Assembly (NCBI RefSeq): GCF_001027285.1
Contig: NZ_CP011509.1
Span: forward strand, 7,898,501 to 7,962,500
From: Archangium gephyra
GTDB taxonomy: Bacteria; Myxococcota; Myxococcia; Myxococcales; Myxococcaceae
DNA: 64,000 bases
Direction: 5' to 3'
Shown: piece after piece, positions 1 to 64,000 of the stretch
Layout of the letters: every line of letters begins with the position of its first letter
Position numbering within the stretch: position 1 is the stretch's first letter
The notes under the pieces: generated by a model
What the model was told of the DNA's origin: nothing
Database searches by the model: none
Seen by the model: only the letters and a program-made list of their open reading frames with translations
Translations under genes and position numbers: made by a program

Positions 1-15
1 GGGGAGAGGGAGGGG
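1..15. repeat. Partial copy of the CCCTCTCCC/GGGAGAGGG palindromic repeat
   Basis: The first bases read as the right arm (GGGGAGAGGG) of the palindromic repeat found complete at five other places in this window. The left arm would lie before base 1. Like the other copies it sits 3' of a gene, here exoH. The assignment rests on one arm only. Confidence 0.45.
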
Positions 16-62
16 ATTCAGCCTGGGACTTCAGGGAGCCGGGCTCCGATCAGGAGCCCCGC

Positions 63-1238
63 TCAGCCCGCGTGCTTGCGCGTGCGCCGGTCCTGCGTCA
101 GCGCTCCCCGCACCACCAGCGCCACCTCCGCCATCACCTCTGGCGAGAGATCCTGGTGGCACGGAATCTCCACGATGCTCCGCCTCAGCTGCATCACCTC
201 GGGGAACGCCGAGGCGTCGCACGCCGGGTGCATGTGCCTCCAGAAATCGATGGCCTCGATTCCCCGCGCGTGCAGCCTCGCCAGCACCTCCGCCTTGTCC
301 TCCACCACCAGCGGGTAGAAGAGCGGGCTCACCCCCGCCGGCAGCTGGTTGAACAGCGGCGGCGACACGTCCCGCAGCCGTCCCAGCAGGAAGAAGTAGT
401 TGCGCCGCCGCCGCTCGACGATCGCCTCCAGATCCTGCGCCTGGGCGATCCGCCTCGCGAACGGGCTCATCCCCAGGTCCACATGCCGCCTGTCGAAGTG
501 CTGCGTGCCCGTGGCCACCCGCTGGATGTCCGCCGCCTTCACCGCGCCCTTGCCCAGGCTCCGGATGAAGCTGCGCACCCCGCGGCCGAAGCGGCCCCCG
601 CGCAGCTCCAGGTTCTGCAGCAGCGCGGAGAGCGTATGGCTCAGCGTGGACGTGATGGGCGGCGTGGGCGGCTCGGGCAGGCTGTACTGCCTCGGGCCGT
701 TGACGACGAGCGCCCCGCCATGCGGCAGCGGCAGCGTCTTGTACAGGCAGAAGATGCCGATGTCCCCCGTCGTCCCCAGCGGCACCGAGCCGTCCGCGCT
801 CAGCAACGACAGCGCGCAGTCCTCGATGAGCGGCAGGCCATGCTTGTCCGCGATCCGCCGCATCTCCTCGGCCGGGCCGGGGAAGCCCGCGTAGTGCGTG
901 AGGTAGAGGGCCTTCGTGTTCGGCCCGATGCGCCGCTCCACGTCCTCCACGTCCACGTCCCAGCGGCTGCCCACCCGGTAGAAGCGCGGCGTGGCCCCGG
1001 CGTCCGCCACCGCCTCCACCTCCACACCGTGGTGGTAGGCCGGCATCAGCACCTCGCCCTTGTCCAACCCCAGCATCTTCACCGTCAGCCAGACGGCGTT
1101 GCGGGCGAAGTAGAACCAGCGGACGTTGGGCGCGCTGAAGGGCATGAAGCCGCTCGGCTCACCACGGCCCAGCAGCATGCCCGGCCACAACGTCGGCAGG
1201 GCGGGAACGAACAACCGCGTCGAGTTCAGCGCTTCCAT
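63..1238 (-). CDS. exoH: DegT/DnrJ/EryC1-type PLP sugar aminotransferase (ExoH-like)
   Basis: This 391-residue protein looks like a PLP-dependent nucleotide-sugar aminotransferase of the DegT/DnrJ/EryC1 family. The Asp in LIEDCA (about residue 140) and the Lys in LYKTLPLPHGG (about 167) fit the cofactor-binding Asp and Schiff-base Lys. It would make an amino sugar for the spore coat polysaccharide. Its ATG overlaps the end of exoG by 13 bases, so the two are co-transcribed. In M. xanthus the exoA-exoI operon ends with exoG (acyltransferase), exoH (aminotransferase) and exoI (acyltransferase); the first two match here, and exoI, if present, lies off the window. The function is inferred from family and gene order. 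Confidence 0.85.
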   Translation of the reverse strand: MEALNSTRLFVPALPTLWPGMLLGRGEPSGFMPFSAPNVRWFYFARNAVWLTVKMLGLDKGEVLMPAYHHGVEVEAVADAGATPRFYRVGSRWDVDVEDVERRIGPNTKALYLTHYAGFPGPAEEMRRIADKHGLPLIEDCALSLLSADGSVPLGTTGDIGIFCLYKTLPLPHGGALVVNGPRQYSLPEPPTPPITSTLSHTLSALLQNLELRGGRFGRGVRSFIRSLGKGAVKAADIQRVATGTQHFDRRHVDLGMSPFARRIAQAQDLEAIVERRRRNYFFLLGRLRDVSPPLFNQLPAGVSPLFYPLVVEDKAEVLARLHARGIEAIDFWRHMHPACDASAFPEVMQLRRSIVEIPCHQDLSPEVMAEVALVVRGALTQDRRTRKHAG

Positions 1239-2344
1239 CTCGCCACCACCTCCCTGGCCACCGGGGCCCAGCGGAACTTCGCCGCGCACATCGCGCGGCC
1301 CAATGCCGTATCGTTGAAGACGTAGAGCCACGTGTGGCGGCGCACCTTGTCCGTCCAGTCGCGCTTCCACACCATGTCCGGCCCCAGGAAGTCGAACTCG
1401 CGCAGGCCTCGGGACATGCAGTCGCGCAGCACGTCCTCCATGAGGAGCTGGCCCGGGCTGCAATCCCCCAGCGACTCGTCGTAGCCAGGCTTGAGCAGGA
1501 AGTAGCGCCCGCCGTACTCCAGCGCGTACTGGAAGGCCACCGCGCGCCCGTCCAGCCGCATGTAGTAGAGCGCCAGCCGGCCCGCGTACCCCGCCGTGCG
1601 CGCCAGCTCCGAGTAGAAGCCCCGCGTCCGCGTGTCCTGCGCCATCGCCGTCCCGCGCCGGCCCTTCCAGCCGCTCGCCTCCAGCGCGAAGCCCTCCTCC
1701 AGCTTCGACTCCAGCTCCAGCCCGCCCTCCACCCGCTCCACCGTGACGCGGCCCTTCTCCTCCAGCTTGCGGCGCCGGCGGCGGCAGTTGGCCTTGAACT
1801 TGGACTGCAGCGTCTGCTGGTACGCCTCCCACGAGTCCGGCAGCGGGATGTAGGGCGACTGCAAGGACTCCCACGTCCCCACCGACAGCCCCGCCGCCTT
1901 CGCCGCCTCGTACAGCGACCAGCCAGCCCCACCCTCGGGCACGTCCGTGAGCAGCAGCACGTCCCAGCTCTTGTCCGTGCGCAGGTGCGAGAAGAACGCC
2001 TCCGAGGCGGCTCCGGGCTCGCGCGCCACCACGTCGAAGCGGCACGAGTGGGTATTGGCCGTGGCGGCCAGCTGCCGCACCGGCACCCCATACATGGACG
2101 CCCGCCCCGCCATCAGCGGCAGCACGGCGCTCAGCCGCCCCGCCTCGTCCCGCTGCGTCAGCACGCGCAGCCGCGACTCCGGGGCGAAGTTGTCCACCCA
2201 CATCCGGATGAACTCGTGACGATAGAAGGGCTCGTCGGCCGTGGACTCCACGAGCGCGTTCCACTCGGGCTCGAGCGCCATGAAGGCGGTCCGGTCCGAC
2301 ACCTCGATGACGCCCGGTGCGGGGGAGAGCTGTCTGGCTTCCAT
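1226..2344 (-). CDS. exoG: GNAT/FemAB-like N-acyltransferase (ExoG-like)
   Basis: This 372-residue protein resembles the BioF2/FemAB-like acetyltransferases of polysaccharide clusters. The start is the ATG of MEARQLSPAP; the frame is open further upstream, but that extension has no family-like sequence. The middle contains a basic stretch (CRRRRRKLEEKG) and then a GNAT-like core with FQYALEYGGRYFLLKPGYDE and a conserved WKRDW near the C-terminus. It probably N-acylates the amino sugar made by the overlapping exoH product. It is separated from exoF by an opposite-strand gene, so it needs its own promoter in 2345-2574. Confidence 0.8.
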   Translation of the reverse strand: MEARQLSPAPGVIEVSDRTAFMALEPEWNALVESTADEPFYRHEFIRMWVDNFAPESRLRVLTQRDEAGRLSAVLPLMAGRASMYGVPVRQLAATANTHSCRFDVVAREPGAASEAFFSHLRTDKSWDVLLLTDVPEGGAGWSLYEAAKAAGLSVGTWESLQSPYIPLPDSWEAYQQTLQSKFKANCRRRRRKLEEKGRVTVERVEGGLELESKLEEGFALEASGWKGRRGTAMAQDTRTRGFYSELARTAGYAGRLALYYMRLDGRAVAFQYALEYGGRYFLLKPGYDESLGDCSPGQLLMEDVLRDCMSRGLREFDFLGPDMVWKRDWTDKVRRHTWLYVFNDTALGRAMCAAKFRWAPVAREVVARWKR

Positions 2345-2574
2345 GTGAATGTGTCCGGCTCCTGACGGCGCGGAACTCCCAGGCTCCGCGTGCGCCGGAA
2401 GTTGGTAACGGACGCGCCCGCCCACAACCCACGCGCGGCGTTTCCGTCTGGCCCCCGGGGACGAGCGCACAAGGTGGGAACCGGGCGCTCCGGGCAGGCA
2501 GGCTGTCAGGTGTTCGACGATCAGGCGGGTTGTCGCCTACGCTCCAGGGATTCATCCGCGGCACCGAGGTCCCC

Positions 2575-3990
2575 ATGAGCACTTCGACTCCCCTCCCCCC
2601 CACGCCCAGCGGCAAGCACGCCCTCGTCTATGGCGGCAGCACGGCCGGGTTGATCGCCGCGGGCGTCCTGTCCCGTCACTTCGAGCGCGTCACCCTGGTG
2701 GAGCGAGACCGCTTCGAGGACGGGCCCCAGGCCCGCAAGGGCGTCCCCCAGGGCTCCCACATCCATGGCCTGCTCACGCGCGGCATGAACGTGCTGTGTG
2801 AGATCTTCCCCGGCTTCCGCGAGGAGCTGAAGGAGGCGGGCTCCCGCTTCATCGACATGACGGGAGACCATGCCTGGTTCATGGGCGGCCTCTGGCGCCC
2901 GCGCGTCCCCTGCGGCCTCTACTTCTACGCGCAGAGCCGGCCCCTCTTGGAGTGGGTGCTCCGCCGGCGCCTCAAGGCCCTGCCCAACGTGACGGTGCGC
3001 GATGGCCGCGAGGTGACGGGCTTCCAGACGAGCGCGGACAAGGCCCGCGTCACCGGTGTCCACCTGCGCGCCCCCGGCGGCGGCCAGGAGGAGACGCTCG
3101 AGGCCGAGCTGGTGGTGGACGCCAGCGGCCGCGGCTCCCGCACCCCCCAGTGGCTGGAGGCCCTGGGCTACCCCCGCGTGGAGGAGACGAACATCCAGGT
3201 GGACGTCATCTACTCCAGCCGGCTCTTCCGGCGGCCCCCCGGCTTCGTGGCGGACTGGAAGATGATGAGCATCGCGCCCCAGCTCCCCACGGAGAAGCGC
3301 ATGGCCCTCATCGAGACCATCGAGAACGACCACCTGCTCATGTCCATCGCCGGCTGGCATGGCGTGCAACCGCCCCTGGATGACGCCGGCTACATCGAGT
3401 TCACCCGGGACATGGTGCAGCCGCACATCTACGAGGTGATGAAGCACGCCGAGCCGCTCGGGCCCATCCACGTCTTCCGCTACTCGCACAACCAGCGGCG
3501 CCACTACGAGCGCATGCCGCGCTTCCCGGAAGGACTGGCGCCCGTGGGCGATGCGTTCTGCTCCTTCAACCCCATCTACGGCCAGGGCATGACCACGGGC
3601 GCGCTGCAGGCGCAGACCCTGGGCGAGTGCGTGCGTCAGGGCCTGAGCGGAGTGTCGCAGCGCTACCGCCGGCAGATGGGCGAGCTCCTGGCGACCCCCT
3701 GGAGCATGGCGACGACCGGCGACCTGCGCTTCCCCCACGTGGAGGGCAAGCGCCCTCCCGGGTTCGCCCTGACGAACTGGTATGGCGACCGCTTCCAACG
3801 GCTCGCGAGCCACGACGTGGAGGCCCTGCACACCTTCGTGCGGGTGATGCAGATGGTCGAGGAGCCCACGGTGCTCTTCTCCCCGCGCCTGGCGCTGAAG
3901 GTCCTCACCGCCCGGCCCACCGCCGCCGATCTGGAGCGCAAGCCGGAGCCGCCCTTCGCCCCGGCCGCCGTCAAAGAGCAGGCGGCCTGA
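2575..3990 (+). CDS. FAD-dependent monooxygenase/epoxidase-like oxidoreductase
   Basis: This 471-residue protein has the PHBH-type flavoprotein fold. The N-terminal FAD motif is YGGSTAGLIAAGVL (residues 19-32), followed by an acidic strand end (LVERDRF), a RKGVPQGSHIHGLL motif typical of LasC-like epoxidases and geranylgeranyl-reductase relatives, and a second FAD motif APVGDAF (about 322-328). The ATG at 2575 follows GAGGTCCCC. The gene lies on the plus strand inside the otherwise minus-strand exo locus, so it is not part of that operon. The substrate is unknown; a lipid, polyketide or isoprenoid would be typical for the family. Confidence 0.8.
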   Translation: MSTSTPLPPTPSGKHALVYGGSTAGLIAAGVLSRHFERVTLVERDRFEDGPQARKGVPQGSHIHGLLTRGMNVLCEIFPGFREELKEAGSRFIDMTGDHAWFMGGLWRPRVPCGLYFYAQSRPLLEWVLRRRLKALPNVTVRDGREVTGFQTSADKARVTGVHLRAPGGGQEETLEAELVVDASGRGSRTPQWLEALGYPRVEETNIQVDVIYSSRLFRRPPGFVADWKMMSIAPQLPTEKRMALIETIENDHLLMSIAGWHGVQPPLDDAGYIEFTRDMVQPHIYEVMKHAEPLGPIHVFRYSHNQRRHYERMPRFPEGLAPVGDAFCSFNPIYGQGMTTGALQAQTLGECVRQGLSGVSQRYRRQMGELLATPWSMATTGDLRFPHVEGKRPPGFALTNWYGDRFQRLASHDVEALHTFVRVMQMVEEPTVLFSPRLALKVLTARPTAADLERKPEPPFAPAAVKEQAA

Positions 3991-3996
3991 GCGGGC

Positions 3997-4015
3997 GGCT
4001 CCCGCTGGAGGAGCC
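3997..4015. terminator. Short GC hairpin between convergent genes
   Basis: The arms GGCTCC and GGAGCC enclose a 7-base loop in the 30-base gap between the FAD gene and exoF, which converge. There is no T tract, so it is a weak bidirectional terminator candidate. Confidence 0.35.
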
Positions 4016-4020
4016 CTCGC

Positions 4021-5103
4021 CTACAGCCCGCTGCGGGCCATCTTCAGCAGGCAGCGCGCCACCTTGCGGCTGTCGTGGCGGATGCGCGAGCCTTCCTTGA
4101 GGAGGTCCGCCTCCACCGGCACGACACCCGCGCTGATGAGGGCGCGGCGATCCACCCGGACGGGGAACTGGCCCTTGAGGGCGTAGCGCTTGGCGGCCTC
4201 CTCCGAAGGCAGGGCGCCGTTGATCAGCACCGCGTCCAGCACGGGGCCCACGTGGTCGATGACGGCGCGCACGTGGTCCAGGCAGTCCATGCCGTCCGTC
4301 TCGCCCGGCTGCGTCATCAGGTTGGCCACCATCACCTTCAGCGCCCGCGACTCGCACAGCGCCTGGGCCACCCCGTCCACCAGCAGGTTGGGCATCACGC
4401 TCGAGTACAGCGAGCCCGGCCCGATGGCGATGAGGTCCGCGGTGCGGATGGACTCGATCAGCCCGTCCACCGGAGGCGGCGAGCGCGGGCTGAGCAGCAC
4501 CTTGCTGATGCGGCCGTGGGCACGGCTGATGTTGCGCTCGCCCACCACCTCGGTGCGGTCCTCCATCTGCGCCACCAGCTGCACCGGCGAGGTGGTGCTG
4601 GGCAGCACCCGGCCCTTCACGCCCAGCAGCTCTCCAGAGACGCGCACCGCCTCCAGGAAGTCGCCCTTGAGCTCGGCGAGCGCGGCGATCAGCAGGTTGC
4701 CCACCGCGTGGCCCGCCAGGCCGCGCCTGCCCGCGAAGCGGTACTGGAAGACCTCGCTCAGGGGGCTGGTGCCCTTGCCACCCGCCAGGGCCACCAGGCA
4801 GTTGCGCACGTCCCCGGGAGGCAGCGTCCCCCGCGTGCGCCGCAGCCGGCCGGAGCTGCCGCCGTCATCACTCATCGCCACCACGGCGGTGATGTCCAGA
4901 CCCGGGTCCCCCAGCTTCGGATCCGCGCGCCGGGCCAGGCCGCGCAGCACCATGGGCAACCCCGTCCCTCCGCCCATGGCGACGATCCGCGTCGGCCGGA
5001 TATCGAGCGCCTGCAGCAGCTCGTTGCGGTTGCCCGTCCGGCGCTCCTTGCGCGCATCCCATTCCAACGCCTCGTCGAGAGGCAGTTCCGACGACTCGAG
5101 CAT
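4021..5103 (-). CDS. exoF: YvcK/CofD-family protein (ExoF-like)
   Basis: This 360-residue protein belongs to the YvcK (gluconeogenesis factor)/CofD family. Diagnostic segments are VAMGGGTGLPMVLRGL, the MSDDGGSSGRLRR loop, GDVRNCLVAL, HAVGNLLIAAL and IGPGSLYSSVMPNLL. The ATG at 5103 is chosen because GGAGGG lies just upstream; a TTG 15 bases earlier overlaps that ribosome site. In B. subtilis YvcK binds UDP-GlcNAc and affects wall precursor supply. M. xanthus ExoF is a YvcK-like protein in the same operon position. A role in balancing UDP-sugar flow for the coat is plausible but not shown by sequence. Confidence 0.87.
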   Translation of the reverse strand: MLESSELPLDEALEWDARKERRTGNRNELLQALDIRPTRIVAMGGGTGLPMVLRGLARRADPKLGDPGLDITAVVAMSDDGGSSGRLRRTRGTLPPGDVRNCLVALAGGKGTSPLSEVFQYRFAGRRGLAGHAVGNLLIAALAELKGDFLEAVRVSGELLGVKGRVLPSTTSPVQLVAQMEDRTEVVGERNISRAHGRISKVLLSPRSPPPVDGLIESIRTADLIAIGPGSLYSSVMPNLLVDGVAQALCESRALKVMVANLMTQPGETDGMDCLDHVRAVIDHVGPVLDAVLINGALPSEEAAKRYALKGQFPVRVDRRALISAGVVPVEADLLKEGSRIRHDSRKVARCLLKMARSGL

Positions 5104-5190
5104 GTCCCATCCCTCCAACGCCCATCCGAACCACCACCGCCGGGCCCCCCAGCGGTGTCACCCCACCCGAGCCACTCCGGCCCGTACCGC

Positions 5191-6576
5191 CTACCGCGCT
5201 CCCCGCGCCAGCAACACGTGCCGCACGGTGTGGAAGATGATGCCCATGTCCAGGAACAGGGAGCCGTTCTTCACGTAGTACAGGTCGAACTCCAGCTTGT
5301 TGCGCGCGTCCTCCACCGAAGCCCCGTACGGGTAGCGGATCTGCGCCCACCCCGTGAGGCCGGGCTTCACCGCCTCACGCAGTCCGTAGAAGGGAATCTG
5401 CTGCTTGAGCTGCTCGACGAACACGGGGCGCTCCGGCCGCGGCCCCACGAAGCTCATGTCTCCCGTCAGGATGTTGAACACCTGGGGAATCTCGTCGATG
5501 CGCGTCTTGCGGATGAAGCGGCCCACCCGCGTGACACGGTCATCGTTCGCCCGGGCCCACACCGCGCCGTCCTTCTCCGCGTCGGTGCGCATGCTGCGGA
5601 ACTTCCACAGCCAGTACGTCTTGCCACTCAGGCCCACGCGCTCCTGCCGGTAGAAGAGCGGCCCCTTGGAGTCCAGCTTGATGGCCAGCGCCACCAGCAG
5701 CAGGAAGGGCGCGGCGCACAACAGCAGCGTCGAGGCCACGGCGATGTCGAAGACGCGCTTGGCCCACCGGCGGGTGCGCGACACCGTCAGCTCGTCCGCG
5801 AAGGCGAAGTCACTGGTGCGCAGGTGCGCCACCGGGAAGCGGCGCAGCACCCGCTCGCAGAAGCCGGCGGCCTCGTACACCCGGCGGCCGGCCAGGCGGC
5901 AGCGCAGCAGCGCCTCCATCCAGTTGGCCCCGCGCATGTCGTCCGCCGCCTGCACCACGAACTCGGCCCCGAGCCGCTCGGCCGTCACGTCCACCGGCTC
6001 GGCCGGCTCGCCGTTGGCGCGTGGCTCGCGCGGGTCCACCAGCGCCACCACCTGGAAGCTGTCCTCGCCGCCCTGCTCGATGGCGTTGGCCACCGAGCGC
6101 GCCTTGAGGCCATCCCCCACGATGAGCACCCGGCTGGGAACCCCCACCACCGCGCGCAGAGACGAGCGCACCAGCAGCGTGCCCACCAGGGCGCCCACGG
6201 CCCCGCCCAGCAGCGCCCCGGGGGGCAGCTGCACCGGCAGCACCCAGGGCAGCGCCAGCATCAAGAGACCCACCACCGCCGTCGTGACGCCCGCCGCCTT
6301 GAGCAACCGCGCGCCCCGGCTCCGGTCCTCCGCCGCCACCCTGAGGTTGTACAGATCCATCAGGTAGAGCGAGAACTGGAAGGTGGGAACGAACGTGGCC
6401 CCCAGCAGCAGCAGCCCCGGCATCGCCTGGTGCAGGGCCAGATGGGTGTCCGCTGGCGCCAGCACCCTCGCGCAGGCCGCCGCCCCCAGCACACACGCGA
6501 GGGCAATGGCGGCGCCCTCGATGATGAAGAGCGTCAGCTTCCTGGATGAAAAGTAATGATGGAAAACCCGAAGCAC
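5191..6576 (-). CDS. exoE: Polyprenyl-phosphate hexose-1-phosphate transferase (ExoE-like)
   Basis: This 461-residue membrane protein is an initiating sugar transferase. It has several N-terminal membrane helices (starting LTLFIIEGAAIALACVLGAA), a soluble CoA-binding-like middle (VLIVGDGLKARSV), one more helix (VASTLLLCAAPFLLLVALAI), and a C-terminal bacterial sugar transferase domain with WKFRSMRTDAE, DEIPQVFNI and SFVGPRPERP. The GTG at 6576 is preferred because GGAGGGAGATAC precedes it, and the VLRVFHHY start fits the EpsB-type family. It should transfer the first sugar-1-phosphate onto undecaprenyl phosphate. In M. xanthus ExoE has this role for the spore coat. Confidence 0.9.
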   Translation of the reverse strand: MLRVFHHYFSSRKLTLFIIEGAAIALACVLGAAACARVLAPADTHLALHQAMPGLLLLGATFVPTFQFSLYLMDLYNLRVAAEDRSRGARLLKAAGVTTAVVGLLMLALPWVLPVQLPPGALLGGAVGALVGTLLVRSSLRAVVGVPSRVLIVGDGLKARSVANAIEQGGEDSFQVVALVDPREPRANGEPAEPVDVTAERLGAEFVVQAADDMRGANWMEALLRCRLAGRRVYEAAGFCERVLRRFPVAHLRTSDFAFADELTVSRTRRWAKRVFDIAVASTLLLCAAPFLLLVALAIKLDSKGPLFYRQERVGLSGKTYWLWKFRSMRTDAEKDGAVWARANDDRVTRVGRFIRKTRIDEIPQVFNILTGDMSFVGPRPERPVFVEQLKQQIPFYGLREAVKPGLTGWAQIRYPYGASVEDARNKLEFDLYYVKNGSLFLDMGIIFHTVRHVLLARGAR

Positions 6577-6625
6577 GTATCTCCCTCCAACCGCCGCGCC
6601 CACTCCCCCCGGCCCTGCCCTACGG

Positions 6626-6662
6626 CACCCGGCCACGCACCTGCTGCCCGCGTGGCCGGGTG
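6626..6662. other. Strong intra-operon hairpin between exoD and exoE
   Basis: Perfect 13-base arms CACCCGGCCACGC (6626-6638) and GCGTGGCCGGGTG (6650-6662) enclose 11 bases in the 100-base exoD-exoE gap. No T tract follows on the minus strand, so it may tune readthrough or protect the upstream message instead of ending transcription outright. Confidence 0.6.
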
Positions 6663-6676
6663 TGCTGCACCGCCCG

Positions 6677-7414
6677 CTACTTGCGGACGTAGTTCTTCAG
6701 GTACGGCGTGTCGCTCATCTCCGCGCCGTTGAGCACGCAGCCCAGGATGGGTGCGCCTCCCAGCTGCTCCACGGCCTGGTTGACCGCCCGGGCCGGGGTG
6801 ACGTTGGCGCGCACCACCATGAGCAGACCGTCCGTCTGGTGCCCCAGGATGGCCGAGTCCGCGAAGGGCAGCGTCGGCGGCAGGTCCATGTAGACCTCGT
6901 CGAAGTGCTCGCGCACCACCTTGAGGAACTGCTTCATCTTCCCGCTGGCCAGCGCCTGGGTGGGCTCCTCGGGCGTGGAGCCCGCGGTGATGACGGCCAT
7001 GCGCGTGGCATGGAAGCGGCGCACCAGCTCGCGCACCTCGCACTCCCCGTTGAGCAGCTCCGTCAGGCCGGGCCTGCCCTTGATGCCGAGCACGTCCGCC
7101 ACCTGGCCGCGGCGCAGGTCCGCGTCAATGAGGAGGATGCGCCGCTCGGGGTTCGCCCGGGCCGCCGCCAGGGCGAGGTTGACGGTGGTGACCGTCTTGC
7201 CCTCGCCCGGCATCGCCGAGGTGATACCCACCACCTTGAGCGGACGCAGCTCGCGCATCCGCTCCAGCCGGTAGTAGAGGCTGCGGTACTGCTCCGCAGC
7301 ACCCGACGCCGGCGCCGTCAGCGACACCACCCGCCTGTCCACCGCGTTGGGCGAGCCCGCCGCGTCATCCACCCGGGGAAGGAAATTCCCCGCCCGTTCC
7401 ATTTGCTGCTCCAT
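6677..7414 (-). CDS. exoD: CpsD/CapB-type tyrosine kinase (ExoD-like)
   Basis: This protein of about 245 residues is the cytoplasmic ATPase of a bacterial tyrosine kinase pair. It has Walker A in SAMPGEGKTVTTVNLA, Walker A' in ILLIDADLRRGQ and a Walker B-like VYMDLPP. The ATG at 7414 follows GGGAGGAATGGA; a GTG 30 bases upstream, preceded by GGAGA, is an alternative start. The C-terminus has only two tyrosines (YLKNYVRK) instead of a long Tyr cluster. It would work with the chain-length protein encoded just upstream to control polymer length or export. M. xanthus ExoD (BtkA) is the counterpart. Confidence 0.88.
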   Translation of the reverse strand: MEQQMERAGNFLPRVDDAAGSPNAVDRRVVSLTAPASGAAEQYRSLYYRLERMRELRPLKVVGITSAMPGEGKTVTTVNLALAAARANPERRILLIDADLRRGQVADVLGIKGRPGLTELLNGECEVRELVRRFHATRMAVITAGSTPEEPTQALASGKMKQFLKVVREHFDEVYMDLPPTLPFADSAILGHQTDGLLMVVRANVTPARAVNQAVEQLGGAPILGCVLNGAEMSDTPYLKNYVRK

Positions 7415-7454
7415 TCCATTCCTCCCGGATTCCGCGTTGTTCACCCGAAGTCTC

Positions 7455-8876
7455 CTAGTTGAGCGGCGAGTCGTTCGTGGACGGCGTCACCACTCCATTG
7501 CGGTTCCCCGTGGCGGGCATCAGCACCCGCTTCTCCGCCTTGCCTTGCATGTTCGGGACCACCGCGAGCACCGGGAGGGGCAGCCGCTCGCGCAGCTCCT
7601 GGGTGTCGCGGATGCTGTCGTCACGCATCTCCATCACCACACCGGTGAGCACGCCCACGCCCAGGGCGAGCAGGAAGGCGATGAGCAGGCCGCTGACACG
7701 GTCCGGCCTGGCCGCCGCCACCGGCACGCCGGCCGGGGAGATGGTGTTGAAGAGGCTCGCGGCGCTCTTGGCCTCGAGCTCCTGGGCCAGCTCCGCCTCC
7801 ACCCGGCGGGACACCACGCTCTGGTACTTGGTGCGGGCGATCTCGTAGTCCCGGTTGAGCACGCCCAGCGCGTGGGCCCACTGCGGGGTGCGATCCAGGC
7901 GGGACTGGTACTCCCTGGCCTGATCGTGCAGCCCCTCGATCTCCTTCTGGATGTTGGTGATGAGCTCGGCCACGCGGGTGCGCTCCTGACGCTCGGCCCA
8001 CTGGCGGCTCTCGGCGTCCTTGCGGCGCTCACGCATGACGTTGAGCTCCTGGGAGATGCGCTTCACCTCGGGGTGATCCGCCGTCCACGAGGAGCGGGCG
8101 GCCACCAGGCCCTGGGCGAGGGAGTGCTCGGCGGCCTCCATCCGGCCGGCCTCGCTGTCCGCGGCGTTGCGGGCCCGCGCCAGGTCGGAGCGGCGGGCCT
8201 CGGCCACGCGCAGCTCCTCGGACTTCGTCTGCAGCAGCGCGCCCACGCGCTCCAGGCCGCGCATGTTCATCTCCAGCTGCTCGGGCAGCTCACCCTGGTG
8301 GTCCACCTTGAACTGGGCGATCTTCTTCTCCCACTCGGTGACGCTCTTGGAGAGCGCGACCACCTCGTCCTCGAAGAGCTGGGTGGCGCGCGCCGCCTGC
8401 TCCTGGCGGGACTTCTGCGCCTCCTCCGCGAAGAGCTGCGGCAGCCGGTTGGCCACCTGCGCCGCCACGTTCGCATCCGTGCTGGCATACGTCAGCTCGA
8501 AGGCGCTCTCCCCCTCCACGCGCACGGTGATGTCCTTGCGCATGCGGTTGACGGCCGCCTCCATGCCCTTCTCCGAGACGATGTCCGGATAGAGGTTCAT
8601 CTCCTCGATGGCCTTCTGCAGCACCGGCCGCGCCATCAACTCCTGGCGGACGGTGAGCAGCCGCTGCTCCACCAGCTCACTGACGGTGCGCTGCACCATC
8701 TCCTCTCCGGGGCGCTGGTGCTGCACGCGCACCACCGCCGTCGCCTCGTACACGCTCGGCTGGCTCAACACGATGGCGGCTCCCACCGCGAACACTCCCA
8801 GCACGATGGCCCCGACCAGCACCTTCCGGCGCCACAGTGCCTTGAGCACCTGGTCTGCCGTCATCCCACGCTCCAT
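7455..8876 (-). CDS. exoC: Wzz/GumC-type chain-length determinant (ExoC-like)
   Basis: This 473-residue inner-membrane polysaccharide co-polymerase has an N-terminal helix (VLVGAIVLGVFAVGAAIVL), a Wzz-domain strand (YEATAVVRVQHQRPGEE), a long periplasmic coiled coil rich in Glu, Gln and Arg (about residues 150-370), and a C-terminal helix (VSGLLIAFLLALGVGVLTGVV). The ATG at 8876 has GGAGGAGCGCAC before it; a GTG 24 bases earlier is less likely. The ATPase domain is a separate gene (exoD), as in M. xanthus. It is predicted to set chain length and link polymerisation to export. Confidence 0.88.
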   Translation of the reverse strand: MERGMTADQVLKALWRRKVLVGAIVLGVFAVGAAIVLSQPSVYEATAVVRVQHQRPGEEMVQRTVSELVEQRLLTVRQELMARPVLQKAIEEMNLYPDIVSEKGMEAAVNRMRKDITVRVEGESAFELTYASTDANVAAQVANRLPQLFAEEAQKSRQEQAARATQLFEDEVVALSKSVTEWEKKIAQFKVDHQGELPEQLEMNMRGLERVGALLQTKSEELRVAEARRSDLARARNAADSEAGRMEAAEHSLAQGLVAARSSWTADHPEVKRISQELNVMRERRKDAESRQWAERQERTRVAELITNIQKEIEGLHDQAREYQSRLDRTPQWAHALGVLNRDYEIARTKYQSVVSRRVEAELAQELEAKSAASLFNTISPAGVPVAAARPDRVSGLLIAFLLALGVGVLTGVVMEMRDDSIRDTQELRERLPLPVLAVVPNMQGKAEKRVLMPATGNRNGVVTPSTNDSPLN

Positions 8877-8903
8877 GTGCGCTCCTCCTCCTCGCTCCAC
8901 GTG

Positions 8904-10058
8904 TCACCAAGCCTTCATGTGCAGCCGGATCGCCGCGACGTTCCGGGTCAGGTTCATTCCCGCCGCCACTTCCTCGTCCACGCCCACCTGCGCGATGCGA
9001 TCCACGGCCGTCTGCATCGACACATACCGGTTGATCTTGAACTCGAGCCCCGCGCCCAGCGCGTAGCCCTGGGCCACCCGCGCACCGCCATCCCAGGTGA
9101 AGGCCCCCTCCCCTGGCGCGCGTCCATTGCGGAAGAAGCTGGCCACCCCGTAGACGGACACCCGGTCACTGAAGTGACGGTTGAGCACCAGGCCCGCGTA
9201 GTCCGCCCACAGCGCGTTGGTGAAGCCACTGGCTCCCACCAGGTCATGCCCCGCGACGAGGCCCAGGTCGAACGGCCCCGCCTCGTGCAGCAACTCCAGC
9301 TTCACCCGGGGAATCAGCCCCCCGGTCCCATCCCCGGCGGTGAAGGACACCGGACCGCCGCGGGCCGTGAACGTCGTCTGCCGCGACAGCCGGTAGCGCA
9401 GGGCACCGAAGACACCGTGCGCCTGCTGGAAGTTGTCCCCGAAGAGGAAGCCCTGGTAGCGGTACTCCAGCCCCAGCGACAACCGCCGCGTGGTGCGCAG
9501 CCACAGCTCCGCGAACGGGGTGTGCACGAAGCCGGCGTCACTGCCCGCCACCTGCACCCTCACGCCCTCGAAGGCGTAGCCCGCCCCCAGGTCCACCTGC
9601 CGGCTCAGCCGCCCCGACACGTACACCCGCGACTGGCCGTAGAGCACCGGGTCCGTCGAGCGCGCCACGCTGTCACGCGGCAGCGAGGCGGGATCCGTCA
9701 CCCGGTAGATGCTCCCGGACGCCTCCACCCGCAGGCGGCGCGACAGCTGCTTGCGCACCGACATCGCGCCCCGGTGGTCCAACGTCACCCGGCCACTGCC
9801 GTGCCGCATCAGGAGATCCGCCGCGTAGTAGCTCTCCAGCTTCAGCGTTGGATCCTTCAGGTCCAGCCCGAGCCGCGGCGTGACCTTGGTCATCAGCTGA
9901 CCGCCCGTCACACCCGCGGCGTTGAGCCGGAAGTCATCGTCGTAGCGCTCCTCGAGCGACACCTGGGCCCGAGGCTCCACCACCGTGCCCGCGAGCGCGG
10001 CCGGAGACGTCCCCATGACCGCCGCCGCCGCCAACCATCTCTTCCAGGAAACCCTCAC
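8904..10058 (-). CDS. exoB: Outer-membrane beta-barrel protein (ExoB-like)
   Basis: This protein of about 384 residues has a signal peptide (VRVSWKRWLAAAAVMG through AALAG) and then alternating short beta-strands with aromatic ends, ending in RLHMKAW, as in outer-membrane barrels. The GTG at 10058 is chosen for the GGAGGGTGCC just upstream; an ATG at 10070 is the main alternative. It lies 27 bases before exoC. In myxobacteria such barrels accompany short Wza-like proteins and may form the outer-membrane part of the export channel; here that is inference from position and fold. Confidence 0.78.
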   Translation of the reverse strand: MRVSWKRWLAAAAVMGTSPAALAGTVVEPRAQVSLEERYDDDFRLNAAGVTGGQLMTKVTPRLGLDLKDPTLKLESYYAADLLMRHGSGRVTLDHRGAMSVRKQLSRRLRVEASGSIYRVTDPASLPRDSVARSTDPVLYGQSRVYVSGRLSRQVDLGAGYAFEGVRVQVAGSDAGFVHTPFAELWLRTTRRLSLGLEYRYQGFLFGDNFQQAHGVFGALRYRLSRQTTFTARGGPVSFTAGDGTGGLIPRVKLELLHEAGPFDLGLVAGHDLVGASGFTNALWADYAGLVLNRHFSDRVSVYGVASFFRNGRAPGEGAFTWDGGARVAQGYALGAGLEFKINRYVSMQTAVDRIAQVGVDEEVAAGMNLTRNVAAIRLHMKAW

Positions 10059-10115
10059 GGCACCCTCCATCCCCACTCGCCAACCCAGACCACGCCCCGC
10101 GGTGCCTCGCCCCTG

Positions 10116-10757
10116 CTACGGCACGATGATGGTGTCACCGGGCCGCAGGATGAGCGGCTCGTACTTCTCCGGCTCCTCCACCAGCTCGCGGTAGCTCACG
10201 GAGATGTAGTCGCCCTGCGTGGCGCTCTCCGTGCCACCCGAGCCACCCGTGCCCGAGCCCTCCGCCGTGTTGGCCTGCTTCGACGCCGAGCGGCGCAGCA
10301 CGACGATGGCGTCGCGATCCGCGAAGTCGGTGAAGCCGCCCGCCAGCGCGATGGCCTGGAGGATGGACACCCGGCCGCGCAGTGGGTAGGCGCCGGGGTG
10401 CGTCACCTCGCCGGTGATGAAGACCCGGCTGCTGTTCACCTCGCGGACGATCACCGTGACGCGGGGCTCCTGCACGTACGGCTTGAGGGCGTCGCGAATC
10501 TCATCGGCCAGCTCATTGGGCGTGCGGCCCTCGGCCTTCACCTCGCCCACCATGGGCAGGGAGATGAAACCATCCGGGCGCACCGGCAACGTGCGCGAGA
10601 GATCCGCGTCACGCCACACCGCCACATCGAGGACGTCCTCACGGCCGATGCGGTACGGCTGGTCCGAGTTGTCCACCCGCGCCGTGCCCCGGTGGGCACA
10701 CCCCGACAGGAGGAGCAATCCCAGCACCACCCACCACCTCGCGCTCGTCTTTCCCAT
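10116..10757 (-). CDS. exoA: Wza-like polysaccharide export lipoprotein (ExoA/FdgA-like)
   Basis: This 213-residue lipoprotein has lipobox LLLSGC (Cys20), then a poly-export domain (YRIGREDVLDVAVW, DGFISLPMVGEV) and an SLBB domain (FITGEVTHPGAYPL), and ends LRPGDTIIVP. It lacks the C-terminal membrane helix of E. coli Wza, which fits the use of a separate barrel (exoB). It is the first gene of the minus-strand exo operon. In M. xanthus the counterpart fdgA/exoA is needed for spore coat export and is a reported FruA target during development. Confidence 0.9.
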   Translation of the reverse strand: MGKTSARWWVVLGLLLLSGCAHRGTARVDNSDQPYRIGREDVLDVAVWRDADLSRTLPVRPDGFISLPMVGEVKAEGRTPNELADEIRDALKPYVQEPRVTVIVREVNSSRVFITGEVTHPGAYPLRGRVSILQAIALAGGFTDFADRDAIVVLRRSASKQANTAEGSGTGGSGGTESATQGDYISVSYRELVEEPEKYEPLILRPGDTIIVP

Positions 10758-11116
10758 CGCTCGCCTCTCCCCAAAGTCCCCTGCCTTGAGAAAGGACAGG
10801 GCTCACATGTTCGCGGGAGGCATTAGCAGCGGGTGTGCCAAAGCCCTCAGGCAGGCAAAGTCCCCGGATCGTCATGGGTTACGCGCTACACCCCTGAGGA
10901 AGAGGGAGGGATGTCCGGGAAAAAATTCCGGCATCGCCCCCGGGGGTCGGCATGGATCACTCGCCGGGGGGCGCACACAAAGGGAAAAGCATTTCCCACA
11001 CCGTGCCAGGGCTTTTCCCATTTCCTCGGGAGAAGACGTGGCACGCCGCTTGAAATCATCTCTCGCGGAACCCGGGCGCGGGAAAGGCCCGGGCGAGCGA
11101 GGAGTGGAAGGCGGCT
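10758..11116. promoter_or_regulatory. Divergent exoA promoter region with two dyads
   Basis: This 359-base non-coding region separates exoA (minus) from a small membrane gene (plus). It contains a perfect inverted repeat, GGGAAAAGC (10982-10990) and GCTTTTCCC (11011-11019), and a palindrome-like CCGGGAAAAAATTCCGG (10915-10931). Both share the GGGAAAA/TTTTCCC motif. A regulator-binding role is inferred from position. No clear sigma-70 or sigma-54 promoter stands out. Confidence 0.5.
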
Positions 11117-11317
11117 ATGCGCAAGGCGGCGGCGGGGGCGGTGGTCGGGATGTTCGTGGTGGGAGCGGGAATGATGACGCTGCTCGGCGCGGTGCTGGGC
11201 ACCTACGCGGAGGCGGCTTCGCTGGCGCTGGTGGGCGCGGGCCTGTTCGCGGGCAGCTCCGCACTCAGCGGTGGCAAGGAGACGGTGCCCGCGGCCGGCA
11301 TCGCCAAGGAGGCCTGA
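11117..11317 (+). CDS. Small hypothetical membrane protein
   Basis: This 66-residue protein starts at an ATG after GGAGTGGAAGGCGGCT. It is built of two hydrophobic helices (AAAGAVVGMFVVGAGMMTLL and ASLALVGAGLFAGSSAL) with a short basic start and a polar tail. A hairpin follows the stop. I do not recognise a family. It is divergent from exoA and may share the regulatory region. Confidence 0.55.
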   Translation: MRKAAAGAVVGMFVVGAGMMTLLGAVLGTYAEAASLALVGAGLFAGSSALSGGKETVPAAGIAKEA

Positions 11318-11339
11318 ACAAGAGGCCTGAAAAAGCTAC

Positions 11340-11359
11340 GGGTGCCGCTTCAGGCACCC
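11340..11359 (+). terminator. Hairpin after the small membrane gene
   Basis: The arms GGGTGCC (11340-11346) and GGCACCC (11353-11359) form a perfect 7-base stem with a 6-base loop, 22 bases after the stop. There is no T tract. Confidence 0.5.
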
Positions 11360-11376
11360 GGTGAAGTGGGAGGGGA

Positions 11377-11403
11377 GCCTGCTTCCCTGGTGGGGAGGCA
11401 GGC
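11377..11403 (-). terminator. Hairpin after the sigma-54 activator gene
   Basis: GCCTGCTTCCC (11377-11387) pairs with GGGAGGCAGGC (11393-11403), 11 base pairs with one G-T pair, right after the activator stop. With the neighbouring stem it insulates two converging genes. Confidence 0.5.
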
Positions 11404-11406
11404 GGC

Positions 11407-14178
<2,772 letters not shown>

Positions 14179-14217
14179 CGTCAGCTCTCTTTACATTCGT
14201 CGATGTGCCCGGATCGG

Positions 14218-14240
14218 TCACCCAGGTGTCGCACGGGTGA
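14218..14240. promoter_or_regulatory. Candidate enhancer dyad
   Basis: TCACCC and GGGTGA are separated by 11 bases, about 80-100 bases upstream of the predicted start of transcription of the lytic operon. This is a usual distance for an enhancer-binding protein site; binding is inferred. Confidence 0.45.
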
Positions 14241-14259
14241 GCGAATCATTCCAATCGAG

Positions 14260-14286
14260 AACCAGGAACACCTGTTTCCGCTGGTT
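14260..14286. promoter_or_regulatory. Second dyad upstream of the sigma-54 promoter
   Basis: AACCAG (14260-14265) and CTGGTT (14281-14286) flank a GGAA/TTCC-containing centre, directly upstream of the -24 element. It could be a second activator or repressor site. Confidence 0.4.
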
Positions 14287-14293
14287 TAGCCGA

Positions 14294-14309
14294 TGGCCCG
14301 GGGATTGCT
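14294..14309 (+). promoter_or_regulatory. Sigma-54 promoter (-24/-12)
   Basis: TGGCCCG-GGGA-TTGCT matches the consensus TGGCACG-N4-TTGCW with one mismatch, and the GG and GC are spaced exactly as required. Transcription would start near 14320, about 27 bases before the NlpC/P60 start codon. Confidence 0.75.
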
Positions 14310-14346
14310 CAATACATGGCGAAACCCCCAACCGGAGCAATCCCCG

Positions 14347-14871
14347 ATGCTGCCTTCCTTCCCGATGCGGTCCTTCCTCCTGCTGGCCACCTGCGCCGCG
14401 CTCTCCACGGGCTGCGGACAGGGCCTCGAGGAGCAGAGCCCCGCGCCCACCGCGGAGAACGTCCCCTACGTGTGGGACGAGTTCGGTGAGCTGAACTCGG
14501 AGCTGACGGGTACCCGCGCCGAGGTCGTCGACTTCGCCCGGACGTGGATCGGCACGCCGTATGTGCGCGGCGGCTGCAACCGCGAGGGCATCGACTGCTC
14601 GTGCTTCACCAAGCGGGTGTTCGGCCACTTCGACAAGTTCCTGCCGGATGACCCGGAGCTGCAGTGGAACTACGGCACGCGCGTGGACAAGGCGGATCTG
14701 CGCAAGGGTGACCTGGTGTTCTTCAAGGAGGGGGGCGCCAACTACATCACCCACGTCGGCATCTACGCGGGCAACGGCGACATCCTCCACGCCTCCACCT
14801 ACTGGGGGAAGGTGGTGGAGAAGCCCATGCAGTACGTCGACGGCTACTTCGGCGCGCGCTCGCTCTTCTAG
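14347..14871 (+). CDS. NlpC/P60-family lipoprotein peptidase
   Basis: This 174-residue lipoprotein has signal MRSFLLLATCAALSTGC preceded by six residues, then an NlpC/P60 domain. The catalytic Cys is in GIDCSCF (Cys84; the family usually has DCSGF, so the Gly is replaced by Cys) and the His is in THVGIY (about His136). The ATG at 14347 has GGAG nine bases upstream. Enzymes of this family cleave gamma-D-Glu-diaminopimelate bonds in peptidoglycan. It is the first gene of a run of secreted lytic enzymes behind the sigma-54 promoter. Confidence 0.87.
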   Translation: MLPSFPMRSFLLLATCAALSTGCGQGLEEQSPAPTAENVPYVWDEFGELNSELTGTRAEVVDFARTWIGTPYVRGGCNREGIDCSCFTKRVFGHFDKFLPDDPELQWNYGTRVDKADLRKGDLVFFKEGGANYITHVGIYAGNGDILHASTYWGKVVEKPMQYVDGYFGARSLF

Positions 14872-14900
14872 ACCCCCCACTTCCCACTCAGGAGACCCCC

Positions 14901-16223
14901 ATGAAGACCCGGATGATGCTGTGGGCCAGCGCCACCCTGCTGGCCGCGTGTGGAGAAGGTACGGCTGTGGACCCCGCTTCCCAGACGCTGGTGCGGGATG
15001 AAGTGATTGGCGTGTCCCTCCCCCTGCCGGCGCAGTGGAGCGTGAGGCGGGACGAGGTGCTGTTCGACACCCACGGTGTCTTCTTGAATGCCCCGACGAG
15101 CGACGAGGGCGTCGCGCAGACGGGACACGAGCGGGACGCGGTGGCGCGCATCGCGCTGGCGTACAAGGCCCGGCCGGACCAGCTCGAGGAGCTGGTGCGC
15201 ACCAAGCTGGCGGAGTACCAGGAGTTCCACCCCACCCGCACGGAAGTGACCCTGGCCGATGGCCGCACGGGCATCGCCATCACCGGCCTGCCGGGCACGC
15301 AGCCCTACTCCATCGTCTACACCGTTGATGGCGAGCGCGTGTATGAGATTGGACTCTGGTCGGACGAGCCGGGGCTGGATGAGCGCGCGAAGCAGGTGCT
15401 CGGCGGCCTCCGCTTCCAGGCCCCGACGAAGACGGTGCAGTCGCTGGGCCTGAAGACCGCGCGGGAGTCCACCTATGCCGAGCTCTCGGCCGAGCGCGAG
15501 CAGGCGGCCGCCGATCGCAAGGCGCTGGTCATGAAGGCGATCCTCGCGGGAGATCTCCCCCAGCAGCAGAAGTTCGAGGATCCGCCCGTGCGTGCGATGT
15601 CGTGTGGCTTCACGGCGCCCTCCACCCTGTACTGGCAGCTGCAGTGGGATTGGACGAACAAGTTCTACAGCGGCGCCCATTACGACATGAAGGCCAACCC
15701 GGGCTGGAGCGCCATGAGTGGCAATGGCGGCAGCTGGTGGGGCACGGGCTACCACACGCGCTTCTGCGAGACGAACTACGCCAACCAGCACTACGCCAAC
15801 GACTGGCCGGCGCAGGTCGGGGCCAACGCCTATGCGGCCTTCGGAGGCACGGTCGAGTGGACGGGCTGGGGCACGGATGGCTTCGCGACCCTGGGCCGGT
15901 ACGTGGTGGTGCGCAACAATGGCTACCGCAGCCTGACCGCGCACTTGAGCAGCATCGCCAGCGGCATGGCCTGGGGGACCGAGATCGACGGGTACTACAA
16001 GGTCATCGGCGAGGCCGGGAGCTCGGGCGGTGACTGGGCGCCCCACCTGCACGCCCGCGTCAGCTATGGCGAGTCGAAGACAGCCAATGGCCAGCCCTAC
16101 GGCGGTGAGACGGTCAAGCCGCTGCGCCTGCGCTGCTTCAACTGCAACAACCCGGATGTGTCGGTGGCCTCGGGTGGTGGCTACTACAACGATTTCTTCC
16201 ACGGCCGCTGGATGATGTACTGA
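14901..16223 (+). CDS. M23-like metallopeptidase lipoprotein
   Basis: This 440-residue protein has a lipobox signal (LLAACGEG). Residues about 30-200 form a region of unknown family, and the C-terminal half is LytM/M23-like with His297 and Asp301 in HYAND, TAHL, and the HLH pair at 382-384, consistent with the zinc-ligand pattern. Two cysteine pairs follow near the end (LRCFNCNN). The start has GGAG nine bases before the ATG and lies 29 bases after the preceding stop. It would cut peptide cross-links in peptidoglycan, either self or prey. Confidence 0.83.
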   Translation: MKTRMMLWASATLLAACGEGTAVDPASQTLVRDEVIGVSLPLPAQWSVRRDEVLFDTHGVFLNAPTSDEGVAQTGHERDAVARIALAYKARPDQLEELVRTKLAEYQEFHPTRTEVTLADGRTGIAITGLPGTQPYSIVYTVDGERVYEIGLWSDEPGLDERAKQVLGGLRFQAPTKTVQSLGLKTARESTYAELSAEREQAAADRKALVMKAILAGDLPQQQKFEDPPVRAMSCGFTAPSTLYWQLQWDWTNKFYSGAHYDMKANPGWSAMSGNGGSWWGTGYHTRFCETNYANQHYANDWPAQVGANAYAAFGGTVEWTGWGTDGFATLGRYVVVRNNGYRSLTAHLSSIASGMAWGTEIDGYYKVIGEAGSSGGDWAPHLHARVSYGESKTANGQPYGGETVKPLRLRCFNCNNPDVSVASGGGYYNDFFHGRWMMY

Positions 16224-16227
16224 GACC

Positions 16228-17148
16228 ATGACTTCCATTCCTTCACTTCGTCGCCTGCTATTGATTGGCACCCTCCCCCTGCTGTCCGCCTGCGGGGAGG
16301 AGGCCTCCCGCAGCTTCTCCACCCACAATGAGGAGGAGCTGGTGCGACTCATGAGCACCCTTCGCCCGGGAGACTCGCTGCGCTATCGCCAGGTGGGCGT
16401 CCTCATCCCCCCCGCGGGAGAAGGGGTCCATGTGGAAGCCGTGCTCGCGGACGGCAGCACGGTGGAGCTCCAGGTGAAGACGGCCGGGGATGGACGCGTC
16501 GCGCTCGTCCGGCACCCCGAGCCCGTCAAGGCCCTCGAGTCCACTGGCCCCACCGCCCTGAGCGCGTGCACCGAGGGGGACTACACCCTGCTCGGCTGGC
16601 AGTGGACGCAGGACTACCATTGGTACTTCAACGCCGACACGACGCCGGGCGAGCTCACCATCGCCGAGGCCGAGCAGGCCATCCGTGAAGCGACGGGCAA
16701 CATCACCAACGGCCGCAACGACTGCGGCTTGACGGATGCCATCAACGCCAGCCATCAGTACGAAGGCCGGACGAACACCAGTGCCAATCTCAGCGCCACG
16801 GGAGGGTGCACCGCCCGGGACGGCAAGAACGTAACGGGCTTCGGGGACCTGCCCTCGGGCGCCCTCGCGGTGACGTGCACCTGGTCCGACAGCTCGGGGC
16901 GCGCGGTGGAGAGTGACGCGCGCATCAACAAGGTCGAGCACACCTGGACGACGAGCGCCGAGAGCGCGAGCTGCTCCAACCGCTTCGGCCTGGAGGCGGT
17001 GATGACGCACGAGCGCGGCCACACCTTCGGCCTGGGCCACGTGGCCGCGGGCAGCCCGCTCACCATGCGCCCCGGCATCGCCCCCTGTGACGGTTCCGCC
17101 GCCACGCTGGGCCTGGGCGACGTGCGTGGGCTGCGGCAGCGGTACTGA
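16228..17148 (+). CDS. Metzincin-like zinc metalloprotease lipoprotein
   Basis: This 306-residue protein has a lipobox signal (LPLLSACGEE) and a classic extended zinc motif HERGHTFGLGH beginning at His261 (HExxHxxGxxH), followed by a Met-containing segment LTMRPGI that fits the Met-turn. Several paired cysteines suggest disulphides. It starts four bases after the preceding stop, so translation is coupled. It should be a secreted protein-degrading enzyme, in contrast to its wall-cutting neighbours. Confidence 0.82.
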   Translation: MTSIPSLRRLLLIGTLPLLSACGEEASRSFSTHNEEELVRLMSTLRPGDSLRYRQVGVLIPPAGEGVHVEAVLADGSTVELQVKTAGDGRVALVRHPEPVKALESTGPTALSACTEGDYTLLGWQWTQDYHWYFNADTTPGELTIAEAEQAIREATGNITNGRNDCGLTDAINASHQYEGRTNTSANLSATGGCTARDGKNVTGFGDLPSGALAVTCTWSDSSGRAVESDARINKVEHTWTTSAESASCSNRFGLEAVMTHERGHTFGLGHVAAGSPLTMRPGIAPCDGSAATLGLGDVRGLRQRY

Positions 17149-17229
17149 TTCCGAAGACAGACTGTCGTGTCACGGGCCGCCGGCTCTCCCCCGCGGCGGC
17201 CTTCCCCCAACACAACAAGGAACAAACAC

Positions 17230-17805
17230 ATGAAGAATGGTCATTCGCGGAAGCGTCTCTCGAAGCTGTCCATCGGTCACGTGGCGCTGCTCGGTCTGGG
17301 TGCGGCGGCCATGCTGAACGCCTGCGGAGCGGAGGCTCCGGCCGATGCGGCCAGGGCCGAGCAGGTCCAGGTCGAGAACGTCCGGATTGATGAGTCGGGG
17401 ATCACGGCGCTGGCGGGCGGCATGGTCCAGGCACAGGTCGAGGTCCAGGGCCCCTGGGTGGAGCCGCACGTGCAGGATTTCGCCAACGCGGTGTGCAACA
17501 GGTTCAATGCCTGCAGGCCTTCGACCTACGACGGACACCCGACCCGGGGCGCGTCCCTGGCGTTGGACATCCTGGTGTCCGGGCAGTGGGGCGATCCCGC
17601 CAATGAGGGCGATGGTCTGAACAAGGGCTGGGACGTGGCGCGCTACGCGTTGGCGGACCACGACGGCCGGTTCCGCGTGGACTACGTGATCTGGCAGGGG
17701 CGTATCAATTACAAGGACGGGACGGGCTGGCACAACTACCCGAACCAGGGCAGCGTCACCGGCAATCACCTGGACCACGTGCACGTCAGCTTCAAGCCGA
17801 TGTAA
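17230..17805 (+). CDS. ARB-07466-like cell wall hydrolase lipoprotein
   Basis: This 191-residue protein starts at the ATG after AAGGAACAAACAC. It has a basic then hydrophobic signal (IGHVALLGLGAAAMLNAC) and a C-terminal domain with DGHPTRGASLALDI, ARYAL, VDYVIWQGRI and NHLDHVHVSF. This matches the zinc-dependent ARB-07466 C-terminal domain, related to D-Ala-D-Ala carboxypeptidases and peptidoglycan hydrolases. It closes the lytic operon; a hairpin follows at 17821-17855. Confidence 0.8.
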   Translation: MKNGHSRKRLSKLSIGHVALLGLGAAAMLNACGAEAPADAARAEQVQVENVRIDESGITALAGGMVQAQVEVQGPWVEPHVQDFANAVCNRFNACRPSTYDGHPTRGASLALDILVSGQWGDPANEGDGLNKGWDVARYALADHDGRFRVDYVIWQGRINYKDGTGWHNYPNQGSVTGNHLDHVHVSFKPM

Positions 17806-17820
17806 CCCAAACACAAACAC

Positions 17821-17855
17821 CCGGGGGGAGTCCTCGTTCGAGCGGCTCCTCCCGG
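17821..17855 (+). terminator. Hairpin ending the lytic operon
   Basis: CCGGGGGGAG (17821-17830) pairs with CTCCTCCCGG (17846-17855), ten pairs with one G-T, and the loop holds an inner CTCG/CGAG stem. It lies 15 bases after the stop of the fourth lytic gene. Confidence 0.6.
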
Positions 17856-17911
17856 CTTCATGGACGGCCAGGTGCTCGCGGCCCTGCTCGCCCTTGCTGT
17901 GGAGATGATCG

Positions 17912-19549
17912 ATGAAGCGTCGCGGCGTGAGTCCAGGAAGAAGCTCGAACAGGCGGGCCGGCCAGTCCTACCGGGTGCTCGGCGGGGTGCTCTCCGCCGT
18001 GCTGGTGCTGGGAGGGTGTGCGGGCTCGGAGAACGACGGTCCAGGGCTGGCGGAGTCCGAGCAGGCGTTGACGTGCCCCGCGAGCGCGACCGATGTGAAC
18101 GCGGCGCGAGACCTTCTCCTCACCGACGTCTCGCTCGTGGACCATGCGCGGGCGAGGAGCTGGAGCGGCACCGCGAACAACGACTACACGGATGGAACGT
18201 TCCACTTCGGCCGGCTGCTGAACGACCTGCGCGGCCGCGACGGCAACCAGCAGAATCCCGAAGGGGGCGCGGACGTCACCTTCAACCCGTATGAGCTCTC
18301 TGAATACGTCCACCGGTGGCTGGACGAGTGGGAGACCGACGACCTCACCAACTGCGACCCGGTTCCGGCCCGGCCCGCCGTCAACACCCACATCCGCGGC
18401 CCCTGGCCCAAGATCGCCGGTCAGTACGACGTGTACACCACGAAGGACGGCCGCCACGTCACGCGCGAGCGGCTGGACATGAGGAACCCGCCGTTCCGGC
18501 TGATGGCGGTGGTGTTCCGCAACGACCTCGCGGACCTGACGCCGCCACGCGGCGATAGAGCCGCGAACGACCCGCAGCGCGACCCGCCCCAGGCCGGCGA
18601 GCTGCGCATCGTCTACGGGCTCGTCGACCCGGCGACCGGGGCGCCCAAGAACCTGACGGTGGCCTTCGAGTACAGCCTGCCAGCCCAGACCGAGAACGAC
18701 GTCACGATGTGGCACAAGCGGTGGCGCAACGAGGTCGACGGCACGACGATTGGCAGCACCGAGTGGCTGAACGGAGTCTCGCGGCTCGTCTGGGAGGTGA
18801 CGCGCAACAACGGCTCGCGCAACGCGACCAGCAGCCTGTATGCGGGCAACCCCTGCCTGGGCTGCGGACAGGCCCGGCCCCACGACAACAACCTGCACCA
18901 GCTCCGCACGAACGACTACAAGGTGCTGGGCGCGACCCAGGAGTTCCGCGAGTTCCGCGTGCCCCTCAAGCCGACGGCCGGGAACGCCGGCGGCGCGCCC
19001 AATCACTTCTACTTGAACATGACGTTCCGCAGGAAGTTCCAGAACACGGTCAAGCTGGCGAACTACTTCGACGCGTATTGCGAGCACATCCTGGCGGAGC
19101 ACCACAAGGTGCCCCAGGACTTCCCCCAGAAGCTGGGCGACACGAACGACTGCGCCGTGCTCGAGCCGAACTCCGTCCAGGCCGGCGTGGCATCCAATGA
19201 CTTCTCGCTCTGGTGGAACGCGCCGGTGACCGAGTACGCGGCATGTGGCAATGCCACCAAGAACGAGGTGCGGCACCGCTTCAGCCGCAATACGTGCAAT
19301 GGCTGCCATGGTGTCGAGATGGGATTCAGAACCGACACCGCGGCGAACAACTTCATGATCCGCCCGCGGGCCGAGGGCGTCGCGTCGACACTCTCGCCCT
19401 TCATCTCCCCGGGCACCTGGAGCGTGCAGGATCCCAAGGATCCGACCCTCACCCGCGACTTCACCGAGTTGCTGAGCCGGCGGACGAAGTACCGGAACGT
19501 GCTGTGCAACGGGTACACGCAACCCGCCTATCCGGCGGCCTGGCGCTGA
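17912..19549 (+). CDS. Large myxobacterial lipoprotein with CxxCH motif
   Basis: This 545-residue protein has an N-terminal signal (VLSAVLVLGGCAGS, lipobox Cys about 36) and a GGAG ribosome site. No family was recognised for most of its length. A single CNGCH at residues 462-466 is the c-type heme signature, and LGCG and paired cysteines occur earlier. It could be a heme-carrying surface lipoprotein, but one CxxCH alone is weak proof. It lies beyond the terminator of the lytic operon and probably has its own promoter. Confidence 0.65.
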   Translation: MKRRGVSPGRSSNRRAGQSYRVLGGVLSAVLVLGGCAGSENDGPGLAESEQALTCPASATDVNAARDLLLTDVSLVDHARARSWSGTANNDYTDGTFHFGRLLNDLRGRDGNQQNPEGGADVTFNPYELSEYVHRWLDEWETDDLTNCDPVPARPAVNTHIRGPWPKIAGQYDVYTTKDGRHVTRERLDMRNPPFRLMAVVFRNDLADLTPPRGDRAANDPQRDPPQAGELRIVYGLVDPATGAPKNLTVAFEYSLPAQTENDVTMWHKRWRNEVDGTTIGSTEWLNGVSRLVWEVTRNNGSRNATSSLYAGNPCLGCGQARPHDNNLHQLRTNDYKVLGATQEFREFRVPLKPTAGNAGGAPNHFYLNMTFRRKFQNTVKLANYFDAYCEHILAEHHKVPQDFPQKLGDTNDCAVLEPNSVQAGVASNDFSLWWNAPVTEYAACGNATKNEVRHRFSRNTCNGCHGVEMGFRTDTAANNFMIRPRAEGVASTLSPFISPGTWSVQDPKDPTLTRDFTELLSRRTKYRNVLCNGYTQPAYPAAWR

Positions 19550-19612
19550 CGTCACGCGCCAGGGCGGAGTGGCGCGGGTGAGCCACCTCGATTCAAACGC
19601 GGGAGGGAGCCC

Positions 19613-19675
19613 TCCGGGCGCGGTCTCGCCAGACTTGTCCAACAGTTGGACAACTTCGTGAAGAGCGCGCCCGGA
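19613..19675. terminator. Nested palindromes between convergent genes
   Basis: The outer arms TCCGGGCGCG (19613-19622) and CGCGCCCGGA (19666-19675) enclose a perfect 19-base palindrome TTGTCCAACAGTTGGACAA (19635-19653). It lies between two converging genes, so a bidirectional terminator is likely, although the inner palindrome also looks like a repressor operator. Confidence 0.5.
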
Positions 19676-19723
19676 AGGCGGACTGAATCCACCCCCGCCC
19701 TGAAAGGACTTTGTTCCGCCGGC

Positions 19724-20848
19724 TTAGAAGTTGGCCTGGTGGCAGAGGAAGTTGCCCTGCGTGAAGTAGAAGCCGGTCGAGACGGAGGTCGCTGATGAGG
19801 GGTGGCAGAGACTCACGGTGAGCTCGGCGCGCTCCCGGTTGGTCCCCGACACGATGTAGTTGCCCGAGGACATCATCAGCGTGGATGCGCTCAAGACCGT
19901 GCCATTGACCCGCACGTAGAAGAAGCCGTTCACCTCACCGGCGGTCATCGGGAAGGGCCTGCTGGAGTACGCGGAGAGGGCAATCTTCACGCGCTTGGGT
20001 GTCGTCGTCGTCCCGCAGTAGGACGTGTCCGTCACGGCGCTCACCAGCCGGGCGTTGTAGAGGATGGGTCCCGTGGTGCCGAGATCACCCTTGTTCGTGA
20101 AGTTCAGGTAGTTGTCGCAAATAGGGGCCGGGAGCGGCGTGCACTGACCCGTGCTGCAGAAGTGCGTGCCGTAGTCGCACGTCGACTGGCCCTCTCCCGA
20201 GCAGGGAGCACCGGTGCCGCCCCACCTCTGGCACTGTCCCGTCGCCGTCTCGCAAATCAGCCCCGAGGCACAGTCCGTATCCTTCGTGCACTTGGGCGTG
20301 CACACCTTGTCCGGGTTCGAGCACACCAGGTCAGAAGTCCCGCGGTCGATGTTGCACAGCGTGTCCGTGGAGCACTTGCACACGAGCCGGGTGTCGAAGC
20401 CGCTCAGCGCATCGCAGGTCTTCGCGGAGTCCGGACAGTCCGCGGCGCTCGCGCACGTCCGCACGCACACCTTCGACGTGGGATGGCAGAGCTCCGCCGC
20501 CAGACAGTTCGAGTCGTCCGTGCACGACAGGTTCCTGTCCACCCCACCATCCTCTCCACCCCCATCCACCCCACCACCTCCATCACTCCCCCCATCCTCC
20601 CCACCCCCATCTCGCCCCCCATCCACCCCACCATCACTTCCACCTCCATCTCGCCCCCCATCTTCCCCACCCCCATCACTTCCCCCATCCGCCCTGGCCA
20701 CACACCGGCCTGTCGCCTGCTCGCACTGCTGACCCGCGCCACAGTCCGCATCCTGTGCGCACGTATCGTCGGGGCCGATGTCGATGGGACAGCCCGCCAT
20801 CACCACACCCACCACGGCGAGCATCCACCCGATCTTCCAAAGCTTCAT
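19724..20848 (-). CDS. Cys-rich surface lipoprotein with Gly/Asp linker
   Basis: This 374-residue protein has lipobox VVMAGC (Cys20). It is followed by a short Cys-rich motif (DTCAQDADCGAGQQCE), about 50 residues built of DGG units with Ser, Glu, Arg or Val, a second Cys-rich region of several C-x-DxDC-x-C repeats, and a C-terminal beta-rich domain (about residues 240-374). The ATG has GGAGGGGGAG upstream. The layout resembles myxobacterial surface lipoproteins in which a flexible linker lifts a domain off the outer membrane. The function is unknown. Confidence 0.75.
   Translation of the reverse strand: MKLWKIGWMLAVVGVVMAGCPIDIGPDDTCAQDADCGAGQQCEQATGRCVARADGGSDGGGEDGGRDGGGSDGGVDGGRDGGGEDGGSDGGGGVDGGGEDGGVDRNLSCTDDSNCLAAELCHPTSKVCVRTCASAADCPDSAKTCDALSGFDTRLVCKCSTDTLCNIDRGTSDLVCSNPDKVCTPKCTKDTDCASGLICETATGQCQRWGGTGAPCSGEGQSTCDYGTHFCSTGQCTPLPAPICDNYLNFTNKGDLGTTGPILYNARLVSAVTDTSYCGTTTTPKRVKIALSAYSSRPFPMTAGEVNGFFYVRVNGTVLSASTLMMSSGNYIVSGTNRERAELTVSLCHPSSATSVSTGFYFTQGNFLCHQANF
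20536..20694 (-). repeat. Imperfect repeat encoding the DGG linker
   Basis: A C-rich run of units like CCACCATC and CCCCCATC on the plus strand encodes the Gly/Asp linker of the lipoprotein. It is coding sequence, not a CRISPR or an intergenic satellite, and could change length by slippage. Confidence 0.65.
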
Positions 20849-21052
20849 GCTGACTCCCCCTCCGAGGGATCGCGTACGGCGTTCGAGCCCCGCTGCTACC
20901 ACACTCGCCTCCTTGGAGAAGAGGCCGGGCGATACCGTACTTCTGCGTATGTCCTGGTTTAAGTGTCTTGCTATCATTGCCTGCTCACGGGAATGGCGCC
21001 TGTTCCAGCCCACCCGCGCGAAACGCCCACGTTGAAAACAGAGGGGGTACGG

Positions 21053-24000
21053 ATGAGACAGCCAGACGCATGGAGGGCAGCCACACGCTGCCTGGTGATG
21101 GGATTGTGGGTGCTGGCGGGTTGTGGCCAGGAGGACCTGCCCGCGGACACAGCGCCCTTACGGAGCAGCACGGCGGCGCTGGAGGAGTCCGGACCGGATC
21201 TGATCGTCACGGAGGTGCGGGGCCCGGCCAGTGTGAGTATCGGACACGACTTCACGGCCACCGTGAAGGTGTGCAACCAGGGCACCGCCACGAGCTCCAA
21301 CTGGCCGCGGGTGGAGCTGTTCCTGTCCATGGATGCCTCGTTGACGCTCCCGGACCCGAACGCCCCACCGGACTCGCCGGTGGACCAGGTGTCGCTCGGG
21401 TTCACGGACCTGTACCTGTCCCTGCAGCCCGGGCAGTGCGAGCGCCTGAGCCTGTCCGTCAACGCTTCCCTGCCACCCGCGGCGCAGGACGAGGGTGCGT
21501 ACTACCTGGCGGCCGCCATCGACACGACCCAGGCCGAGCAGGAGTCGCGCGAGGACAACAACATCCTCGTGGGCGGCTTGATGGGTGTGGGCTCCCGGCC
21601 GGACCTCGTGGTGACCGGGGTGAGCGCGCCGCCCAGCACGAGGAATGGAGACGCCTTCTTCGCCGCCGTGACGGTGTGCAACCAGGGCACGGCCTCCACC
21701 TCGGCGGGCTCCTCCTATCCTTACAACGGCTCCCGGGTGGAGCTGTTCCTGTCCACGGATGCCGAGCTGACGCCGCCAGAGCCGGGCAGCCCGTCTCCGA
21801 GCACCCCCACGGACCAGGTGTCCATCGGGTATGCGGCGCTGGAGACGCTCCAACCGGGGCAGTGTGTGAAGAAGGCCGTGCCCGCCACCACCACCCTGCC
21901 GCCCGCTGCGCAGGCAGACGGTGCGTACTACCTGGTGGCCGCCGTCGACACGACGCACCTGGAGCAGGAGCTGCGGGAGGACAACAACGTCCACGTGAGC
22001 GGCCTGTTGGGCGTGGGCAATCGGCCAGACCTCGTGGTGACCGAGGTGCGGGGCCCGGCCAACGTCAGGCCCTGGCAGGGCTTCACGGCCTCGGTGAAGG
22101 TGTGCAACCAGGGCACGGCCTCCACCAGTGGCTCCACTCAAGCGCGGGTGGATCTGTTCCTGTTGGCGGACGCGACGCTCTCGATGCCGGTCCCCGGTGA
22201 ACCCATGGATCCGATGCCCATCGAATCCGTGGAGCTGGAACAGCCCCTGTCCCCCGGGCAGTGCGTGACGAAGAGCCTTCGCGCTTCCGCCGCCCCGCCA
22301 TCCGGTGGCTCGGGTGATGGCGCGTACTACCTGGCGGCCGCCGTCGACACGGACCAGGTCGAGCAGGAATTGCGTGAGGACAACAACGTCCGCGTGGGCG
22401 GCTTGATGGGCGTGGGCCAGGGGCCGGATCTCGTGGTGACCGAGGTGAAGGCCCCCTCCAATGTCTGGCTGGGCCAGGACTTCATCGCCGCGGTGAAGGT
22501 GTGCAACCAGGGCACCTCCGCGACCAACAGCTACTACCCCCGCGCACGCCTCGAGCTGTACCTGTCCATGGACACCGAGCTGTCGCTGCCGGACCCCTAC
22601 ATGCCCTCGGGCACGCCCACGGACCAGCACCTCATCGCGGAACTGGAGCTGGACACGCTGTACGAGGGCCAGTGCGTGACGAAGAACGTGCCCGCCCACG
22701 CCTGGACGCCGCAAGCAGCGCAGGGCGAGGGTGCGTACTACCTGGCGGCCGCCATCGACACGAACCAGGTCGAGCAGGAGCTGCGCGAGGACAACAACGT
22801 CCTCGTGGGCGATCTGATGGGCGTGGGCCACCGAGCCGACCTCGTGGTGACCGGGCTGAGCGCGCCGCCCAGCGCGTGGCACGGCCAGCCCTTCGAGGCC
22901 TCGGTGCGGGTGTGCAACCAGGGCACCGACTCCACCCAGGGCTCCTCCTACGGCAGGCCGCGAGTGGAGCTGTTCCTGTCCACGGAGGCCGATCCGATCC
23001 TGCCCTCCCCGGGCATGCCGGTGGATGACCCACGGGAGATCGGATTCGTGGAGCTGGAGCAGGCCCTGGAGCCGGGGCAGTGCGTGACGGAGCGCGTGCT
23101 CGCCTCCGCGCACCCGCCCCCCACGATGCTGAATTACGGGGCGTACTACCTGGTGGCCGCCGTCGACACGGAGCACGACGTGGAGGAGTTGCGCGAGGAC
23201 AACAACGTCTTCCTGGGTGGGCGGATGGGCGTGGGTTACCGCTCGGACCTCGTGGTGACCGAGCTGAGTGGCCCGGCCAGTCTGCGGCCCCACCGTGACT
23301 TCCTGGCCACGGCGAAGGTGTGCAACCAGGGCACCAGCTCCTCCAGCGGCTCCGCACGGCTCGGGCTCATCCTGTCGATGGATGCCGAGCTGACGCCGCC
23401 GGGCCCCTCCTCTCCGGACATGCTGGAGGACCAGGTCACTATCGGACACGTGGACCTGTACCAGTCCCTGCAGCCGGGGCAGTGCGTGACGAAGCGCGTG
23501 CCCGGCTACGCCATGCCGCCGCCCGCGGCGCAAGGGTATGACGGCGCGTACTACCTCGCGGCCGCCATCGACACGGAGCATGACGACGTCGAGCTCCGGG
23601 AGGACAACAACGTCTTCGTGGGCGGCCTGGTGGGCGTGGGCGACCGGCCGGACCTCGTGGTGACCGAGCTGCGCGGCCCGGCGAGCCTGTCCCCCGGCCA
23701 GGACTTCCTCGCCTCGGTGAAGGTGTGCAACCAGGGCACCACCTCCGCCAACGGCGGCTACTCCAGCATGCGCCTCGAGCTGTTCCTGTCCATGGACAGC
23801 GAGCTGACGCCGCCGGGCCCGTCCATGCCCTCTTCGGGTATGCCGGAGGACCAGATCTCCATCGGCCATGTGGAGCTGGACACGCTGTATGAGGGCCAGT
23901 GCGTGACGAAGAGCGTGGAGGCCTTCGCCGCCCTGCCGCCCGCGGCACCGGGAGACGGCGCGTACTACCTGGCCGCCGCCGTCGACTCGACCCGCGCCGC

Positions 24001-25333
24001 GCTGGAGCTGCGGGAGGACAACAACGTGTTCGTGAGCGGTCTGGTGGGCGTGGGCCACCTCTCCGACTTCGTGGTGACCGAGCTGAGCGTGCCGGCCAAC
24101 CTGCGCTACAGCCAGGACTTCACGGCCAGCGTGAAGGTGTGCAACCAGGGCACGACCACCCCCAGTGGTGGCTCCCATCCCTCCTACGGCACTCCGCGGG
24201 TGGAGCTGTTCCTGTCGATGGACACCGAGCTGACGCTGCCGGGTCCGTACTCGCCCTACCCGAGTGGCTCGAACGACGACCAGCGGTCCATCGGCTGGGT
24301 GGACCTGGACCAGCCCATGTACCCGGGCCAGTGCGTGACGCAGAGCATTCAAGCCTCGGCCTGGCTGCCGCAAGCGGCGCGGGGAGAGGGCACGTACTAC
24401 CTGGCGGCCGCCGTCGACACGAACCAGGCCGCGCCGGAACTGCGCGAGGACAACAACGTCCGAGTGAGCGGCCCGGTGGGAGTGGGCGACCGGCCGGACC
24501 TCGTGGTGACCGGAGTGAGCGCGCCGGCCAACCTCGAACCGGGCCAGGACTTCACGGCCTCGGTGGAGGTGTGCAACCAGGGCACCAGCGCCACCTCCTC
24601 CTCGTCGCGCCTCGACCTGTTCCTGTCGATGGACACCGAGCTGACCTTGCCGGACCCGGCCTTCCCCTCCCCGGGCACGCCCATGGACCAGGCCACCGCC
24701 GGGTTCGTGGAGCTCAACCCGCCCCTGGCTCCCGGGCAGTGCGTGACGAAGAGCGTACCGGCCACCGCCACGCGGCCACCGGACGCCCAGGGAGATGGCG
24801 CGTTCCACCTGATCGCCGCCATCGACACGACCCGGACCGAGCAGGAGCTGCGCGAGGACAACAACCTCCACGTGGGCGGCCTGGTGGGCGTGGGTAACCG
24901 GCCGGACCTCGTGGTGACCGGAGTGGACGCGCCGGCCAATCTCGAGCCCGGGCAGTCCTTCACGGCCCTGGTGGAGGTGTGCAACCAGGGCACCGCGCCC
25001 ATCGACGGCGGCTCCTACTTCGGGCCTCGGGTGGAGCTGTTCTTGTCGATGGACACCGAGCTGACGCTGCGGGACCCGTTCATGCCCTCTCCGGGTACGC
25101 CCATGGACCAGGCCTCCCTCGGGTACGTGGAGCTGAACCAGTCCCTGTATCCGGGGCAGTGCGTGACGGAGAGCGTGGAGGCCTTCGCCTCGCTGCCGCC
25201 CGCGGCGGAGGGAGACGGCGTGTACTACCTGGTGGCCGCCGTCGACTCGTACCAGCACCAGCAGGAGCTGCGGGAGGACAACAACGTCCACGTGGGCGGG
25301 CTGATCCACGTGGGCGCCTTGCCCGCACCTTGA
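21053..25333 (+). CDS. Secreted lipoprotein with ten CARDB domains
   Basis: This 1426-residue protein has a lipobox signal (LWVLAGCGQ, Cys24) and then ten tandem CARDB-like adhesion domains of about 135-145 residues. Each begins PDLVVT (or a close variant) and carries a VCNQGT motif, an ELFLSMD-like strand, PGQC or EGQC, and an AYYLAAAVDT...LREDNN ending. The Cys of VCNQGT and the Cys of GQC recur in every domain, which suggests one disulphide per domain. The ATG at 21053 is chosen because the signal peptide starts there. It is likely a long surface fibre or adhesin; the ligand is unknown. Confidence 0.85.
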   Translation: MRQPDAWRAATRCLVMGLWVLAGCGQEDLPADTAPLRSSTAALEESGPDLIVTEVRGPASVSIGHDFTATVKVCNQGTATSSNWPRVELFLSMDASLTLPDPNAPPDSPVDQVSLGFTDLYLSLQPGQCERLSLSVNASLPPAAQDEGAYYLAAAIDTTQAEQESREDNNILVGGLMGVGSRPDLVVTGVSAPPSTRNGDAFFAAVTVCNQGTASTSAGSSYPYNGSRVELFLSTDAELTPPEPGSPSPSTPTDQVSIGYAALETLQPGQCVKKAVPATTTLPPAAQADGAYYLVAAVDTTHLEQELREDNNVHVSGLLGVGNRPDLVVTEVRGPANVRPWQGFTASVKVCNQGTASTSGSTQARVDLFLLADATLSMPVPGEPMDPMPIESVELEQPLSPGQCVTKSLRASAAPPSGGSGDGAYYLAAAVDTDQVEQELREDNNVRVGGLMGVGQGPDLVVTEVKAPSNVWLGQDFIAAVKVCNQGTSATNSYYPRARLELYLSMDTELSLPDPYMPSGTPTDQHLIAELELDTLYEGQCVTKNVPAHAWTPQAAQGEGAYYLAAAIDTNQVEQELREDNNVLVGDLMGVGHRADLVVTGLSAPPSAWHGQPFEASVRVCNQGTDSTQGSSYGRPRVELFLSTEADPILPSPGMPVDDPREIGFVELEQALEPGQCVTERVLASAHPPPTMLNYGAYYLVAAVDTEHDVEELREDNNVFLGGRMGVGYRSDLVVTELSGPASLRPHRDFLATAKVCNQGTSSSSGSARLGLILSMDAELTPPGPSSPDMLEDQVTIGHVDLYQSLQPGQCVTKRVPGYAMPPPAAQGYDGAYYLAAAIDTEHDDVELREDNNVFVGGLVGVGDRPDLVVTELRGPASLSPGQDFLASVKVCNQGTTSANGGYSSMRLELFLSMDSELTPPGPSMPSSGMPEDQISIGHVELDTLYEGQCVTKSVEAFAALPPAAPGDGAYYLAAAVDSTRAALELREDNNVFVSGLVGVGHLSDFVVTELSVPANLRYSQDFTASVKVCNQGTTTPSGGSHPSYGTPRVELFLSMDTELTLPGPYSPYPSGSNDDQRSIGWVDLDQPMYPGQCVTQSIQASAWLPQAARGEGTYYLAAAVDTNQAAPELREDNNVRVSGPVGVGDRPDLVVTGVSAPANLEPGQDFTASVEVCNQGTSATSSSSRLDLFLSMDTELTLPDPAFPSPGTPMDQATAGFVELNPPLAPGQCVTKSVPATATRPPDAQGDGAFHLIAAIDTTRTEQELREDNNLHVGGLVGVGNRPDLVVTGVDAPANLEPGQSFTALVEVCNQGTAPIDGGSYFGPRVELFLSMDTELTLRDPFMPSPGTPMDQASLGYVELNQSLYPGQCVTESVEAFASLPPAAEGDGVYYLVAAVDSYQHQQELREDNNVHVGGLIHVGALPAP
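21194..25318 (+). repeat. Ten tandem CARDB-coding repeats
   Basis: Units of roughly 400-420 bases each start near CCGGACCTCGTGGTGACC. First and second unit starts (21194 and 21599) are 405 bases apart. The high similarity makes this a likely site of recombination between repeats. Confidence 0.8.
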
Positions 25334-25379
25334 AGTCCGCCCCACTTCGGTAGGCCCACGGGCAGGCATGCGAGCGGCT

Positions 25380-25420
25380 CGCCAGGAGAGGTGTCGAGGA
25401 AGGCACACCTTCTCCTGGCG
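25380..25420 (+). terminator. Long hairpin after the CARDB gene
   Basis: CGCCAGGAGAGGTGT (25380-25394) pairs with ACACCTTCTCCTGGCG (25405-25420), 15 pairs with one bulged base, 46 bases after the stop. There is no T tract. Confidence 0.6.
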
Positions 25421-25471
25421 CATGACCCTGCACACCCTTCACGGCATCCCCATTCCGCTTGGGAGGAGCCA

Positions 25472-27352
25472 TTGGGGTCCCAAAGCTTCCAACTCACCCT
25501 CGGTGCACGCCTGCTCGAGAACGGCCGCACGCATTTCCGGGTCTGGGCACCCCGGCGCCGGCGGGTGGACGTCTGTGTCCACGAGCCAGGTGGTCTGCGC
25601 TACCTGCCGCTCGAGCAGACGGGAGGCGGCTATTACGAAGGCACGCTCGCCGTCCCGCCAGGCAGCCTCTACAAGTACCGGCTGGACGGTGGCGAGGCCT
25701 TCCCGGACCCCTGCTCCCGCTTCCAGCCCGAGGGCCCGCATGGCCCCTCGCAGGTGGTGGATCCCACCCGCTATGCCTGGAAGGACGAGGGGTGGCCAGG
25801 CATCACCGTGAAGGGCCAGGTCCTCTACGAGCTGCACGTGGGCACCTTCACGCCCGAGGGCACCTACGAGGCGGCGGCCCGGAAGCTGCCGCTGCTCAAG
25901 GAGCTGGGCGTCACCACGCTGGAGCTGATGCCGCTGCACACCTGCCCCGGCCGCTTCAACTGGGGCTATGACGGCGCGCAGCTCTACGCGCCCCACCCGG
26001 CCTACGGGAGCCCGGACGCGCTGCGGCGCCTGGTGGACGAGGCCCACCGTCTGGGGCTCGGTATCATCCTGGACGTCGTCTACAACCACCTCGGGCCGGA
26101 CGGGAACTACCTGTCCCAGTACTCCGAGGGCTACTTCAACAAGAAGTACCCCAACGAGTGGGGAGACCCGACCAACTTCGATGACGGAGAGGCGGCCGGC
26201 CCGTCGCGCGACTTCTTCATCCAGAACGCCTGTTATTGGGTGTCCGAGTACCACTTCGACGGGCTGCGCGTGGACGCCACGCAGAGCCTGTACGACGCCT
26301 CGCCGCGGAACATCGTCGGGGAGCTCGTCGAGCGGGTGCGCGAGGCGGCGGGGAAGCGGCGCCTCCTCATCATCGGCGAGAACGAGCCCCAGGATGTGAA
26401 GCTGGTGAAGCCTCCCACCGAGGGAGGCTACGGCGTGGATGCCCTCTGGGTGGATGACTTCCACCACTCGGCGAAGGTGGCGGCGACGGGCCGCTCCGAG
26501 GCCTACCTGCAGGACTACTGCGGCACGGCCCAGGAGCTGCTGTCGTGCGTGCTGCGCAACTCCCTGTACCAGGGGCAGTACTACCAGTGGCAGAAGAAGC
26601 CCCGGGGCACGCCGCTGCTGCGCACGGAGGCGAAGCACGTCGTCTTCTACCTGCAGAACCATGATCAGCTCGCCAACGCCCTCAAGGGTGAGCGGCTGCA
26701 CCAGCAGGTGGGGCCGGCGCGGGCCCGGGCGCTGACGACGTTCCTCCTGCTGCTGCCGCAGACGCCCATGCTCTTCATGGGGCAGGAGTTCTTCGCCTCC
26801 TCGCCCTTCCTCTACTTCGTGGACCACCCCGCGGAGCTGCAGGAGCTGGTGCGCAAGGGCCGCAATGACTTCCTCTCCCAGTTCCCCAGTGCCCGCCACG
26901 CGCTGGAGGAAGAGGGATACCGGGTGCCCTTCGGGGAGGAGGCCTTCCGGCTGTCCAAGCTGGACTGGTCCGAGCGCGAGAAGAACGCCTGGGCCCTGGC
27001 GCTGCACCAGGATCTGCTGAAGCTGCGGCGGGAGGATCCGGTGTTCGCGGCGCAGGACCGGAGGAACCTCGCGGGGGCGGTGCTGTCGCCGCACGCGCTG
27101 GTGCTGCGCTATTTCGGGAGCGGGCAGGAGGGCGACCGCCTGGTGCTGCTGAACCTGGGGGCGGAGCTGGAGGTGGCTCCGTGCCCCGAGCCGCTGCTGG
27201 CGCCACCTCCGGGAAATAAGTGGAGGCTCCTGCTGACTTCTGAGCAGGTCCGCTACGGCGGAATGGGAAGCCCCTCCTTCGCGGACGAGACGCGCATGAG
27301 GGTGCCTGGACAGACATCGCTCGTGCTCGCGAGCGAGGAGACGAAGACGTGA
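25472..27352 (+). CDS. treZ: Malto-oligosyltrehalose trehalohydrolase
   Basis: This 626-residue GH13 enzyme releases trehalose from maltooligosyl-trehalose. An N-terminal CBM48-like domain ([15 protein letters not shown]) precedes the barrel. The catalytic regions are GLRVDATQ (nucleophile Asp), IIGENEP (acid Glu) and NHDQ (transition-state Asp), with [14 protein letters not shown] as region I. The start is a TTG at 25472, chosen because GGAGGAG stands just before it and the protein then begins [15 protein letters not shown] treY gene is not in the window. It overlaps the next gene by four bases. Confidence 0.9.
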
Positions 27353-29385
27353 CCCCTGGAACGGACTGCCCCTCTCTGCCCCGGCTCGCCTTCGAGTGGC
27401 CCACGGGCGCGGACTTCTCGGACGTCATCACCCGCGAGTGGCTCGTGAGCAACGGGCGAGGCGGGTATGCCTCGAGCACGGTGGCGCGGTGCAACACGCG
27501 GCGCTACCACGGGCTGTTCATTCCCGGCCTGGAGAAGCGTGGCCGGACGGTGATGCTGGCGCGGCTGGGCGAGCAGGCCATGGTGGGAGGCCGCGCCTAC
27601 CGGCTGGACGCGGAGGAGCGCGTGGACGGGACGCAGGTGTCCGAGGGCGCCACGCTGCTGCGCGGCTTCCACCTGGACGGCCTGGTGCCGCACTGGGTCT
27701 ACCAGGTGGGCGAGGCGCGCTTCCAACGCAAGCTGGCGCTGGTGCATGGGGAGAACACGCTCGTCATCCTGTGGGAGCACGTGTCGGGTCCGGAGGTGAC
27801 GCTGCGGCTGCGCCCCTTCCCGGCCCTGCGCATGCACGACGACAAGCTGCACCACGCGTTGCTCGAGCCCGTCATGCACCTGAAGGGCTCGCGCGTGGAG
27901 CTGCGGGCCACGGACGACGCGCCGCCCATGCGGATGCGCATCTACTCGCCCTGCCCGGCGCCGTTCGTGAGTCTGGGCGAGACGAGCGCGCCGCAGTTCT
28001 ACCGGGTGGAGAAGGCGCGCGGGTACGACTACCAGGAGACGCTGGCGAGCCCGGGCTACTTCGAGTGCACCCTGCGGCCGGGCGAGCACCTGGCGATGGG
28101 CGTCACCACGGAGGACTGGGCCGTGCTGGAGCGGGATCCGGTGGAGACGCTGTCGCTGGAGTACGAACGCGAGCGGCGGCTGCTGGTGCGGGTACCGGAG
28201 GAGGCGCGCTCGGGCGTGCCGGCGCGGCTGGTGCTGGCGGCGGACCAGTTCATCATCGACCCGATGCGCCCCGCGGACGACGCCTGGGCGCGCGCGGTGG
28301 GCCAGGACGCGCGCTCGGTGATCGCCGGCTACCACTGGTTCACCGACTGGGGCCGGGACACGATGATCTCCCTGGAGGGGCTGACGTTGTGCACGGGCCG
28401 GCCCCGTACGGCGGCGGCCATCCTGCGCACCTTCCAGCACTACGTGCGTGACGGCCTGCTGCCCAACCTCTTCCCCGAGGGCGGACACGAGGGCCTGTAC
28501 CACACGGCGGATGCGACCATGTGGTTCTTCCACGCGGTGGACCGCTACCTCGAGCATACGAAGGACGAGGAGCTGCTGCGGGACTTCTACCCGACGATGG
28601 CGGGCATCATCGAGCACCACCAGAAGGGCACGCGGCACAACATCCGCGTGGATCCAGCGGATGGCCTGCTGAGCCAGGGGCAGGAGGGCTACCAGCTCAC
28701 GTGGATGGACGCGAAGGTGGACGGCTGGGTGGTGACGCCGCGGCGCGGAAAGCCGGTGGAGATCAACGCGCTGTGGTTCAACGCGCTGCGGTTGATGGTG
28801 GAGTGGTCCGAGCGGCTGGGCAAGGACGCGAGGCCCTACGCGGCGGCGGCGGAGAAGGCCTACGGGAGCTTCAACCGGCGCTTCTGGAACGCCGCGAACG
28901 CATGCCTGTTCGACGTGGTGGATGGGGAGGGCGGGAAGGATGATCCGGCGGTGCGGCCCAACCAGGTGTTCGCCATCTCGCTGAAGTACCCGGTGTTGAG
29001 GCGGGACAAGTGGGAGCCGGTGCTGCAGAAGGTCCGCGAGGAGCTGCTGACGCCGGTGGGCCTGCGGAGCCTGGCGCCGGGGCATGTGGACTACAAGCCC
29101 AAGTACGACGGAGACCTGCGGGCGCGCGACGCGGCCTATCACCAGGGCACGGTGTGGGGCTGGCTGATCGGCCACTACGTGGACGCGACGCTGAAGGTGA
29201 ACACGGACAAGACGGCGGCGAGGGCCCTGCTCAAGGGACTCGAAGAGCACCTGGAGCACTCGGGCGTGGGGCAGATCAGCGAGATCTTCGACGCCACGGA
29301 GCCGTACCGGCCGCGCGGGTGCATCGCCCAGGCGTGGAGCGTGGCGGAGGCGCTCCGCGTCTTCCTGAAGACCGGCGTGCACTGA
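27349..29385 (+). CDS. Glycogen debranching enzyme (amylo-alpha-1,6-glucosidase)
   Basis: This 678-residue protein starts at GTG overlapping the treZ stop (GTGA). The N-terminal domain ([25 protein letters not shown]) and the C-terminal alpha/alpha barrel ([37 protein letters not shown]) are those of GDE_C/GH133 debranching enzymes. It would remove alpha-1,6 branches from glycogen, giving linear chains that feed the TreY/TreZ trehalose route, which explains the tight coupling with treZ. Confidence 0.9.
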
Positions 29386-29440
29386 AGCTCCCGTCTGCTA
29401 GGGTGCCGGCTCTCCAACCCCGACCGGGAGCCCACCCTCC

Positions 29441-30400
29441 ATGGCCACCACCGAGCTCCGCACCCTCTACCCGCCCATCGAGCCCTACAACACCGGCCGC
29501 CTCCGCGTGTCCGACCTCCACGAGCTCTACTTCGAGGAGAGCGGCAACCCGAAGGGCAAGCCGGTGGTCTTCGTGCACGGTGGGCCCGGCAGCGGCACGG
29601 ATCCCAAGCAGCGGCGCTTCTTCGATCCGGCGGCGTACCGCATCGTCCTCTTCGACCAGCGCGGCTGTGGCAAGAGCACCCCCTTCGCGAGCGTGGAGGA
29701 GAACACCACCTGGCACCTGGTGGAGGACATGGAGACGCTGCGCCGCCACCTGGGCATCGAGAAGTGGCAGGTGTTCGGTGGCTCGTGGGGCAGCACGCTC
29801 GCACTCGCCTACGCGCAGAAGCACCCGGAGCATGTCTCGGAGCTGGTGCTGCGCGGCATCTTCCTGCTGCGCCAGCAGGAGATCCGCTGGTTCTACCAGC
29901 ACGGCGCGCACACCATCTTCCCGGACGCGTGGGAGGACTACCTCGCGCCCATCCCTCCCGAGGAGCGGGGAGACCTGGTCCAGGCCTACTACCGGCGGCT
30001 GATGGGGGACGATCCCAAGGTGCGCCAGGAGGCGGCGAGGGCCTGGAGCGTCTGGGAGGGCCGCACCAGCTACCTGGCGCCCAACGCGAACTACATCGCG
30101 CACCTGGGCGAGGACGACTTCTCGCTCGCCTTCGCGCGCATCGAGTGCCACTACTTCGTCAATCGCGCCTTCCTGCGCACCGACACGCAGCTGCTGGACG
30201 ACGTGCCTCGCATCCGCCACATCCCGGCCGTCATCGTCCAGGGCCGCTATGACATGTGCTGCCCCATGGACAGCGCCTGGGCGCTGCACAAGGCGTGGCC
30301 GGAGGCGGAGCTGAGGATCATCGCGGACGCGGGACACGCGGCCTTCGAGCCGGGCACCACCAGCGCGCTCGTCGAGGCCACGGACAAGTTCCGCCGGTAG
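29441..30400 (+). CDS. pip: Proline iminopeptidase
   Basis: This 319-residue alpha/beta hydrolase of the S33 family has an oxyanion motif HGGPGSG, a nucleophile elbow GGSWGS, an acid Asp in QGRYDMCCP and a His in DAGHAAFEP. FDQRGCGKSTPFA and LRGIFLLRQQEI are typical of Pip. It releases N-terminal proline from peptides. It is the last plus-strand core gene before the island; a palindromic repeat and the integrase remnant follow its stop. Confidence 0.93.
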   Translation: MATTELRTLYPPIEPYNTGRLRVSDLHELYFEESGNPKGKPVVFVHGGPGSGTDPKQRRFFDPAAYRIVLFDQRGCGKSTPFASVEENTTWHLVEDMETLRRHLGIEKWQVFGGSWGSTLALAYAQKHPEHVSELVLRGIFLLRQQEIRWFYQHGAHTIFPDAWEDYLAPIPPEERGDLVQAYYRRLMGDDPKVRQEAARAWSVWEGRTSYLAPNANYIAHLGEDDFSLAFARIECHYFVNRAFLRTDTQLLDDVPRIRHIPAVIVQGRYDMCCPMDSAWALHKAWPEAELRIIADAGHAAFEPGTTSALVEATDKFRR

Positions 30401-30412
30401 GCCGCACCGTTG

Positions 30413-30445
30413 CCCTCCCCCTCTCCCCTCGGGAGCGGGCGGGGG
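30413..30445. repeat. CCCTCTCCC-type palindromic repeat, divergent copy
   Basis: CCCTCCCCCTCTCCCCTCGG continues with GAGCGGGCGGGGG. It is 13 bases after the pip stop and has a changed right arm (GAGCGGG instead of GAGAGGG). Confidence 0.6.
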
Positions 30446-30830
30446 TAGATGCCGCATTTAAGTCCTGCACCAGTGTAAGCGCCTGCAAGTCCTGGGGATT
30501 TGCTCCCCCGGTTACGGGCGTGCCACTGGCCCGGTTGCGGGCTTGCAGCAAGGATGCAGCAACCGGCGCCGCACCTTGCGGCCTCACCACCACGGCCCCT
30601 GCAAGTCGGGGGTCCTGCCCGCCCGCCAAGCCTGCCAGTAGCCCGAAAGACAGTCGATCCACCTCCGCCCGCAGGTAGTTGGGCGTCAGGTGGCCATAGG
30701 TCTCGGTGGTGATGTGTGGATCGCTGTGCCGCATGATGCGCTGAACGGCTGCTGGGTTGGCTCCACTCATCATCAACAGGCTGGCCGTGGTGTGCCGCAA
30801 GTCGTGGAAGCGAATGGGCCGCACCTTGCC

Positions 30831-30882
30831 CGTAGCCCGTAGCCCACAGCCACCGCCCACACCCCACAGCCACCGCCCACAC
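30831..30882. repeat. Adjacent 7-base and 20-base tandem duplications
   Basis: CGTAGCC is doubled (30831-30844) and CCCACAGCCACCGCCCACAC is doubled (30843-30882) inside the integrase remnant. The lengths add to 27, so the reading frame is kept. Confidence 0.7.
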
Positions 30883-31699
30883 ATTGGGCACGCTCGGGGG
30901 GTGGCGTCGGGCGTTTCCTCAACGTGCCCGCAGCCCTTGCCCCGGCAGGCGGAGCGGTAGCCGTTGACGATGCCTGCCCGCCCCATGGCTCGGCGCAACA
31001 CTTCTTCAAGCTCCACATGCCGTCCCCGCATGCACCCATTGTCATCGGGGAAAACCAGCTCAGAGGGGGACACGGAGAACGCCTCTTCAAGGAACGGGAC
31101 GAGTTCGGCCGCAATGGGAATGACCTCGGCGTGTCCACCCTTGGTGGTGTCACGCTCCCAGGAGCGCGCCACCGTCAAAAGCCGGTTACGCAAGTCAACG
31201 TCGGACTTCCGCAACGCGAGCAGCTCCCCCTTTCGCAACCCCGTGTAGATGGCCGTAGCGAACAGAGGGCGCCACTGTGGACGGAGGGCGGAGAGCACGA
31301 GCGGAACCTCCTCGGGCTTGAGAAAAGCCGGCGCTCGGCGTGGCACCTTGCGCTTCTTCACCTCGGATGCCGGATTCTTGCCCTTGTAGCAACCCGAGCG
31401 CGTCGCACAGTTGAAGGCCGAGACAAGGTAGCGACGCAGGTGGTTGACGGTGCCGGGGGCAAGCTCGCGACCCTTCTCTTGGAGGAACGTTTCGATCCTT
31501 CCCGGCGTCAAGTCCGCGAGTCATACGGACGCCAACTCCGAGCCGGTAAAGTGGCGTCGGACGGAGAACTCCGGGCTATAGCCGGCTCAAGTTCCGTGGT
31601 TCGGGGCGATGTAGGGATTGTTACACAATCAGGTGTCGGAGCCGAGTTACACGCGAACTCTTCCTCGGCAAGGAAATGAAATACCGAAGTGCGAAGTGC

Positions 31700-32737
31700 T
31701 CAGACATCACCACCTTCAACGGCTTGTGGCTTCGTACTCAAATAGCCAACATTGTCGGGCTGAGGAACGCGCATCGCGGCTGGATGTTCCGGAACGAATT
31801 GCACAGCTCGCTGGAGAAGAAGTTCAATCAATGGAACAGACAACGGAGAACCAGCGCACTGGCGAATGGCCCAATTCAGGCGTCCACAGTCGATTACCTG
31901 ATTCAGCCAAGTTGCAGCATCTTCAAGGGTGTAACAAAAAGAGGGCGGATCGAAATGCTGTAGATGATTGCGAAGATCCTTGATCGCAACAAAGTTCTTC
32001 TTTTCAGTATCAGCATGCAGGAACTTGCCGGTAATCTTGTAGACCCAGTTGAACTTATCGGTCAGTCGCCTGCCGTGGCGGGGGCCCAGCGCCTTCTCGT
32101 CAAACTTCCATCCAGCCAACGGATCCAGCTTTGCTTTAAAATACAGTTGATGGAGTGTTGTGTCGATCAACGATACGCACTCTGAAACCAGGGCGCGGAA
32201 GCTTTGGAACCATTCGTCACCAAGTGAAGCGTCGCTTGTTTCCACAAGCCTAGTTCGGAGAGTCGTAATTCTTCGTAGGATAATCCCCTGGAATGACGTA
32301 AATCCTCTGCCCTCTCTGTCGAGAGTAGGGTCGTAGGGGAGTTTATCGCCATATGGAGCTTTCGCTACGATTGTCAGTGCCTTCCCTGAATTTGAGTCGA
32401 TTACATGGAAATGTGGAGCGAAGTCTACAGATGCGTCGAGCCAGTTGCAGCGGGGATCGTAGAGACCCAGTTTGGCGAAATCAAAAGTTCCAGAGGAGGC
32501 GAGTAGTTGTTCAATGGTGTCAACAGTGAAGGGAGACGAATTCTTAGGTATAGAGCCAATGATGTTGCCATTGGGACCATGCTTGTCCTCAAACCAATGA
32601 ACTATGATGGGAGGATGCTTCTTCCACTTCGAGCGAGAATAGTTCTTCTTGCTGTACTGGTTCATGAGCACAGTAGCGATTTCACGAACAACCTTCGCGT
32701 GGAAGGACGCTTGGGGCAATTGTATGTAGTGGTGCAT
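31700..32737 (-). CDS. Hypothetical AT-rich island protein with HEPN-like motif
   Basis: This 345-residue protein has no family I recognise. Near the C-terminus KDLRNHLQHFD contains R-N-x-x-x-H (Arg256 to His261), the pattern of HEPN-superfamily RNases, inside a helical region. The base composition differs sharply from the flanks: 45% GC in 32521-32580 against about 73% in a core gene line such as 13021-13080. It starts 27 bases after the stop of a small zinc-ribbon gene on the same strand, so the two probably form an operon. A nuclease or toxin role is a hypothesis; a structural HEPN without activity is equally possible. Confidence 0.65.
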   Translation of the reverse strand: MHHYIQLPQASFHAKVVREIATVLMNQYSKKNYSRSKWKKHPPIIVHWFEDKHGPNGNIIGSIPKNSSPFTVDTIEQLLASSGTFDFAKLGLYDPRCNWLDASVDFAPHFHVIDSNSGKALTIVAKAPYGDKLPYDPTLDREGRGFTSFQGIILRRITTLRTRLVETSDASLGDEWFQSFRALVSECVSLIDTTLHQLYFKAKLDPLAGWKFDEKALGPRHGRRLTDKFNWVYKITGKFLHADTEKKNFVAIKDLRNHLQHFDPPSFCYTLEDAATWLNQVIDCGRLNWAIRQCAGSPLSVPLIELLLQRAVQFVPEHPAAMRVPQPDNVGYLSTKPQAVEGGDV

Positions 32738-32764
32738 TTTTCAGTACGCCCAGCTTAGGCGGGG

Positions 32765-32971
32765 TTAGCGATTGAGTCTCGGGTCTTGGACGAAGTCGAA
32801 CCCGCAGTCGGGGCACGACCACAAGTTCTGCCCTTTAAGCTTGCGGATGTAGGAGTGCGAGCAGCTTTCCAGCCGGTTCGCTCTCTCTTCCATCACTGCT
32901 AGTTCTAGGCAGTTGTGAGTGGAACCGCTTCTGTAGTGTGTTCTGCAAGCCGGACAATACGTTTCACTCAT
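32765..32971 (-). CDS. Small zinc-ribbon protein
   Basis: This 68-residue protein starts at the ATG of MSETYCPAC, with AGGA upstream. CPAC near the start, one or two middle cysteines, and CPDCG near the end form paired knuckles for zinc. It is the first gene of the two-gene AT-rich unit with the HEPN-like protein and could be its partner or antitoxin, which is only inferred from position. Confidence 0.6.
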   Translation of the reverse strand: MSETYCPACRTHYRSGSTHNCLELAVMEERANRLESCSHSYIRKLKGQNLWSCPDCGFDFVQDPRLNR

Positions 32972-33364
32972 CTTTCGTCCTATCCTTTCGAGAGACGATG
33001 CACCGCGCACTGCCTGAACAGGGGTGTAGCACCAGGCGGGTGACCGGGCAAAAAATTGACAGCGCTGGCGGGGCATCGGAACCGGGAACTCGTCCCGCTC
33101 CGGTGGCCAGAGTGAGGCCCAGCCTCGCGGGCCGGGGCTTGACGGAGACCTTGAGCGCGAGGCGGTCCTGCTCCCTATAGGGCTCGTACCTGGTTGTCCC
33201 TCCCGAGGCTTCGTCTTACTCCAGCCGGATGCCCGGAAGTGCTGACCTACGTGGTGGGGCGTCTTCCCCACGACCGCCTTTCCATGGTACGTGTCTGAGC
33301 ACTTTTCAAGTAACCAATGGGGACTCACGCTCCTCTCACGCGATCCGTGCACACAGGAGACCAC
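32972..33364. other. Non-coding divergent spacer in the island
   Basis: No convincing gene lies in these 393 bases between the zinc-ribbon gene (minus) and the pseudokinase gene (plus). A short hairpin with arms GTGGGG (33254-33259) and CCCCAC (33266-33271) is present. GC content rises again from left to right, so the edge of the AT-rich insert lies here. Confidence 0.5.
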
Positions 33365-34525
33365 ATGATAGGAACCGACACCCCGCCCACGGACACAGGG
33401 CCGTTCACCTTCGAATCAGAAGGCTTCCGCTACGAGGTGCTTCGCTCCCTCCTCGAACACGTGGATTACGACACTCTGTGGCTGGCCAGGAGCAGGCCCT
33501 TGAAGGAGGAGGCGCGCCATAGGCTCGTTGTCTTGAAGCAAGTAGAGGTCCCTGAAGGGCGTGAGGGCCGGACCCGAGCAATCGAGGAAGTTCAGCTCGC
33601 GGAACACCTTCATCACCCAAGGATCGCCAGGGTCTTCAGGCTCGCTGAGCACCAGGGCGCCCCGTTCGTGGTGATGGAGCACACGCCAGGAGCCTTCCTG
33701 GCCACTGTGATCGGCTCCGCGCTGCTACTGAATCGGAAGCTCTCGCCTGCCCTCGCCGCCTTCATCGCCGCTGAGGTGGCCAACGCCCTCGACTACGCCC
33801 ACCACTGCGAGGATGACCGAGGCCGCCCGCTTCACATCAGTCACCGTGCCATAGGTCCCATGACCATCCGCCTTGGACGCAACGGTCGCGTGAAGCTCAC
33901 GAACTTCGGTGCCGCGTTCTCCGAGCTGTTGGGCCGCGTGCCCACGCCACCGAAGGTGCTCCGAGGAAACTTCGCCTACGCGGCTCCGGAGCTCATTCGC
34001 TCCATCTCCGAAAAGGGCCGAGCCGGTCTTCTCTCTCCCAAGGGCATCGACAGCAGGGCGGACATCTTCTCGCTCGGGCTCGTGCTGCTGGAGAGCATCG
34101 CGGGGAACCATCCGCTCGACCCTCTGGACATGCTGCCTCCCGAGGTGTCCAGGCGCGCGCTCCGGCTCGTCTCGGGCGTGAAGGCCGAGCACTCCGCCTG
34201 GGCCTCCATCGAGGTGCTCGCCGACCGTCTCCTGCGCTTCGGGCCCAAGGACGTGGAGCGCATCGCATTCAAAGCCCCGGCCCCTCTGAAGCAGATAGCT
34301 CACCGGGCTCTTCGGAGTGACCCTGCCGAGCGTTACCAATCGGCCGCTGAGATGCGTGATGATCTGCGCGCGTATCTGCGCAGTCTCCGCCAGCCCTTCG
34401 GCGCCATGGAGGCAGCGGCGGAACTGGCCGACATCCTCAAGAATGCATCCGCCCTCAAGCGGAAAGCAGCGCACCCTGTCGAGATTGGAGTCCTCCCGTG
34501 GCCGAAGGCGCTGAGCGTCCAGTAA
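33365..34525 (+). CDS. Protein kinase-like pseudokinase
   Basis: This 386-residue protein has a Ser/Thr kinase fold without the catalytic residues. The ATP-anchoring Lys is present (VVLKQVE, Lys58), but the HRD loop reads HRAIGPMT (Asp, Lys and Asn all replaced), DFG reads NFG (Asn180) and the glycine loop is absent. The APE motif (YAAPEL) and the SRADIFSLGLVLLE segment are kept. There is no membrane helix. The ATG follows AGGAGACCAC. It overlaps the next regulator gene by 28 bases, so kinase-like scaffold and DNA-binding protein are likely made together. Confidence 0.8.
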   Translation: MIGTDTPPTDTGPFTFESEGFRYEVLRSLLEHVDYDTLWLARSRPLKEEARHRLVVLKQVEVPEGREGRTRAIEEVQLAEHLHHPRIARVFRLAEHQGAPFVVMEHTPGAFLATVIGSALLLNRKLSPALAAFIAAEVANALDYAHHCEDDRGRPLHISHRAIGPMTIRLGRNGRVKLTNFGAAFSELLGRVPTPPKVLRGNFAYAAPELIRSISEKGRAGLLSPKGIDSRADIFSLGLVLLESIAGNHPLDPLDMLPPEVSRRALRLVSGVKAEHSAWASIEVLADRLLRFGPKDVERIAFKAPAPLKQIAHRALRSDPAERYQSAAEMRDDLRAYLRSLRQPFGAMEAAAELADILKNASALKRKAAHPVEIGVLPWPKALSVQ

Positions 34526-34950
34526 CCCCTGGACCGAGCAGAACGAGCAGGCAGAACGACAAGAAGAAGTTGATGACTCACTTGGCAGCGGTCGTGCGCG
34601 AAGCTCGCAAGAAGGCTGAGCTGACTCAGGCTGATGTTGCGGAGCGCGTTGGGATCGTCACCGAAGTGTTCGGTCGGATTGAGCGAGGATACCTACTCCC
34701 GAGCGTTGCGACCTTTCGCAGGTTGTGCCGTGCGCTTCGCCTCGATGCGAACATCGTTCTGGGACTCGATGTCGAGAAGGCTCCTTCGTGGTTGAAGGAG
34801 TCTGAACCCGAGGCAGATGATCCACCTGAGCTGCGTCGACTGGTGAGAACGATCCGCCGCATGGACGCTGCGCAGGTATCCATCATGCTCAGCACCGCCA
34901 ATGCGCTGGTGAGACACACAGCGCAACAGCCAGATAATCAAGCCGAGTAG
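34498..34950 (+). CDS. XRE-family regulator coupled to the pseudokinase
   Basis: This protein of about 150 residues starts at a GTG with GGAG upstream inside the pseudokinase end; an ATG at 34573 is an alternative. The Cro/C1-type helix-turn-helix spans about residues 30-85 (ARKKAELTQADVAERVGI, FGRIERGYLLPSVATF). The C-terminal tail PELRRLVRTIRRMD resembles the tail of the second XRE protein at 34970-35341, so the two are paralogues. Confidence 0.8.
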   Translation: MAEGAERPVTPGPSRTSRQNDKKKLMTHLAAVVREARKKAELTQADVAERVGIVTEVFGRIERGYLLPSVATFRRLCRALRLDANIVLGLDVEKAPSWLKESEPEADDPPELRRLVRTIRRMDAAQVSIMLSTANALVRHTAQQPDNQAE

Positions 34951-34969
34951 GCCAATGGCTCTACCTGGT

Positions 34970-35341
34970 TCAATCCTCGAAGGACGAAGCAAGTACGGTC
35001 AGAACCTTGCTGAGCACCTTCAAGCGCTTCGGCGACCACGTCCGGAGCTGGTGGAGGATGCGCCGCAGCTCCGGCGAGAGGTTCCCCTCTGGGGGAGCTT
35101 CATCGACTGTGGCCGCAACCTGAGAAGGGCTCACTCCCATCAGCGCGTCGGACGAGATGCCCAGGACGATGCTTATTCGCCGCAGGCTCGGGACGGAAGG
35201 CATCATGTCGCCACGCTCGATCCGTCCGTAGACTCCTGGAACGAGCCCCACCTTCTGGGCAACTTGGGCTTGAGTGAGTCCGAGGCGCTCCCGAGCAGCG
35301 CGAGCCACTTCTCCGAGGGAGCGCTGAAGATCTTCGTCCAT
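34970..35341 (-). CDS. XRE-family regulator divergent from the Ser/Thr kinase
   Basis: This 123-residue protein has a helix-turn-helix in ARERLGLTQAQVAQKVGL and YGRIERGDMMPSVPSL, and a tail NLSPELRRILHQLRTW like that of its paralogue. It converges on that paralogue and is divergent from the active kinase gene with a 95-base gap, so it probably represses or activates the kinase promoter. Confidence 0.82.
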   Translation of the reverse strand: MDEDLQRSLGEVARAARERLGLTQAQVAQKVGLVPGVYGRIERGDMMPSVPSLRRISIVLGISSDALMGVSPSQVAATVDEAPPEGNLSPELRRILHQLRTWSPKRLKVLSKVLTVLASSFED

Positions 35342-35436
35342 GGTGGCCGTCTACCACGATGGACGGGGGCCGGGGCTTTCGGAGTGCAGCTCGTCATCCT
35401 CGGGATTGGTAGTCTCCGCGTTCTCGGAGGTGCATC

Positions 35437-37437
35437 GTGGGATTGGCCTACAGGTTGCCGGAAATCGGAGAGATGGTCGGGGACTACCGCATCATCGAGA
35501 AGCTCGGCAGCGGCAGCTACGGCCACGTCTACAAGGCCGAGCAGGCCGGGCGCTTCTATGCCCTCAAGATCCTCCGGGGCCGCCTGTTGAATGATCGGGC
35601 CAAGCGGGAGATCGGCATCCTGAACCACCTGGCTCATCCCGACGTCGTCCGCTTCTTCGGATGTGGATTCTGGCCTGACCCCATCATCGGTCACTCCTAC
35701 ATCGTCATGGAGTTTGCCGGAGGCCGAACTCTGGAGACGTATGCCTTGGAGGAGAATCCCTCGGCCAGGAAGTCCGCGCGCATCGTGCTGGATATCGGCC
35801 TGACGCTCGGGGAAGTCCTCCGGCAAGGCGTCATGCACAGGGACCTCAAGCCGGACAACGTCATCATCCGAGACGGGAACGCGAGACCGCTCCTGATCGA
35901 CTTTGGAGTGAGCACGCTCATGGGGGCTCCGGCCCTCACCTCTTCGCGTCTTCCGCCAGGAACCATCGAGTTCCGCGCGCCGGAGGCGTGGCGTTTCAGC
36001 AAGGAGAACGATTCCGGGAGCTACGACTACAGCCCAGCGGACGAGCTTTGGGCCCTTGGGGTGTCGTTCTATTGGCTGCTGACGGACATCCTTCCGTTCG
36101 GAGACCGGGAGGACGGAGAAGAGGGCGAGCTCGCGGAACGCATCCTCCACCAGACGCCCGTGGCGCCGCACGTTCTCAACCCAAGGGTCCCGCGAGCACT
36201 CTCCGACATCTGCATGCGGATGTTGGAGAGGGACCCGGCGGCACGCTACGGAAACGTGATCGAGTTCTGTACGGCGCTCGATGCGGCCATGGCCGAAGCC
36301 GAGGCCGATGCAAGCTGGGACCTCCCGCTGTTCGAGCCGGACGCACCTCACAACAGGACGACTGAGGAAGATCCCGCGCTGGTGGATGTGGCCGACTCGA
36401 AGCGCTGGCTCCGACGTTGGCTGAAGAAAGAGCGGCGGAGAGGCCGGAAGCCACCGAAGAAGGTTCCGGCTCCTGTTCCCGAGGCCGAAGTTCTCGCCGC
36501 CATCCCGGAAGAGAAGGCGCCCGGTGTTGCTGTTGCTCCTCTCCCGGAGCCTGTTCCACCAGAGCCGGCGCTTCCCCCTGCATCCCAAGCCCCGGCCCCT
36601 CTCGAACCACCGCGAGCGGCAGTAGCTCCGCCGCATCCGGTGTCGCGTCGTCGCTCTCGCTTCGCAGCAGCAGCAGCGGGATTCGCGGTCGCGGTGCTCG
36701 GTACGCTCCTGTTCGTAACCTCGCGGCCCACTGGTCCTGGGTCGGCTCCACTCGATACGTCATCCGAGGCCGCCACGACTCGCCAAGCCGGGCCCGGTCA
36801 TGAAGTGGCGCAATCCGCGAAGCCGCTGGATCCTCCAGGCGGAGAAGGCGCCGAGCCCGCGATGGGCTCTATCTCTGCGCCTGTGATGATCACGATGCTT
36901 CGCATGGACGACAGCAGCGAGAAGCCCCAACAGAAGAAGACGAAGGTTCTCGGACGCGCTGCCAAGATCATCGGTACGGGCTTGGTTTGCAATGCGCTGA
37001 CCGGATGTCCGCCCCCTCAACACGTGCGGCCGACTCCGGAGCCTGCTCCATGCCCGGCTGGTTCGGTCGAGGCCATGGCCGATAAGCTCGGTGTCCGCTT
37101 AGGGCAAACGGTCTCCGCATACCTCACCCAAGGGCCAACGGGGGACATCACCGTTCACGAAGGTTCCACCTCCGTCCAATTGGGGCCCCGCCGAGTGCGT
37201 GAGAACTCAGGCCGCATCTTCCTGTCTGGGACCTTCACCATCAGAGAGGAGCGCGTGTACGGTCGATTCACCGAAGCGCGCGACCTGGAGGGAGACGGGC
37301 AACCGTTCCCGGTGTGCTTCGAGATGTGGGACTCGTTGAAGGGTGGGAAAGGCGCCATCCGTGAGCGCAACGGGGGCCCGGATTCCGCCCGTATCTACTC
37401 CACGGTGGACGTGAAGGCCGTCCGTAGCTTCGAGTGA
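35437..37437 (+). CDS. Active-type membrane Ser/Thr protein kinase
   Basis: This 666-residue protein starts at GTG. The kinase domain (about 15-285) has the glycine loop GSGSYG (24-29), Lys44, HRDLKPDN (134-141), DFG (155-157) and APE (181-183), all intact. A basic then Pro/Ala-rich linker (about 325-405) leads to one membrane helix (about 409-427) and an outer domain with TGCPPPQ, two further cysteines and a YGRFTEARDLEGDGQPFPVC segment. That outer domain recurs in myxobacterial kinases beside DUF2381 genes. The likely partner is the secreted protein encoded next. Confidence 0.87.
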   Translation: MGLAYRLPEIGEMVGDYRIIEKLGSGSYGHVYKAEQAGRFYALKILRGRLLNDRAKREIGILNHLAHPDVVRFFGCGFWPDPIIGHSYIVMEFAGGRTLETYALEENPSARKSARIVLDIGLTLGEVLRQGVMHRDLKPDNVIIRDGNARPLLIDFGVSTLMGAPALTSSRLPPGTIEFRAPEAWRFSKENDSGSYDYSPADELWALGVSFYWLLTDILPFGDREDGEEGELAERILHQTPVAPHVLNPRVPRALSDICMRMLERDPAARYGNVIEFCTALDAAMAEAEADASWDLPLFEPDAPHNRTTEEDPALVDVADSKRWLRRWLKKERRRGRKPPKKVPAPVPEAEVLAAIPEEKAPGVAVAPLPEPVPPEPALPPASQAPAPLEPPRAAVAPPHPVSRRRSRFAAAAAGFAVAVLGTLLFVTSRPTGPGSAPLDTSSEAATTRQAGPGHEVAQSAKPLDPPGGEGAEPAMGSISAPVMITMLRMDDSSEKPQQKKTKVLGRAAKIIGTGLVCNALTGCPPPQHVRPTPEPAPCPAGSVEAMADKLGVRLGQTVSAYLTQGPTGDITVHEGSTSVQLGPRRVRENSGRIFLSGTFTIREERVYGRFTEARDLEGDGQPFPVCFEMWDSLKGGKGAIRERNGGPDSARIYSTVDVKAVRSFE

Positions 37438-37539
37438 GAGCCGGCAACCGGGCGGAAGTGGAAGGACCGGGCCCGGACACAAGCGGGTCCGGAGACGTGA
37501 TACAGGCGGGCACCGTTCCTGCCCTGGAGTGGGTGTCCC

Positions 37540-38469
37540 GTGTCTGCTTCGTCGCCTGCTGCGTTGTTGTTACTGCTGCTTGTCGCGGGGAGTTCGGCCA
37601 CCGCGAAGACGTGCCCTCCTCCTGGGGAGATGGAAGGCGGTTGCATCGAGTTGATGGCGGACGGGAACTCTGATGTGCCCGAGGTGCAGATCAGCCCAGG
37701 ACAGCCCACCACCTTCGACTTCGATTCGGACGTGCGTGCGGACGGGCTGGCGCTGGAGAATCGCGACCGCTTCAAGGTGGCGCCCGGCAAACGACTCATC
37801 ACGCTCGTTCCATCGGAGAAGATGCGTGGCGAGAAGCCCAGCGAAATGACAGTGTGCTTCGAGGATGGCGCGGCTCCTGCCTGCGCCACGTTCCGGCTGG
37901 TCGTCCACCCGGCGATTGGCGAGCGACAGGTGTCGATCTTCCGCCACGCACGCCCGGTGGATTCCCTTCAAGCCGAGTTGAAGAAGTCCTACGAGGAGAA
38001 CGCGAAACTGCGCGCGGAGGTCGAACGGCTGCGCGAGGAACGGGACAGGCCCGATGGACTCACTGGCCTATACGCTTCCGGCATGATGGACGAAAGGGGT
38101 ATCCCCTGCTCACCGCTCCATGTCGTTCAGCGTGCAGGAGAAGCGCTGACCGGACGAAAGGCCTTCGCCTGCCGGGCTCCAGGGAGAATGCTCGTGCGGG
38201 TGGAATTGCAGAATCCTATCGGCGCGGCGCCCTGGACGGCGCATGGTGCCAAGCTCACGGGCCCCAAGGGCGAACAACTGAAGGGGTTCGTGTGGCCACC
38301 AGAGCCCGTTCTCCCGGGCAACTCCCTCACTCTCTTCATCGAAGCGAAGATCGAGAACGTGCAAACCGTGGGTCCCTTCATTCTGACGCTCTGGGAAGCG
38401 GATGGACCGCGTACCGTCATACTCGGCAGCGTGACCTTCCCGGCTCTGACTGAGGGGCCGGGGCTTTGA
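37540..38469 (+). CDS. DUF2381-family secreted protein
   Basis: This 309-residue protein starts at GTG with GGAGTGGG upstream and has a signal peptide (AALLLLLLVAGSSATAK). The first half is beta-rich with a Cys pair (VCFEDGAAPAC), then a coiled segment (LRAEVERLREERDR, about 160-173) and a second beta-domain. This matches the DUF2381/TIGR02268 paralogous family restricted to myxobacteria and often found beside Ser/Thr kinases. The function is not known; sensing or ligand delivery to the kinase outer domain is a guess. Confidence 0.8.
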   Translation: MSASSPAALLLLLLVAGSSATAKTCPPPGEMEGGCIELMADGNSDVPEVQISPGQPTTFDFDSDVRADGLALENRDRFKVAPGKRLITLVPSEKMRGEKPSEMTVCFEDGAAPACATFRLVVHPAIGERQVSIFRHARPVDSLQAELKKSYEENAKLRAEVERLREERDRPDGLTGLYASGMMDERGIPCSPLHVVQRAGEALTGRKAFACRAPGRMLVRVELQNPIGAAPWTAHGAKLTGPKGEQLKGFVWPPEPVLPGNSLTLFIEAKIENVQTVGPFILTLWEADGPRTVILGSVTFPALTEGPGL

Positions 38470-38702
38470 TGCGAACCCGCTCGCGCCTCGACGCGGGAAG
38501 GCCCATCATCACGTAAGCACCAGCCTGGAACCCCAAGAGCAAATGCAGCAGCCAGGGCCTTCAAGGCCCTCTTCCAGCGAGCAACGGTCATGGATGGATC
38601 CCCCCTCGGGATGCGGCTGACTCGCGGTCCATCGGCGAGCAACCGAATCCCATTCTACTCGAATGGAGGAGGCCCGCATAGGGCACCCCTGGCAGGCTGC
38701 CT

Positions 38703-38717
38703 GCTCCCCCGGGGAGC
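38703..38717 (-). terminator. Hairpin next to the excisionase-like gene stop
   Basis: GCTCCCC and GGGGAGC are separated by one base, just 3' of the stop on the minus strand. Confidence 0.35.
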
Positions 38718-38718
38718 T

Positions 38719-38886
38719 TCAGCTTCCGGTGGCCAGGAACGTCTCCAGACTGGCCGCGTCGATCCTCACAACAACTCCAACCCGAACGAACCGGAGCCGC
38801 CCCCTGGCGCACAGCCTGTGAACGGTGGCAGGAGACACCGCCAGCCGTTCCGCCACATCCCGCACCGTCAGCAGCCGCGCCAGCAT
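38719..38886 (-). CDS. Excisionase-family helix-turn-helix protein
   Basis: This 55-residue protein has the MerR-like excisionase fold: LLTVRDVAERLAVSPATVHR, then RGRLRFVRVG and a RIDAASLETFL end. The frame is open upstream, so a longer start is possible. Such genes normally sit directly before an integrase gene on the same strand. Here the only integrase is a remnant more than 7 kb away at the other island end, so this gene is an orphan. Confidence 0.65.
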   Translation of the reverse strand: MLARLLTVRDVAERLAVSPATVHRLCARGRLRFVRVGVVVRIDAASLETFLATGS

Positions 38887-39021
38887 GGGCCGCGCTTGCA
38901 GCACCGGTGCAGCAAAAGGCTTGGTAAGCCCCGTGACGGGTTGGAACAGTTGGACGGAACCGGGCCCCGCTGCCTCAATGCTTCCGAGGACTTGCGAACG
39001 GCAGGTAACGTCTGGACGCAA

Positions 39022-39056
39022 CCCCCTCTCCCCTCGGGAGAGGGACGGGGTGAGGG
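39022..39056. repeat. CCCTCTCCC-type palindromic repeat, reverse copy
   Basis: CCCCCTCTCCCCTCGGGAG continues with AGGGACGGGGTGAGGG. It is inverted relative to the copies at 50851, 53746 and 61866 and lies 30 bases 3' of the gene at 39086-39526. Confidence 0.75.
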
Positions 39057-39085
39057 TCTCGGGTGGACACGGGTGGGGTCCGGGC

Positions 39086-39526
39086 TCAGCCCCCGTGCTT
39101 CTCGATGAGCTTGCCGATGCGGGGGATGGCGGACTCGACGTTCTTCTTCGCCGTGCCGCGCAGCTTCTCATAGGTGCCCTTGACGAGACCGCTCTGCGCG
39201 TTGCGCACCTTGCCGTCGGTGATGGTGAGCAGGGCATCCGCGGCGCGCCCGGCGTTCGCCGTGATGTGCGCGCTCACCGGCTTCCCGCCCGTCTTGGCCT
39301 CCTGGAAGAGCGGATCCAGCGCCTTGGCGAATTCGGGGAGGAGATCCTCCACGGCGTGCCGGATGAAACCCGGCTTGATGTTCTTCACGGCGCTGTAGCC
39401 CGCCTTGATGGCGAGCCCCGAGATGCCGCCCTTGTCGGCGACCTCGGCGTCGATGAGCGTGCAGCAGTCATCAATGACCGCCGCCTTCTTGTTCGGGTTG
39501 GTCAACGTCTCGGTGAGTGACGCCAT
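39086..39526 (-). CDS. Conserved hypothetical helical protein
   Basis: This 146-residue protein starts at MASLTETLTNPNKK. It is Ala/Lys-rich and mostly helical, with no signal peptide, membrane helix or catalytic motif seen. I do not recognise a family beyond a general likeness to conserved myxobacterial hypotheticals. GC content is like the core genes, so it marks the right flank of the island. Confidence 0.65.
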   Translation of the reverse strand: MASLTETLTNPNKKAAVIDDCCTLIDAEVADKGGISGLAIKAGYSAVKNIKPGFIRHAVEDLLPEFAKALDPLFQEAKTGGKPVSAHITANAGRAADALLTITDGKVRNAQSGLVKGTYEKLRGTAKKNVESAIPRIGKLIEKHGG

Positions 39527-39744
39527 CGAATCGTGCCTTTCGTTCACTGGACGGAAACGTGCCCGGAGGCAGCGGAACCCCGTCCGGCCCGCCCGGGCGC
39601 ATAGCACAACATCCCACCCCCGGGAGGGCCTTCGCGCCTCGGGGCGATGCGTCAGGTAAACACCCGGGGAGTCCGAATCAAGCAGGGGACGCCCCGGGTG
39701 TCCGGGTCCTGGCAGGTGTGGAGGCCCGCCCGGTTGGGAGGCGC

Positions 39745-42700
39745 TCACTGTTTCGGAGCGATGGAGACCTTGAGGCCGTCGCGCCAGACCTTGTGATTGT
39801 CCGCGTAGTAGAGGTACGCGCGGCTCGCCGGTCCGGTGTAGGTGCCCGGCACCGCCGCGATGAGCGACAGGGGCACCTCCAGCTTCTTCCGCGGCTCCAT
39901 GCCCCGCCAGTAGAGGACGACGTCGCGGCCGATGACCTCGTAGGCGTCCACCGTGTGCTTCTTCACCAGCTCCTTGAGCTGGTCATGCCGGACCTCGAGC
40001 CCCCCCGGCACGCCGAAGATCGCCACCGTGGTGGACAGCTTCGCGTCGCTCCGGTTCGTCACCCAGACACGTGCCTCGGTCGGCTCGCCCTCGGTCAGGG
40101 CCGTCTTCGCCAGCGCCACCTCCAGGTCCACCCGGGTGTCCGGCGAGCTGGCCGGCACGAGGGCGTTGTAGGTGATCTCGATCGAGTAGGGCAGCTCCCA
40201 GCCGCCTTCCATCCGCAGCTCGAGCTTCCGCTCGCCGGCGGTGAGCAGCTCGGACACGTCCGGCAGCTTGAGCGCCTCCTGCGTCTTGCCATCGAACTTC
40301 ACGGCGCCGCCCACGGGCCGGCCGTCGACATAGACGCGGACCGAGCCTGGCGCCCGCTTCGCCGAGCGCGCCTGGTCGTAGGCGACGATGGCACGCAGCG
40401 CGAGCACCGTGCTCTGGGTCGAGCCGTAGCGGCCTCCCTCGCACGAGTCCGCCAGGAACCGCATCGAGCGCTCCACGTTCACCGTGTGGGAGGGCTCCCT
40501 CAGCCAGGCCAGCACCGCCAGCGCGGTGGTCTCGATCTGGAGCGTCTCGCCCGAGCTGCCGACGATCGACTGCGTGCCTCCCTCCACCACCCCTGTCTTC
40601 CCCTGCTTCGCGGCGAGCTGCTCCATGAACTTGCGCGCCTCGGCCCCCTCCCCCGCGAGCGCCATCACGTTCGCCGCGAGTGCGAGCACGTAGCTGTTCT
40701 GGCTCTTGAAGGCGGCCGCCTTCAACGCACCCACCTCCTTGGACAGCTCACGGGCCTGCGCCGCCGGCTTGTTCGCGCTCTCCAGCAGGGCCCAGAGGAT
40801 GTAGGCATTGGAGGTGTCGGGGTCCTCGATCCAGGTGTGGAGGGCGCGCCGCTTGCGCTCGAAGCCTCCCTTGCCATCGCGCTGCTTGAGCAGCCAGGCC
40901 CGCGTGCGCTCGAGCATGGCGGCGTCCACGTCCCGCACCTGCTTCATGTCGCTGAAGTGCATCAACCCGAAGGCCGTGAGGGCCTCGTGGCCCGGATTCT
41001 CGCCGAACCACTCGTAGCCCTTCTCCGAGCACTCGAAGCCCACCAGCCGCTTGTAGCCCGTCTCCAGCTTCTCGCGCGCCGACGCCACCAGCGTGGGGCT
41101 CACCCCGCTGTGCGTCTGGAAGTACTGCTGCGCCATCGTCATCGGATAGGTGGTCGAGCTCGTCTGCTCGAAGCAGCCGGAGGGCTCCTGGATGAGCCGG
41201 GCCAGCGACTCGGTCATGTTGGCCAGGGGCGAGGGGTACACCGTGATGGAGGACTTCAGGCTGCCGCGCACATGGTTGGCGGGCAGCGTCAGCGCGTGCA
41301 CCACCGGCTGCCGTGACGACAGCAGCCCGCCGAACGAGGCACGGATGGGGAAGCCATTGGGCTTGACGCTCAGCGTGCGCGTCACCGTGTCCACGTAGTT
41401 GCCCGCGGTCGCCGTGAGCGTCACGTCCACGGGGAGGGACTGAGAACCGACCTTCAGCTCCAGGATGCGCCGGGCCCGCTCGTTCGCGGCCAGGTCCACC
41501 GCGCTGAAGGAGGACGCCTTCACGTCACCGCGCAGGCCGACCTTCACCGCCGCCCCCTGGAGCGCCGTGGACGTGCCATTCACCAGCGCCAGCGGCAGGT
41601 GGATCACATCCCCGGACGTCACCTCGAGCGGCAGCTTGGGCTCGACATAGAAGGGCTGCACCGACTCGATCGTGGCCACCGCCGAGCCGAGCGCGCCGTC
41701 GTCCCCCACGGCGCCCGCGAACGCCTTGAAGCTGGTGACCGAGTCGTTCAGGCCAAACGAGACGCGGACCTCCCCCGTCTTCGCGTCGGTGCGCACACCC
41801 GCGTTCCAGAAGAGCGTCTCCGAGAAGTCCACGCGGTCCCCCGGCTTGCGCCCGGGCCGCACCGTGTGGGCGTACTCGCGGAAATAGACCGCGGGCTCCA
41901 TGGGCACCCCCGCCATGAGCTCATCCGCTGCCATCTCCTTGTCCGCGTCAATCCCCTGTTTCCGCGAGGCATCCTTCCTGGCCCTGCGCTCCGCCTCCAC
42001 CATGCCCCTGGGCGCCACGGGTTTCGCGGCAACGGCCCTGGGCGGCGGAGCCATCACGGCCTTGGGAGCCGGCGCGGCCTTGGCGACTGGCGCGGCCTGC
42101 GGAACCGGCATGGCCTCGGGAACCGCCACCCCCCGATGGCCGGCGCGGCCGGGGGCATCGCTTCGGGCGGGGGAGGCGGCGGGGGCACCCGGATGGCGAG
42201 CGCGCGCCGGGCCGGATCGCCATGCCGGGTCACGAACTGCTCGGCGTCCGCCAGCGCGAACCGCCGCCAGCCCTGGGTGCCCAGCAGCAGGTCCACCGCC
42301 CGCTTCGCCTTGGGGTTCTTCTCGTCGAAGTAGATCTGGGCGTCGGCCAACTCCTTCACCTCGGGCTCGAGCAGCACCATCACCGGCAACTGGGGCGCCT
42401 GATCCCGCTTCTCGATGAGCTCCAGCACCGCGTCGTCCGTGACGGTGAGCATCACCAGCGCCGGAACCGGCTTGCCTCCGCGCGTCGTCCGGGCGGTGAG
42501 CTCCACCTGCTCGCCCGGCACGTAGCGCGGCTTGTTCGTCTTCACCTCGATGGACAGGGCCTGCGCGGGCTGGCGGAACACCAGCCGCTCCGCGAGCGGA
42601 CGGCCGTCGGCGTCCCACACGGTGGCGATGAGCACCCCGTCCGCGCCCTTCGGATCGAGGATGACCTTTTCGTCCGGGTCCACCAACGACGAGGCGAGCT

Positions 42701-43838
42701 CCACCTCACGCTGGCTCAGGGTCAGCTTCGCCTGCTTCACCCCCGACAGCCCCACGGAGAGCACCACGGGCTGTCCGGCGGGGATGACGTCCTCGCTCGC
42801 GCGGAGGACAGCGCCCCGGGCCTTCACCTCGGGCAGCGGGAAGGGCTCGCCGATGCCCGAGGGCTCGTCGATGCGCAGCGCGTACTTCACGCCGGCCTTC
42901 GGCGTCAGCTCGAAGCGGCCCCGGCCCTCGTGCTCCGAGCGCACCGGCGCCACCACCCTGCCCGTGGCCAGCTCAATCACCGCGCCGGACAGGTCCGCGG
43001 GCTTGTGCGCGGGCGTCAGCGCCTGGAAATAGACGCGCGAAGGCAGTCCCGCCACCAGGTCGCCGCCCTCGGGATACAGGGTGAGGTCGAGGGTCCGCAG
43101 CAGGATGGGAATCGTCTTGGCCGCCGTCTCGACCACCCCACCGTCCGCGATGGCGAAGGCGAGAGAGCCCTCGCCCCGCTCGATCTGGCCAGGCAGCTTG
43201 AAGCTGACGGTGCACAACCCCCGCGCGTCGACCACGCCCGTCACCTGCGCCGCGGTGACGCCATCCACCAGGGCGGTGGCGGTGACCCGGGCGCCCGAGG
43301 GAACTCCCCCCTCGGCACGCTTCACGTCGAGCGTGGCGGTGACCGTGTCCCCCGGTCCGTAACCATCGCGGAGGAACTCGATCTGCGACTTGAGCCGGGG
43401 AGCGCGGTAGGCACGCACGTCGAACTTGCGCTCGGCGGGGGCGTCGCCCGTATAGGGGTAGGAGACGCTGAGCGTGTACTCGCCCCCGGCCATGTCCCCC
43501 GGAACGGTCCAGGAGTAGCCCCAGACGGAGTGCTCGCTCAACACCCTCGCGGAGGTGACCACGTCCCCCTTGGGACCCCGGACCTCCACGTGGGCCAGCA
43601 CCTGATGGGCGAGGGGGGTATGCGCGCGGGCCTCGAGCACGAGACCTCGCGCCATCACCTGCTCACCGGGCCGGTAGAGGGGCTTGTCGGTGCTGATGAA
43701 GGTCAGGGAGCGGCCGGGCCCGCCGAGTGACTCCGTGTCCGCCCGGGCAGCCAACACCTGCTGCTGGAAGAGCATGGGAAGGGAGAGGCCCACGGTGACG
43801 AGGGCGAGGAGGGCGCGCGTGAGGACGTGCTCGAGCAT
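39745..43838 (-). pseudogene. Alpha-2-macroglobulin family protein, frameshifted
   Basis: Two overlapping frames together encode about 1364 residues of a bacterial alpha-2-macroglobulin. The first part (from the ATG at 43838) has a signal-like start, MG domains (STDKPLYRPGEQV, NKPRYVPGEQVEL) and a proline-rich stretch PPPPPPPEAMPPAAP. The frame then breaks at a run of six C (42129-42134); one more base would join APAIGG to VAVPEAMPVPQ. The second part has the thioester GCFEQ (41164-41178), the complement-like helical domain and a receptor-like end. Such proteins trap attacking proteases in the periplasm. The break is either a true mutation, a phase-variable run or a sequencing error. Confidence 0.8.
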
Positions 43839-43932
43839 GAAAGTCCCTGGAATGGAGAACAGGAGCCGACGGGAAACGGATGTGCGCGTCGAAAGTTCTG
43901 TCCTACCCGGTCAGGGGCGGTGGTGCTACGGC

Positions 43933-45441
<1,509 letters not shown>

Positions 45442-45805
45442 GCGGATGGAATATCCACAACTGGAGCATCGACGCAGTTGAACCCCCGTCCCACGGGTCC
45501 CCTGGACGTCCAACAGCGCACGCTCCGGCCCCGCCAGGCTGCCCGCTCGTTCAGTGCCCGACACCTCCCTCCTACCTGGGGGCAGGAGGTGGGCTTCCGT
45601 ACGTTCAGGTAGGGCCCGAAAAAACCTCCAAACCGGGCCCTGTAAATACGACAGGGTTCCGGCCTAAGCACGAAGGGCTCGCGATGCAACCACCTGCTTT
45701 CACTGAGGAACGTTGCCGGATGGCCGCTGGCATCCCCGTTGCTTTTGGCAATGGGCACGAAGTCGCAACGCAAAGCTCAACGTCCTCCATCCCCCGAGAG
45801 ACCCC
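45442..45805. promoter_or_regulatory. Divergent spacer upstream of rpoH
   Basis: This 364-base non-coding region lies between the histidine kinase (minus) and rpoH (plus). It contains a perfect inverted repeat AGGGCCCG (45611-45618) and CGGGCCCT (45634-45641) around an A-rich 15-base spacer, about 165 bases before the rpoH start. No confident -35/-10 pair was seen. Confidence 0.45.
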
Positions 45806-46693
45806 ATGCAGGCCACCTCCTCCCTCTCCTCCGCCGAAACCCTCACCACGTACCTCTCGGACATCAGCCAGTACCCGCTGCTGACCGTGCAGCAGGAGCA
45901 GCTGCTGGCCCGTAACTTCCGGTCGGGCGATCTGTCCGCCGGCCACCGCCTGGTGACGAGCAACCTGCGGTTCGTGATGAAGGTCGCCTACGAGTACCGC
46001 TCCTACGGCATCAAGATGTCCGACCTCATCCAGGAGGGGAACATCGGCCTGATGAAGGCGGTGCAGAAGTTCGATCCGGACAAGGGCATCCGCCTCATCT
46101 CCTACGCGGTGTGGTGGATCCGCGCGTACATCCAGAACTACATCCTCAAGAACTGGTCGCTGGTGAAGCTCGGCACCACGCAGGCGCAGCGCCGGCTGTT
46201 CTTCAGCCTGGCCCGGACGCGCCGCGAGCTGGAGAAGCTGGGCTCGGGGGATGGCGCCATCGTGGACGCCGAGGAGATCGCCCGGAAGCTCAACGTGAAG
46301 GCCTCCGAGGTGCGCGAGATGGAGCAGCGCATGGGCGGCCGTGACCTCTCGCTCGACGCTCCCGTGGGCGAGGAGGGTGACGCCACGCACCTGGACTTCG
46401 TCGAGTCCGAGGGCGCCTCCCAGGTGGACGAGGTCGCCGACCGGCAGCAGGCGCAGATCACCCGCGAGCGCATCCGCCTGGCGCTGCAGCGGCTGGATCC
46501 CCGCGAGCGCTTCATCATCGAGAACCGGGTGATGGGCGACGCGGAGATGACGCTGAGCGAGCTGGGCGAGCACTTCGGCTTCTCGCGCGAGCGCGCCCGC
46601 CAGCTGGAGATCCGCGCCAAGGACAAGCTCAAGGCCGAGCTGGCGTCCCTGATGGTCGAGGTGGGCCAGGACGAGGGCGCCGAGGCGCGCTAG
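45806..46693 (+). CDS. rpoH: RpoH-like (sigma-32) sigma factor
   Basis: This 295-residue protein has region 1.2/2 ([20 protein letters not shown]), [20 protein letters not shown] (region 2.2), [17 protein letters not shown] (2.3-2.4), an RpoH-box-like [17 protein letters not shown], and region 4 ([28 protein letters not shown]). The ATG follows a CCCCCGAGAGACCCC spacer. M. xanthus has the RpoH-like factors SigB and SigC, used in development; which of these is the counterpart cannot be told by eye. Confidence 0.87.
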
Positions 46694-46714
46694 TGCGCGG
46701 GGGCCCTGCTCTCC

Positions 46715-46734
46715 CGGGGTGCGCTGGCGCCCCG
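46715..46734 (+). terminator. Hairpin after rpoH
   Basis: CGGGGTGC (46715-46722) pairs with GCGCCCCG (46727-46734), one G-T pair, loop GCTG, 21 bases after the stop. There is no T tract. Confidence 0.35.
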
Positions 46735-46756
46735 TGGAGCGTAAGGTAGCGGGGCG

Positions 46757-47425
46757 ATGAAGCCGTGGAAGGTGATTGATCGGGCGCCCGCGCCGGGCGG
46801 CGGAGAGCTGGTGCTGCACCAACGGGGCGAGGAGTTCGCCATCCGGGTGAACGGCCGCGAGCTCATGTCCAGCCGCCAGCACGGCTCCGAGGAGAAGATG
46901 GCCGAGGTGGCCTGTACGGGCCTCGGCGGCAAGCGGCCCCGGGTGCTCGTGGGAGGCCTGGGGCTGGGCTACACCGTCCGGGCCACGCTGGAGCGGCTCC
47001 CCCCGGGAGCCGAGGTGGTGGTCTCGGAGCTGGTCCCCGCCGTCGTCACGTGGAACCGGGGTGTCCTCGGACCCCTGGCCGGACGGCCGCTGGATGATCC
47101 CCGGGTGAAGGTGGAGACACGCGACGTGGGGGAGCTGCTCCGCCAGGCGGAGGGCCACTTCGACGCGGTCCTGCTGGACGTGGACAACGGCCCCGAGGCG
47201 CTCACGCAGGAGGAGAACCGCTGGCTCTACGGCGAGCGGGGGCTGGCCTCCATCCGGCGCGCCCTCAAGCCGCGGGGGGTGGTGGTGGTGTGGTCCGCCT
47301 CGCCGGACAGCGCCTTCGCCACGCGGCTGAAACGGGCGGGATTCGCCACCGAGGTGGTGGAGACCCCGGCGCGCGGCAAGGGCGGCGGACCCCTCCACAC
47401 CCTCTTCATCGGGCGCTCCGGGTGA
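46757..47425 (+). CDS. Spermidine synthase-like methyltransferase-fold protein
   Basis: This 222-residue protein has the spermidine synthase/SAM-methyltransferase fold: SSRQHGSEEKMAE, VLVGGLGLGYTVRATL (glycine-rich motif), VVVSELVPAV (acidic end of beta-2) and FDAVLLDVDNGP (Asp pair). It is shorter than true SpeE and is better called spermidine synthase-like; the substrate is not certain. It follows rpoH by 63 bases. Confidence 0.8.
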   Translation: MKPWKVIDRAPAPGGGELVLHQRGEEFAIRVNGRELMSSRQHGSEEKMAEVACTGLGGKRPRVLVGGLGLGYTVRATLERLPPGAEVVVSELVPAVVTWNRGVLGPLAGRPLDDPRVKVETRDVGELLRQAEGHFDAVLLDVDNGPEALTQEENRWLYGERGLASIRRALKPRGVVVVWSASPDSAFATRLKRAGFATEVVETPARGKGGGPLHTLFIGRSG

Positions 47426-47565
47426 CGCCCCCGACACTTTTCGCGAAGAAATGAAAGGGGGGACTTCCTTTGTTCCCTCAAAGCTGCCAGATAGGGGCCT
47501 CCGGTCGCACAGAGCGGCGGAGATCCGGCGCATTCCACCGCGTCGGACGAGAAAGAAGACAAGTA

Positions 47566-47769
47566 ATGGCTACTGGTACTGTGAAGTGGTTCAACGACGC
47601 GAAGGGCTTCGGTTTCATCACGCAGGAGGGCGGTGGCGAGGACCTGTTCTGCCACCACACCGCCATCCAGACCGAGGGCTTCCGCACCCTGGCCGAGGGC
47701 CAGCGCGTTGAGTTCGACGTCGCCCGCGGCCCCAAGGGCCTGCAGGCGCAGAACGTGCGCCCCATCTGA
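47566..47769 (+). CDS. Cold-shock protein (CspA family)
   Basis: This 67-residue single OB-fold protein has RNP1 (KGFGFIT) and RNP2 (DLFCHHTAI; the usual VFVHH is changed to LFCHH). It starts [12 protein letters not shown], as the family does. It binds single-stranded RNA or DNA. The 140-base leader after the previous stop suggests its own promoter, and a strong terminator follows. Confidence 0.93.
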
Positions 47770-47812
47770 TGGGGACCTGAGCCACTTCGCTCGACGATAG
47801 AGGCTCGATCCA

Positions 47813-47854
47813 GGGCCTGCCTCCCAACTCCGGGGGCAGGCCCTTGGTGTTTTT
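47813..47854 (+). terminator. Rho-independent terminator of the cold-shock gene
   Basis: GGGCCTGCC (47813-47821) pairs perfectly with GGCAGGCCC (47835-47843) and is followed by TTGGTGTTTTT. It is the clearest T-tailed terminator on the plus strand here. Confidence 0.85.
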
Positions 47855-47859
47855 GGAGG

Positions 47860-49337
47860 TCAGGCGGGCTTGCGGCCAGCCCACGGGCGCGCCTGCTCGA
47901 GCTGCGAGGCGAGGCGGAACAGGGTGGCCTCGTCCCCGAAGCGGGCGGCGAACTGCACGCCCACGGGCAGCCCGGAGGTATTCCAGAAGAGCGGCACCGA
48001 CATGGCCGGCTGCCCCGTCTGGTTGAAGAGCTGGGTGTTGGGAGTCCGCTCCAGGGCGTTGGCCGCGAGCTCGTCCAGCAGCTTGAGGAACACCGGCTTG
48101 AGCGGGAGCCTGCGCAGCACGGCCATCGCCGCGAGCTCGGCGGGCTTGGGCGCCAGCTCGCCGATGCGCACCGGCGGGTACGCGAGCGTCGCATCGAGGA
48201 AGAGCTCGTAACGCTCGTGGAAGGCCGCCATCATCCGGCCGGCCTGGTGCATGACGTTGCGCGCCCGCTGCAGGTCGGCCGCGGTGAGGATGCCGCCGAG
48301 CTGCACCAGCGCCCAGGTGGACGGCTCGACGTCATTCGCCGTCACGGCCTTGCCGGTCTGCTGGGCGATCTCCTCCATCTGCACCGTGGTGTTGGCCGCG
48401 ACGTTCACCAGGTACGAGCGCACCAGCTCCTCGCGGTTGAAGCGCGGGGCGTCCTCGACGAGCTCGTGACCCAGCTCCTGGCAGAGCTTCACCGCGTCCT
48501 GGACGGCCGCCTTGCAGTCCGGGTGCACGTGCTTGCCGTAGAGCGAGCCGGTGGAGAAGGCGATGCGCAGGCGGCCGGGCGGAGTGCCCACCTCCTGGAG
48601 GAAGGGCCGCGCGGGCGGAGGCGCCGCGTAGGGCGCGCCCAGGTCCGCGCCCTGGGTCGCATCGAGCATCGCGGCGCTGTCCCGCACGCTCCGGGTCAGC
48701 ACGTGCTGCTGGACGAAGCCACCCCACCCCTCCGCCGAGTCCGGACCCAGTGGATTGCGGGCACGGGTCGGCTTGAGCCCGAAGAGGCCGCAGGCGGACG
48801 CGGGGATGCGGATGGAGCCACCGCCATCACCGCCGTGGGCCATGGGCACCACCCGGGCCGCCACGCACGCCGCCGAGCCTCCGCTGGAGCCACCCGGCGT
48901 GTGCTCCGGGTTCCACGGGTTGCGCGTGGGCCCGTTGAGCACCGTCTCGGTGACGCCGAGGATGCCCAGCTCGGGCGTGGCCGTCTTGCCCACGATGACG
49001 ACACCCGCGCGGCGGAAGCGGGCCATGAGCTCCGCGTCATGGTCCGGCACGAAGCCCACCAGCGCCCGGCATCCGCCCGTGTAGGGCTCGTTCGCCAGAT
49101 AGCCGTCCAGGTCCTTCACCAGGAAGGGCACCCCGGAGAAGGGCCCTGGGGCAGCGGGCCCGCGGCGGCCTTGCGCGCCTGCTCGTACATCTTGTGGACC
49201 ACGGCGTTGAGCTTCGGGTTGACGGCTTCAATGCGCGAGATGGCTTCCTCCACCAGCTCGGTGGGTTGGAGCTCCTTCTTGCGGACCAGCTCCGCGAGCG
49301 CCGTGGCGTCGAGTGCGTCGTATCCCTGGATGGCCAT
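47860..49337 (-). pseudogene. Amidase-signature enzyme, frameshifted
   Basis: The start (ATG 49337, [17 protein letters not shown]) and the rest of the gene are in different frames. Adding one base at the GGGCCC of 49141-49146 joins [10 protein letters not shown] to [13 protein letters not shown] and restores about 492 residues. The catalytic Lys (FLVKD) and the serine motif [11 protein letters not shown] of the amidase signature family are present. The enzyme would hydrolyse amides, possibly 6-aminohexanoate-cyclic-dimer-like or similar substrates. As in the alpha-2-macroglobulin gene, one G/C base is missing. Confidence 0.8.
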
Positions 49338-49359
49338 GAGCCTGCTATCTAGCACCGCC

Positions 49360-49800
49360 ATGGCGAAACCCCAGTACTGGCTGATCAAGAGCGAGCCCTC
49401 CGTCTACGCCTACGCCCAGCTGGAGAAGGACGGCAGGACGGAGTGGACGGGCGTGCGCAGCTTCGAGGCGCGCAATAACCTCCGGGCCATGAAGCCCGGG
49501 GACCTGTGCCTCTACTACCACTCGAACGAGGGCAAGGCCGTGGTGGCCGTGGCCCGTGTGCTCACTGCGCCGACCGAGGATCCCACTGCCCCCGGTGAGG
49601 ATTGGGCCGCGGTGGAAGTGGGCCCCGTGGTGGCCCTGAAGGAGCCGGTGACGCTCGCCACCGTCAAGGCCTCCCGCGACTTGAAGGAGTTCCCCCTCAT
49701 CACCCGGAGCCGGTTGAGCGTGGCCTCCGTCACCCCCGAGCACTTCAAGCGCATCCTCGAGCTGGGCCAGACGAAGCTGCCCAGGGCCCGCTCCTCCTGA
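49360..49800 (+). CDS. EVE-domain protein
   Basis: This 146-residue protein is a single EVE (PUA-like) domain: [57 protein letters not shown]. The family is thought to bind modified bases in DNA or RNA. Its start is 22 bases from the start of the divergent amidase gene, so the two share one short promoter region. Confidence 0.9.
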
Positions 49801-49878
49801 GCCGGTCTGCTGTCACGCAGCAAGCACGTTCTCCCCGGGAGGCACTCGCTCCCGCGTGCCCTGCGCTACGGTGCTCGC

Positions 49879-50826
49879 ATGGCCGAAGGTCCCGCTCAGT
49901 CCGCTCCCCCGAGCACCGATGCCGCGCTCGAGCCCTCGGATCCGCTCTCCGCGCTCAACATGGCCTTTCGCGAGGCCTACGCGGCTCGCCGCGACGCCGT
50001 CCTCGCCAGCATGGGCCCGGTCATCGCCCAGATCGATGACCAGCTCATCCTCCGGCGCGGTGGCCAGCGACTCGTCGGGCCCGCTCGCACCCGGCGCTAC
50101 CACGAGCTCAAGGTGGTCACCCACGTTCCCCTCGCCCTCCATGTGCTGCTCTCGGGCCGGCGCGGTCCGATGGACGCGGCCACGCGGGAGCGGCTCGCCG
50201 GAATTCGCCGGCTCATCACCTCGGCCCTGGAGGGTCTCGAGCGCCGTGGGTTCACCCAGGAGCAGAGCACGCGCCAGCGCCGCATCCTCGAGGCCTCGGC
50301 CGCGATTCTCGAGCAGGCGCTCGCCGGGGACGGCGTCTCGGCCGAGGCACTCTCCGCCTATACCCGCGCCCAGGTCCCCGACATCCTCCGCAATGCCGAG
50401 GACGCAGCGCGCGACCAGATCGAGACCATGCATGCCACCATCGAGGCCTGGAAACAGCAGATGACCCCGGAGGAGCTCGACCGGCTTCGCGCGGTGGTGG
50501 CTGTTTCCCACACCGCACGCCCCGGGAACGTGGCCCTTCAATACTTCTCCGTCACCCTCGGCGAGACCTGGGAGGGCCGCTTCGATCAGGAGGATCTCCA
50601 GCCCGGCAAGCGCGTGCTGGCCTCCGAGACCTCCTTCGACGAGGCAGCAGCCTTTTCGCTGCTCGCCACCCACGTGCTCGATGCCTCCGTGGGGACCCGA
50701 TTCTTTGGTGAAGAGATCCGGCTCGAGCGGGACCTGCTCGCGGATGCCGCGGAGCGGATCCTCGCCCGGATGTTCCACAAGGAGCCCGAGCCTCCGGCTA
50801 CTCCCGATACACCGGCCAACAGGTGA
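49879..50826 (+). CDS. Conserved hypothetical protein
   Basis: This 315-residue acidic protein is mostly helical with no signal peptide or membrane helix. Features include AYAARRDAVLASMGPVIAQ, HVPLALHVLL and a long helix DAARDQIETMHATIEAWKQQ. I do not recognise the family. It ends 68 bases before the stop of the convergent coiled-coil gene, with a palindromic repeat between them. Confidence 0.7.
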   Translation: MAEGPAQSAPPSTDAALEPSDPLSALNMAFREAYAARRDAVLASMGPVIAQIDDQLILRRGGQRLVGPARTRRYHELKVVTHVPLALHVLLSGRRGPMDAATRERLAGIRRLITSALEGLERRGFTQEQSTRQRRILEASAAILEQALAGDGVSAEALSAYTRAQVPDILRNAEDAARDQIETMHATIEAWKQQMTPEELDRLRAVVAVSHTARPGNVALQYFSVTLGETWEGRFDQEDLQPGKRVLASETSFDEAAAFSLLATHVLDASVGTRFFGEEIRLERDLLADAAERILARMFHKEPEPPATPDTPANR

Positions 50827-50850
50827 CGGATTCAACCCGGGGGCCGGATA

Positions 50851-50884
50851 CCCTCACCCCGTCCCTCTCCCGGGGGGAGAGGGG
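50851..50884. repeat. CCCTCACC...CCCTCTCCC palindromic repeat
   Basis: CCCTCACCCCGTCCCTCTCC continues with CGGGGGGAGAGGGG. It lies between two convergent genes, 24 bases after the first stop and 10 before the second. Confidence 0.8.
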
Positions 50885-50894
50885 AAATGGGGGC

Positions 50895-51503
50895 TCAGGC
50901 GTTCGCCGAGTGCAGCTTCTGCTGCAACAGGTTCGCCCGGTTGCGCGCCGACAGGAGCTGCTGACGCAGGGACTCGGCATCGCGCGATACGTCGATGAAG
51001 TCCTGCGCCTCCGCGTCACTCGCCAGCTTCCCCGCCCCCTCCGCCACTTCCGTCATCCGCTCGTTCACCGCCTGCAGCGAGGCGATGACCTCCTCCGTCT
51101 TCATCGCCTGCCCCTGCTGCGTCATCCCCGCCACCTGGTGCATCTGCGAGCTCAACGACGCCGCCTGCTGCCCCAGCTCGCCAAAGCGCTCCATCAGCGT
51201 CTGGTACACCTTCGTGCGCTCCTGCAGCTCCAGCGCCCGCTCGTTCACCTCGGCCGCCAACGTCTGCTGCCGATCCCTCCACCCGTTGAGCACCCCCAGC
51301 AGCGTGCGCATGTGCCCCACCATCCGCTCGTCACAGTCCGCCACCTGGGTCAGCAGCTTGCCCATCTTCTCCAGGTTCTTCTGCGACTTCATCGTGCCCG
51401 TGCGCACTTCCTCCGCCAGCGACTCGAACTTGCGCAGCTCCTCCTCGATGGACGCCGCGGCGCTGACCAGCTCGGAGGACTCGGATTGCTGCCGCTTGCT
51501 CAT
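50895..51503 (-). CDS. Coiled-coil hypothetical protein
   Basis: This 202-residue Glu/Gln/Ala-rich protein is predicted to be one long coiled coil (MSKRQQSESSELVSAAASIE through LRQQLLSARNRANLLQQKL). It has no signal peptide or enzyme motif. It resembles MCP-like or cytoskeletal helical proteins only in composition. The function is unknown. Confidence 0.68.
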   Translation of the reverse strand: MSKRQQSESSELVSAAASIEEELRKFESLAEEVRTGTMKSQKNLEKMGKLLTQVADCDERMVGHMRTLLGVLNGWRDRQQTLAAEVNERALELQERTKVYQTLMERFGELGQQAASLSSQMHQVAGMTQQGQAMKTEEVIASLQAVNERMTEVAEGAGKLASDAEAQDFIDVSRDAESLRQQLLSARNRANLLQQKLHSANA

Positions 51504-51552
51504 ACGTGTGCCACTCCAGAAGAAGGGACGTCTGACCGCGTCCTAGCAGATC

Positions 51553-53019
51553 TCACTTCCCGGAACCCGCGTGGACTGAGGCCGGTGCCAGCAACGTCAC
51601 CTTCGGCCCCACGAAAGTGTGCCGCTGCGATGCCGCCCAGTAGACAATCAGCAGGCCCAGCGCACCCGCGAAGGTGTACCCCGCCAGCTCGTTGGGCGGC
51701 AGGACGAAGAGCACCATCACCACCGCGCACCAGCTCAGTGCCACCCCGTTCACCAGCGGGGAGAAGCGCCCCAGGTCCCACGGTCCCCGGTGCGACCACG
51801 CCCCGCTGCGCCGCGCCCGCCAGCCCACCCAGATGGGCAGCGCGTACGACGCATAGAGCGCCAGCGTGCTGAGCGCCACCATGGCCGCGTACGCTCCACT
51901 CCAGATGGCCACCCCGAAGGCCGCCACCACCGACACCCAGATGGCCACATGCGGACTGCGGAACCGCGGGGACACGCGCGACAGGTGCGCCGAGCCCGGC
52001 AGCCCTCCATCCCGCGCGAACGCGAACAGCATCCGTGAGTTGGACGTCACCGAGGACAGTCCGCAGAACCACATGGCCCCAATCGCAATCCACACCAGCG
52101 CCCCGCCCAGCGCCGGCCCGAGCGACTCGCGCAGCACGTACAGGAAGGGGTTGGGCGCCGCGGCCGCCGCCGGCAGGTTCCCAATGGCCAGCGTCACCCC
52201 CACCAGCAGCGCGTAGCCCACCACCGCGCTCACCGCCACCGACAGGAAGATGCCCCACGGCGCGTTGCGCGTTGGATCCATCGTCTCCTCCGACACGTGG
52301 GCGCTGGCGTCATAGCCGGTGAACGTCCACTGCGCCTGCAGGAGGCCAATGAGGAAGCCGTACGTGTAGACGTTGCTCTCGGAGGTGAAGCGCGTGAGCA
52401 GGAAGGCCGCGTCCTGCCGGGGCGCGAAGGCCACCAGCGCCCCGATCACCACCGCCACGCCCGCCACGTGGTACCAGGCCGACAGGTTGTTGAGCAGCGC
52501 CACCGCGCGCACGCCCACGTGGTTGAGCACCGCGTGCGACAGCAGGATGGCCGCGTAGAGCGGCAGCACATAGCCCCGCTCCCGTGGAAACCCCAGCATG
52601 TCCGCCAGGAACTCCGCGAGCCCGAAGTCGATGCCCGCGGTGATGGCGAACTGGCCAATCGTGTTCAGCCACGCCGTGAAGAAGCCCACCCGCGGGCCGC
52701 CCAGCATCGCCGACCAGTGGTAGAGCGCCCCCGCCGTGGGGAACGAGGAGGCGAGCTGCGCGAGGCTCGCCGCCACCGTCAGCGTCATCACCGCCACCAA
52801 CGGCCACCCCACCGTCATGACGAACGGCCCGCCAAAGCGCAGGCCATGGCCATAGAGCGTCACCGCTCCGGTGAGGATGGAGATGATGGAGAAGGAGACG
52901 GCGAAGTTGGAGAAGCCGCCCATGTCACGCAGCAACTGCTGCGCGTACCCCAATTGCTGGAGCTGGGCCGCATCCGCGTCCAACTGGTGCTTCTTGTCGG
53001 CGTCCATGCCCGGCACCAT
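51553..53019 (-). CDS. APC-family amino acid permease
   Basis: This protein of about 488 residues has about twelve membrane helices. The first helix FSNFAVSFSIISILTGAVTL, the TGYDASAHVSEET motif and FARDGGLPG are typical of the amino acid/GABA permease family (bacterial YjeH/GabP/UGA4-like). The start is one of two close ATGs (53019 or 53007). It probably takes up amino acids or amines; the substrate cannot be told. Confidence 0.85.
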   Translation of the reverse strand: MVPGMDADKKHQLDADAAQLQQLGYAQQLLRDMGGFSNFAVSFSIISILTGAVTLYGHGLRFGGPFVMTVGWPLVAVMTLTVAASLAQLASSFPTAGALYHWSAMLGGPRVGFFTAWLNTIGQFAITAGIDFGLAEFLADMLGFPRERGYVLPLYAAILLSHAVLNHVGVRAVALLNNLSAWYHVAGVAVVIGALVAFAPRQDAAFLLTRFTSESNVYTYGFLIGLLQAQWTFTGYDASAHVSEETMDPTRNAPWGIFLSVAVSAVVGYALLVGVTLAIGNLPAAAAAPNPFLYVLRESLGPALGGALVWIAIGAMWFCGLSSVTSNSRMLFAFARDGGLPGSAHLSRVSPRFRSPHVAIWVSVVAAFGVAIWSGAYAAMVALSTLALYASYALPIWVGWRARRSGAWSHRGPWDLGRFSPLVNGVALSWCAVVMVLFVLPPNELAGYTFAGALGLLIVYWAASQRHTFVGPKVTLLAPASVHAGSGK

Positions 53020-53092
53020 GGACACTCGGCCCGGAGATGGAAGGGGACGGCGGTGCGGAGTGTGGGCTCGTCGGCACTCCGGGGAGGCGGAC

Positions 53093-53707
53093 CTACCGCT
53101 TGCGCTCCGAGGGCTCCTGACCAGGGGCCGCGGGAGCGCCCGGAGCGCCCGGAGCGCCACGCGGATCCTCGAAGCGCCGCTGGATGTGGATCCGGCGCGG
53201 GAAGCCTCCCATGCTCAGGCTCCCCATCTCCGCCTCCAGCTTCTGCCAGAAGTCCGGGCCCAGCGCCTTCTTGATGGCCACCATCAGGCCCACCCGGTTC
53301 TGGCGCACCGCCGTCTCCGCCCGGCCCACCTTCTCCACCAGGTCCTTCACGCCGCCCTCGTTCGGCGCGGGCTGGCGCAGCTCCTTCTCCAGCGCGAGCT
53401 GCGCCCGCTTGAGATCCGCCTCCAGGCCGATCAGCGCCTCATTGGCCTCGAAGCTCAGGTCCTGCACCTTCTGCACGATGGCCTGCGGCAGGCCGATCTT
53501 CGCCGCCACCTCCGGCGGAATCCCGAAGGAGGGCGGCCCGATAGGAGCCTCGGGCGGCATCGGCGGCATCGGCGGCATCGGCGGCCGGGGCGGCATCGGC
53601 GCGGCACCCGGCCCGTGCATCCGGATGCGCACGTCCTCCTCCTTGTCCTGCGCCAGGGCGGGCACCGCGGTGAGGACGACCAGGGCACACAGCAGCTTCT
53701 TCATCAT
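53093..53707 (-). CDS. Spy/CpxP/ZraP-like periplasmic protein
   Basis: This 204-residue secreted protein has a signal peptide MMKKLLCALVVLTAVPALAQ with AGGAG upstream. A Met/Pro repeat (PPMPPMPPMPP) leads to a helical domain (VQKVQDLSFEANEAL, LKRAQLALEKELRQP) like the heavy-metal-resistance/Spy family, and a Gly/Ala/Pro tail. It lies just downstream of an ECF sigma/anti-sigma pair, so it may be their stress-response target or a periplasmic chaperone. Confidence 0.75.
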   Translation of the reverse strand: MMKKLLCALVVLTAVPALAQDKEEDVRIRMHGPGAAPMPPRPPMPPMPPMPPEAPIGPPSFGIPPEVAAKIGLPQAIVQKVQDLSFEANEALIGLEADLKRAQLALEKELRQPAPNEGGVKDLVEKVGRAETAVRQNRVGLMVAIKKALGPDFWQKLEAEMGSLSMGGFPRRIHIQRRFEDPRGAPGAPGAPAAPGQEPSERKR

Positions 53708-53745
53708 GGCTCTGCTCCTTTGTTGTGAAACGAGGCGAGGGAAGA

Positions 53746-53779
53746 CCCTCACCCTGGCCCTCTCCCAGAGGGAGAGGGG
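53746..53779. repeat. CCCTCACC...CCCTCTCCC palindromic repeat
   Basis: CCCTCACCCTGGCCCTCTCC continues with CAGAGGGAGAGGGG, between the anti-sigma stop and the Spy-like start. Confidence 0.8.
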
Positions 53780-53786
53780 ATACCGC

Positions 53787-54365
53787 TCAGCGGGACCGCG
53801 ACACCTGGAGGACGGCGAGGGCCGTCTGGAAGGGCTCCGAGTCGAGCGCCGTGACGTCCGGCGGGCGCACCCACGCGGCCAGCACTCCGAAAGGCGCGTA
53901 CGCCTCGTCCTCGACGCTCGGGTTGGTGCGCGTGTAGCCCTGCACCTCGTCGACCAGCACCTCGAGCGAGACGACCTCACTCCCCTGCCCCACCGGCGCC
54001 TCGGCCACGGGAGCTCCGGCCCTCAGGGAGCCCTCGATGGGGCCTCCCACCACCGGCTCCGGCTCGACGCTCACCGGCGTGCGCACCCTCGGCGAGACGA
54101 GCAGCACCAGGGCCACCAGGGCGGCGGTCGCGGTGCCGCCGGCCACCACGCGGCGGCGGTGCTGGCGGCGGCGCACCTCGCCGAGAATGGCCTCACGCGA
54201 AATGCGCGCGGGGACTGGCGGATCCGGCAGACGCAGCGAGGTGGCGGAGGCGTGGAGGCCGGCGAGCGCACGGCACGCGGCGCACTGCTCCAGGTGGGCC
54301 TGGAAGCCGGGAGGCCTGGGCAGGCGCTCGTCCACGAGGGCCGCGGCGAAGTCCTGGCAACTCAT
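53787..54365 (-). CDS. Anti-sigma factor (zinc-finger type)
   Basis: This 192-residue protein has an N-terminal ZAS-like zinc motif (HLEQCAACRALAGLH, with a leading Cys in MSCQDF), one membrane helix (GGTATAALVALVLLVSP) and a periplasmic part. The start overlaps the sigma gene stop by four bases (ATGA). It should hold the ECF factor encoded just upstream until a periplasmic signal arrives. Confidence 0.83.
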   Translation of the reverse strand: MSCQDFAAALVDERLPRPPGFQAHLEQCAACRALAGLHASATSLRLPDPPVPARISREAILGEVRRRQHRRRVVAGGTATAALVALVLLVSPRVRTPVSVEPEPVVGGPIEGSLRAGAPVAEAPVGQGSEVVSLEVLVDEVQGYTRTNPSVEDEAYAPFGVLAAWVRPPDVTALDSEPFQTALAVLQVSRSR

Positions 54366-54895
54366 GGGGTCTCTCCTTGGAGCGCGTCAGCGGCCTTGAG
54401 CTTCTGGAGCGCGCGGTACAGGTGGATGCGGACGGTGCCGCGGCCGATGTTCATGGCATCGGCGATGGCATCGAGCTCGAGCCCCTCCAGGTAGCGGAGG
54501 GAGAAGGCCGTGGCCTGCTGGGCCGGGAGCGTGCGCAGGGCCCGGCCGAAGGCGCGCCAGCGCTCGGCACCGGCGAAGCGCTCCTCGGGCGAGGGCTGCG
54601 GGGCGGGGCCCAGGTCCAGCACCTCGCGCACCAGGTTCCATACCCGGCGCCGGCGCAGGTGCCCCATGGCCCGCGACACGAGGATGCGCCGCAGCCAGGC
54701 CGGGCCGGCCTTCGGATCCCTCAGGGTGTGGCGCTTCTCGTAGGCATCGGCCAGGGTGGACTGCACCAGGTCCCTCGCCTCCTCCCCGTCCCAGACGAGC
54801 CGGCGCGCCAGCCGCAGGAGGGCCGCCTGCTCTCCCTCCACGAGCACGTCGAAGTCGAGGGGGTTGCCCCTCGCTTCCATCGGCGTCTCGTCCAT
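54362..54895 (-). CDS. ECF-type RNA polymerase sigma factor
   Basis: This 177-residue protein has region 2 (LLRLARRLVWDGEEARDLVQ, LVQSTLADAYEKRHTL, WLRRILVSRAMGHLRRRR) and region 4 (LPAQQATAFSLRYLEGLELD, MNIGRGTVRIHLYRALQKLK). The ATG of MDETPMEARG is preferred over an earlier in-frame start. It heads the operon with its anti-sigma factor. Confidence 0.87.
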   Translation of the reverse strand: MDETPMEARGNPLDFDVLVEGEQAALLRLARRLVWDGEEARDLVQSTLADAYEKRHTLRDPKAGPAWLRRILVSRAMGHLRRRRVWNLVREVLDLGPAPQPSPEERFAGAERWRAFGRALRTLPAQQATAFSLRYLEGLELDAIADAMNIGRGTVRIHLYRALQKLKAADALQGETP

Positions 54896-55025
54896 GACGG
54901 CGGTGCCCTTCAAGGTTGGACCTCGTTGCCCGGTTTCCAGGAAGGAGGACGCACGAGGCGCCCGGGCGGCATACCGCTGAATTTTCCCCCTATTTTCCGG
55001 CCCCTCCGGGAGAATCCCCCGCGCC

Positions 55026-55469
55026 ATGGCCCCGTACGAGCTCCAACAGGTCCCCGCCGCCGAGACGCGCTACCTCCGCCACGTCGTGCTCCGCCCCCAC
55101 CAGCGGCCCGAGGAGCTCGTCTACCCAGGCGATGACGCCCCGGACACCGTTCACTTCGCCCTGTACGTGGGGGATCAGCAGCACGGGGTGGCCTCGCTCT
55201 ACCGCGAGCCCCGGCCGGGCACGAAGTCCACCACCGAGTGGCGCCTGCGCGGCATGGCCGTACTCGCCTCGAACCAGGGCAGGGGCTACGGCGCGGCCCT
55301 GCTCCAGGCCTGCATCGATCACGCGGCGCGTCAGGGCGGCACCCGGCTGTGGTGCAACGCGCGCACGACGGCGTCCGGTTTCTACAAGCGGCTGGGCTTC
55401 GCCGTGGAGGGGGCCGAGTTCGAGCTGCCCGGCATCGGCCCGCACTACCTCATGTGGCGCCCGCTCTAG
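55026..55469 (+). CDS. GNAT-family acetyltransferase
   Basis: This 147-residue single GNAT domain has the acetyl-CoA loop LASNQGRGYGAALLQ (Q/R-x-x-G-x-G/A), then ASGFYKRLGF (C-terminal motif B). It is the only plus-strand gene in this stretch. The substrate is unknown. Confidence 0.88.
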   Translation: MAPYELQQVPAAETRYLRHVVLRPHQRPEELVYPGDDAPDTVHFALYVGDQQHGVASLYREPRPGTKSTTEWRLRGMAVLASNQGRGYGAALLQACIDHAARQGGTRLWCNARTTASGFYKRLGFAVEGAEFELPGIGPHYLMWRPL

Positions 55470-55481
55470 AAGGCAAGCAGG

Positions 55482-56069
55482 TCAGCCCGCGGAGGCGCGC
55501 AGCAGCCGGCCCGCCAGCTGGGTGTACTGATCGCGCTTCTCGGTGTCGCCGAGGTGCGCCCAGACGTCCGCGAGCGATCTGGCCGCCTCCGTCAGCGCCG
55601 GGTACAGCTCCAGCGCCATCTCCAGCACGTGGCGCGCGTGCCGGTAGCGCGCCTTGCCCGTCAGCCCGATGCCCCGGGTACGGTGCTTGCCGGACTCCGT
55701 CAGCAGCGCCTCGCCCAGGTTGGCGATCTCCACCGCCGTCGCCTCGCGCCAGGCCAGCTCGGTGTTGAGCTGCAGCGCCTCCTCCAGCAGGGATCTCGCC
55801 GACTCCGGCTCGTCCAGCTCCAGCTGGCAGAGGGCCGCGTTGCGGTAGTGCTCGGCCGTCTCGGGATCCAGGTCGATGGCGCGCTCGAAGCACTTCAGCG
55901 CCTCGCGCGGACGGCCCAGGCTCGTGAGCGAGGAGCCCTTCGCGCTCAGCGCCAACACGTGGCTGGGATCCTGGGACAGCACGCGATCGAACACCTTGAG
56001 CGCGGCCTCGTGGTTGCCGGACATCGAGTGGCTGACGCCCTCGTTGAATGCCGCTAACAGCGTGGACAT
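55482..56069 (-). CDS. TPR-repeat protein
   Basis: This 195-residue protein is made of tetratricopeptide repeats (NHEAALKVFDRVLSQDPSHV, PREALKCFERAIDLDPETAE, ESARSLLEEALQLNTELAW, and a last one near YRHARHVLEMALELYPAL). It is a scaffold for protein contacts and has no signal peptide. The start is the ATG of MSTLLAAFNEG. Confidence 0.83.
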   Translation of the reverse strand: MSTLLAAFNEGVSHSMSGNHEAALKVFDRVLSQDPSHVLALSAKGSSLTSLGRPREALKCFERAIDLDPETAEHYRNAALCQLELDEPESARSLLEEALQLNTELAWREATAVEIANLGEALLTESGKHRTRGIGLTGKARYRHARHVLEMALELYPALTEAARSLADVWAHLGDTEKRDQYTQLAGRLLRASAG

Positions 56070-56281
56070 ATGGCCCCTTGTCGCCGGCCCGCATGCCGGC
56101 CCGAGTTCCCGGTCCTTCAGTGTACAGCCAGGGACCCCGAGCGTGACAGGCCAGGGGGCTCGCCGAGAACCCGGAAACAGGAGGCTCCACGACACTTGTA
56201 GCCCGGGCCACACCGCCCACCGGGCGCCCGGCTTCTCCGGGCGGAAAGCCCATCTTCTGCACGGGCGCACCGCGCGGTGCG

Positions 56282-57094
56282 TCAGGTGCGAGGCCCCTTC
56301 TCCAGGAGGAGCGAGGACTGCGAGAGCGACGGCGGCAGGGGCAGCGGCTCACGGCGGGCGCGCTCGGGCTCGCGGGCCAGCTGGCGGGCCGACTCCATCA
56401 GCGCGTTCATGTCGAAGGGCACATCGCTGGTGACGAAGAAGAAGCGCTCGAAGGCGGGGGCGTCGTCCAGCGCGTAGGCGCTCGGCAGCGGCACGGTGCC
56501 GCCCTTCAGCTCGAGCGGGCCGGCGGGCGACTCCGGAGCGTGGAGCGTGACGGCGCCACGGCCATCCACGGACAGTACCGCGCCATAGGGGCGGCCCCCG
56601 GACACGTAGCTGAGTTGCAACACGTCCCCCGCCCGCACCCGGGCCGAGTCCGCGAGCGGCTCGGGCGCTCCCGCCGTCTGCCGGTGGATGAGCAGCTTCG
56701 GCTCCAGGCCCTTGGTGCGCGTCGTCTCCAGCAACACCGCCTGCTGGGGCCGGGACTCCTCGGGCAGCTCCCGCCGGGAGAAGAGCATCAGCAGCGCGAG
56801 CCCCGCGGCCACGGGCACTCCCAGCGCGACGGCCGGCAGCCAGCGGCGCGGAGGGGTGGAGGCGGACCTGGAGCGGGAGGCTTCCACGACGCGGCGGCGG
56901 CGCTCGACTTCGGCGGCGACCTGGGACGGCGGGAGCTTCGCCAGCGTGGCGCCGTCATCGGCCTCGAGCATCGCGAGGCGCTCGAGTCCACCGGGCTCCG
57001 AGGCCAGCCGCGCGCGGGCGGCGGCGAGCTCCTCGGGGGGCAGCTCTCCCAGGGCGATGCGCTCCAACAACCAATCGGGCGTGCGGTGGGGCAT
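56282..57094 (-). CDS. DUF4384-like membrane protein, putative anti-sigma partner
   Basis: This 270-residue protein has a cytoplasmic N-terminal part (MPHRTPDWLLERIALGELPP), one membrane helix (LPAVALGVPVAAGLALLMLF) and an outer DUF4384-like domain (LADSARVRAGDVLQLSYVSG, RPYGAVLSVDGRGAVTL). It starts one base after the stop of the sigma gene, so it likely acts with that factor. Confidence 0.75.
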   Translation of the reverse strand: MPHRTPDWLLERIALGELPPEELAAARARLASEPGGLERLAMLEADDGATLAKLPPSQVAAEVERRRRVVEASRSRSASTPPRRWLPAVALGVPVAAGLALLMLFSRRELPEESRPQQAVLLETTRTKGLEPKLLIHRQTAGAPEPLADSARVRAGDVLQLSYVSGGRPYGAVLSVDGRGAVTLHAPESPAGPLELKGGTVPLPSAYALDDAPAFERFFFVTSDVPFDMNALMESARQLAREPERARREPLPLPPSLSQSSLLLEKGPRT

Positions 57095-57095
57095 G

Positions 57096-57575
57096 TCAGG
57101 CGGCCTCCAGTTCCTGCAGGTGGGCGCGCAACGTGCGCAGGCGCTTGCGGACCCCCGAGACGGAGAGGCCCACCTCGCGGGCCACCTCCTCGTACGTCAT
57201 GCCGTCCACCAGGTGCAGCACGGCGATGGTGCGCGTGGACACCTGCTCCCGGCCGAAGAGCCTGTCCAGCACCGCCACCGCGCCCGTGCGGGCCTCCATG
57301 TCCTCCAGCGAGGCGATGCGCACCAGCAGCTCCTCGTCCGAGTCCGCCGGGCGCCGGCGCTCCGAGCGCAGCCGGTTGAGGCACACATTCGTCGCCATGC
57401 GGTGCAGCAGGCTGGAGGGGGCCGTCTGCTTCAGCGCCTCCTGATGGTCGAGCAGCTGGACGAAGACGTCGTGCATGGCATCCACCGCCCGCTCCTCGTC
57501 GCGCAGGAGGAAGCGGCAGCGCCGGAGCACCATCGGTCCATACCGGCGGTAGCAGGCTTCCACATCGATGGCCAA
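57096..57575 (-). CDS. ECF-type RNA polymerase sigma factor
   Basis: This 159-residue protein has region 2 (MVLRRCRFLLRDEERAVDAM, HDVFVQLLDHQ, LHRMATNVCLNRLRSER) and region 4 (TIAVLHLVDGMTYEEVAREV, GLSVSGVRKRLRTLRAHLQ). It is the second ECF module within 3 kb and is paired with a different kind of membrane partner. Confidence 0.87.
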   Translation of the reverse strand: MAIDVEACYRRYGPMVLRRCRFLLRDEERAVDAMHDVFVQLLDHQEALKQTAPSSLLHRMATNVCLNRLRSERRRPADSDEELLVRIASLEDMEARTGAVAVLDRLFGREQVSTRTIAVLHLVDGMTYEEVAREVGLSVSGVRKRLRTLRAHLQELEAA

Positions 57576-57695
57576 CGTCGGTTCCTCCCTGCCTCGCGCA
57601 CCTCAACACCGGAGTGGGCGCGAACTGTTACCGCGCACCGCGTCCGTCGGGTGCAACAGGTGGAGGGGCACCGTAAGTGGCCGGAATCGCTTCTG

Positions 57696-58496
57696 TCAGC
57701 CCGACGCCCCGGCGTCGAGGAGGGCCGAGAAACCCGCGATGAAATCCGGGTAGCGGGGCCGCCAGCCCAGGGCCTTCAGCCGGGCATTGGAGATGGCCCG
57801 GTCCCCCTGGAGGGACTCGTGCAGTGAAGCCAGGGGCACCGTGGGTGGAGGGGGTAGCCCCAGCCGGGCGCACAGCCACGCGGCGGTCTCGGCCTGGGTC
57901 GCCGGACGGTCATCGGCCACGCACCAGGTTCCCCCCGGCTCGCCCCGCTCCAGCACCACGCGGATGGCCTCCACCAGGTCGTCCACGTGCACCCGGGAGA
58001 TGCGGCCGCCACCACTCTCGGGGATGCGGAGCGTGCCGGCACGGATGCGCTCGTGCAGGCCCCGGCCGGGACCGTAGATGCCCGCGATGCGCAGGCTGAT
58101 TCCACCGAGCGGGCGGTACTTCGCTTCCCCTTCGATGCGGCCCTGGGCCCTCGGGGAGGCGGAGTCCACGGGCGTGTCCTCGTCCACGTGTCCCCGCGCG
58201 CCGCCGTAGACCCCCGTGGAGGAGAGATAGACGAGGCGGGAGGGAGCTGTGCGCGCGAGGGACCCGGACAAGGAGGTGTCGAGCCCGGCCTCAGGTGGGA
58301 TGGAGATGACCACGTGGGCGCCCTTCGACGACGCCACGGCTTCGTCCAACGAGAGGAGTTGGACGCCCTCGCGGGACAGCTCCTCCCGGCGTGCCTCATC
58401 GCGCGTCACTGCCCGTACGGGTCGTCCCCGCCGAGCCTCCTCGCGCGCCAGCCGCGTCAACGTGTAGCCACATCCCAGCAGGTAGAGAGGAACCAT
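57696..58496 (-). CDS. NAD(P)-dependent epimerase/dehydratase-like SDR
   Basis: This 266-residue protein has a variant Rossmann start (YLLGCGYTLTRLAREEARRG), VVISIPPEAG, VYLSSTGVYGGARG and GIYGPGRGL, as in extended short-chain dehydrogenases of the YeeZ type. The usual Tyr-x-x-x-Lys is weak (AKYRPL), so it may not be a classical epimerase. The ATG at 58496 is chosen from the Rossmann start. Confidence 0.82.
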   Translation of the reverse strand: MVPLYLLGCGYTLTRLAREEARRGRPVRAVTRDEARREELSREGVQLLSLDEAVASSKGAHVVISIPPEAGLDTSLSGSLARTAPSRLVYLSSTGVYGGARGHVDEDTPVDSASPRAQGRIEGEAKYRPLGGISLRIAGIYGPGRGLHERIRAGTLRIPESGGGRISRVHVDDLVEAIRVVLERGEPGGTWCVADDRPATQAETAAWLCARLGLPPPPTVPLASLHESLQGDRAISNARLKALGWRPRYPDFIAGFSALLDAGASG

Positions 58497-58635
58497 GTCC
58501 GTGCGATGACCGGGTGTCACTCTACACCTCGCTTGAACTGCTGGAACCGAGGTGTCCTAAATCGGATGTTTGAGGGGACGCGTCCCGGGCGTCGCCGTGC
58601 CGCCGGAGCACCGCGGCGTGGCAGCGTTCGGAGTG

Positions 58636-59961
58636 ATGCTCGCAGATGACACCGCGCTCCAGGCCCAGCTCCGAGTCAAGCGGAGGATCTTCTTCGTCTC
58701 CGCGTGCATGATCCTGGCGATCCCCGTCGTGCGCTTCCTGCTCACCGGCACCGTGCTCCCCGCGCTGGCGCTCGTCCAGGTGCTCTGGGGCCTGAGCTAC
58801 GTGCTGCTCGGAGTGTACGTGGGCAAGGGAAGGCTGGCCCCCTGGCTGGCGGGCACCGGGGCCGCGATGGTGTGCGTCCCCGCGGTCACGGCGATCATCC
58901 ACTTCACCGGCGGCCCAGCGAGCCCCTTCTTCGTGACGATCGTCAGCGCGCCCCTCATCATCGCCCTGTTCGCCCCGGACTCCCGCCTGCCGACGCTGGT
59001 GTCCTTCGTGGGCATGCTGGGCGCGGTGGTGGTGTTGAACGTCCTGGCGGGAGTCCCTCCGAGCGCCGTCCTGCACCAGCTCGTCGTATTCGGCTTCGTC
59101 GGGGCGTTCGGCCTCTACGGCGGGCGCACCTACCGGCGGCTCCGGGAGGCGGAGAAGGAGGCACAGCAGCAGCGGCTGAGCGCCCTGGAGCAACTGGCCG
59201 AGAGCGAGCGCCTCCGGCTGCGCGCCGAGCGCGAGCGCGCCGAGGTGGAGCGGCTGGTGTTGGTGGGTCAGCTCGCCTCCGGCGTGGCGCATGAGGTGAA
59301 CAATCCCCTCGCCTTCGTGAAGTCCAACCTGCACTACCTCGAGCGGGAGCTGCTGGACACGGATGGCCCCGAGAACAAGGCGGAGCTGCGCGAATTGCTG
59401 GGCGAGACGCGGCAGGGCGTGCTGCGCATCCAGCAGATCGTCACGGATCTCCGGCGCTTCGCCCGGGAGGGCCACGTGGCCAGCGAGCCGGGCTCGCCGT
59501 CGGAAGCCATCGAGGAGGCCCGGCGGCTGGCGTCGGTCCGCCTGCGCAGCCTGGGTGAAGTGGTGGTGGACGTCGCGCTGGGACTGCCCGAGGTGAGCCT
59601 GGGACAGCGGCACCTGGTGCAGGTGCTGGTGAACCTGCTGCTGAACGCGGCGGATGCGGTGGAGGAAGCCGTGCCCCCACGCCGGGCCCGCATCGTCGTA
59701 CGGGGCCGGCGGGTGGACGGCGGGGTGCGGCTGGAGGTGGAGGACAACGGCACGGGAATCCCAGCGGAGGCACTGCCGAGGCTCTTCGAGCCCTTCTTCA
59801 CTACCAAGCCGCCCGGAAAGGGCACCGGGCTGGGGCTGGCGCTCTGCCACGAGTACGTCTGCCGGGCCGGGGGGGCGCTCTCCGCGGAGAACCGGCCCGA
59901 GGGCGGCGCGCGCTTCGTTCTCACGCTGAAGGAAGTGCGCGAGGCCGCCTCGGCGGCGTGA
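58636..59961 (+). CDS. Membrane sensor histidine kinase
   Basis: This protein of about 441 residues has five or six membrane helices in the first 165 residues, then a coiled coil (EAEKEAQQQRLSALEQLAES), a HisKA box ASGVAHEVNNPLAFV (His219) and a HATPase domain (NLLLNAADAV, EDNGTGIP, FFTTKPPGKGTGLGLALC). There is no PAS domain. It has no adjacent response regulator. Confidence 0.85.
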   Translation: MLADDTALQAQLRVKRRIFFVSACMILAIPVVRFLLTGTVLPALALVQVLWGLSYVLLGVYVGKGRLAPWLAGTGAAMVCVPAVTAIIHFTGGPASPFFVTIVSAPLIIALFAPDSRLPTLVSFVGMLGAVVVLNVLAGVPPSAVLHQLVVFGFVGAFGLYGGRTYRRLREAEKEAQQQRLSALEQLAESERLRLRAERERAEVERLVLVGQLASGVAHEVNNPLAFVKSNLHYLERELLDTDGPENKAELRELLGETRQGVLRIQQIVTDLRRFAREGHVASEPGSPSEAIEEARRLASVRLRSLGEVVVDVALGLPEVSLGQRHLVQVLVNLLLNAADAVEEAVPPRRARIVVRGRRVDGGVRLEVEDNGTGIPAEALPRLFEPFFTTKPPGKGTGLGLALCHEYVCRAGGALSAENRPEGGARFVLTLKEVREAASAA

Positions 59962-59980
59962 GCACCCGTCTGGTACCCGG

Positions 59981-60000
59981 GTCGGAGTCATCGCTCCGAC
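59981..60000 (+). terminator. Hairpin after the histidine kinase
   Basis: GTCGGAG (59981-59987) and CTCCGAC (59994-60000) form a perfect 7-base stem, 19 bases after the stop. Confidence 0.4.
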
Positions 60001-60058
60001 ACCCCCGGCACACAACGGGAGACCTGGGGCAACAGGGGTGGTACAAGCCCGCTCCATC

Positions 60059-61798
60059 GTGAGCACCCCTTCCGAGACCATTCCGACTTTCGAACAACTG
60101 GGCCTCGGGCCCGCCCTCGTGGAGGCACTCAGTGGCCTTGGCTACGAGGAGCCCACCCCCATCCAGCGCGCCGCCCTGCCCCCCTTGCTCGCGGGCAAGG
60201 ATCTGCTCGGCATCGCCGCCACCGGCACCGGAAAGACGGCCGCCTTCTCCCTGCCGCTCCTGCAGAACCTCACCCCCGGCAAGCTCGAGCCCTTCTCCAC
60301 CTCCGCGCTCGTGCTCGTCCCCACCCGTGAGCTCGCCATGCAGGTGGCCGAGGCCATCCACCGCTATGGCCAGAAGCTCGGCGTCACCGTGCTCCCCCTC
60401 TACGGCGGCCAGCCCATCGGCCAGCAGCTGCGCGTGCTCAAGCGCGGCGTGGACGTCATCGTCGCCACCCCCGGCCGCGCGTTGGATCACCTCAAGCGCC
60501 AGTCGCTCCTGCTCGACTCCGTGCGCACCGTCGTGCTCGACGAGGCCGACGAGATGCTCGACATGGGCTTCGCCGAGGACCTGGAGGCCATCCTCGAGGC
60601 CACCCCGGAGAAGCACCAGACCGCCCTCTTCTCCGCCACCCTGCCCCCTCGCATCGCCTCCATCGCCGAGCGCCACCTGCACGCCCCCGTCCACGTGCGC
60701 ATCGCCAAGGAGAAGATGGCCCCCGGCACCGGGCCCCGCGTGCGCCAGACGGCCTACATCGTCCCGCGCGCCTTCAAGGCCGCCACGCTCGGGCGCGTGC
60801 TCGATGTGGAGGCCCCCACCGCCGCCATCGTCTTCTGCCGCACCCGCACCGAGGTGGATGAGCTCACCGTCTCCCTCAACGGCCACGGCTGGCGCGCCCA
60901 GGCGCTCCATGGCGGCATGGATCAGGCCCAGCGTGACCGCGTCCTCAAGCAGTTCAAGACGCACGCGGTGGATCTGCTGATCGCCACCGACGTGGCCGCG
61001 CGCGGACTGGACATCGAGAAGCTGTCCCACGTCGTCAACTACGACGTACCCAACGCTCCCGAGGCCTACGTCCACCGCATCGGCCGCACCGGCCGCGCCG
61101 GGCGCGAGGGCGTCGCCATCACCCTCGCCGAGCCGCGCGAGCACCGGCTGCTGCGCAACATCGAGAAGCTCACCGGCCAGAAGATCGAGATCGCCACCGT
61201 GCCCACCGTGGCGGATCTGCGCGCCCGCCGGCTCGAGCTGGTGCGCGCCTCCCTGCGCGAGGCCCTCGTGGCCGGCGAGCTCGACTCCTACCGCTCCGTG
61301 GTGGAGAGCCTCGGCTCCGAGTTCGACCTGGTGGATGTGGCCGCCGCCGCGGTGAAGCTCCTCCACGACGCGGAGGTGGAGGGCCGCGAGGAGGCCGAGG
61401 AGGACATCCCCACGCTGCCTCCGCCCTCGGAGAAGGCTCCCCGTCCGGGCAAGAACGCCCGGACCGCGGCCCGCCCCGGTTTCGGCGAGCGGCCCGGCCC
61501 GGGTCCCAAGGGGCCGCGAACGGGTGACAAGCGGCGCGCGGGTCCTCCCTCGGGGGAGTTCGACATGGCGCGGCTGTTCATCGGCGTGGGACGGCATGCC
61601 GGTGTCCGGCCCGCGGACCTCGTGGGCGCCATCGCCGGTGAGGCCGGCGTCGAGGGGCGGCGCATCGGCGCCATCGAGATCGGTGACAACTACTCCCTCG
61701 TCGAGGTGCCCGAGCCCCTCGCCGATCAGATCGTCACCGCCCTGCGCTCGGCCACCCTGCGCGGCAAGAAGGTCCAGGTCCGCCGCGACAAGGCCTGA
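60059..61798 (+). CDS. DEAD-box RNA helicase with DbpA-type RNA-binding end
   Basis: This protein of about 579 residues has Q motif PTPIQRAALP, motif I AATGTGKT, PTRELAMQ, motif II DEAD, SAT (motif III), VFCRTR and DVAARGLDIE, HRIGRTGRAG. A Pro/Gly/Arg linker (about 460-500) leads to a DbpA-like RNA-binding domain (ARLFIGVGRHAGVRPADLVG). The GTG at 60059 (VSTPSETIPTF) fits the family start; a GTG at 60038 is possible. It probably acts in ribosome assembly or mRNA turnover, as CsdA/DbpA do. Confidence 0.9.
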   Translation: MSTPSETIPTFEQLGLGPALVEALSGLGYEEPTPIQRAALPPLLAGKDLLGIAATGTGKTAAFSLPLLQNLTPGKLEPFSTSALVLVPTRELAMQVAEAIHRYGQKLGVTVLPLYGGQPIGQQLRVLKRGVDVIVATPGRALDHLKRQSLLLDSVRTVVLDEADEMLDMGFAEDLEAILEATPEKHQTALFSATLPPRIASIAERHLHAPVHVRIAKEKMAPGTGPRVRQTAYIVPRAFKAATLGRVLDVEAPTAAIVFCRTRTEVDELTVSLNGHGWRAQALHGGMDQAQRDRVLKQFKTHAVDLLIATDVAARGLDIEKLSHVVNYDVPNAPEAYVHRIGRTGRAGREGVAITLAEPREHRLLRNIEKLTGQKIEIATVPTVADLRARRLELVRASLREALVAGELDSYRSVVESLGSEFDLVDVAAAAVKLLHDAEVEGREEAEEDIPTLPPPSEKAPRPGKNARTAARPGFGERPGPGPKGPRTGDKRRAGPPSGEFDMARLFIGVGRHAGVRPADLVGAIAGEAGVEGRRIGAIEIGDNYSLVEVPEPLADQIVTALRSATLRGKKVQVRRDKA

Positions 61799-61808
61799 CC
61801 TGACACGC

Positions 61809-61846
61809 AAAAAGCCCCATGCGCCAGAGTGCTGGCACATGGGGCT
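61809..61846 (-). terminator. Rho-independent terminator of the NtrC-type regulator
   Basis: AGCCCCATGCGCCAG (61813-61827) pairs with CTGGCACATGGGGCT (61832-61846), 15 positions with one mismatch. On the minus strand it is followed by TTTTT (61809-61813), so it ends the regulator transcript, not the helicase. Confidence 0.8.
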
Positions 61847-61865
61847 CGACTCGGGGTCCTCGACA

Positions 61866-61898
61866 CCCTCACCCCGTCCCTCTCCCGGGGGAGAGGGG
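61866..61898. repeat. CCCTCACC...CCCTCTCCC palindromic repeat
   Basis: CCCTCACCCCGTCCCTCTCC continues with CGGGGGAGAGGGG, between the NtrC-type gene stop and its terminator. Confidence 0.8.
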
Positions 61899-61934
61899 TT
61901 GGCGCTCAGTGGACCCTCGAGGTGGATTCCCGGC

Positions 61935-63575
61935 TCAGAACTCGGCCGAGGCCCTCGGGTCCACGATGCCGCACTCCTTGATCTTGTAGAGCAGCGCCTT
62001 GTAGCTGATGCGCAGCTTGCTCGCCGCACGCCGCTTGTTCCACGCCGTGCGCTGGAGCATCGCCAGTATCGCCTCCCGCTCCGCCAGCATCGCCGCCCGC
62101 TTGCCGATGTCCTTCAGCGACATCTCCCCTTCCGGCACCGTCGGAGGCGGAGGCGGCGGCTGCGGCACGTCGAACGGATTGGTGTACTTGGGCTGCGCCA
62201 CCACCTGGTTCACCGGCACCTCCGCCGCGGGCACCGCCCCGCGCGCCGGCATCTCCAGCACCTGCACCGCTCCGCCCGGGCCCGCCACCGACACCGGGGC
62301 CGCCGGCATCGGCACCGGCATCCGCATCGTCGGCGCCGGAGGCTCCACGTCCCCGTCTCCCGCGTACGACGTCGGCAGCGACGGCGCACTCGCCGGTGCA
62401 CGGCCTCCCGCGCGCAGCTCGTCCAGCACGAGCGTCGCATCCTTCAGCACGCACAGCCGGCGCACCATGTTCTCCAGCTCGCGCACGTTGCCCGGCCACT
62501 CGTACTCCGTGAAGGCCCTCAGCACCTCGGGCGGCAGCTCCGCCACCCCGCTCATGTACTGCTTGCCGTACTTCTTCAGGAAGTGGTCCGTCAGCGGCAC
62601 CACGTCCTCCGGCCGCTCGCGCAGCGCCGGCAGCCGGATGGCCACCACGTTCAGGCGGTAGAAGAGATCCTCGCGGAAGTTGCCCAGCTCGATCTCCCGC
62701 TCCAGCTCGCGGTTCGTCGCCACCACCACGCGGCTGTCCACCCGGACGCTCTTCTTGCCACCAACGCGGAAGAACTCCTCGTCCTGCAACACCTGCAGCA
62801 GCTTGGCCTGCAGGCGGATGGCCATCTCGCCGATCTCGTCCAGGAAGATGGTGCCCTGGTCCGCCAGCTCGAACTTGCCCGGCTTCTCCGCCGTGGCGCC
62901 CGTGAAGGCACCGCGCTCGTGGCCGAACAGCTCGCTCTCCAGCAGCTCGCCCGGCAGCGCCGCGCAGTTCACCTTGATGAACGGCCGGTTGCGGCGGTTG
63001 CTGCGCGCGTGGACCTCGCGGGCAATCACCTCCTTGCCCGTCCCGGACTCGCCCAGCAGCAGCACCGGCACGTCCGTGTCCGCGATGCGCTCCACCAGCG
63101 CGCGCACCTTGCGCATGGCCGGCGAGTGCGAGATGAGGATCCGCTCCCCGCTCGCCTCCTCGCGCGACGCCCCCGCCGCCTGGGCCGCTGGAGCCTGACG
63201 CGCCGGCAGGCGGTTGCCGAGCGCCCGGCTCATCGCGTCCTCCAGCTCGTCACTGCTGAAGGGCTTGGACAGGTAGTCGCTGGCGCCCATCTTCATGGCG
63301 CGCATCGCGTCCTCCGCGCCCGAGAGCGCCGAGAGCACGATGACGGGCGCGCCTCCGCCGGAAGCCCGGTAGCGCCGCAGCACTTCCAGGCCACTCATCT
63401 CCGGCATCATCACGTCCAGCAGCACCACATCGAACGAGCCACCGGAGAGCATCTCCAGCGCCTGGGAGCCACTCGACGCGCAGCGCACCTGGTACCCCGA
63501 GCTGCCCAGCAGCTCGCCGAGGAACGTCCTCACCTGCTCCTCGTCGTCCACCACCAGCACCGCGATCCGATCCAT
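61935..63575 (-). CDS. NtrC-family sigma-54 response regulator
   Basis: This 546-residue protein has a receiver domain with Asp10/Asp11, phospho-site Asp54, Ser82 and Lys104. Its AAA+ domain has GESGTGKE (175-182), GAFTGA (222-227) and TIFLDEIGE (242-250). After it comes an unusual 80-residue Ala/Pro/Val-rich linker, and then a Fis-type helix-turn-helix (NKRRAASKLRISYKALLYKI). The ATG follows GGGGAGGCGAGGGG. It lies 72 bases after a GGDEF gene on the same strand, so the two may be co-transcribed. No histidine kinase is next to it. Confidence 0.9.
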   Translation of the reverse strand: MDRIAVLVVDDEEQVRTFLGELLGSSGYQVRCASSGSQALEMLSGGSFDVVLLDVMMPEMSGLEVLRRYRASGGGAPVIVLSALSGAEDAMRAMKMGASDYLSKPFSSDELEDAMSRALGNRLPARQAPAAQAAGASREEASGERILISHSPAMRKVRALVERIADTDVPVLLLGESGTGKEVIAREVHARSNRRNRPFIKVNCAALPGELLESELFGHERGAFTGATAEKPGKFELADQGTIFLDEIGEMAIRLQAKLLQVLQDEEFFRVGGKKSVRVDSRVVVATNRELEREIELGNFREDLFYRLNVVAIRLPALRERPEDVVPLTDHFLKKYGKQYMSGVAELPPEVLRAFTEYEWPGNVRELENMVRRLCVLKDATLVLDELRAGGRAPASAPSLPTSYAGDGDVEPPAPTMRMPVPMPAAPVSVAGPGGAVQVLEMPARGAVPAAEVPVNQVVAQPKYTNPFDVPQPPPPPPTVPEGEMSLKDIGKRAAMLAEREAILAMLQRTAWNKRRAASKLRISYKALLYKIKECGIVDPRASAEF

Positions 63576-63647
63576 CCCCTCGCCTCCCCTCACCCTGTCC
63601 ATCTCGATTCACCCCGTGGGACGCCCATTGCCGGGCTGATCCCTCGT

Positions 63648-64000
63648 TCAGACCGTCAGTCCCATTCCAGTGCTGCTCCGCCGCTCCTCGCGGGCCCTGC
63701 GCAACGACTGCAGCGCCTGGGTCAGCATTTGCACCGGAGATCCCACCACGTCCGGATAGCTCACCGCCCCCAAGGCCAGCGAGGGGCGCAGCACCTTGCC
63801 CTGCACCTGCAACCGCGCCAGGGCGAAGCGCTCGCCCACGCGCGCCATCACGTCCGGCACACCCTCCGCCGGCGTCCCCGGCAGCAGCACCGCGAATTCG
63901 TCCTCGCCCACCCGCGCCACCACGTCCGCCTCGCGCACCGTCTGGCCGAACACCACCGCGCAGTACACGAGCAGGCGCTCGGCCAGGCCCCTGCCGGACT
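63648..64000 (-). CDS. GGDEF-domain protein, 3' end only
   Basis: The frame is open to the window edge, so only the last 117 or so residues are seen. They contain the end of a diguanylate cyclase-type domain: LLVYCAVVFGQTVREADVVA, then ARVGEDEFAVLLPGT in the signature position (GEDEF instead of GGDEF), and a short Arg-rich tail. Whether the domain is active cannot be judged because the second Gly is replaced and most of the domain is missing. Confidence 0.75.
   Translation of the reverse strand, partial: SGRGLAERLLVYCAVVFGQTVREADVVARVGEDEFAVLLPGTPAEGVPDVMARVGERFALARLQVQGKVLRPSLALGAVSYPDVVGSPVQMLTQALQSLRRAREERRSSTGMGLTV

Follow-up and report, generated by a model that had tools for sequence, protein, structure and literature searches.

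The locus examined here, in a 64,000-nucleotide stretch of Archangium gephyra DNA (the window), raises the question of whether a sigma-54 activator gene is the dedicated switch of the operon of predicted lytic enzymes that diverges from it. Taken as a whole, the explanation that we consider probable is that an islet of about 8.4 kb, acquired or lineage-specific, carries such an activator together with its target, a four-gene operon of predicted wall- and protein-cutting lipoproteins. The features of the locus are as follows (positions in the window).

11323..19724, no strand: lineage-specific block of ~8.4 kb, absent from 5/5 sister genomes; left edge up to 11345 possible
11407..14178, minus: sigma-54 activator (bEBP), 923 aa; Pfam sigma-54 activation domain, 9.1e-67
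14214-14223/14235-14244, no strand: imperfect dyad TCGGTCACCC-N11-GGGTGAGCGA, 9/10, with its centre ~91 nt upstream of the predicted start; putative site for the activator
14223-14229/14268-14274, no strand: dyad CAGGTGT-N38-ACACCTG, 7/7
14294-14309, plus: -24/-12 element TGGCCCGGGGATTGCT, exact match to TGGCNCG-N4-TTGCW
14299-14310, plus: left arm CGGGGATTGCTC of a perfect 12-nt inverted repeat, including the -12 box
14335-14346, plus: right arm GAGCAATCCCCG, covering 3/4 bases of GGAG (14334-14337) and the spacer to the ATG
14347..14871, plus: NlpC/P60 lipoprotein, 174 aa; Pfam 7.7e-22; DCS 83, HVGIY 136
14901..16223, plus: M23 lipoprotein, 440 aa; Pfam 6.4e-9; HxxxD 297, HLH 382
16228..17148, plus: matrixin-like (M10) lipoprotein, 306 aa; Pfam 2.9e-6; HExxHxxGxxH 261
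17174..17202, plus: hairpin in the gap from gene 3 to gene 4, which may be an attenuator; the gap as a whole folds at z -1.4
17230..17805, plus: gene 4, 191-aa lipoprotein; residues 76-188 match PDB 9flh; HLDHVH 180
17821-17855, plus: strong hairpin after gene 4, -28.3 kcal/mol, z -4.5, without a T-run
17912..19549, plus: 545-aa lipoprotein within the same islet, with no Pfam or NCBIfam match

Under the favored explanation, some signal would turn on the activator via its TPR-like N-terminus; the activator would then attach to the 168-base spacer, opening the sigma-54 polymerase at 14294-14309. The transcript would begin near 14320 with a leader of 27 nt. The NlpC/P60, M23, and possible zinc peptidase would cleave peptidoglycan peptides, and the matrixin type would cleave protein. 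In RNA begun upstream, the 12-nt inverted repeat would mask the ribosome site of gene 1, so that only sigma-54-started RNA would be translated well.

The sequence bears out part of the preliminary description, including a run of four genes with NlpC/P60, M23, and metzincin-like products (four ORFs with Pfam matches) and a divergent sigma-54 activator, whose AAA+ domain carries the intact GAFTGA of a bEBP at residue 667. Catalytic motifs are intact in three operon genes and plausible in gene 4: the NlpC/P60 domain with its Cys and first His motifs, HxxxD and HxH of M23 peptidases, and HExxHxxGxxH of M10 metzincins. Gene 4 had been called ARB-07466-like, a name under which no model matched; its relative is PDB 9flh, named “LysM domain-containing protein” (3.2e-7). 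It had no Pfam match, and its sole NCBIfam match was a far-below-cut-off one to an unrelated aminopeptidase. Judging from HLDHVH, its product is possibly a zinc peptidase. All four products are predicted lipoproteins as described, with lipobox-type starts read from sequence (STGC, LAAC, LSAC, and LNAC), and “secreted” was too strong a word for enzymes predicted to be membrane-anchored. The hairpin said to end the run is present and, having no T-run, is not called a terminator here; the second hairpin, between genes 3 and 4, is to be added. The near-consensus -24/-12 element turned out to be an exact match, and it does not lie about 27 bases before the first gene: 37 nt separate its 3' end from the ATG, and 27 nt is the distance to the ATG from the predicted transcription start at ~14320.

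Besides the activator, promoter, and operon, the block contains the gene of the 545-aa lipoprotein. Its left flank aligns with sister genomes at 83-94%, and activator and operon are absent together in all five, which supports the view that activator, promoter, and operon may form one unit. A sigma-54 promoter ahead of a lytic lipoprotein operon, with a divergent activator, as first proposed, is supported by the promoter match, the genes and their motifs, and the single block missing in five sisters; its conservation is not supported. A full-length activator ortholog occurs in 8/95 other family genomes, no operon genes lie in the 10-15 kb retrieved around each, and the promoter was found in none of the relatives examined. 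These eight orthologs adjoin other genes, so in those species the activator must act on something else.

A conserved operon elsewhere was searched for and not found. No close relative of the NlpC protein turned up in the family: 9/96 genomes (own included) have any match, and those besides its own reach 28-39% over the domain, with E 4.3e-6 at best. In the phylum, the best matches reach 39-47% over the domain, with 25/195 genomes at 1e-10, own included. The only full-length relative of the M23 protein is an own-genome paralog (53%), upstream of which no obvious -24/-12 element was seen by eye. One relative of the M10 protein (43%) occurs by itself in another genome, with no match to TGGC-N7-TTGCW in the 19.5 kb around it; the remaining matches are weak. 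Gene 4 gave only short matches of 48-52%, limited to 4 genomes besides its own among the 145 searched. How predatory bacteria acquire a set of enzymes along with a dedicated switch could be tested well on this islet.

The 12-nt inverted repeat, absent from the preliminary description, is the one repeat of the spacer that beats chance. All 12 positions pair (12/12), and a repeat of at least 12 was reached in 3/4000 shuffles of the spacer. In RNA folding, its stem has -23.9 kcal/mol (z -4.9). Opening the ribosome site is computed to cost 14.6-15.6 kcal/mol when the RNA begins at or before 14299 and 5.8-6.8 kcal/mol when it begins at 14310 or later; with the predicted sigma-54 start the cost is 6.4 kcal/mol, against ~15.5 for RNA begun upstream. 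The effect of the long versus the short leader is 8.9 kcal/mol, where controls have a mean of 0.67 and an sd of 2.10. GGAG itself is mostly paired in the short transcript (unpaired probability 0.07, versus 0.25 in the long one); despite this, the whole ribosome site is still easier to open in the short transcript.

In phage T4 gene e (lysozyme), long transcripts hide the ribosome site and short ones lack the 5' stem strand (PMC3014915). A stem of this type, joining the ribosome site to sequence 5' of the predicted start, is seen here in sequence and folding, and on these computations a lock may operate at the ribosome site of the first gene. We propose tentatively that a chromosomal sigma-54 promoter forms one strand of an RNA lock, so that only sigma-54-started RNA would be translatable and stray transcription would stay silent; other sigma-54 promoters of myxobacteria would carry weaker versions of 6-9 bp. 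If so, the T4 lysozyme principle would here operate through an alternative bacterial sigma factor and expression would be tied to the transcription start point itself, a design simple to test and to reuse. Mistimed expression of genes for wall-cutting enzymes endangers their owner.

There is about an even chance, however, that the repeat has no part in translation control and either serves as an operator or is a by-product, for instance of template switching over a short stretch. It is a single case, spotted post hoc; similar promoters do without such a repeat; and a simple scan, a weak test in this GC-rich genome, found no upstream sigma-70 promoter able to yield the long transcript. At other promoters, stem extension past the 6-bp core is not above permutation once the present case is removed (23 groups; P 0.17 outward and 0.07 for both sides), whereas with it the outward P is 0.0085 (24 groups); of the 45 loci in this test, 5 that looked coding were dropped, and orthologs were grouped by eye. 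Against such an origin stand the rarity of the repeat in shuffles, the size of the predicted energy shift relative to controls, and the placement of the arms, the right one abutting the ATG precisely and the left one containing the -12 box.

The lock as a general rule of sigma-54 promoters in this genome was rejected for now. Long leaders were no more closed than controls (P 0.36) at the 32 sites folded, 7/39 being left out for leader length or short upstream sequence. Site L209 showed an opening-energy change of 9.4 kcal/mol, versus 8.9 at the present promoter (L220). In a shuffled-leader test of 37 sites (2/39 left out for leader length), P was below 0.05 at four, namely L220, L285, L222, and L218. 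Across 96 family genomes, TGGC-N7-TTGCTC-N(10-40)-GAGCAA gave 45 matches versus 18 for the reversed pattern, a count inflated by GAG, which belongs to most ribosome sites, and by repeated orthologs.

As to the use of the enzymes, we infer predation rather than sporulation, with the products acting against other bacteria. That they instead remodel the wall of their own cell in sporulation, germination, or growth seems possible though doubtful. For the NlpC protein, the top NCBIfam model is a MepS-type murein endopeptidase (73.5 of 186 bits, below cut-off), and in PDB, MepS ranks among the closest matches behind 7cfl. MepS has a housekeeping role. Sigma-54 in Myxococcia has also been linked to wall genes (PMC12316311); the same paper reports that its loss is lethal in M. 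xanthus. Against an own-wall role, none of the five sister species has the block, which would argue against a core sporulation function in particular, and the NlpC protein, unlike a core developmental gene, has no close family relative.

The divergent activator would be paired with the operon promoter. Its N-terminus is TPR-like, the best TPR model falling slightly below its cut-off; its C-terminus has a weak Fis-like HTH (HTH_8 at 871-904, E 0.011, 15.8 bits versus a 22-bit cut-off); and no receiver domain was matched in the domain search. The two dyads noted earlier between the divergent genes both exist, and each alone is of chance strength, as a perfect repeat of at least 7 arises in 1511/4000 shuffles of the spacer. 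Among 39 intergenic promoter regions, both halves of either dyad occur in the present one only, as expected from a dedicated activator. GTCACCC (4/39 regions) and GGGTGAGC (3/39) co-occur only here; being scattered elsewhere, they were rejected as an activator motif common to other promoters. A CATTCC block, kept as a lead, lies upstream of 7/8 activator orthologs and has the opposite orientation in the present spacer. The only matches to the spacer elsewhere in the genome were short ones of up to ~30 bases (E 0.16 or worse).

It is unlikely that the promoter, although truly sigma-54, is activated by another of the genome's activators while the divergent gene serves other targets. In favor of this view, the sigma-54 activation domain is matched 65 times in the genome, in some cases weakly, the orthologs of the divergent gene occur without the operon, and other promoters in the genome have common upstream sites, typical of one activator for distant genes. 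Yet none of the three tested common upstream motifs (0/3) is present in the spacer, and activator and operon share one block missing from all five sisters.

The element has the GG-N10-GC core of sigma-54 promoters. On both strands of the whole 12.49-Mb genome, TGGCNCG-N4-TTGCW has 26 matches versus 15 for the reversed pattern, from which we calculate a chance match on the correct strand of the 168-base spacer at ~1e-4 to 2e-4. Genes with signal peptides lie downstream of 13/17 intergenic strict matches having a downstream gene, versus 58/173 background genes (Fisher 7e-4). The element is genuine in sequence and unlikely to be of chance origin. That it is a chance match and the operon is transcribed from a different promoter is very improbable, for while the loose pattern, with 185 matches genome-wide versus 138 reversed, implies that most loose matches arise by chance, this match is strict, correct in position and strand, and adjoined by an activator gene.

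Among known systems, T4 gene e resembles the present case in encoding a lytic enzyme and in having the promoter of the good transcript within the DNA of the 5' stem strand (PMC3014915); the present case is chromosomal, uses sigma-54 and not a phage late promoter, and has a lock predicted from sequence and folding. MepS/Spr and other NlpC/P60 lipoproteins share the domain, the Cys and His motifs, and the form of a short lipoprotein, whereas our NlpC protein stays under the family-specific cut-off and sits in a different operon context. PMC12316311 reports lytic murein transglycosylases to be enriched in Myxococcia; genes for the wall and the cell exterior under sigma-54, as outlined there and in PMC3162934, belong to the present target class of envelope and lytic enzymes. 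The present case differs in that four peptidase genes form one operon, which has an activator of its own. Sigma-54 promoters of the Nla28 network in Myxococcus xanthus have the consensus TGGCACG-N4-TTGC(T/A) and upstream activator sites (PMC9765219); the locus shares the consensus and has candidate activator sites upstream. Nla28 is paired there with the histidine kinase Nla28S, while the present activator, without a receiver domain match, is divergent to a lytic operon within a lineage-specific block.

The left flank of the region aligns at 83-94% with each of the five sister genomes in the genus as far as 11317-11322 and then ends; alignment picks up again at 19725 in one sister (G004), after about 72 bases, at 21018 in a second (G002), and at 25359-25445 in the remaining three. 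The activator gene, the four-gene lytic operon and a gene for a 545-aa lipoprotein thus form a single block missing at this place in every sister. The chief argument for treating them as one unit is this joint presence and joint absence. Gain of the block here would require fewer events than loss in all sisters, and either may have occurred. The right side of the spot is variable among the sisters. More broadly, 11320-25360 is a variable spot whose contents differ from sister to sister, and the many repeat alignments of G002 to the protein gene at 20963-25333 suggest that it carries an enlarged relative.

Eight of the other 95 genomes in the family, every one from the same genus, carry a full-length activator ortholog (about 64%), and none of the operon or lipoprotein genes was present in the 10-15 kb retrieved around each. 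Because these neighborhoods lack the genes, the activator-operon unit is, as judged by sequence comparison, not conserved elsewhere, and the search for a shared gene order proposed in the preliminary description came out negative both there and in the sisters. The features of the unit are as follows.

11407-14178, minus strand: divergent activator gene, with a GAFTGA loop and a TPR-like N-terminus
14294-14309, plus strand: -24/-12 element TGGCCCGGGGATTGCT, an exact match to TGGCNCG-N4-TTGCW
14299-14310, plus strand: left arm CGGGGATTGCTC of a perfect 12-nt inverted repeat, containing the -12 box
14335-14346, plus strand: right arm GAGCAATCCCCG, containing 3 of the 4 GGAG bases, its last base directly before the ATG
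14347-14871, plus strand: NlpC/P60 gene (Pfam NlpC/P60, 7.7e-22)

The four operon genes are separated by 29, 4, and 81 bases. Genes 2 and 3 match Pfam M23 (6.4e-9) and matrixin (2.9e-6); gene 4 has no Pfam match, and residues 76-188 of its product match PDB 9flh (3.2e-7), with a DHVHVS motif common to both. Genes 1-3 keep intact zinc or Cys/His motifs. Read from sequence, the N-terminal start of all four proteins closes with a lipobox, which predicts membrane anchoring instead of free release and upholds the lipoprotein run described earlier but not the label "secreted". A full-length paralog of the M23 gene (53%) lies elsewhere in the genome (5678-7093 of locus L069), with no obvious sigma-54 element. 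A weaker -24/-12-like site, TGGACGGCCAGGTGCT (17861-17876), is located 35 bases upstream of the 545-aa lipoprotein gene, and a loose match, TGGCATCCCCGTTGCT (45728-45743), 62 bases upstream of a gene at 45806 whose product looks like a sigma factor.

The activator does carry the sigma-54 contact loop GAFTGA, as first described, and because this is combined with a TPR-like N-terminus and no receiver domain match, it is unlikely to be a two-component regulator. Both dyads also reported in the spacer reached only chance strength in a shuffle test. Small groups of sigma-54-like promoters in this genome have upstream motifs in common. GGTGTACC-type repeats occur at about -104, -85, and -58 before three promoters of exported-protein genes, L218 (C1:6530509), L228 (C1:12225973), and L248 (C1:1196043), which look like the regulon of one activator. 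None of the group motifs was found in the spacer (14179-14346), which fits a dedicated activator without proving it. Elsewhere, TGACACGTCA lies upstream of sites before exported proteins at L206, L215, and L244 (reverse complement in L244), L206 and L244 being both sides of a single divergent spacer, and a GGAGCATnnATG[CT]TCC-type palindrome lies about 70 bases upstream of sites L205, L226, and, in part, L223.

The 168-base spacer between the activator and NlpC/P60 genes holds TGGCCCGGGGATTGCT, and the -24/-12 element of the preliminary description is judged a sound sigma-54 promoter; PMC9765219 gives TGGCACG-N4-TTGC(T/A) as the consensus in use for M. xanthus. The genome (12.49 Mb, one contig, with the window at C1:7898501-7962500) contains 185 matches to the loose pattern TGGC-N7-TTGCW versus 138 to its reverse, and 26 versus 15 for the strict pattern. 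Among 106 loose-pattern sites inspected (all 26 strict and 80 of the 159 others), 44 were predicted non-coding, 39 of them with a downstream gene. By a simple rule, which misses at least three likely cases among these (L206, L222, L295), 23/39 downstream genes encode a signal peptide (Fisher 0.003), as do 13/17 behind strict matches (Fisher 7e-4), against a background of 58/173 that includes the window's own genes, where the rule also misses the M23 gene and falsely flags the activator. As these counts exceed background, the sites lean toward exported proteins; paralogs of one lipoprotein sit behind four of them. This lean agrees with statements in PMC3162934, tying sigma-54 to the cell exterior, and PMC12316311, linking lytic transglycosylases to sigma-54 in Myxococcia.

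The inverted repeat, absent from the preliminary description, has arms 24 bases apart, and a repeat of 12 was reached in 3/4000 dinucleotide shuffles. The sigma-54 start predicted from spacing (about 14320) falls in the loop. The stem may act as an RNA lock, hiding the ribosome site of the NlpC/P60 gene in transcripts started upstream. In folding calculations, opening this site costs 14.6-15.6 kcal/mol in RNAs starting at or before 14299 versus 5.8-6.8 kcal/mol for starts at 14310-14325, the latter within the 2.3-9.6 kcal/mol of eight other window genes. The long-to-short change is 8.9 against a control mean of 0.67 (sd 2.10), and 1 of the 120 pseudo-leaders (from 60 control genes) reached 9. 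There is an even chance that the repeat is instead a by-product or an operator, without translation control. Against the lock, GGAG is mostly paired even in the folded short RNA (unpaired 0.07 vs. 0.25 in the long), a simple scan found no upstream promoter that would yield the long transcript, and L209, another of 32 sites, changes by 9.4.

Across 96 family genomes, the stem pattern TGGC-N7-TTGCTC-N(10-40)-GAGCAA has 45 matches, a count inflated by the GAG of ribosome sites, versus 18 reversed. Some recur as orthologs with GAGCAA starting 9-12 nt upstream of a likely start codon (for example L340, L347, L344). Within a single genus, four genomes have a sigma-54-like promoter of a 37-aa protein (L340, L344, L347, and L358) whose -12 box forms a stem of 8-10 bp with the ribosome site; one pair of this stem varies between G-C, A-T, and G-T. 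The longest stem is the present one (12 bp; the next reach 9). When the present case is included, stems extend further than under permutation (P 0.0085); once it is left out, they do not (P 0.17; P 0.07 for both sides). Folded together, the 32 sites are no different from controls (P 0.36); the lock is therefore an occasional device at most. A start-codon region, ATGAGCAA, is complementary to the -12 box over 9 nt in L222 and 7 nt in L339.

The islet of activator and lytic operon is a further case of an already known kind. For the RNA lock, which is cheap to test, a literature search found no earlier description joined to a sigma-54 promoter, a weak negative. Related locks appear in PMC2988022. 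In phage T4 lysozyme, according to PMC3014915, the ribosome site is hidden in long early transcripts, and a late promoter within the DNA of the stem's 5' strand yields short transcripts that are translated. The spacer repeat, as seen from sequence and folding, has the same layout, and the lock is a possible new variant of this known plan.
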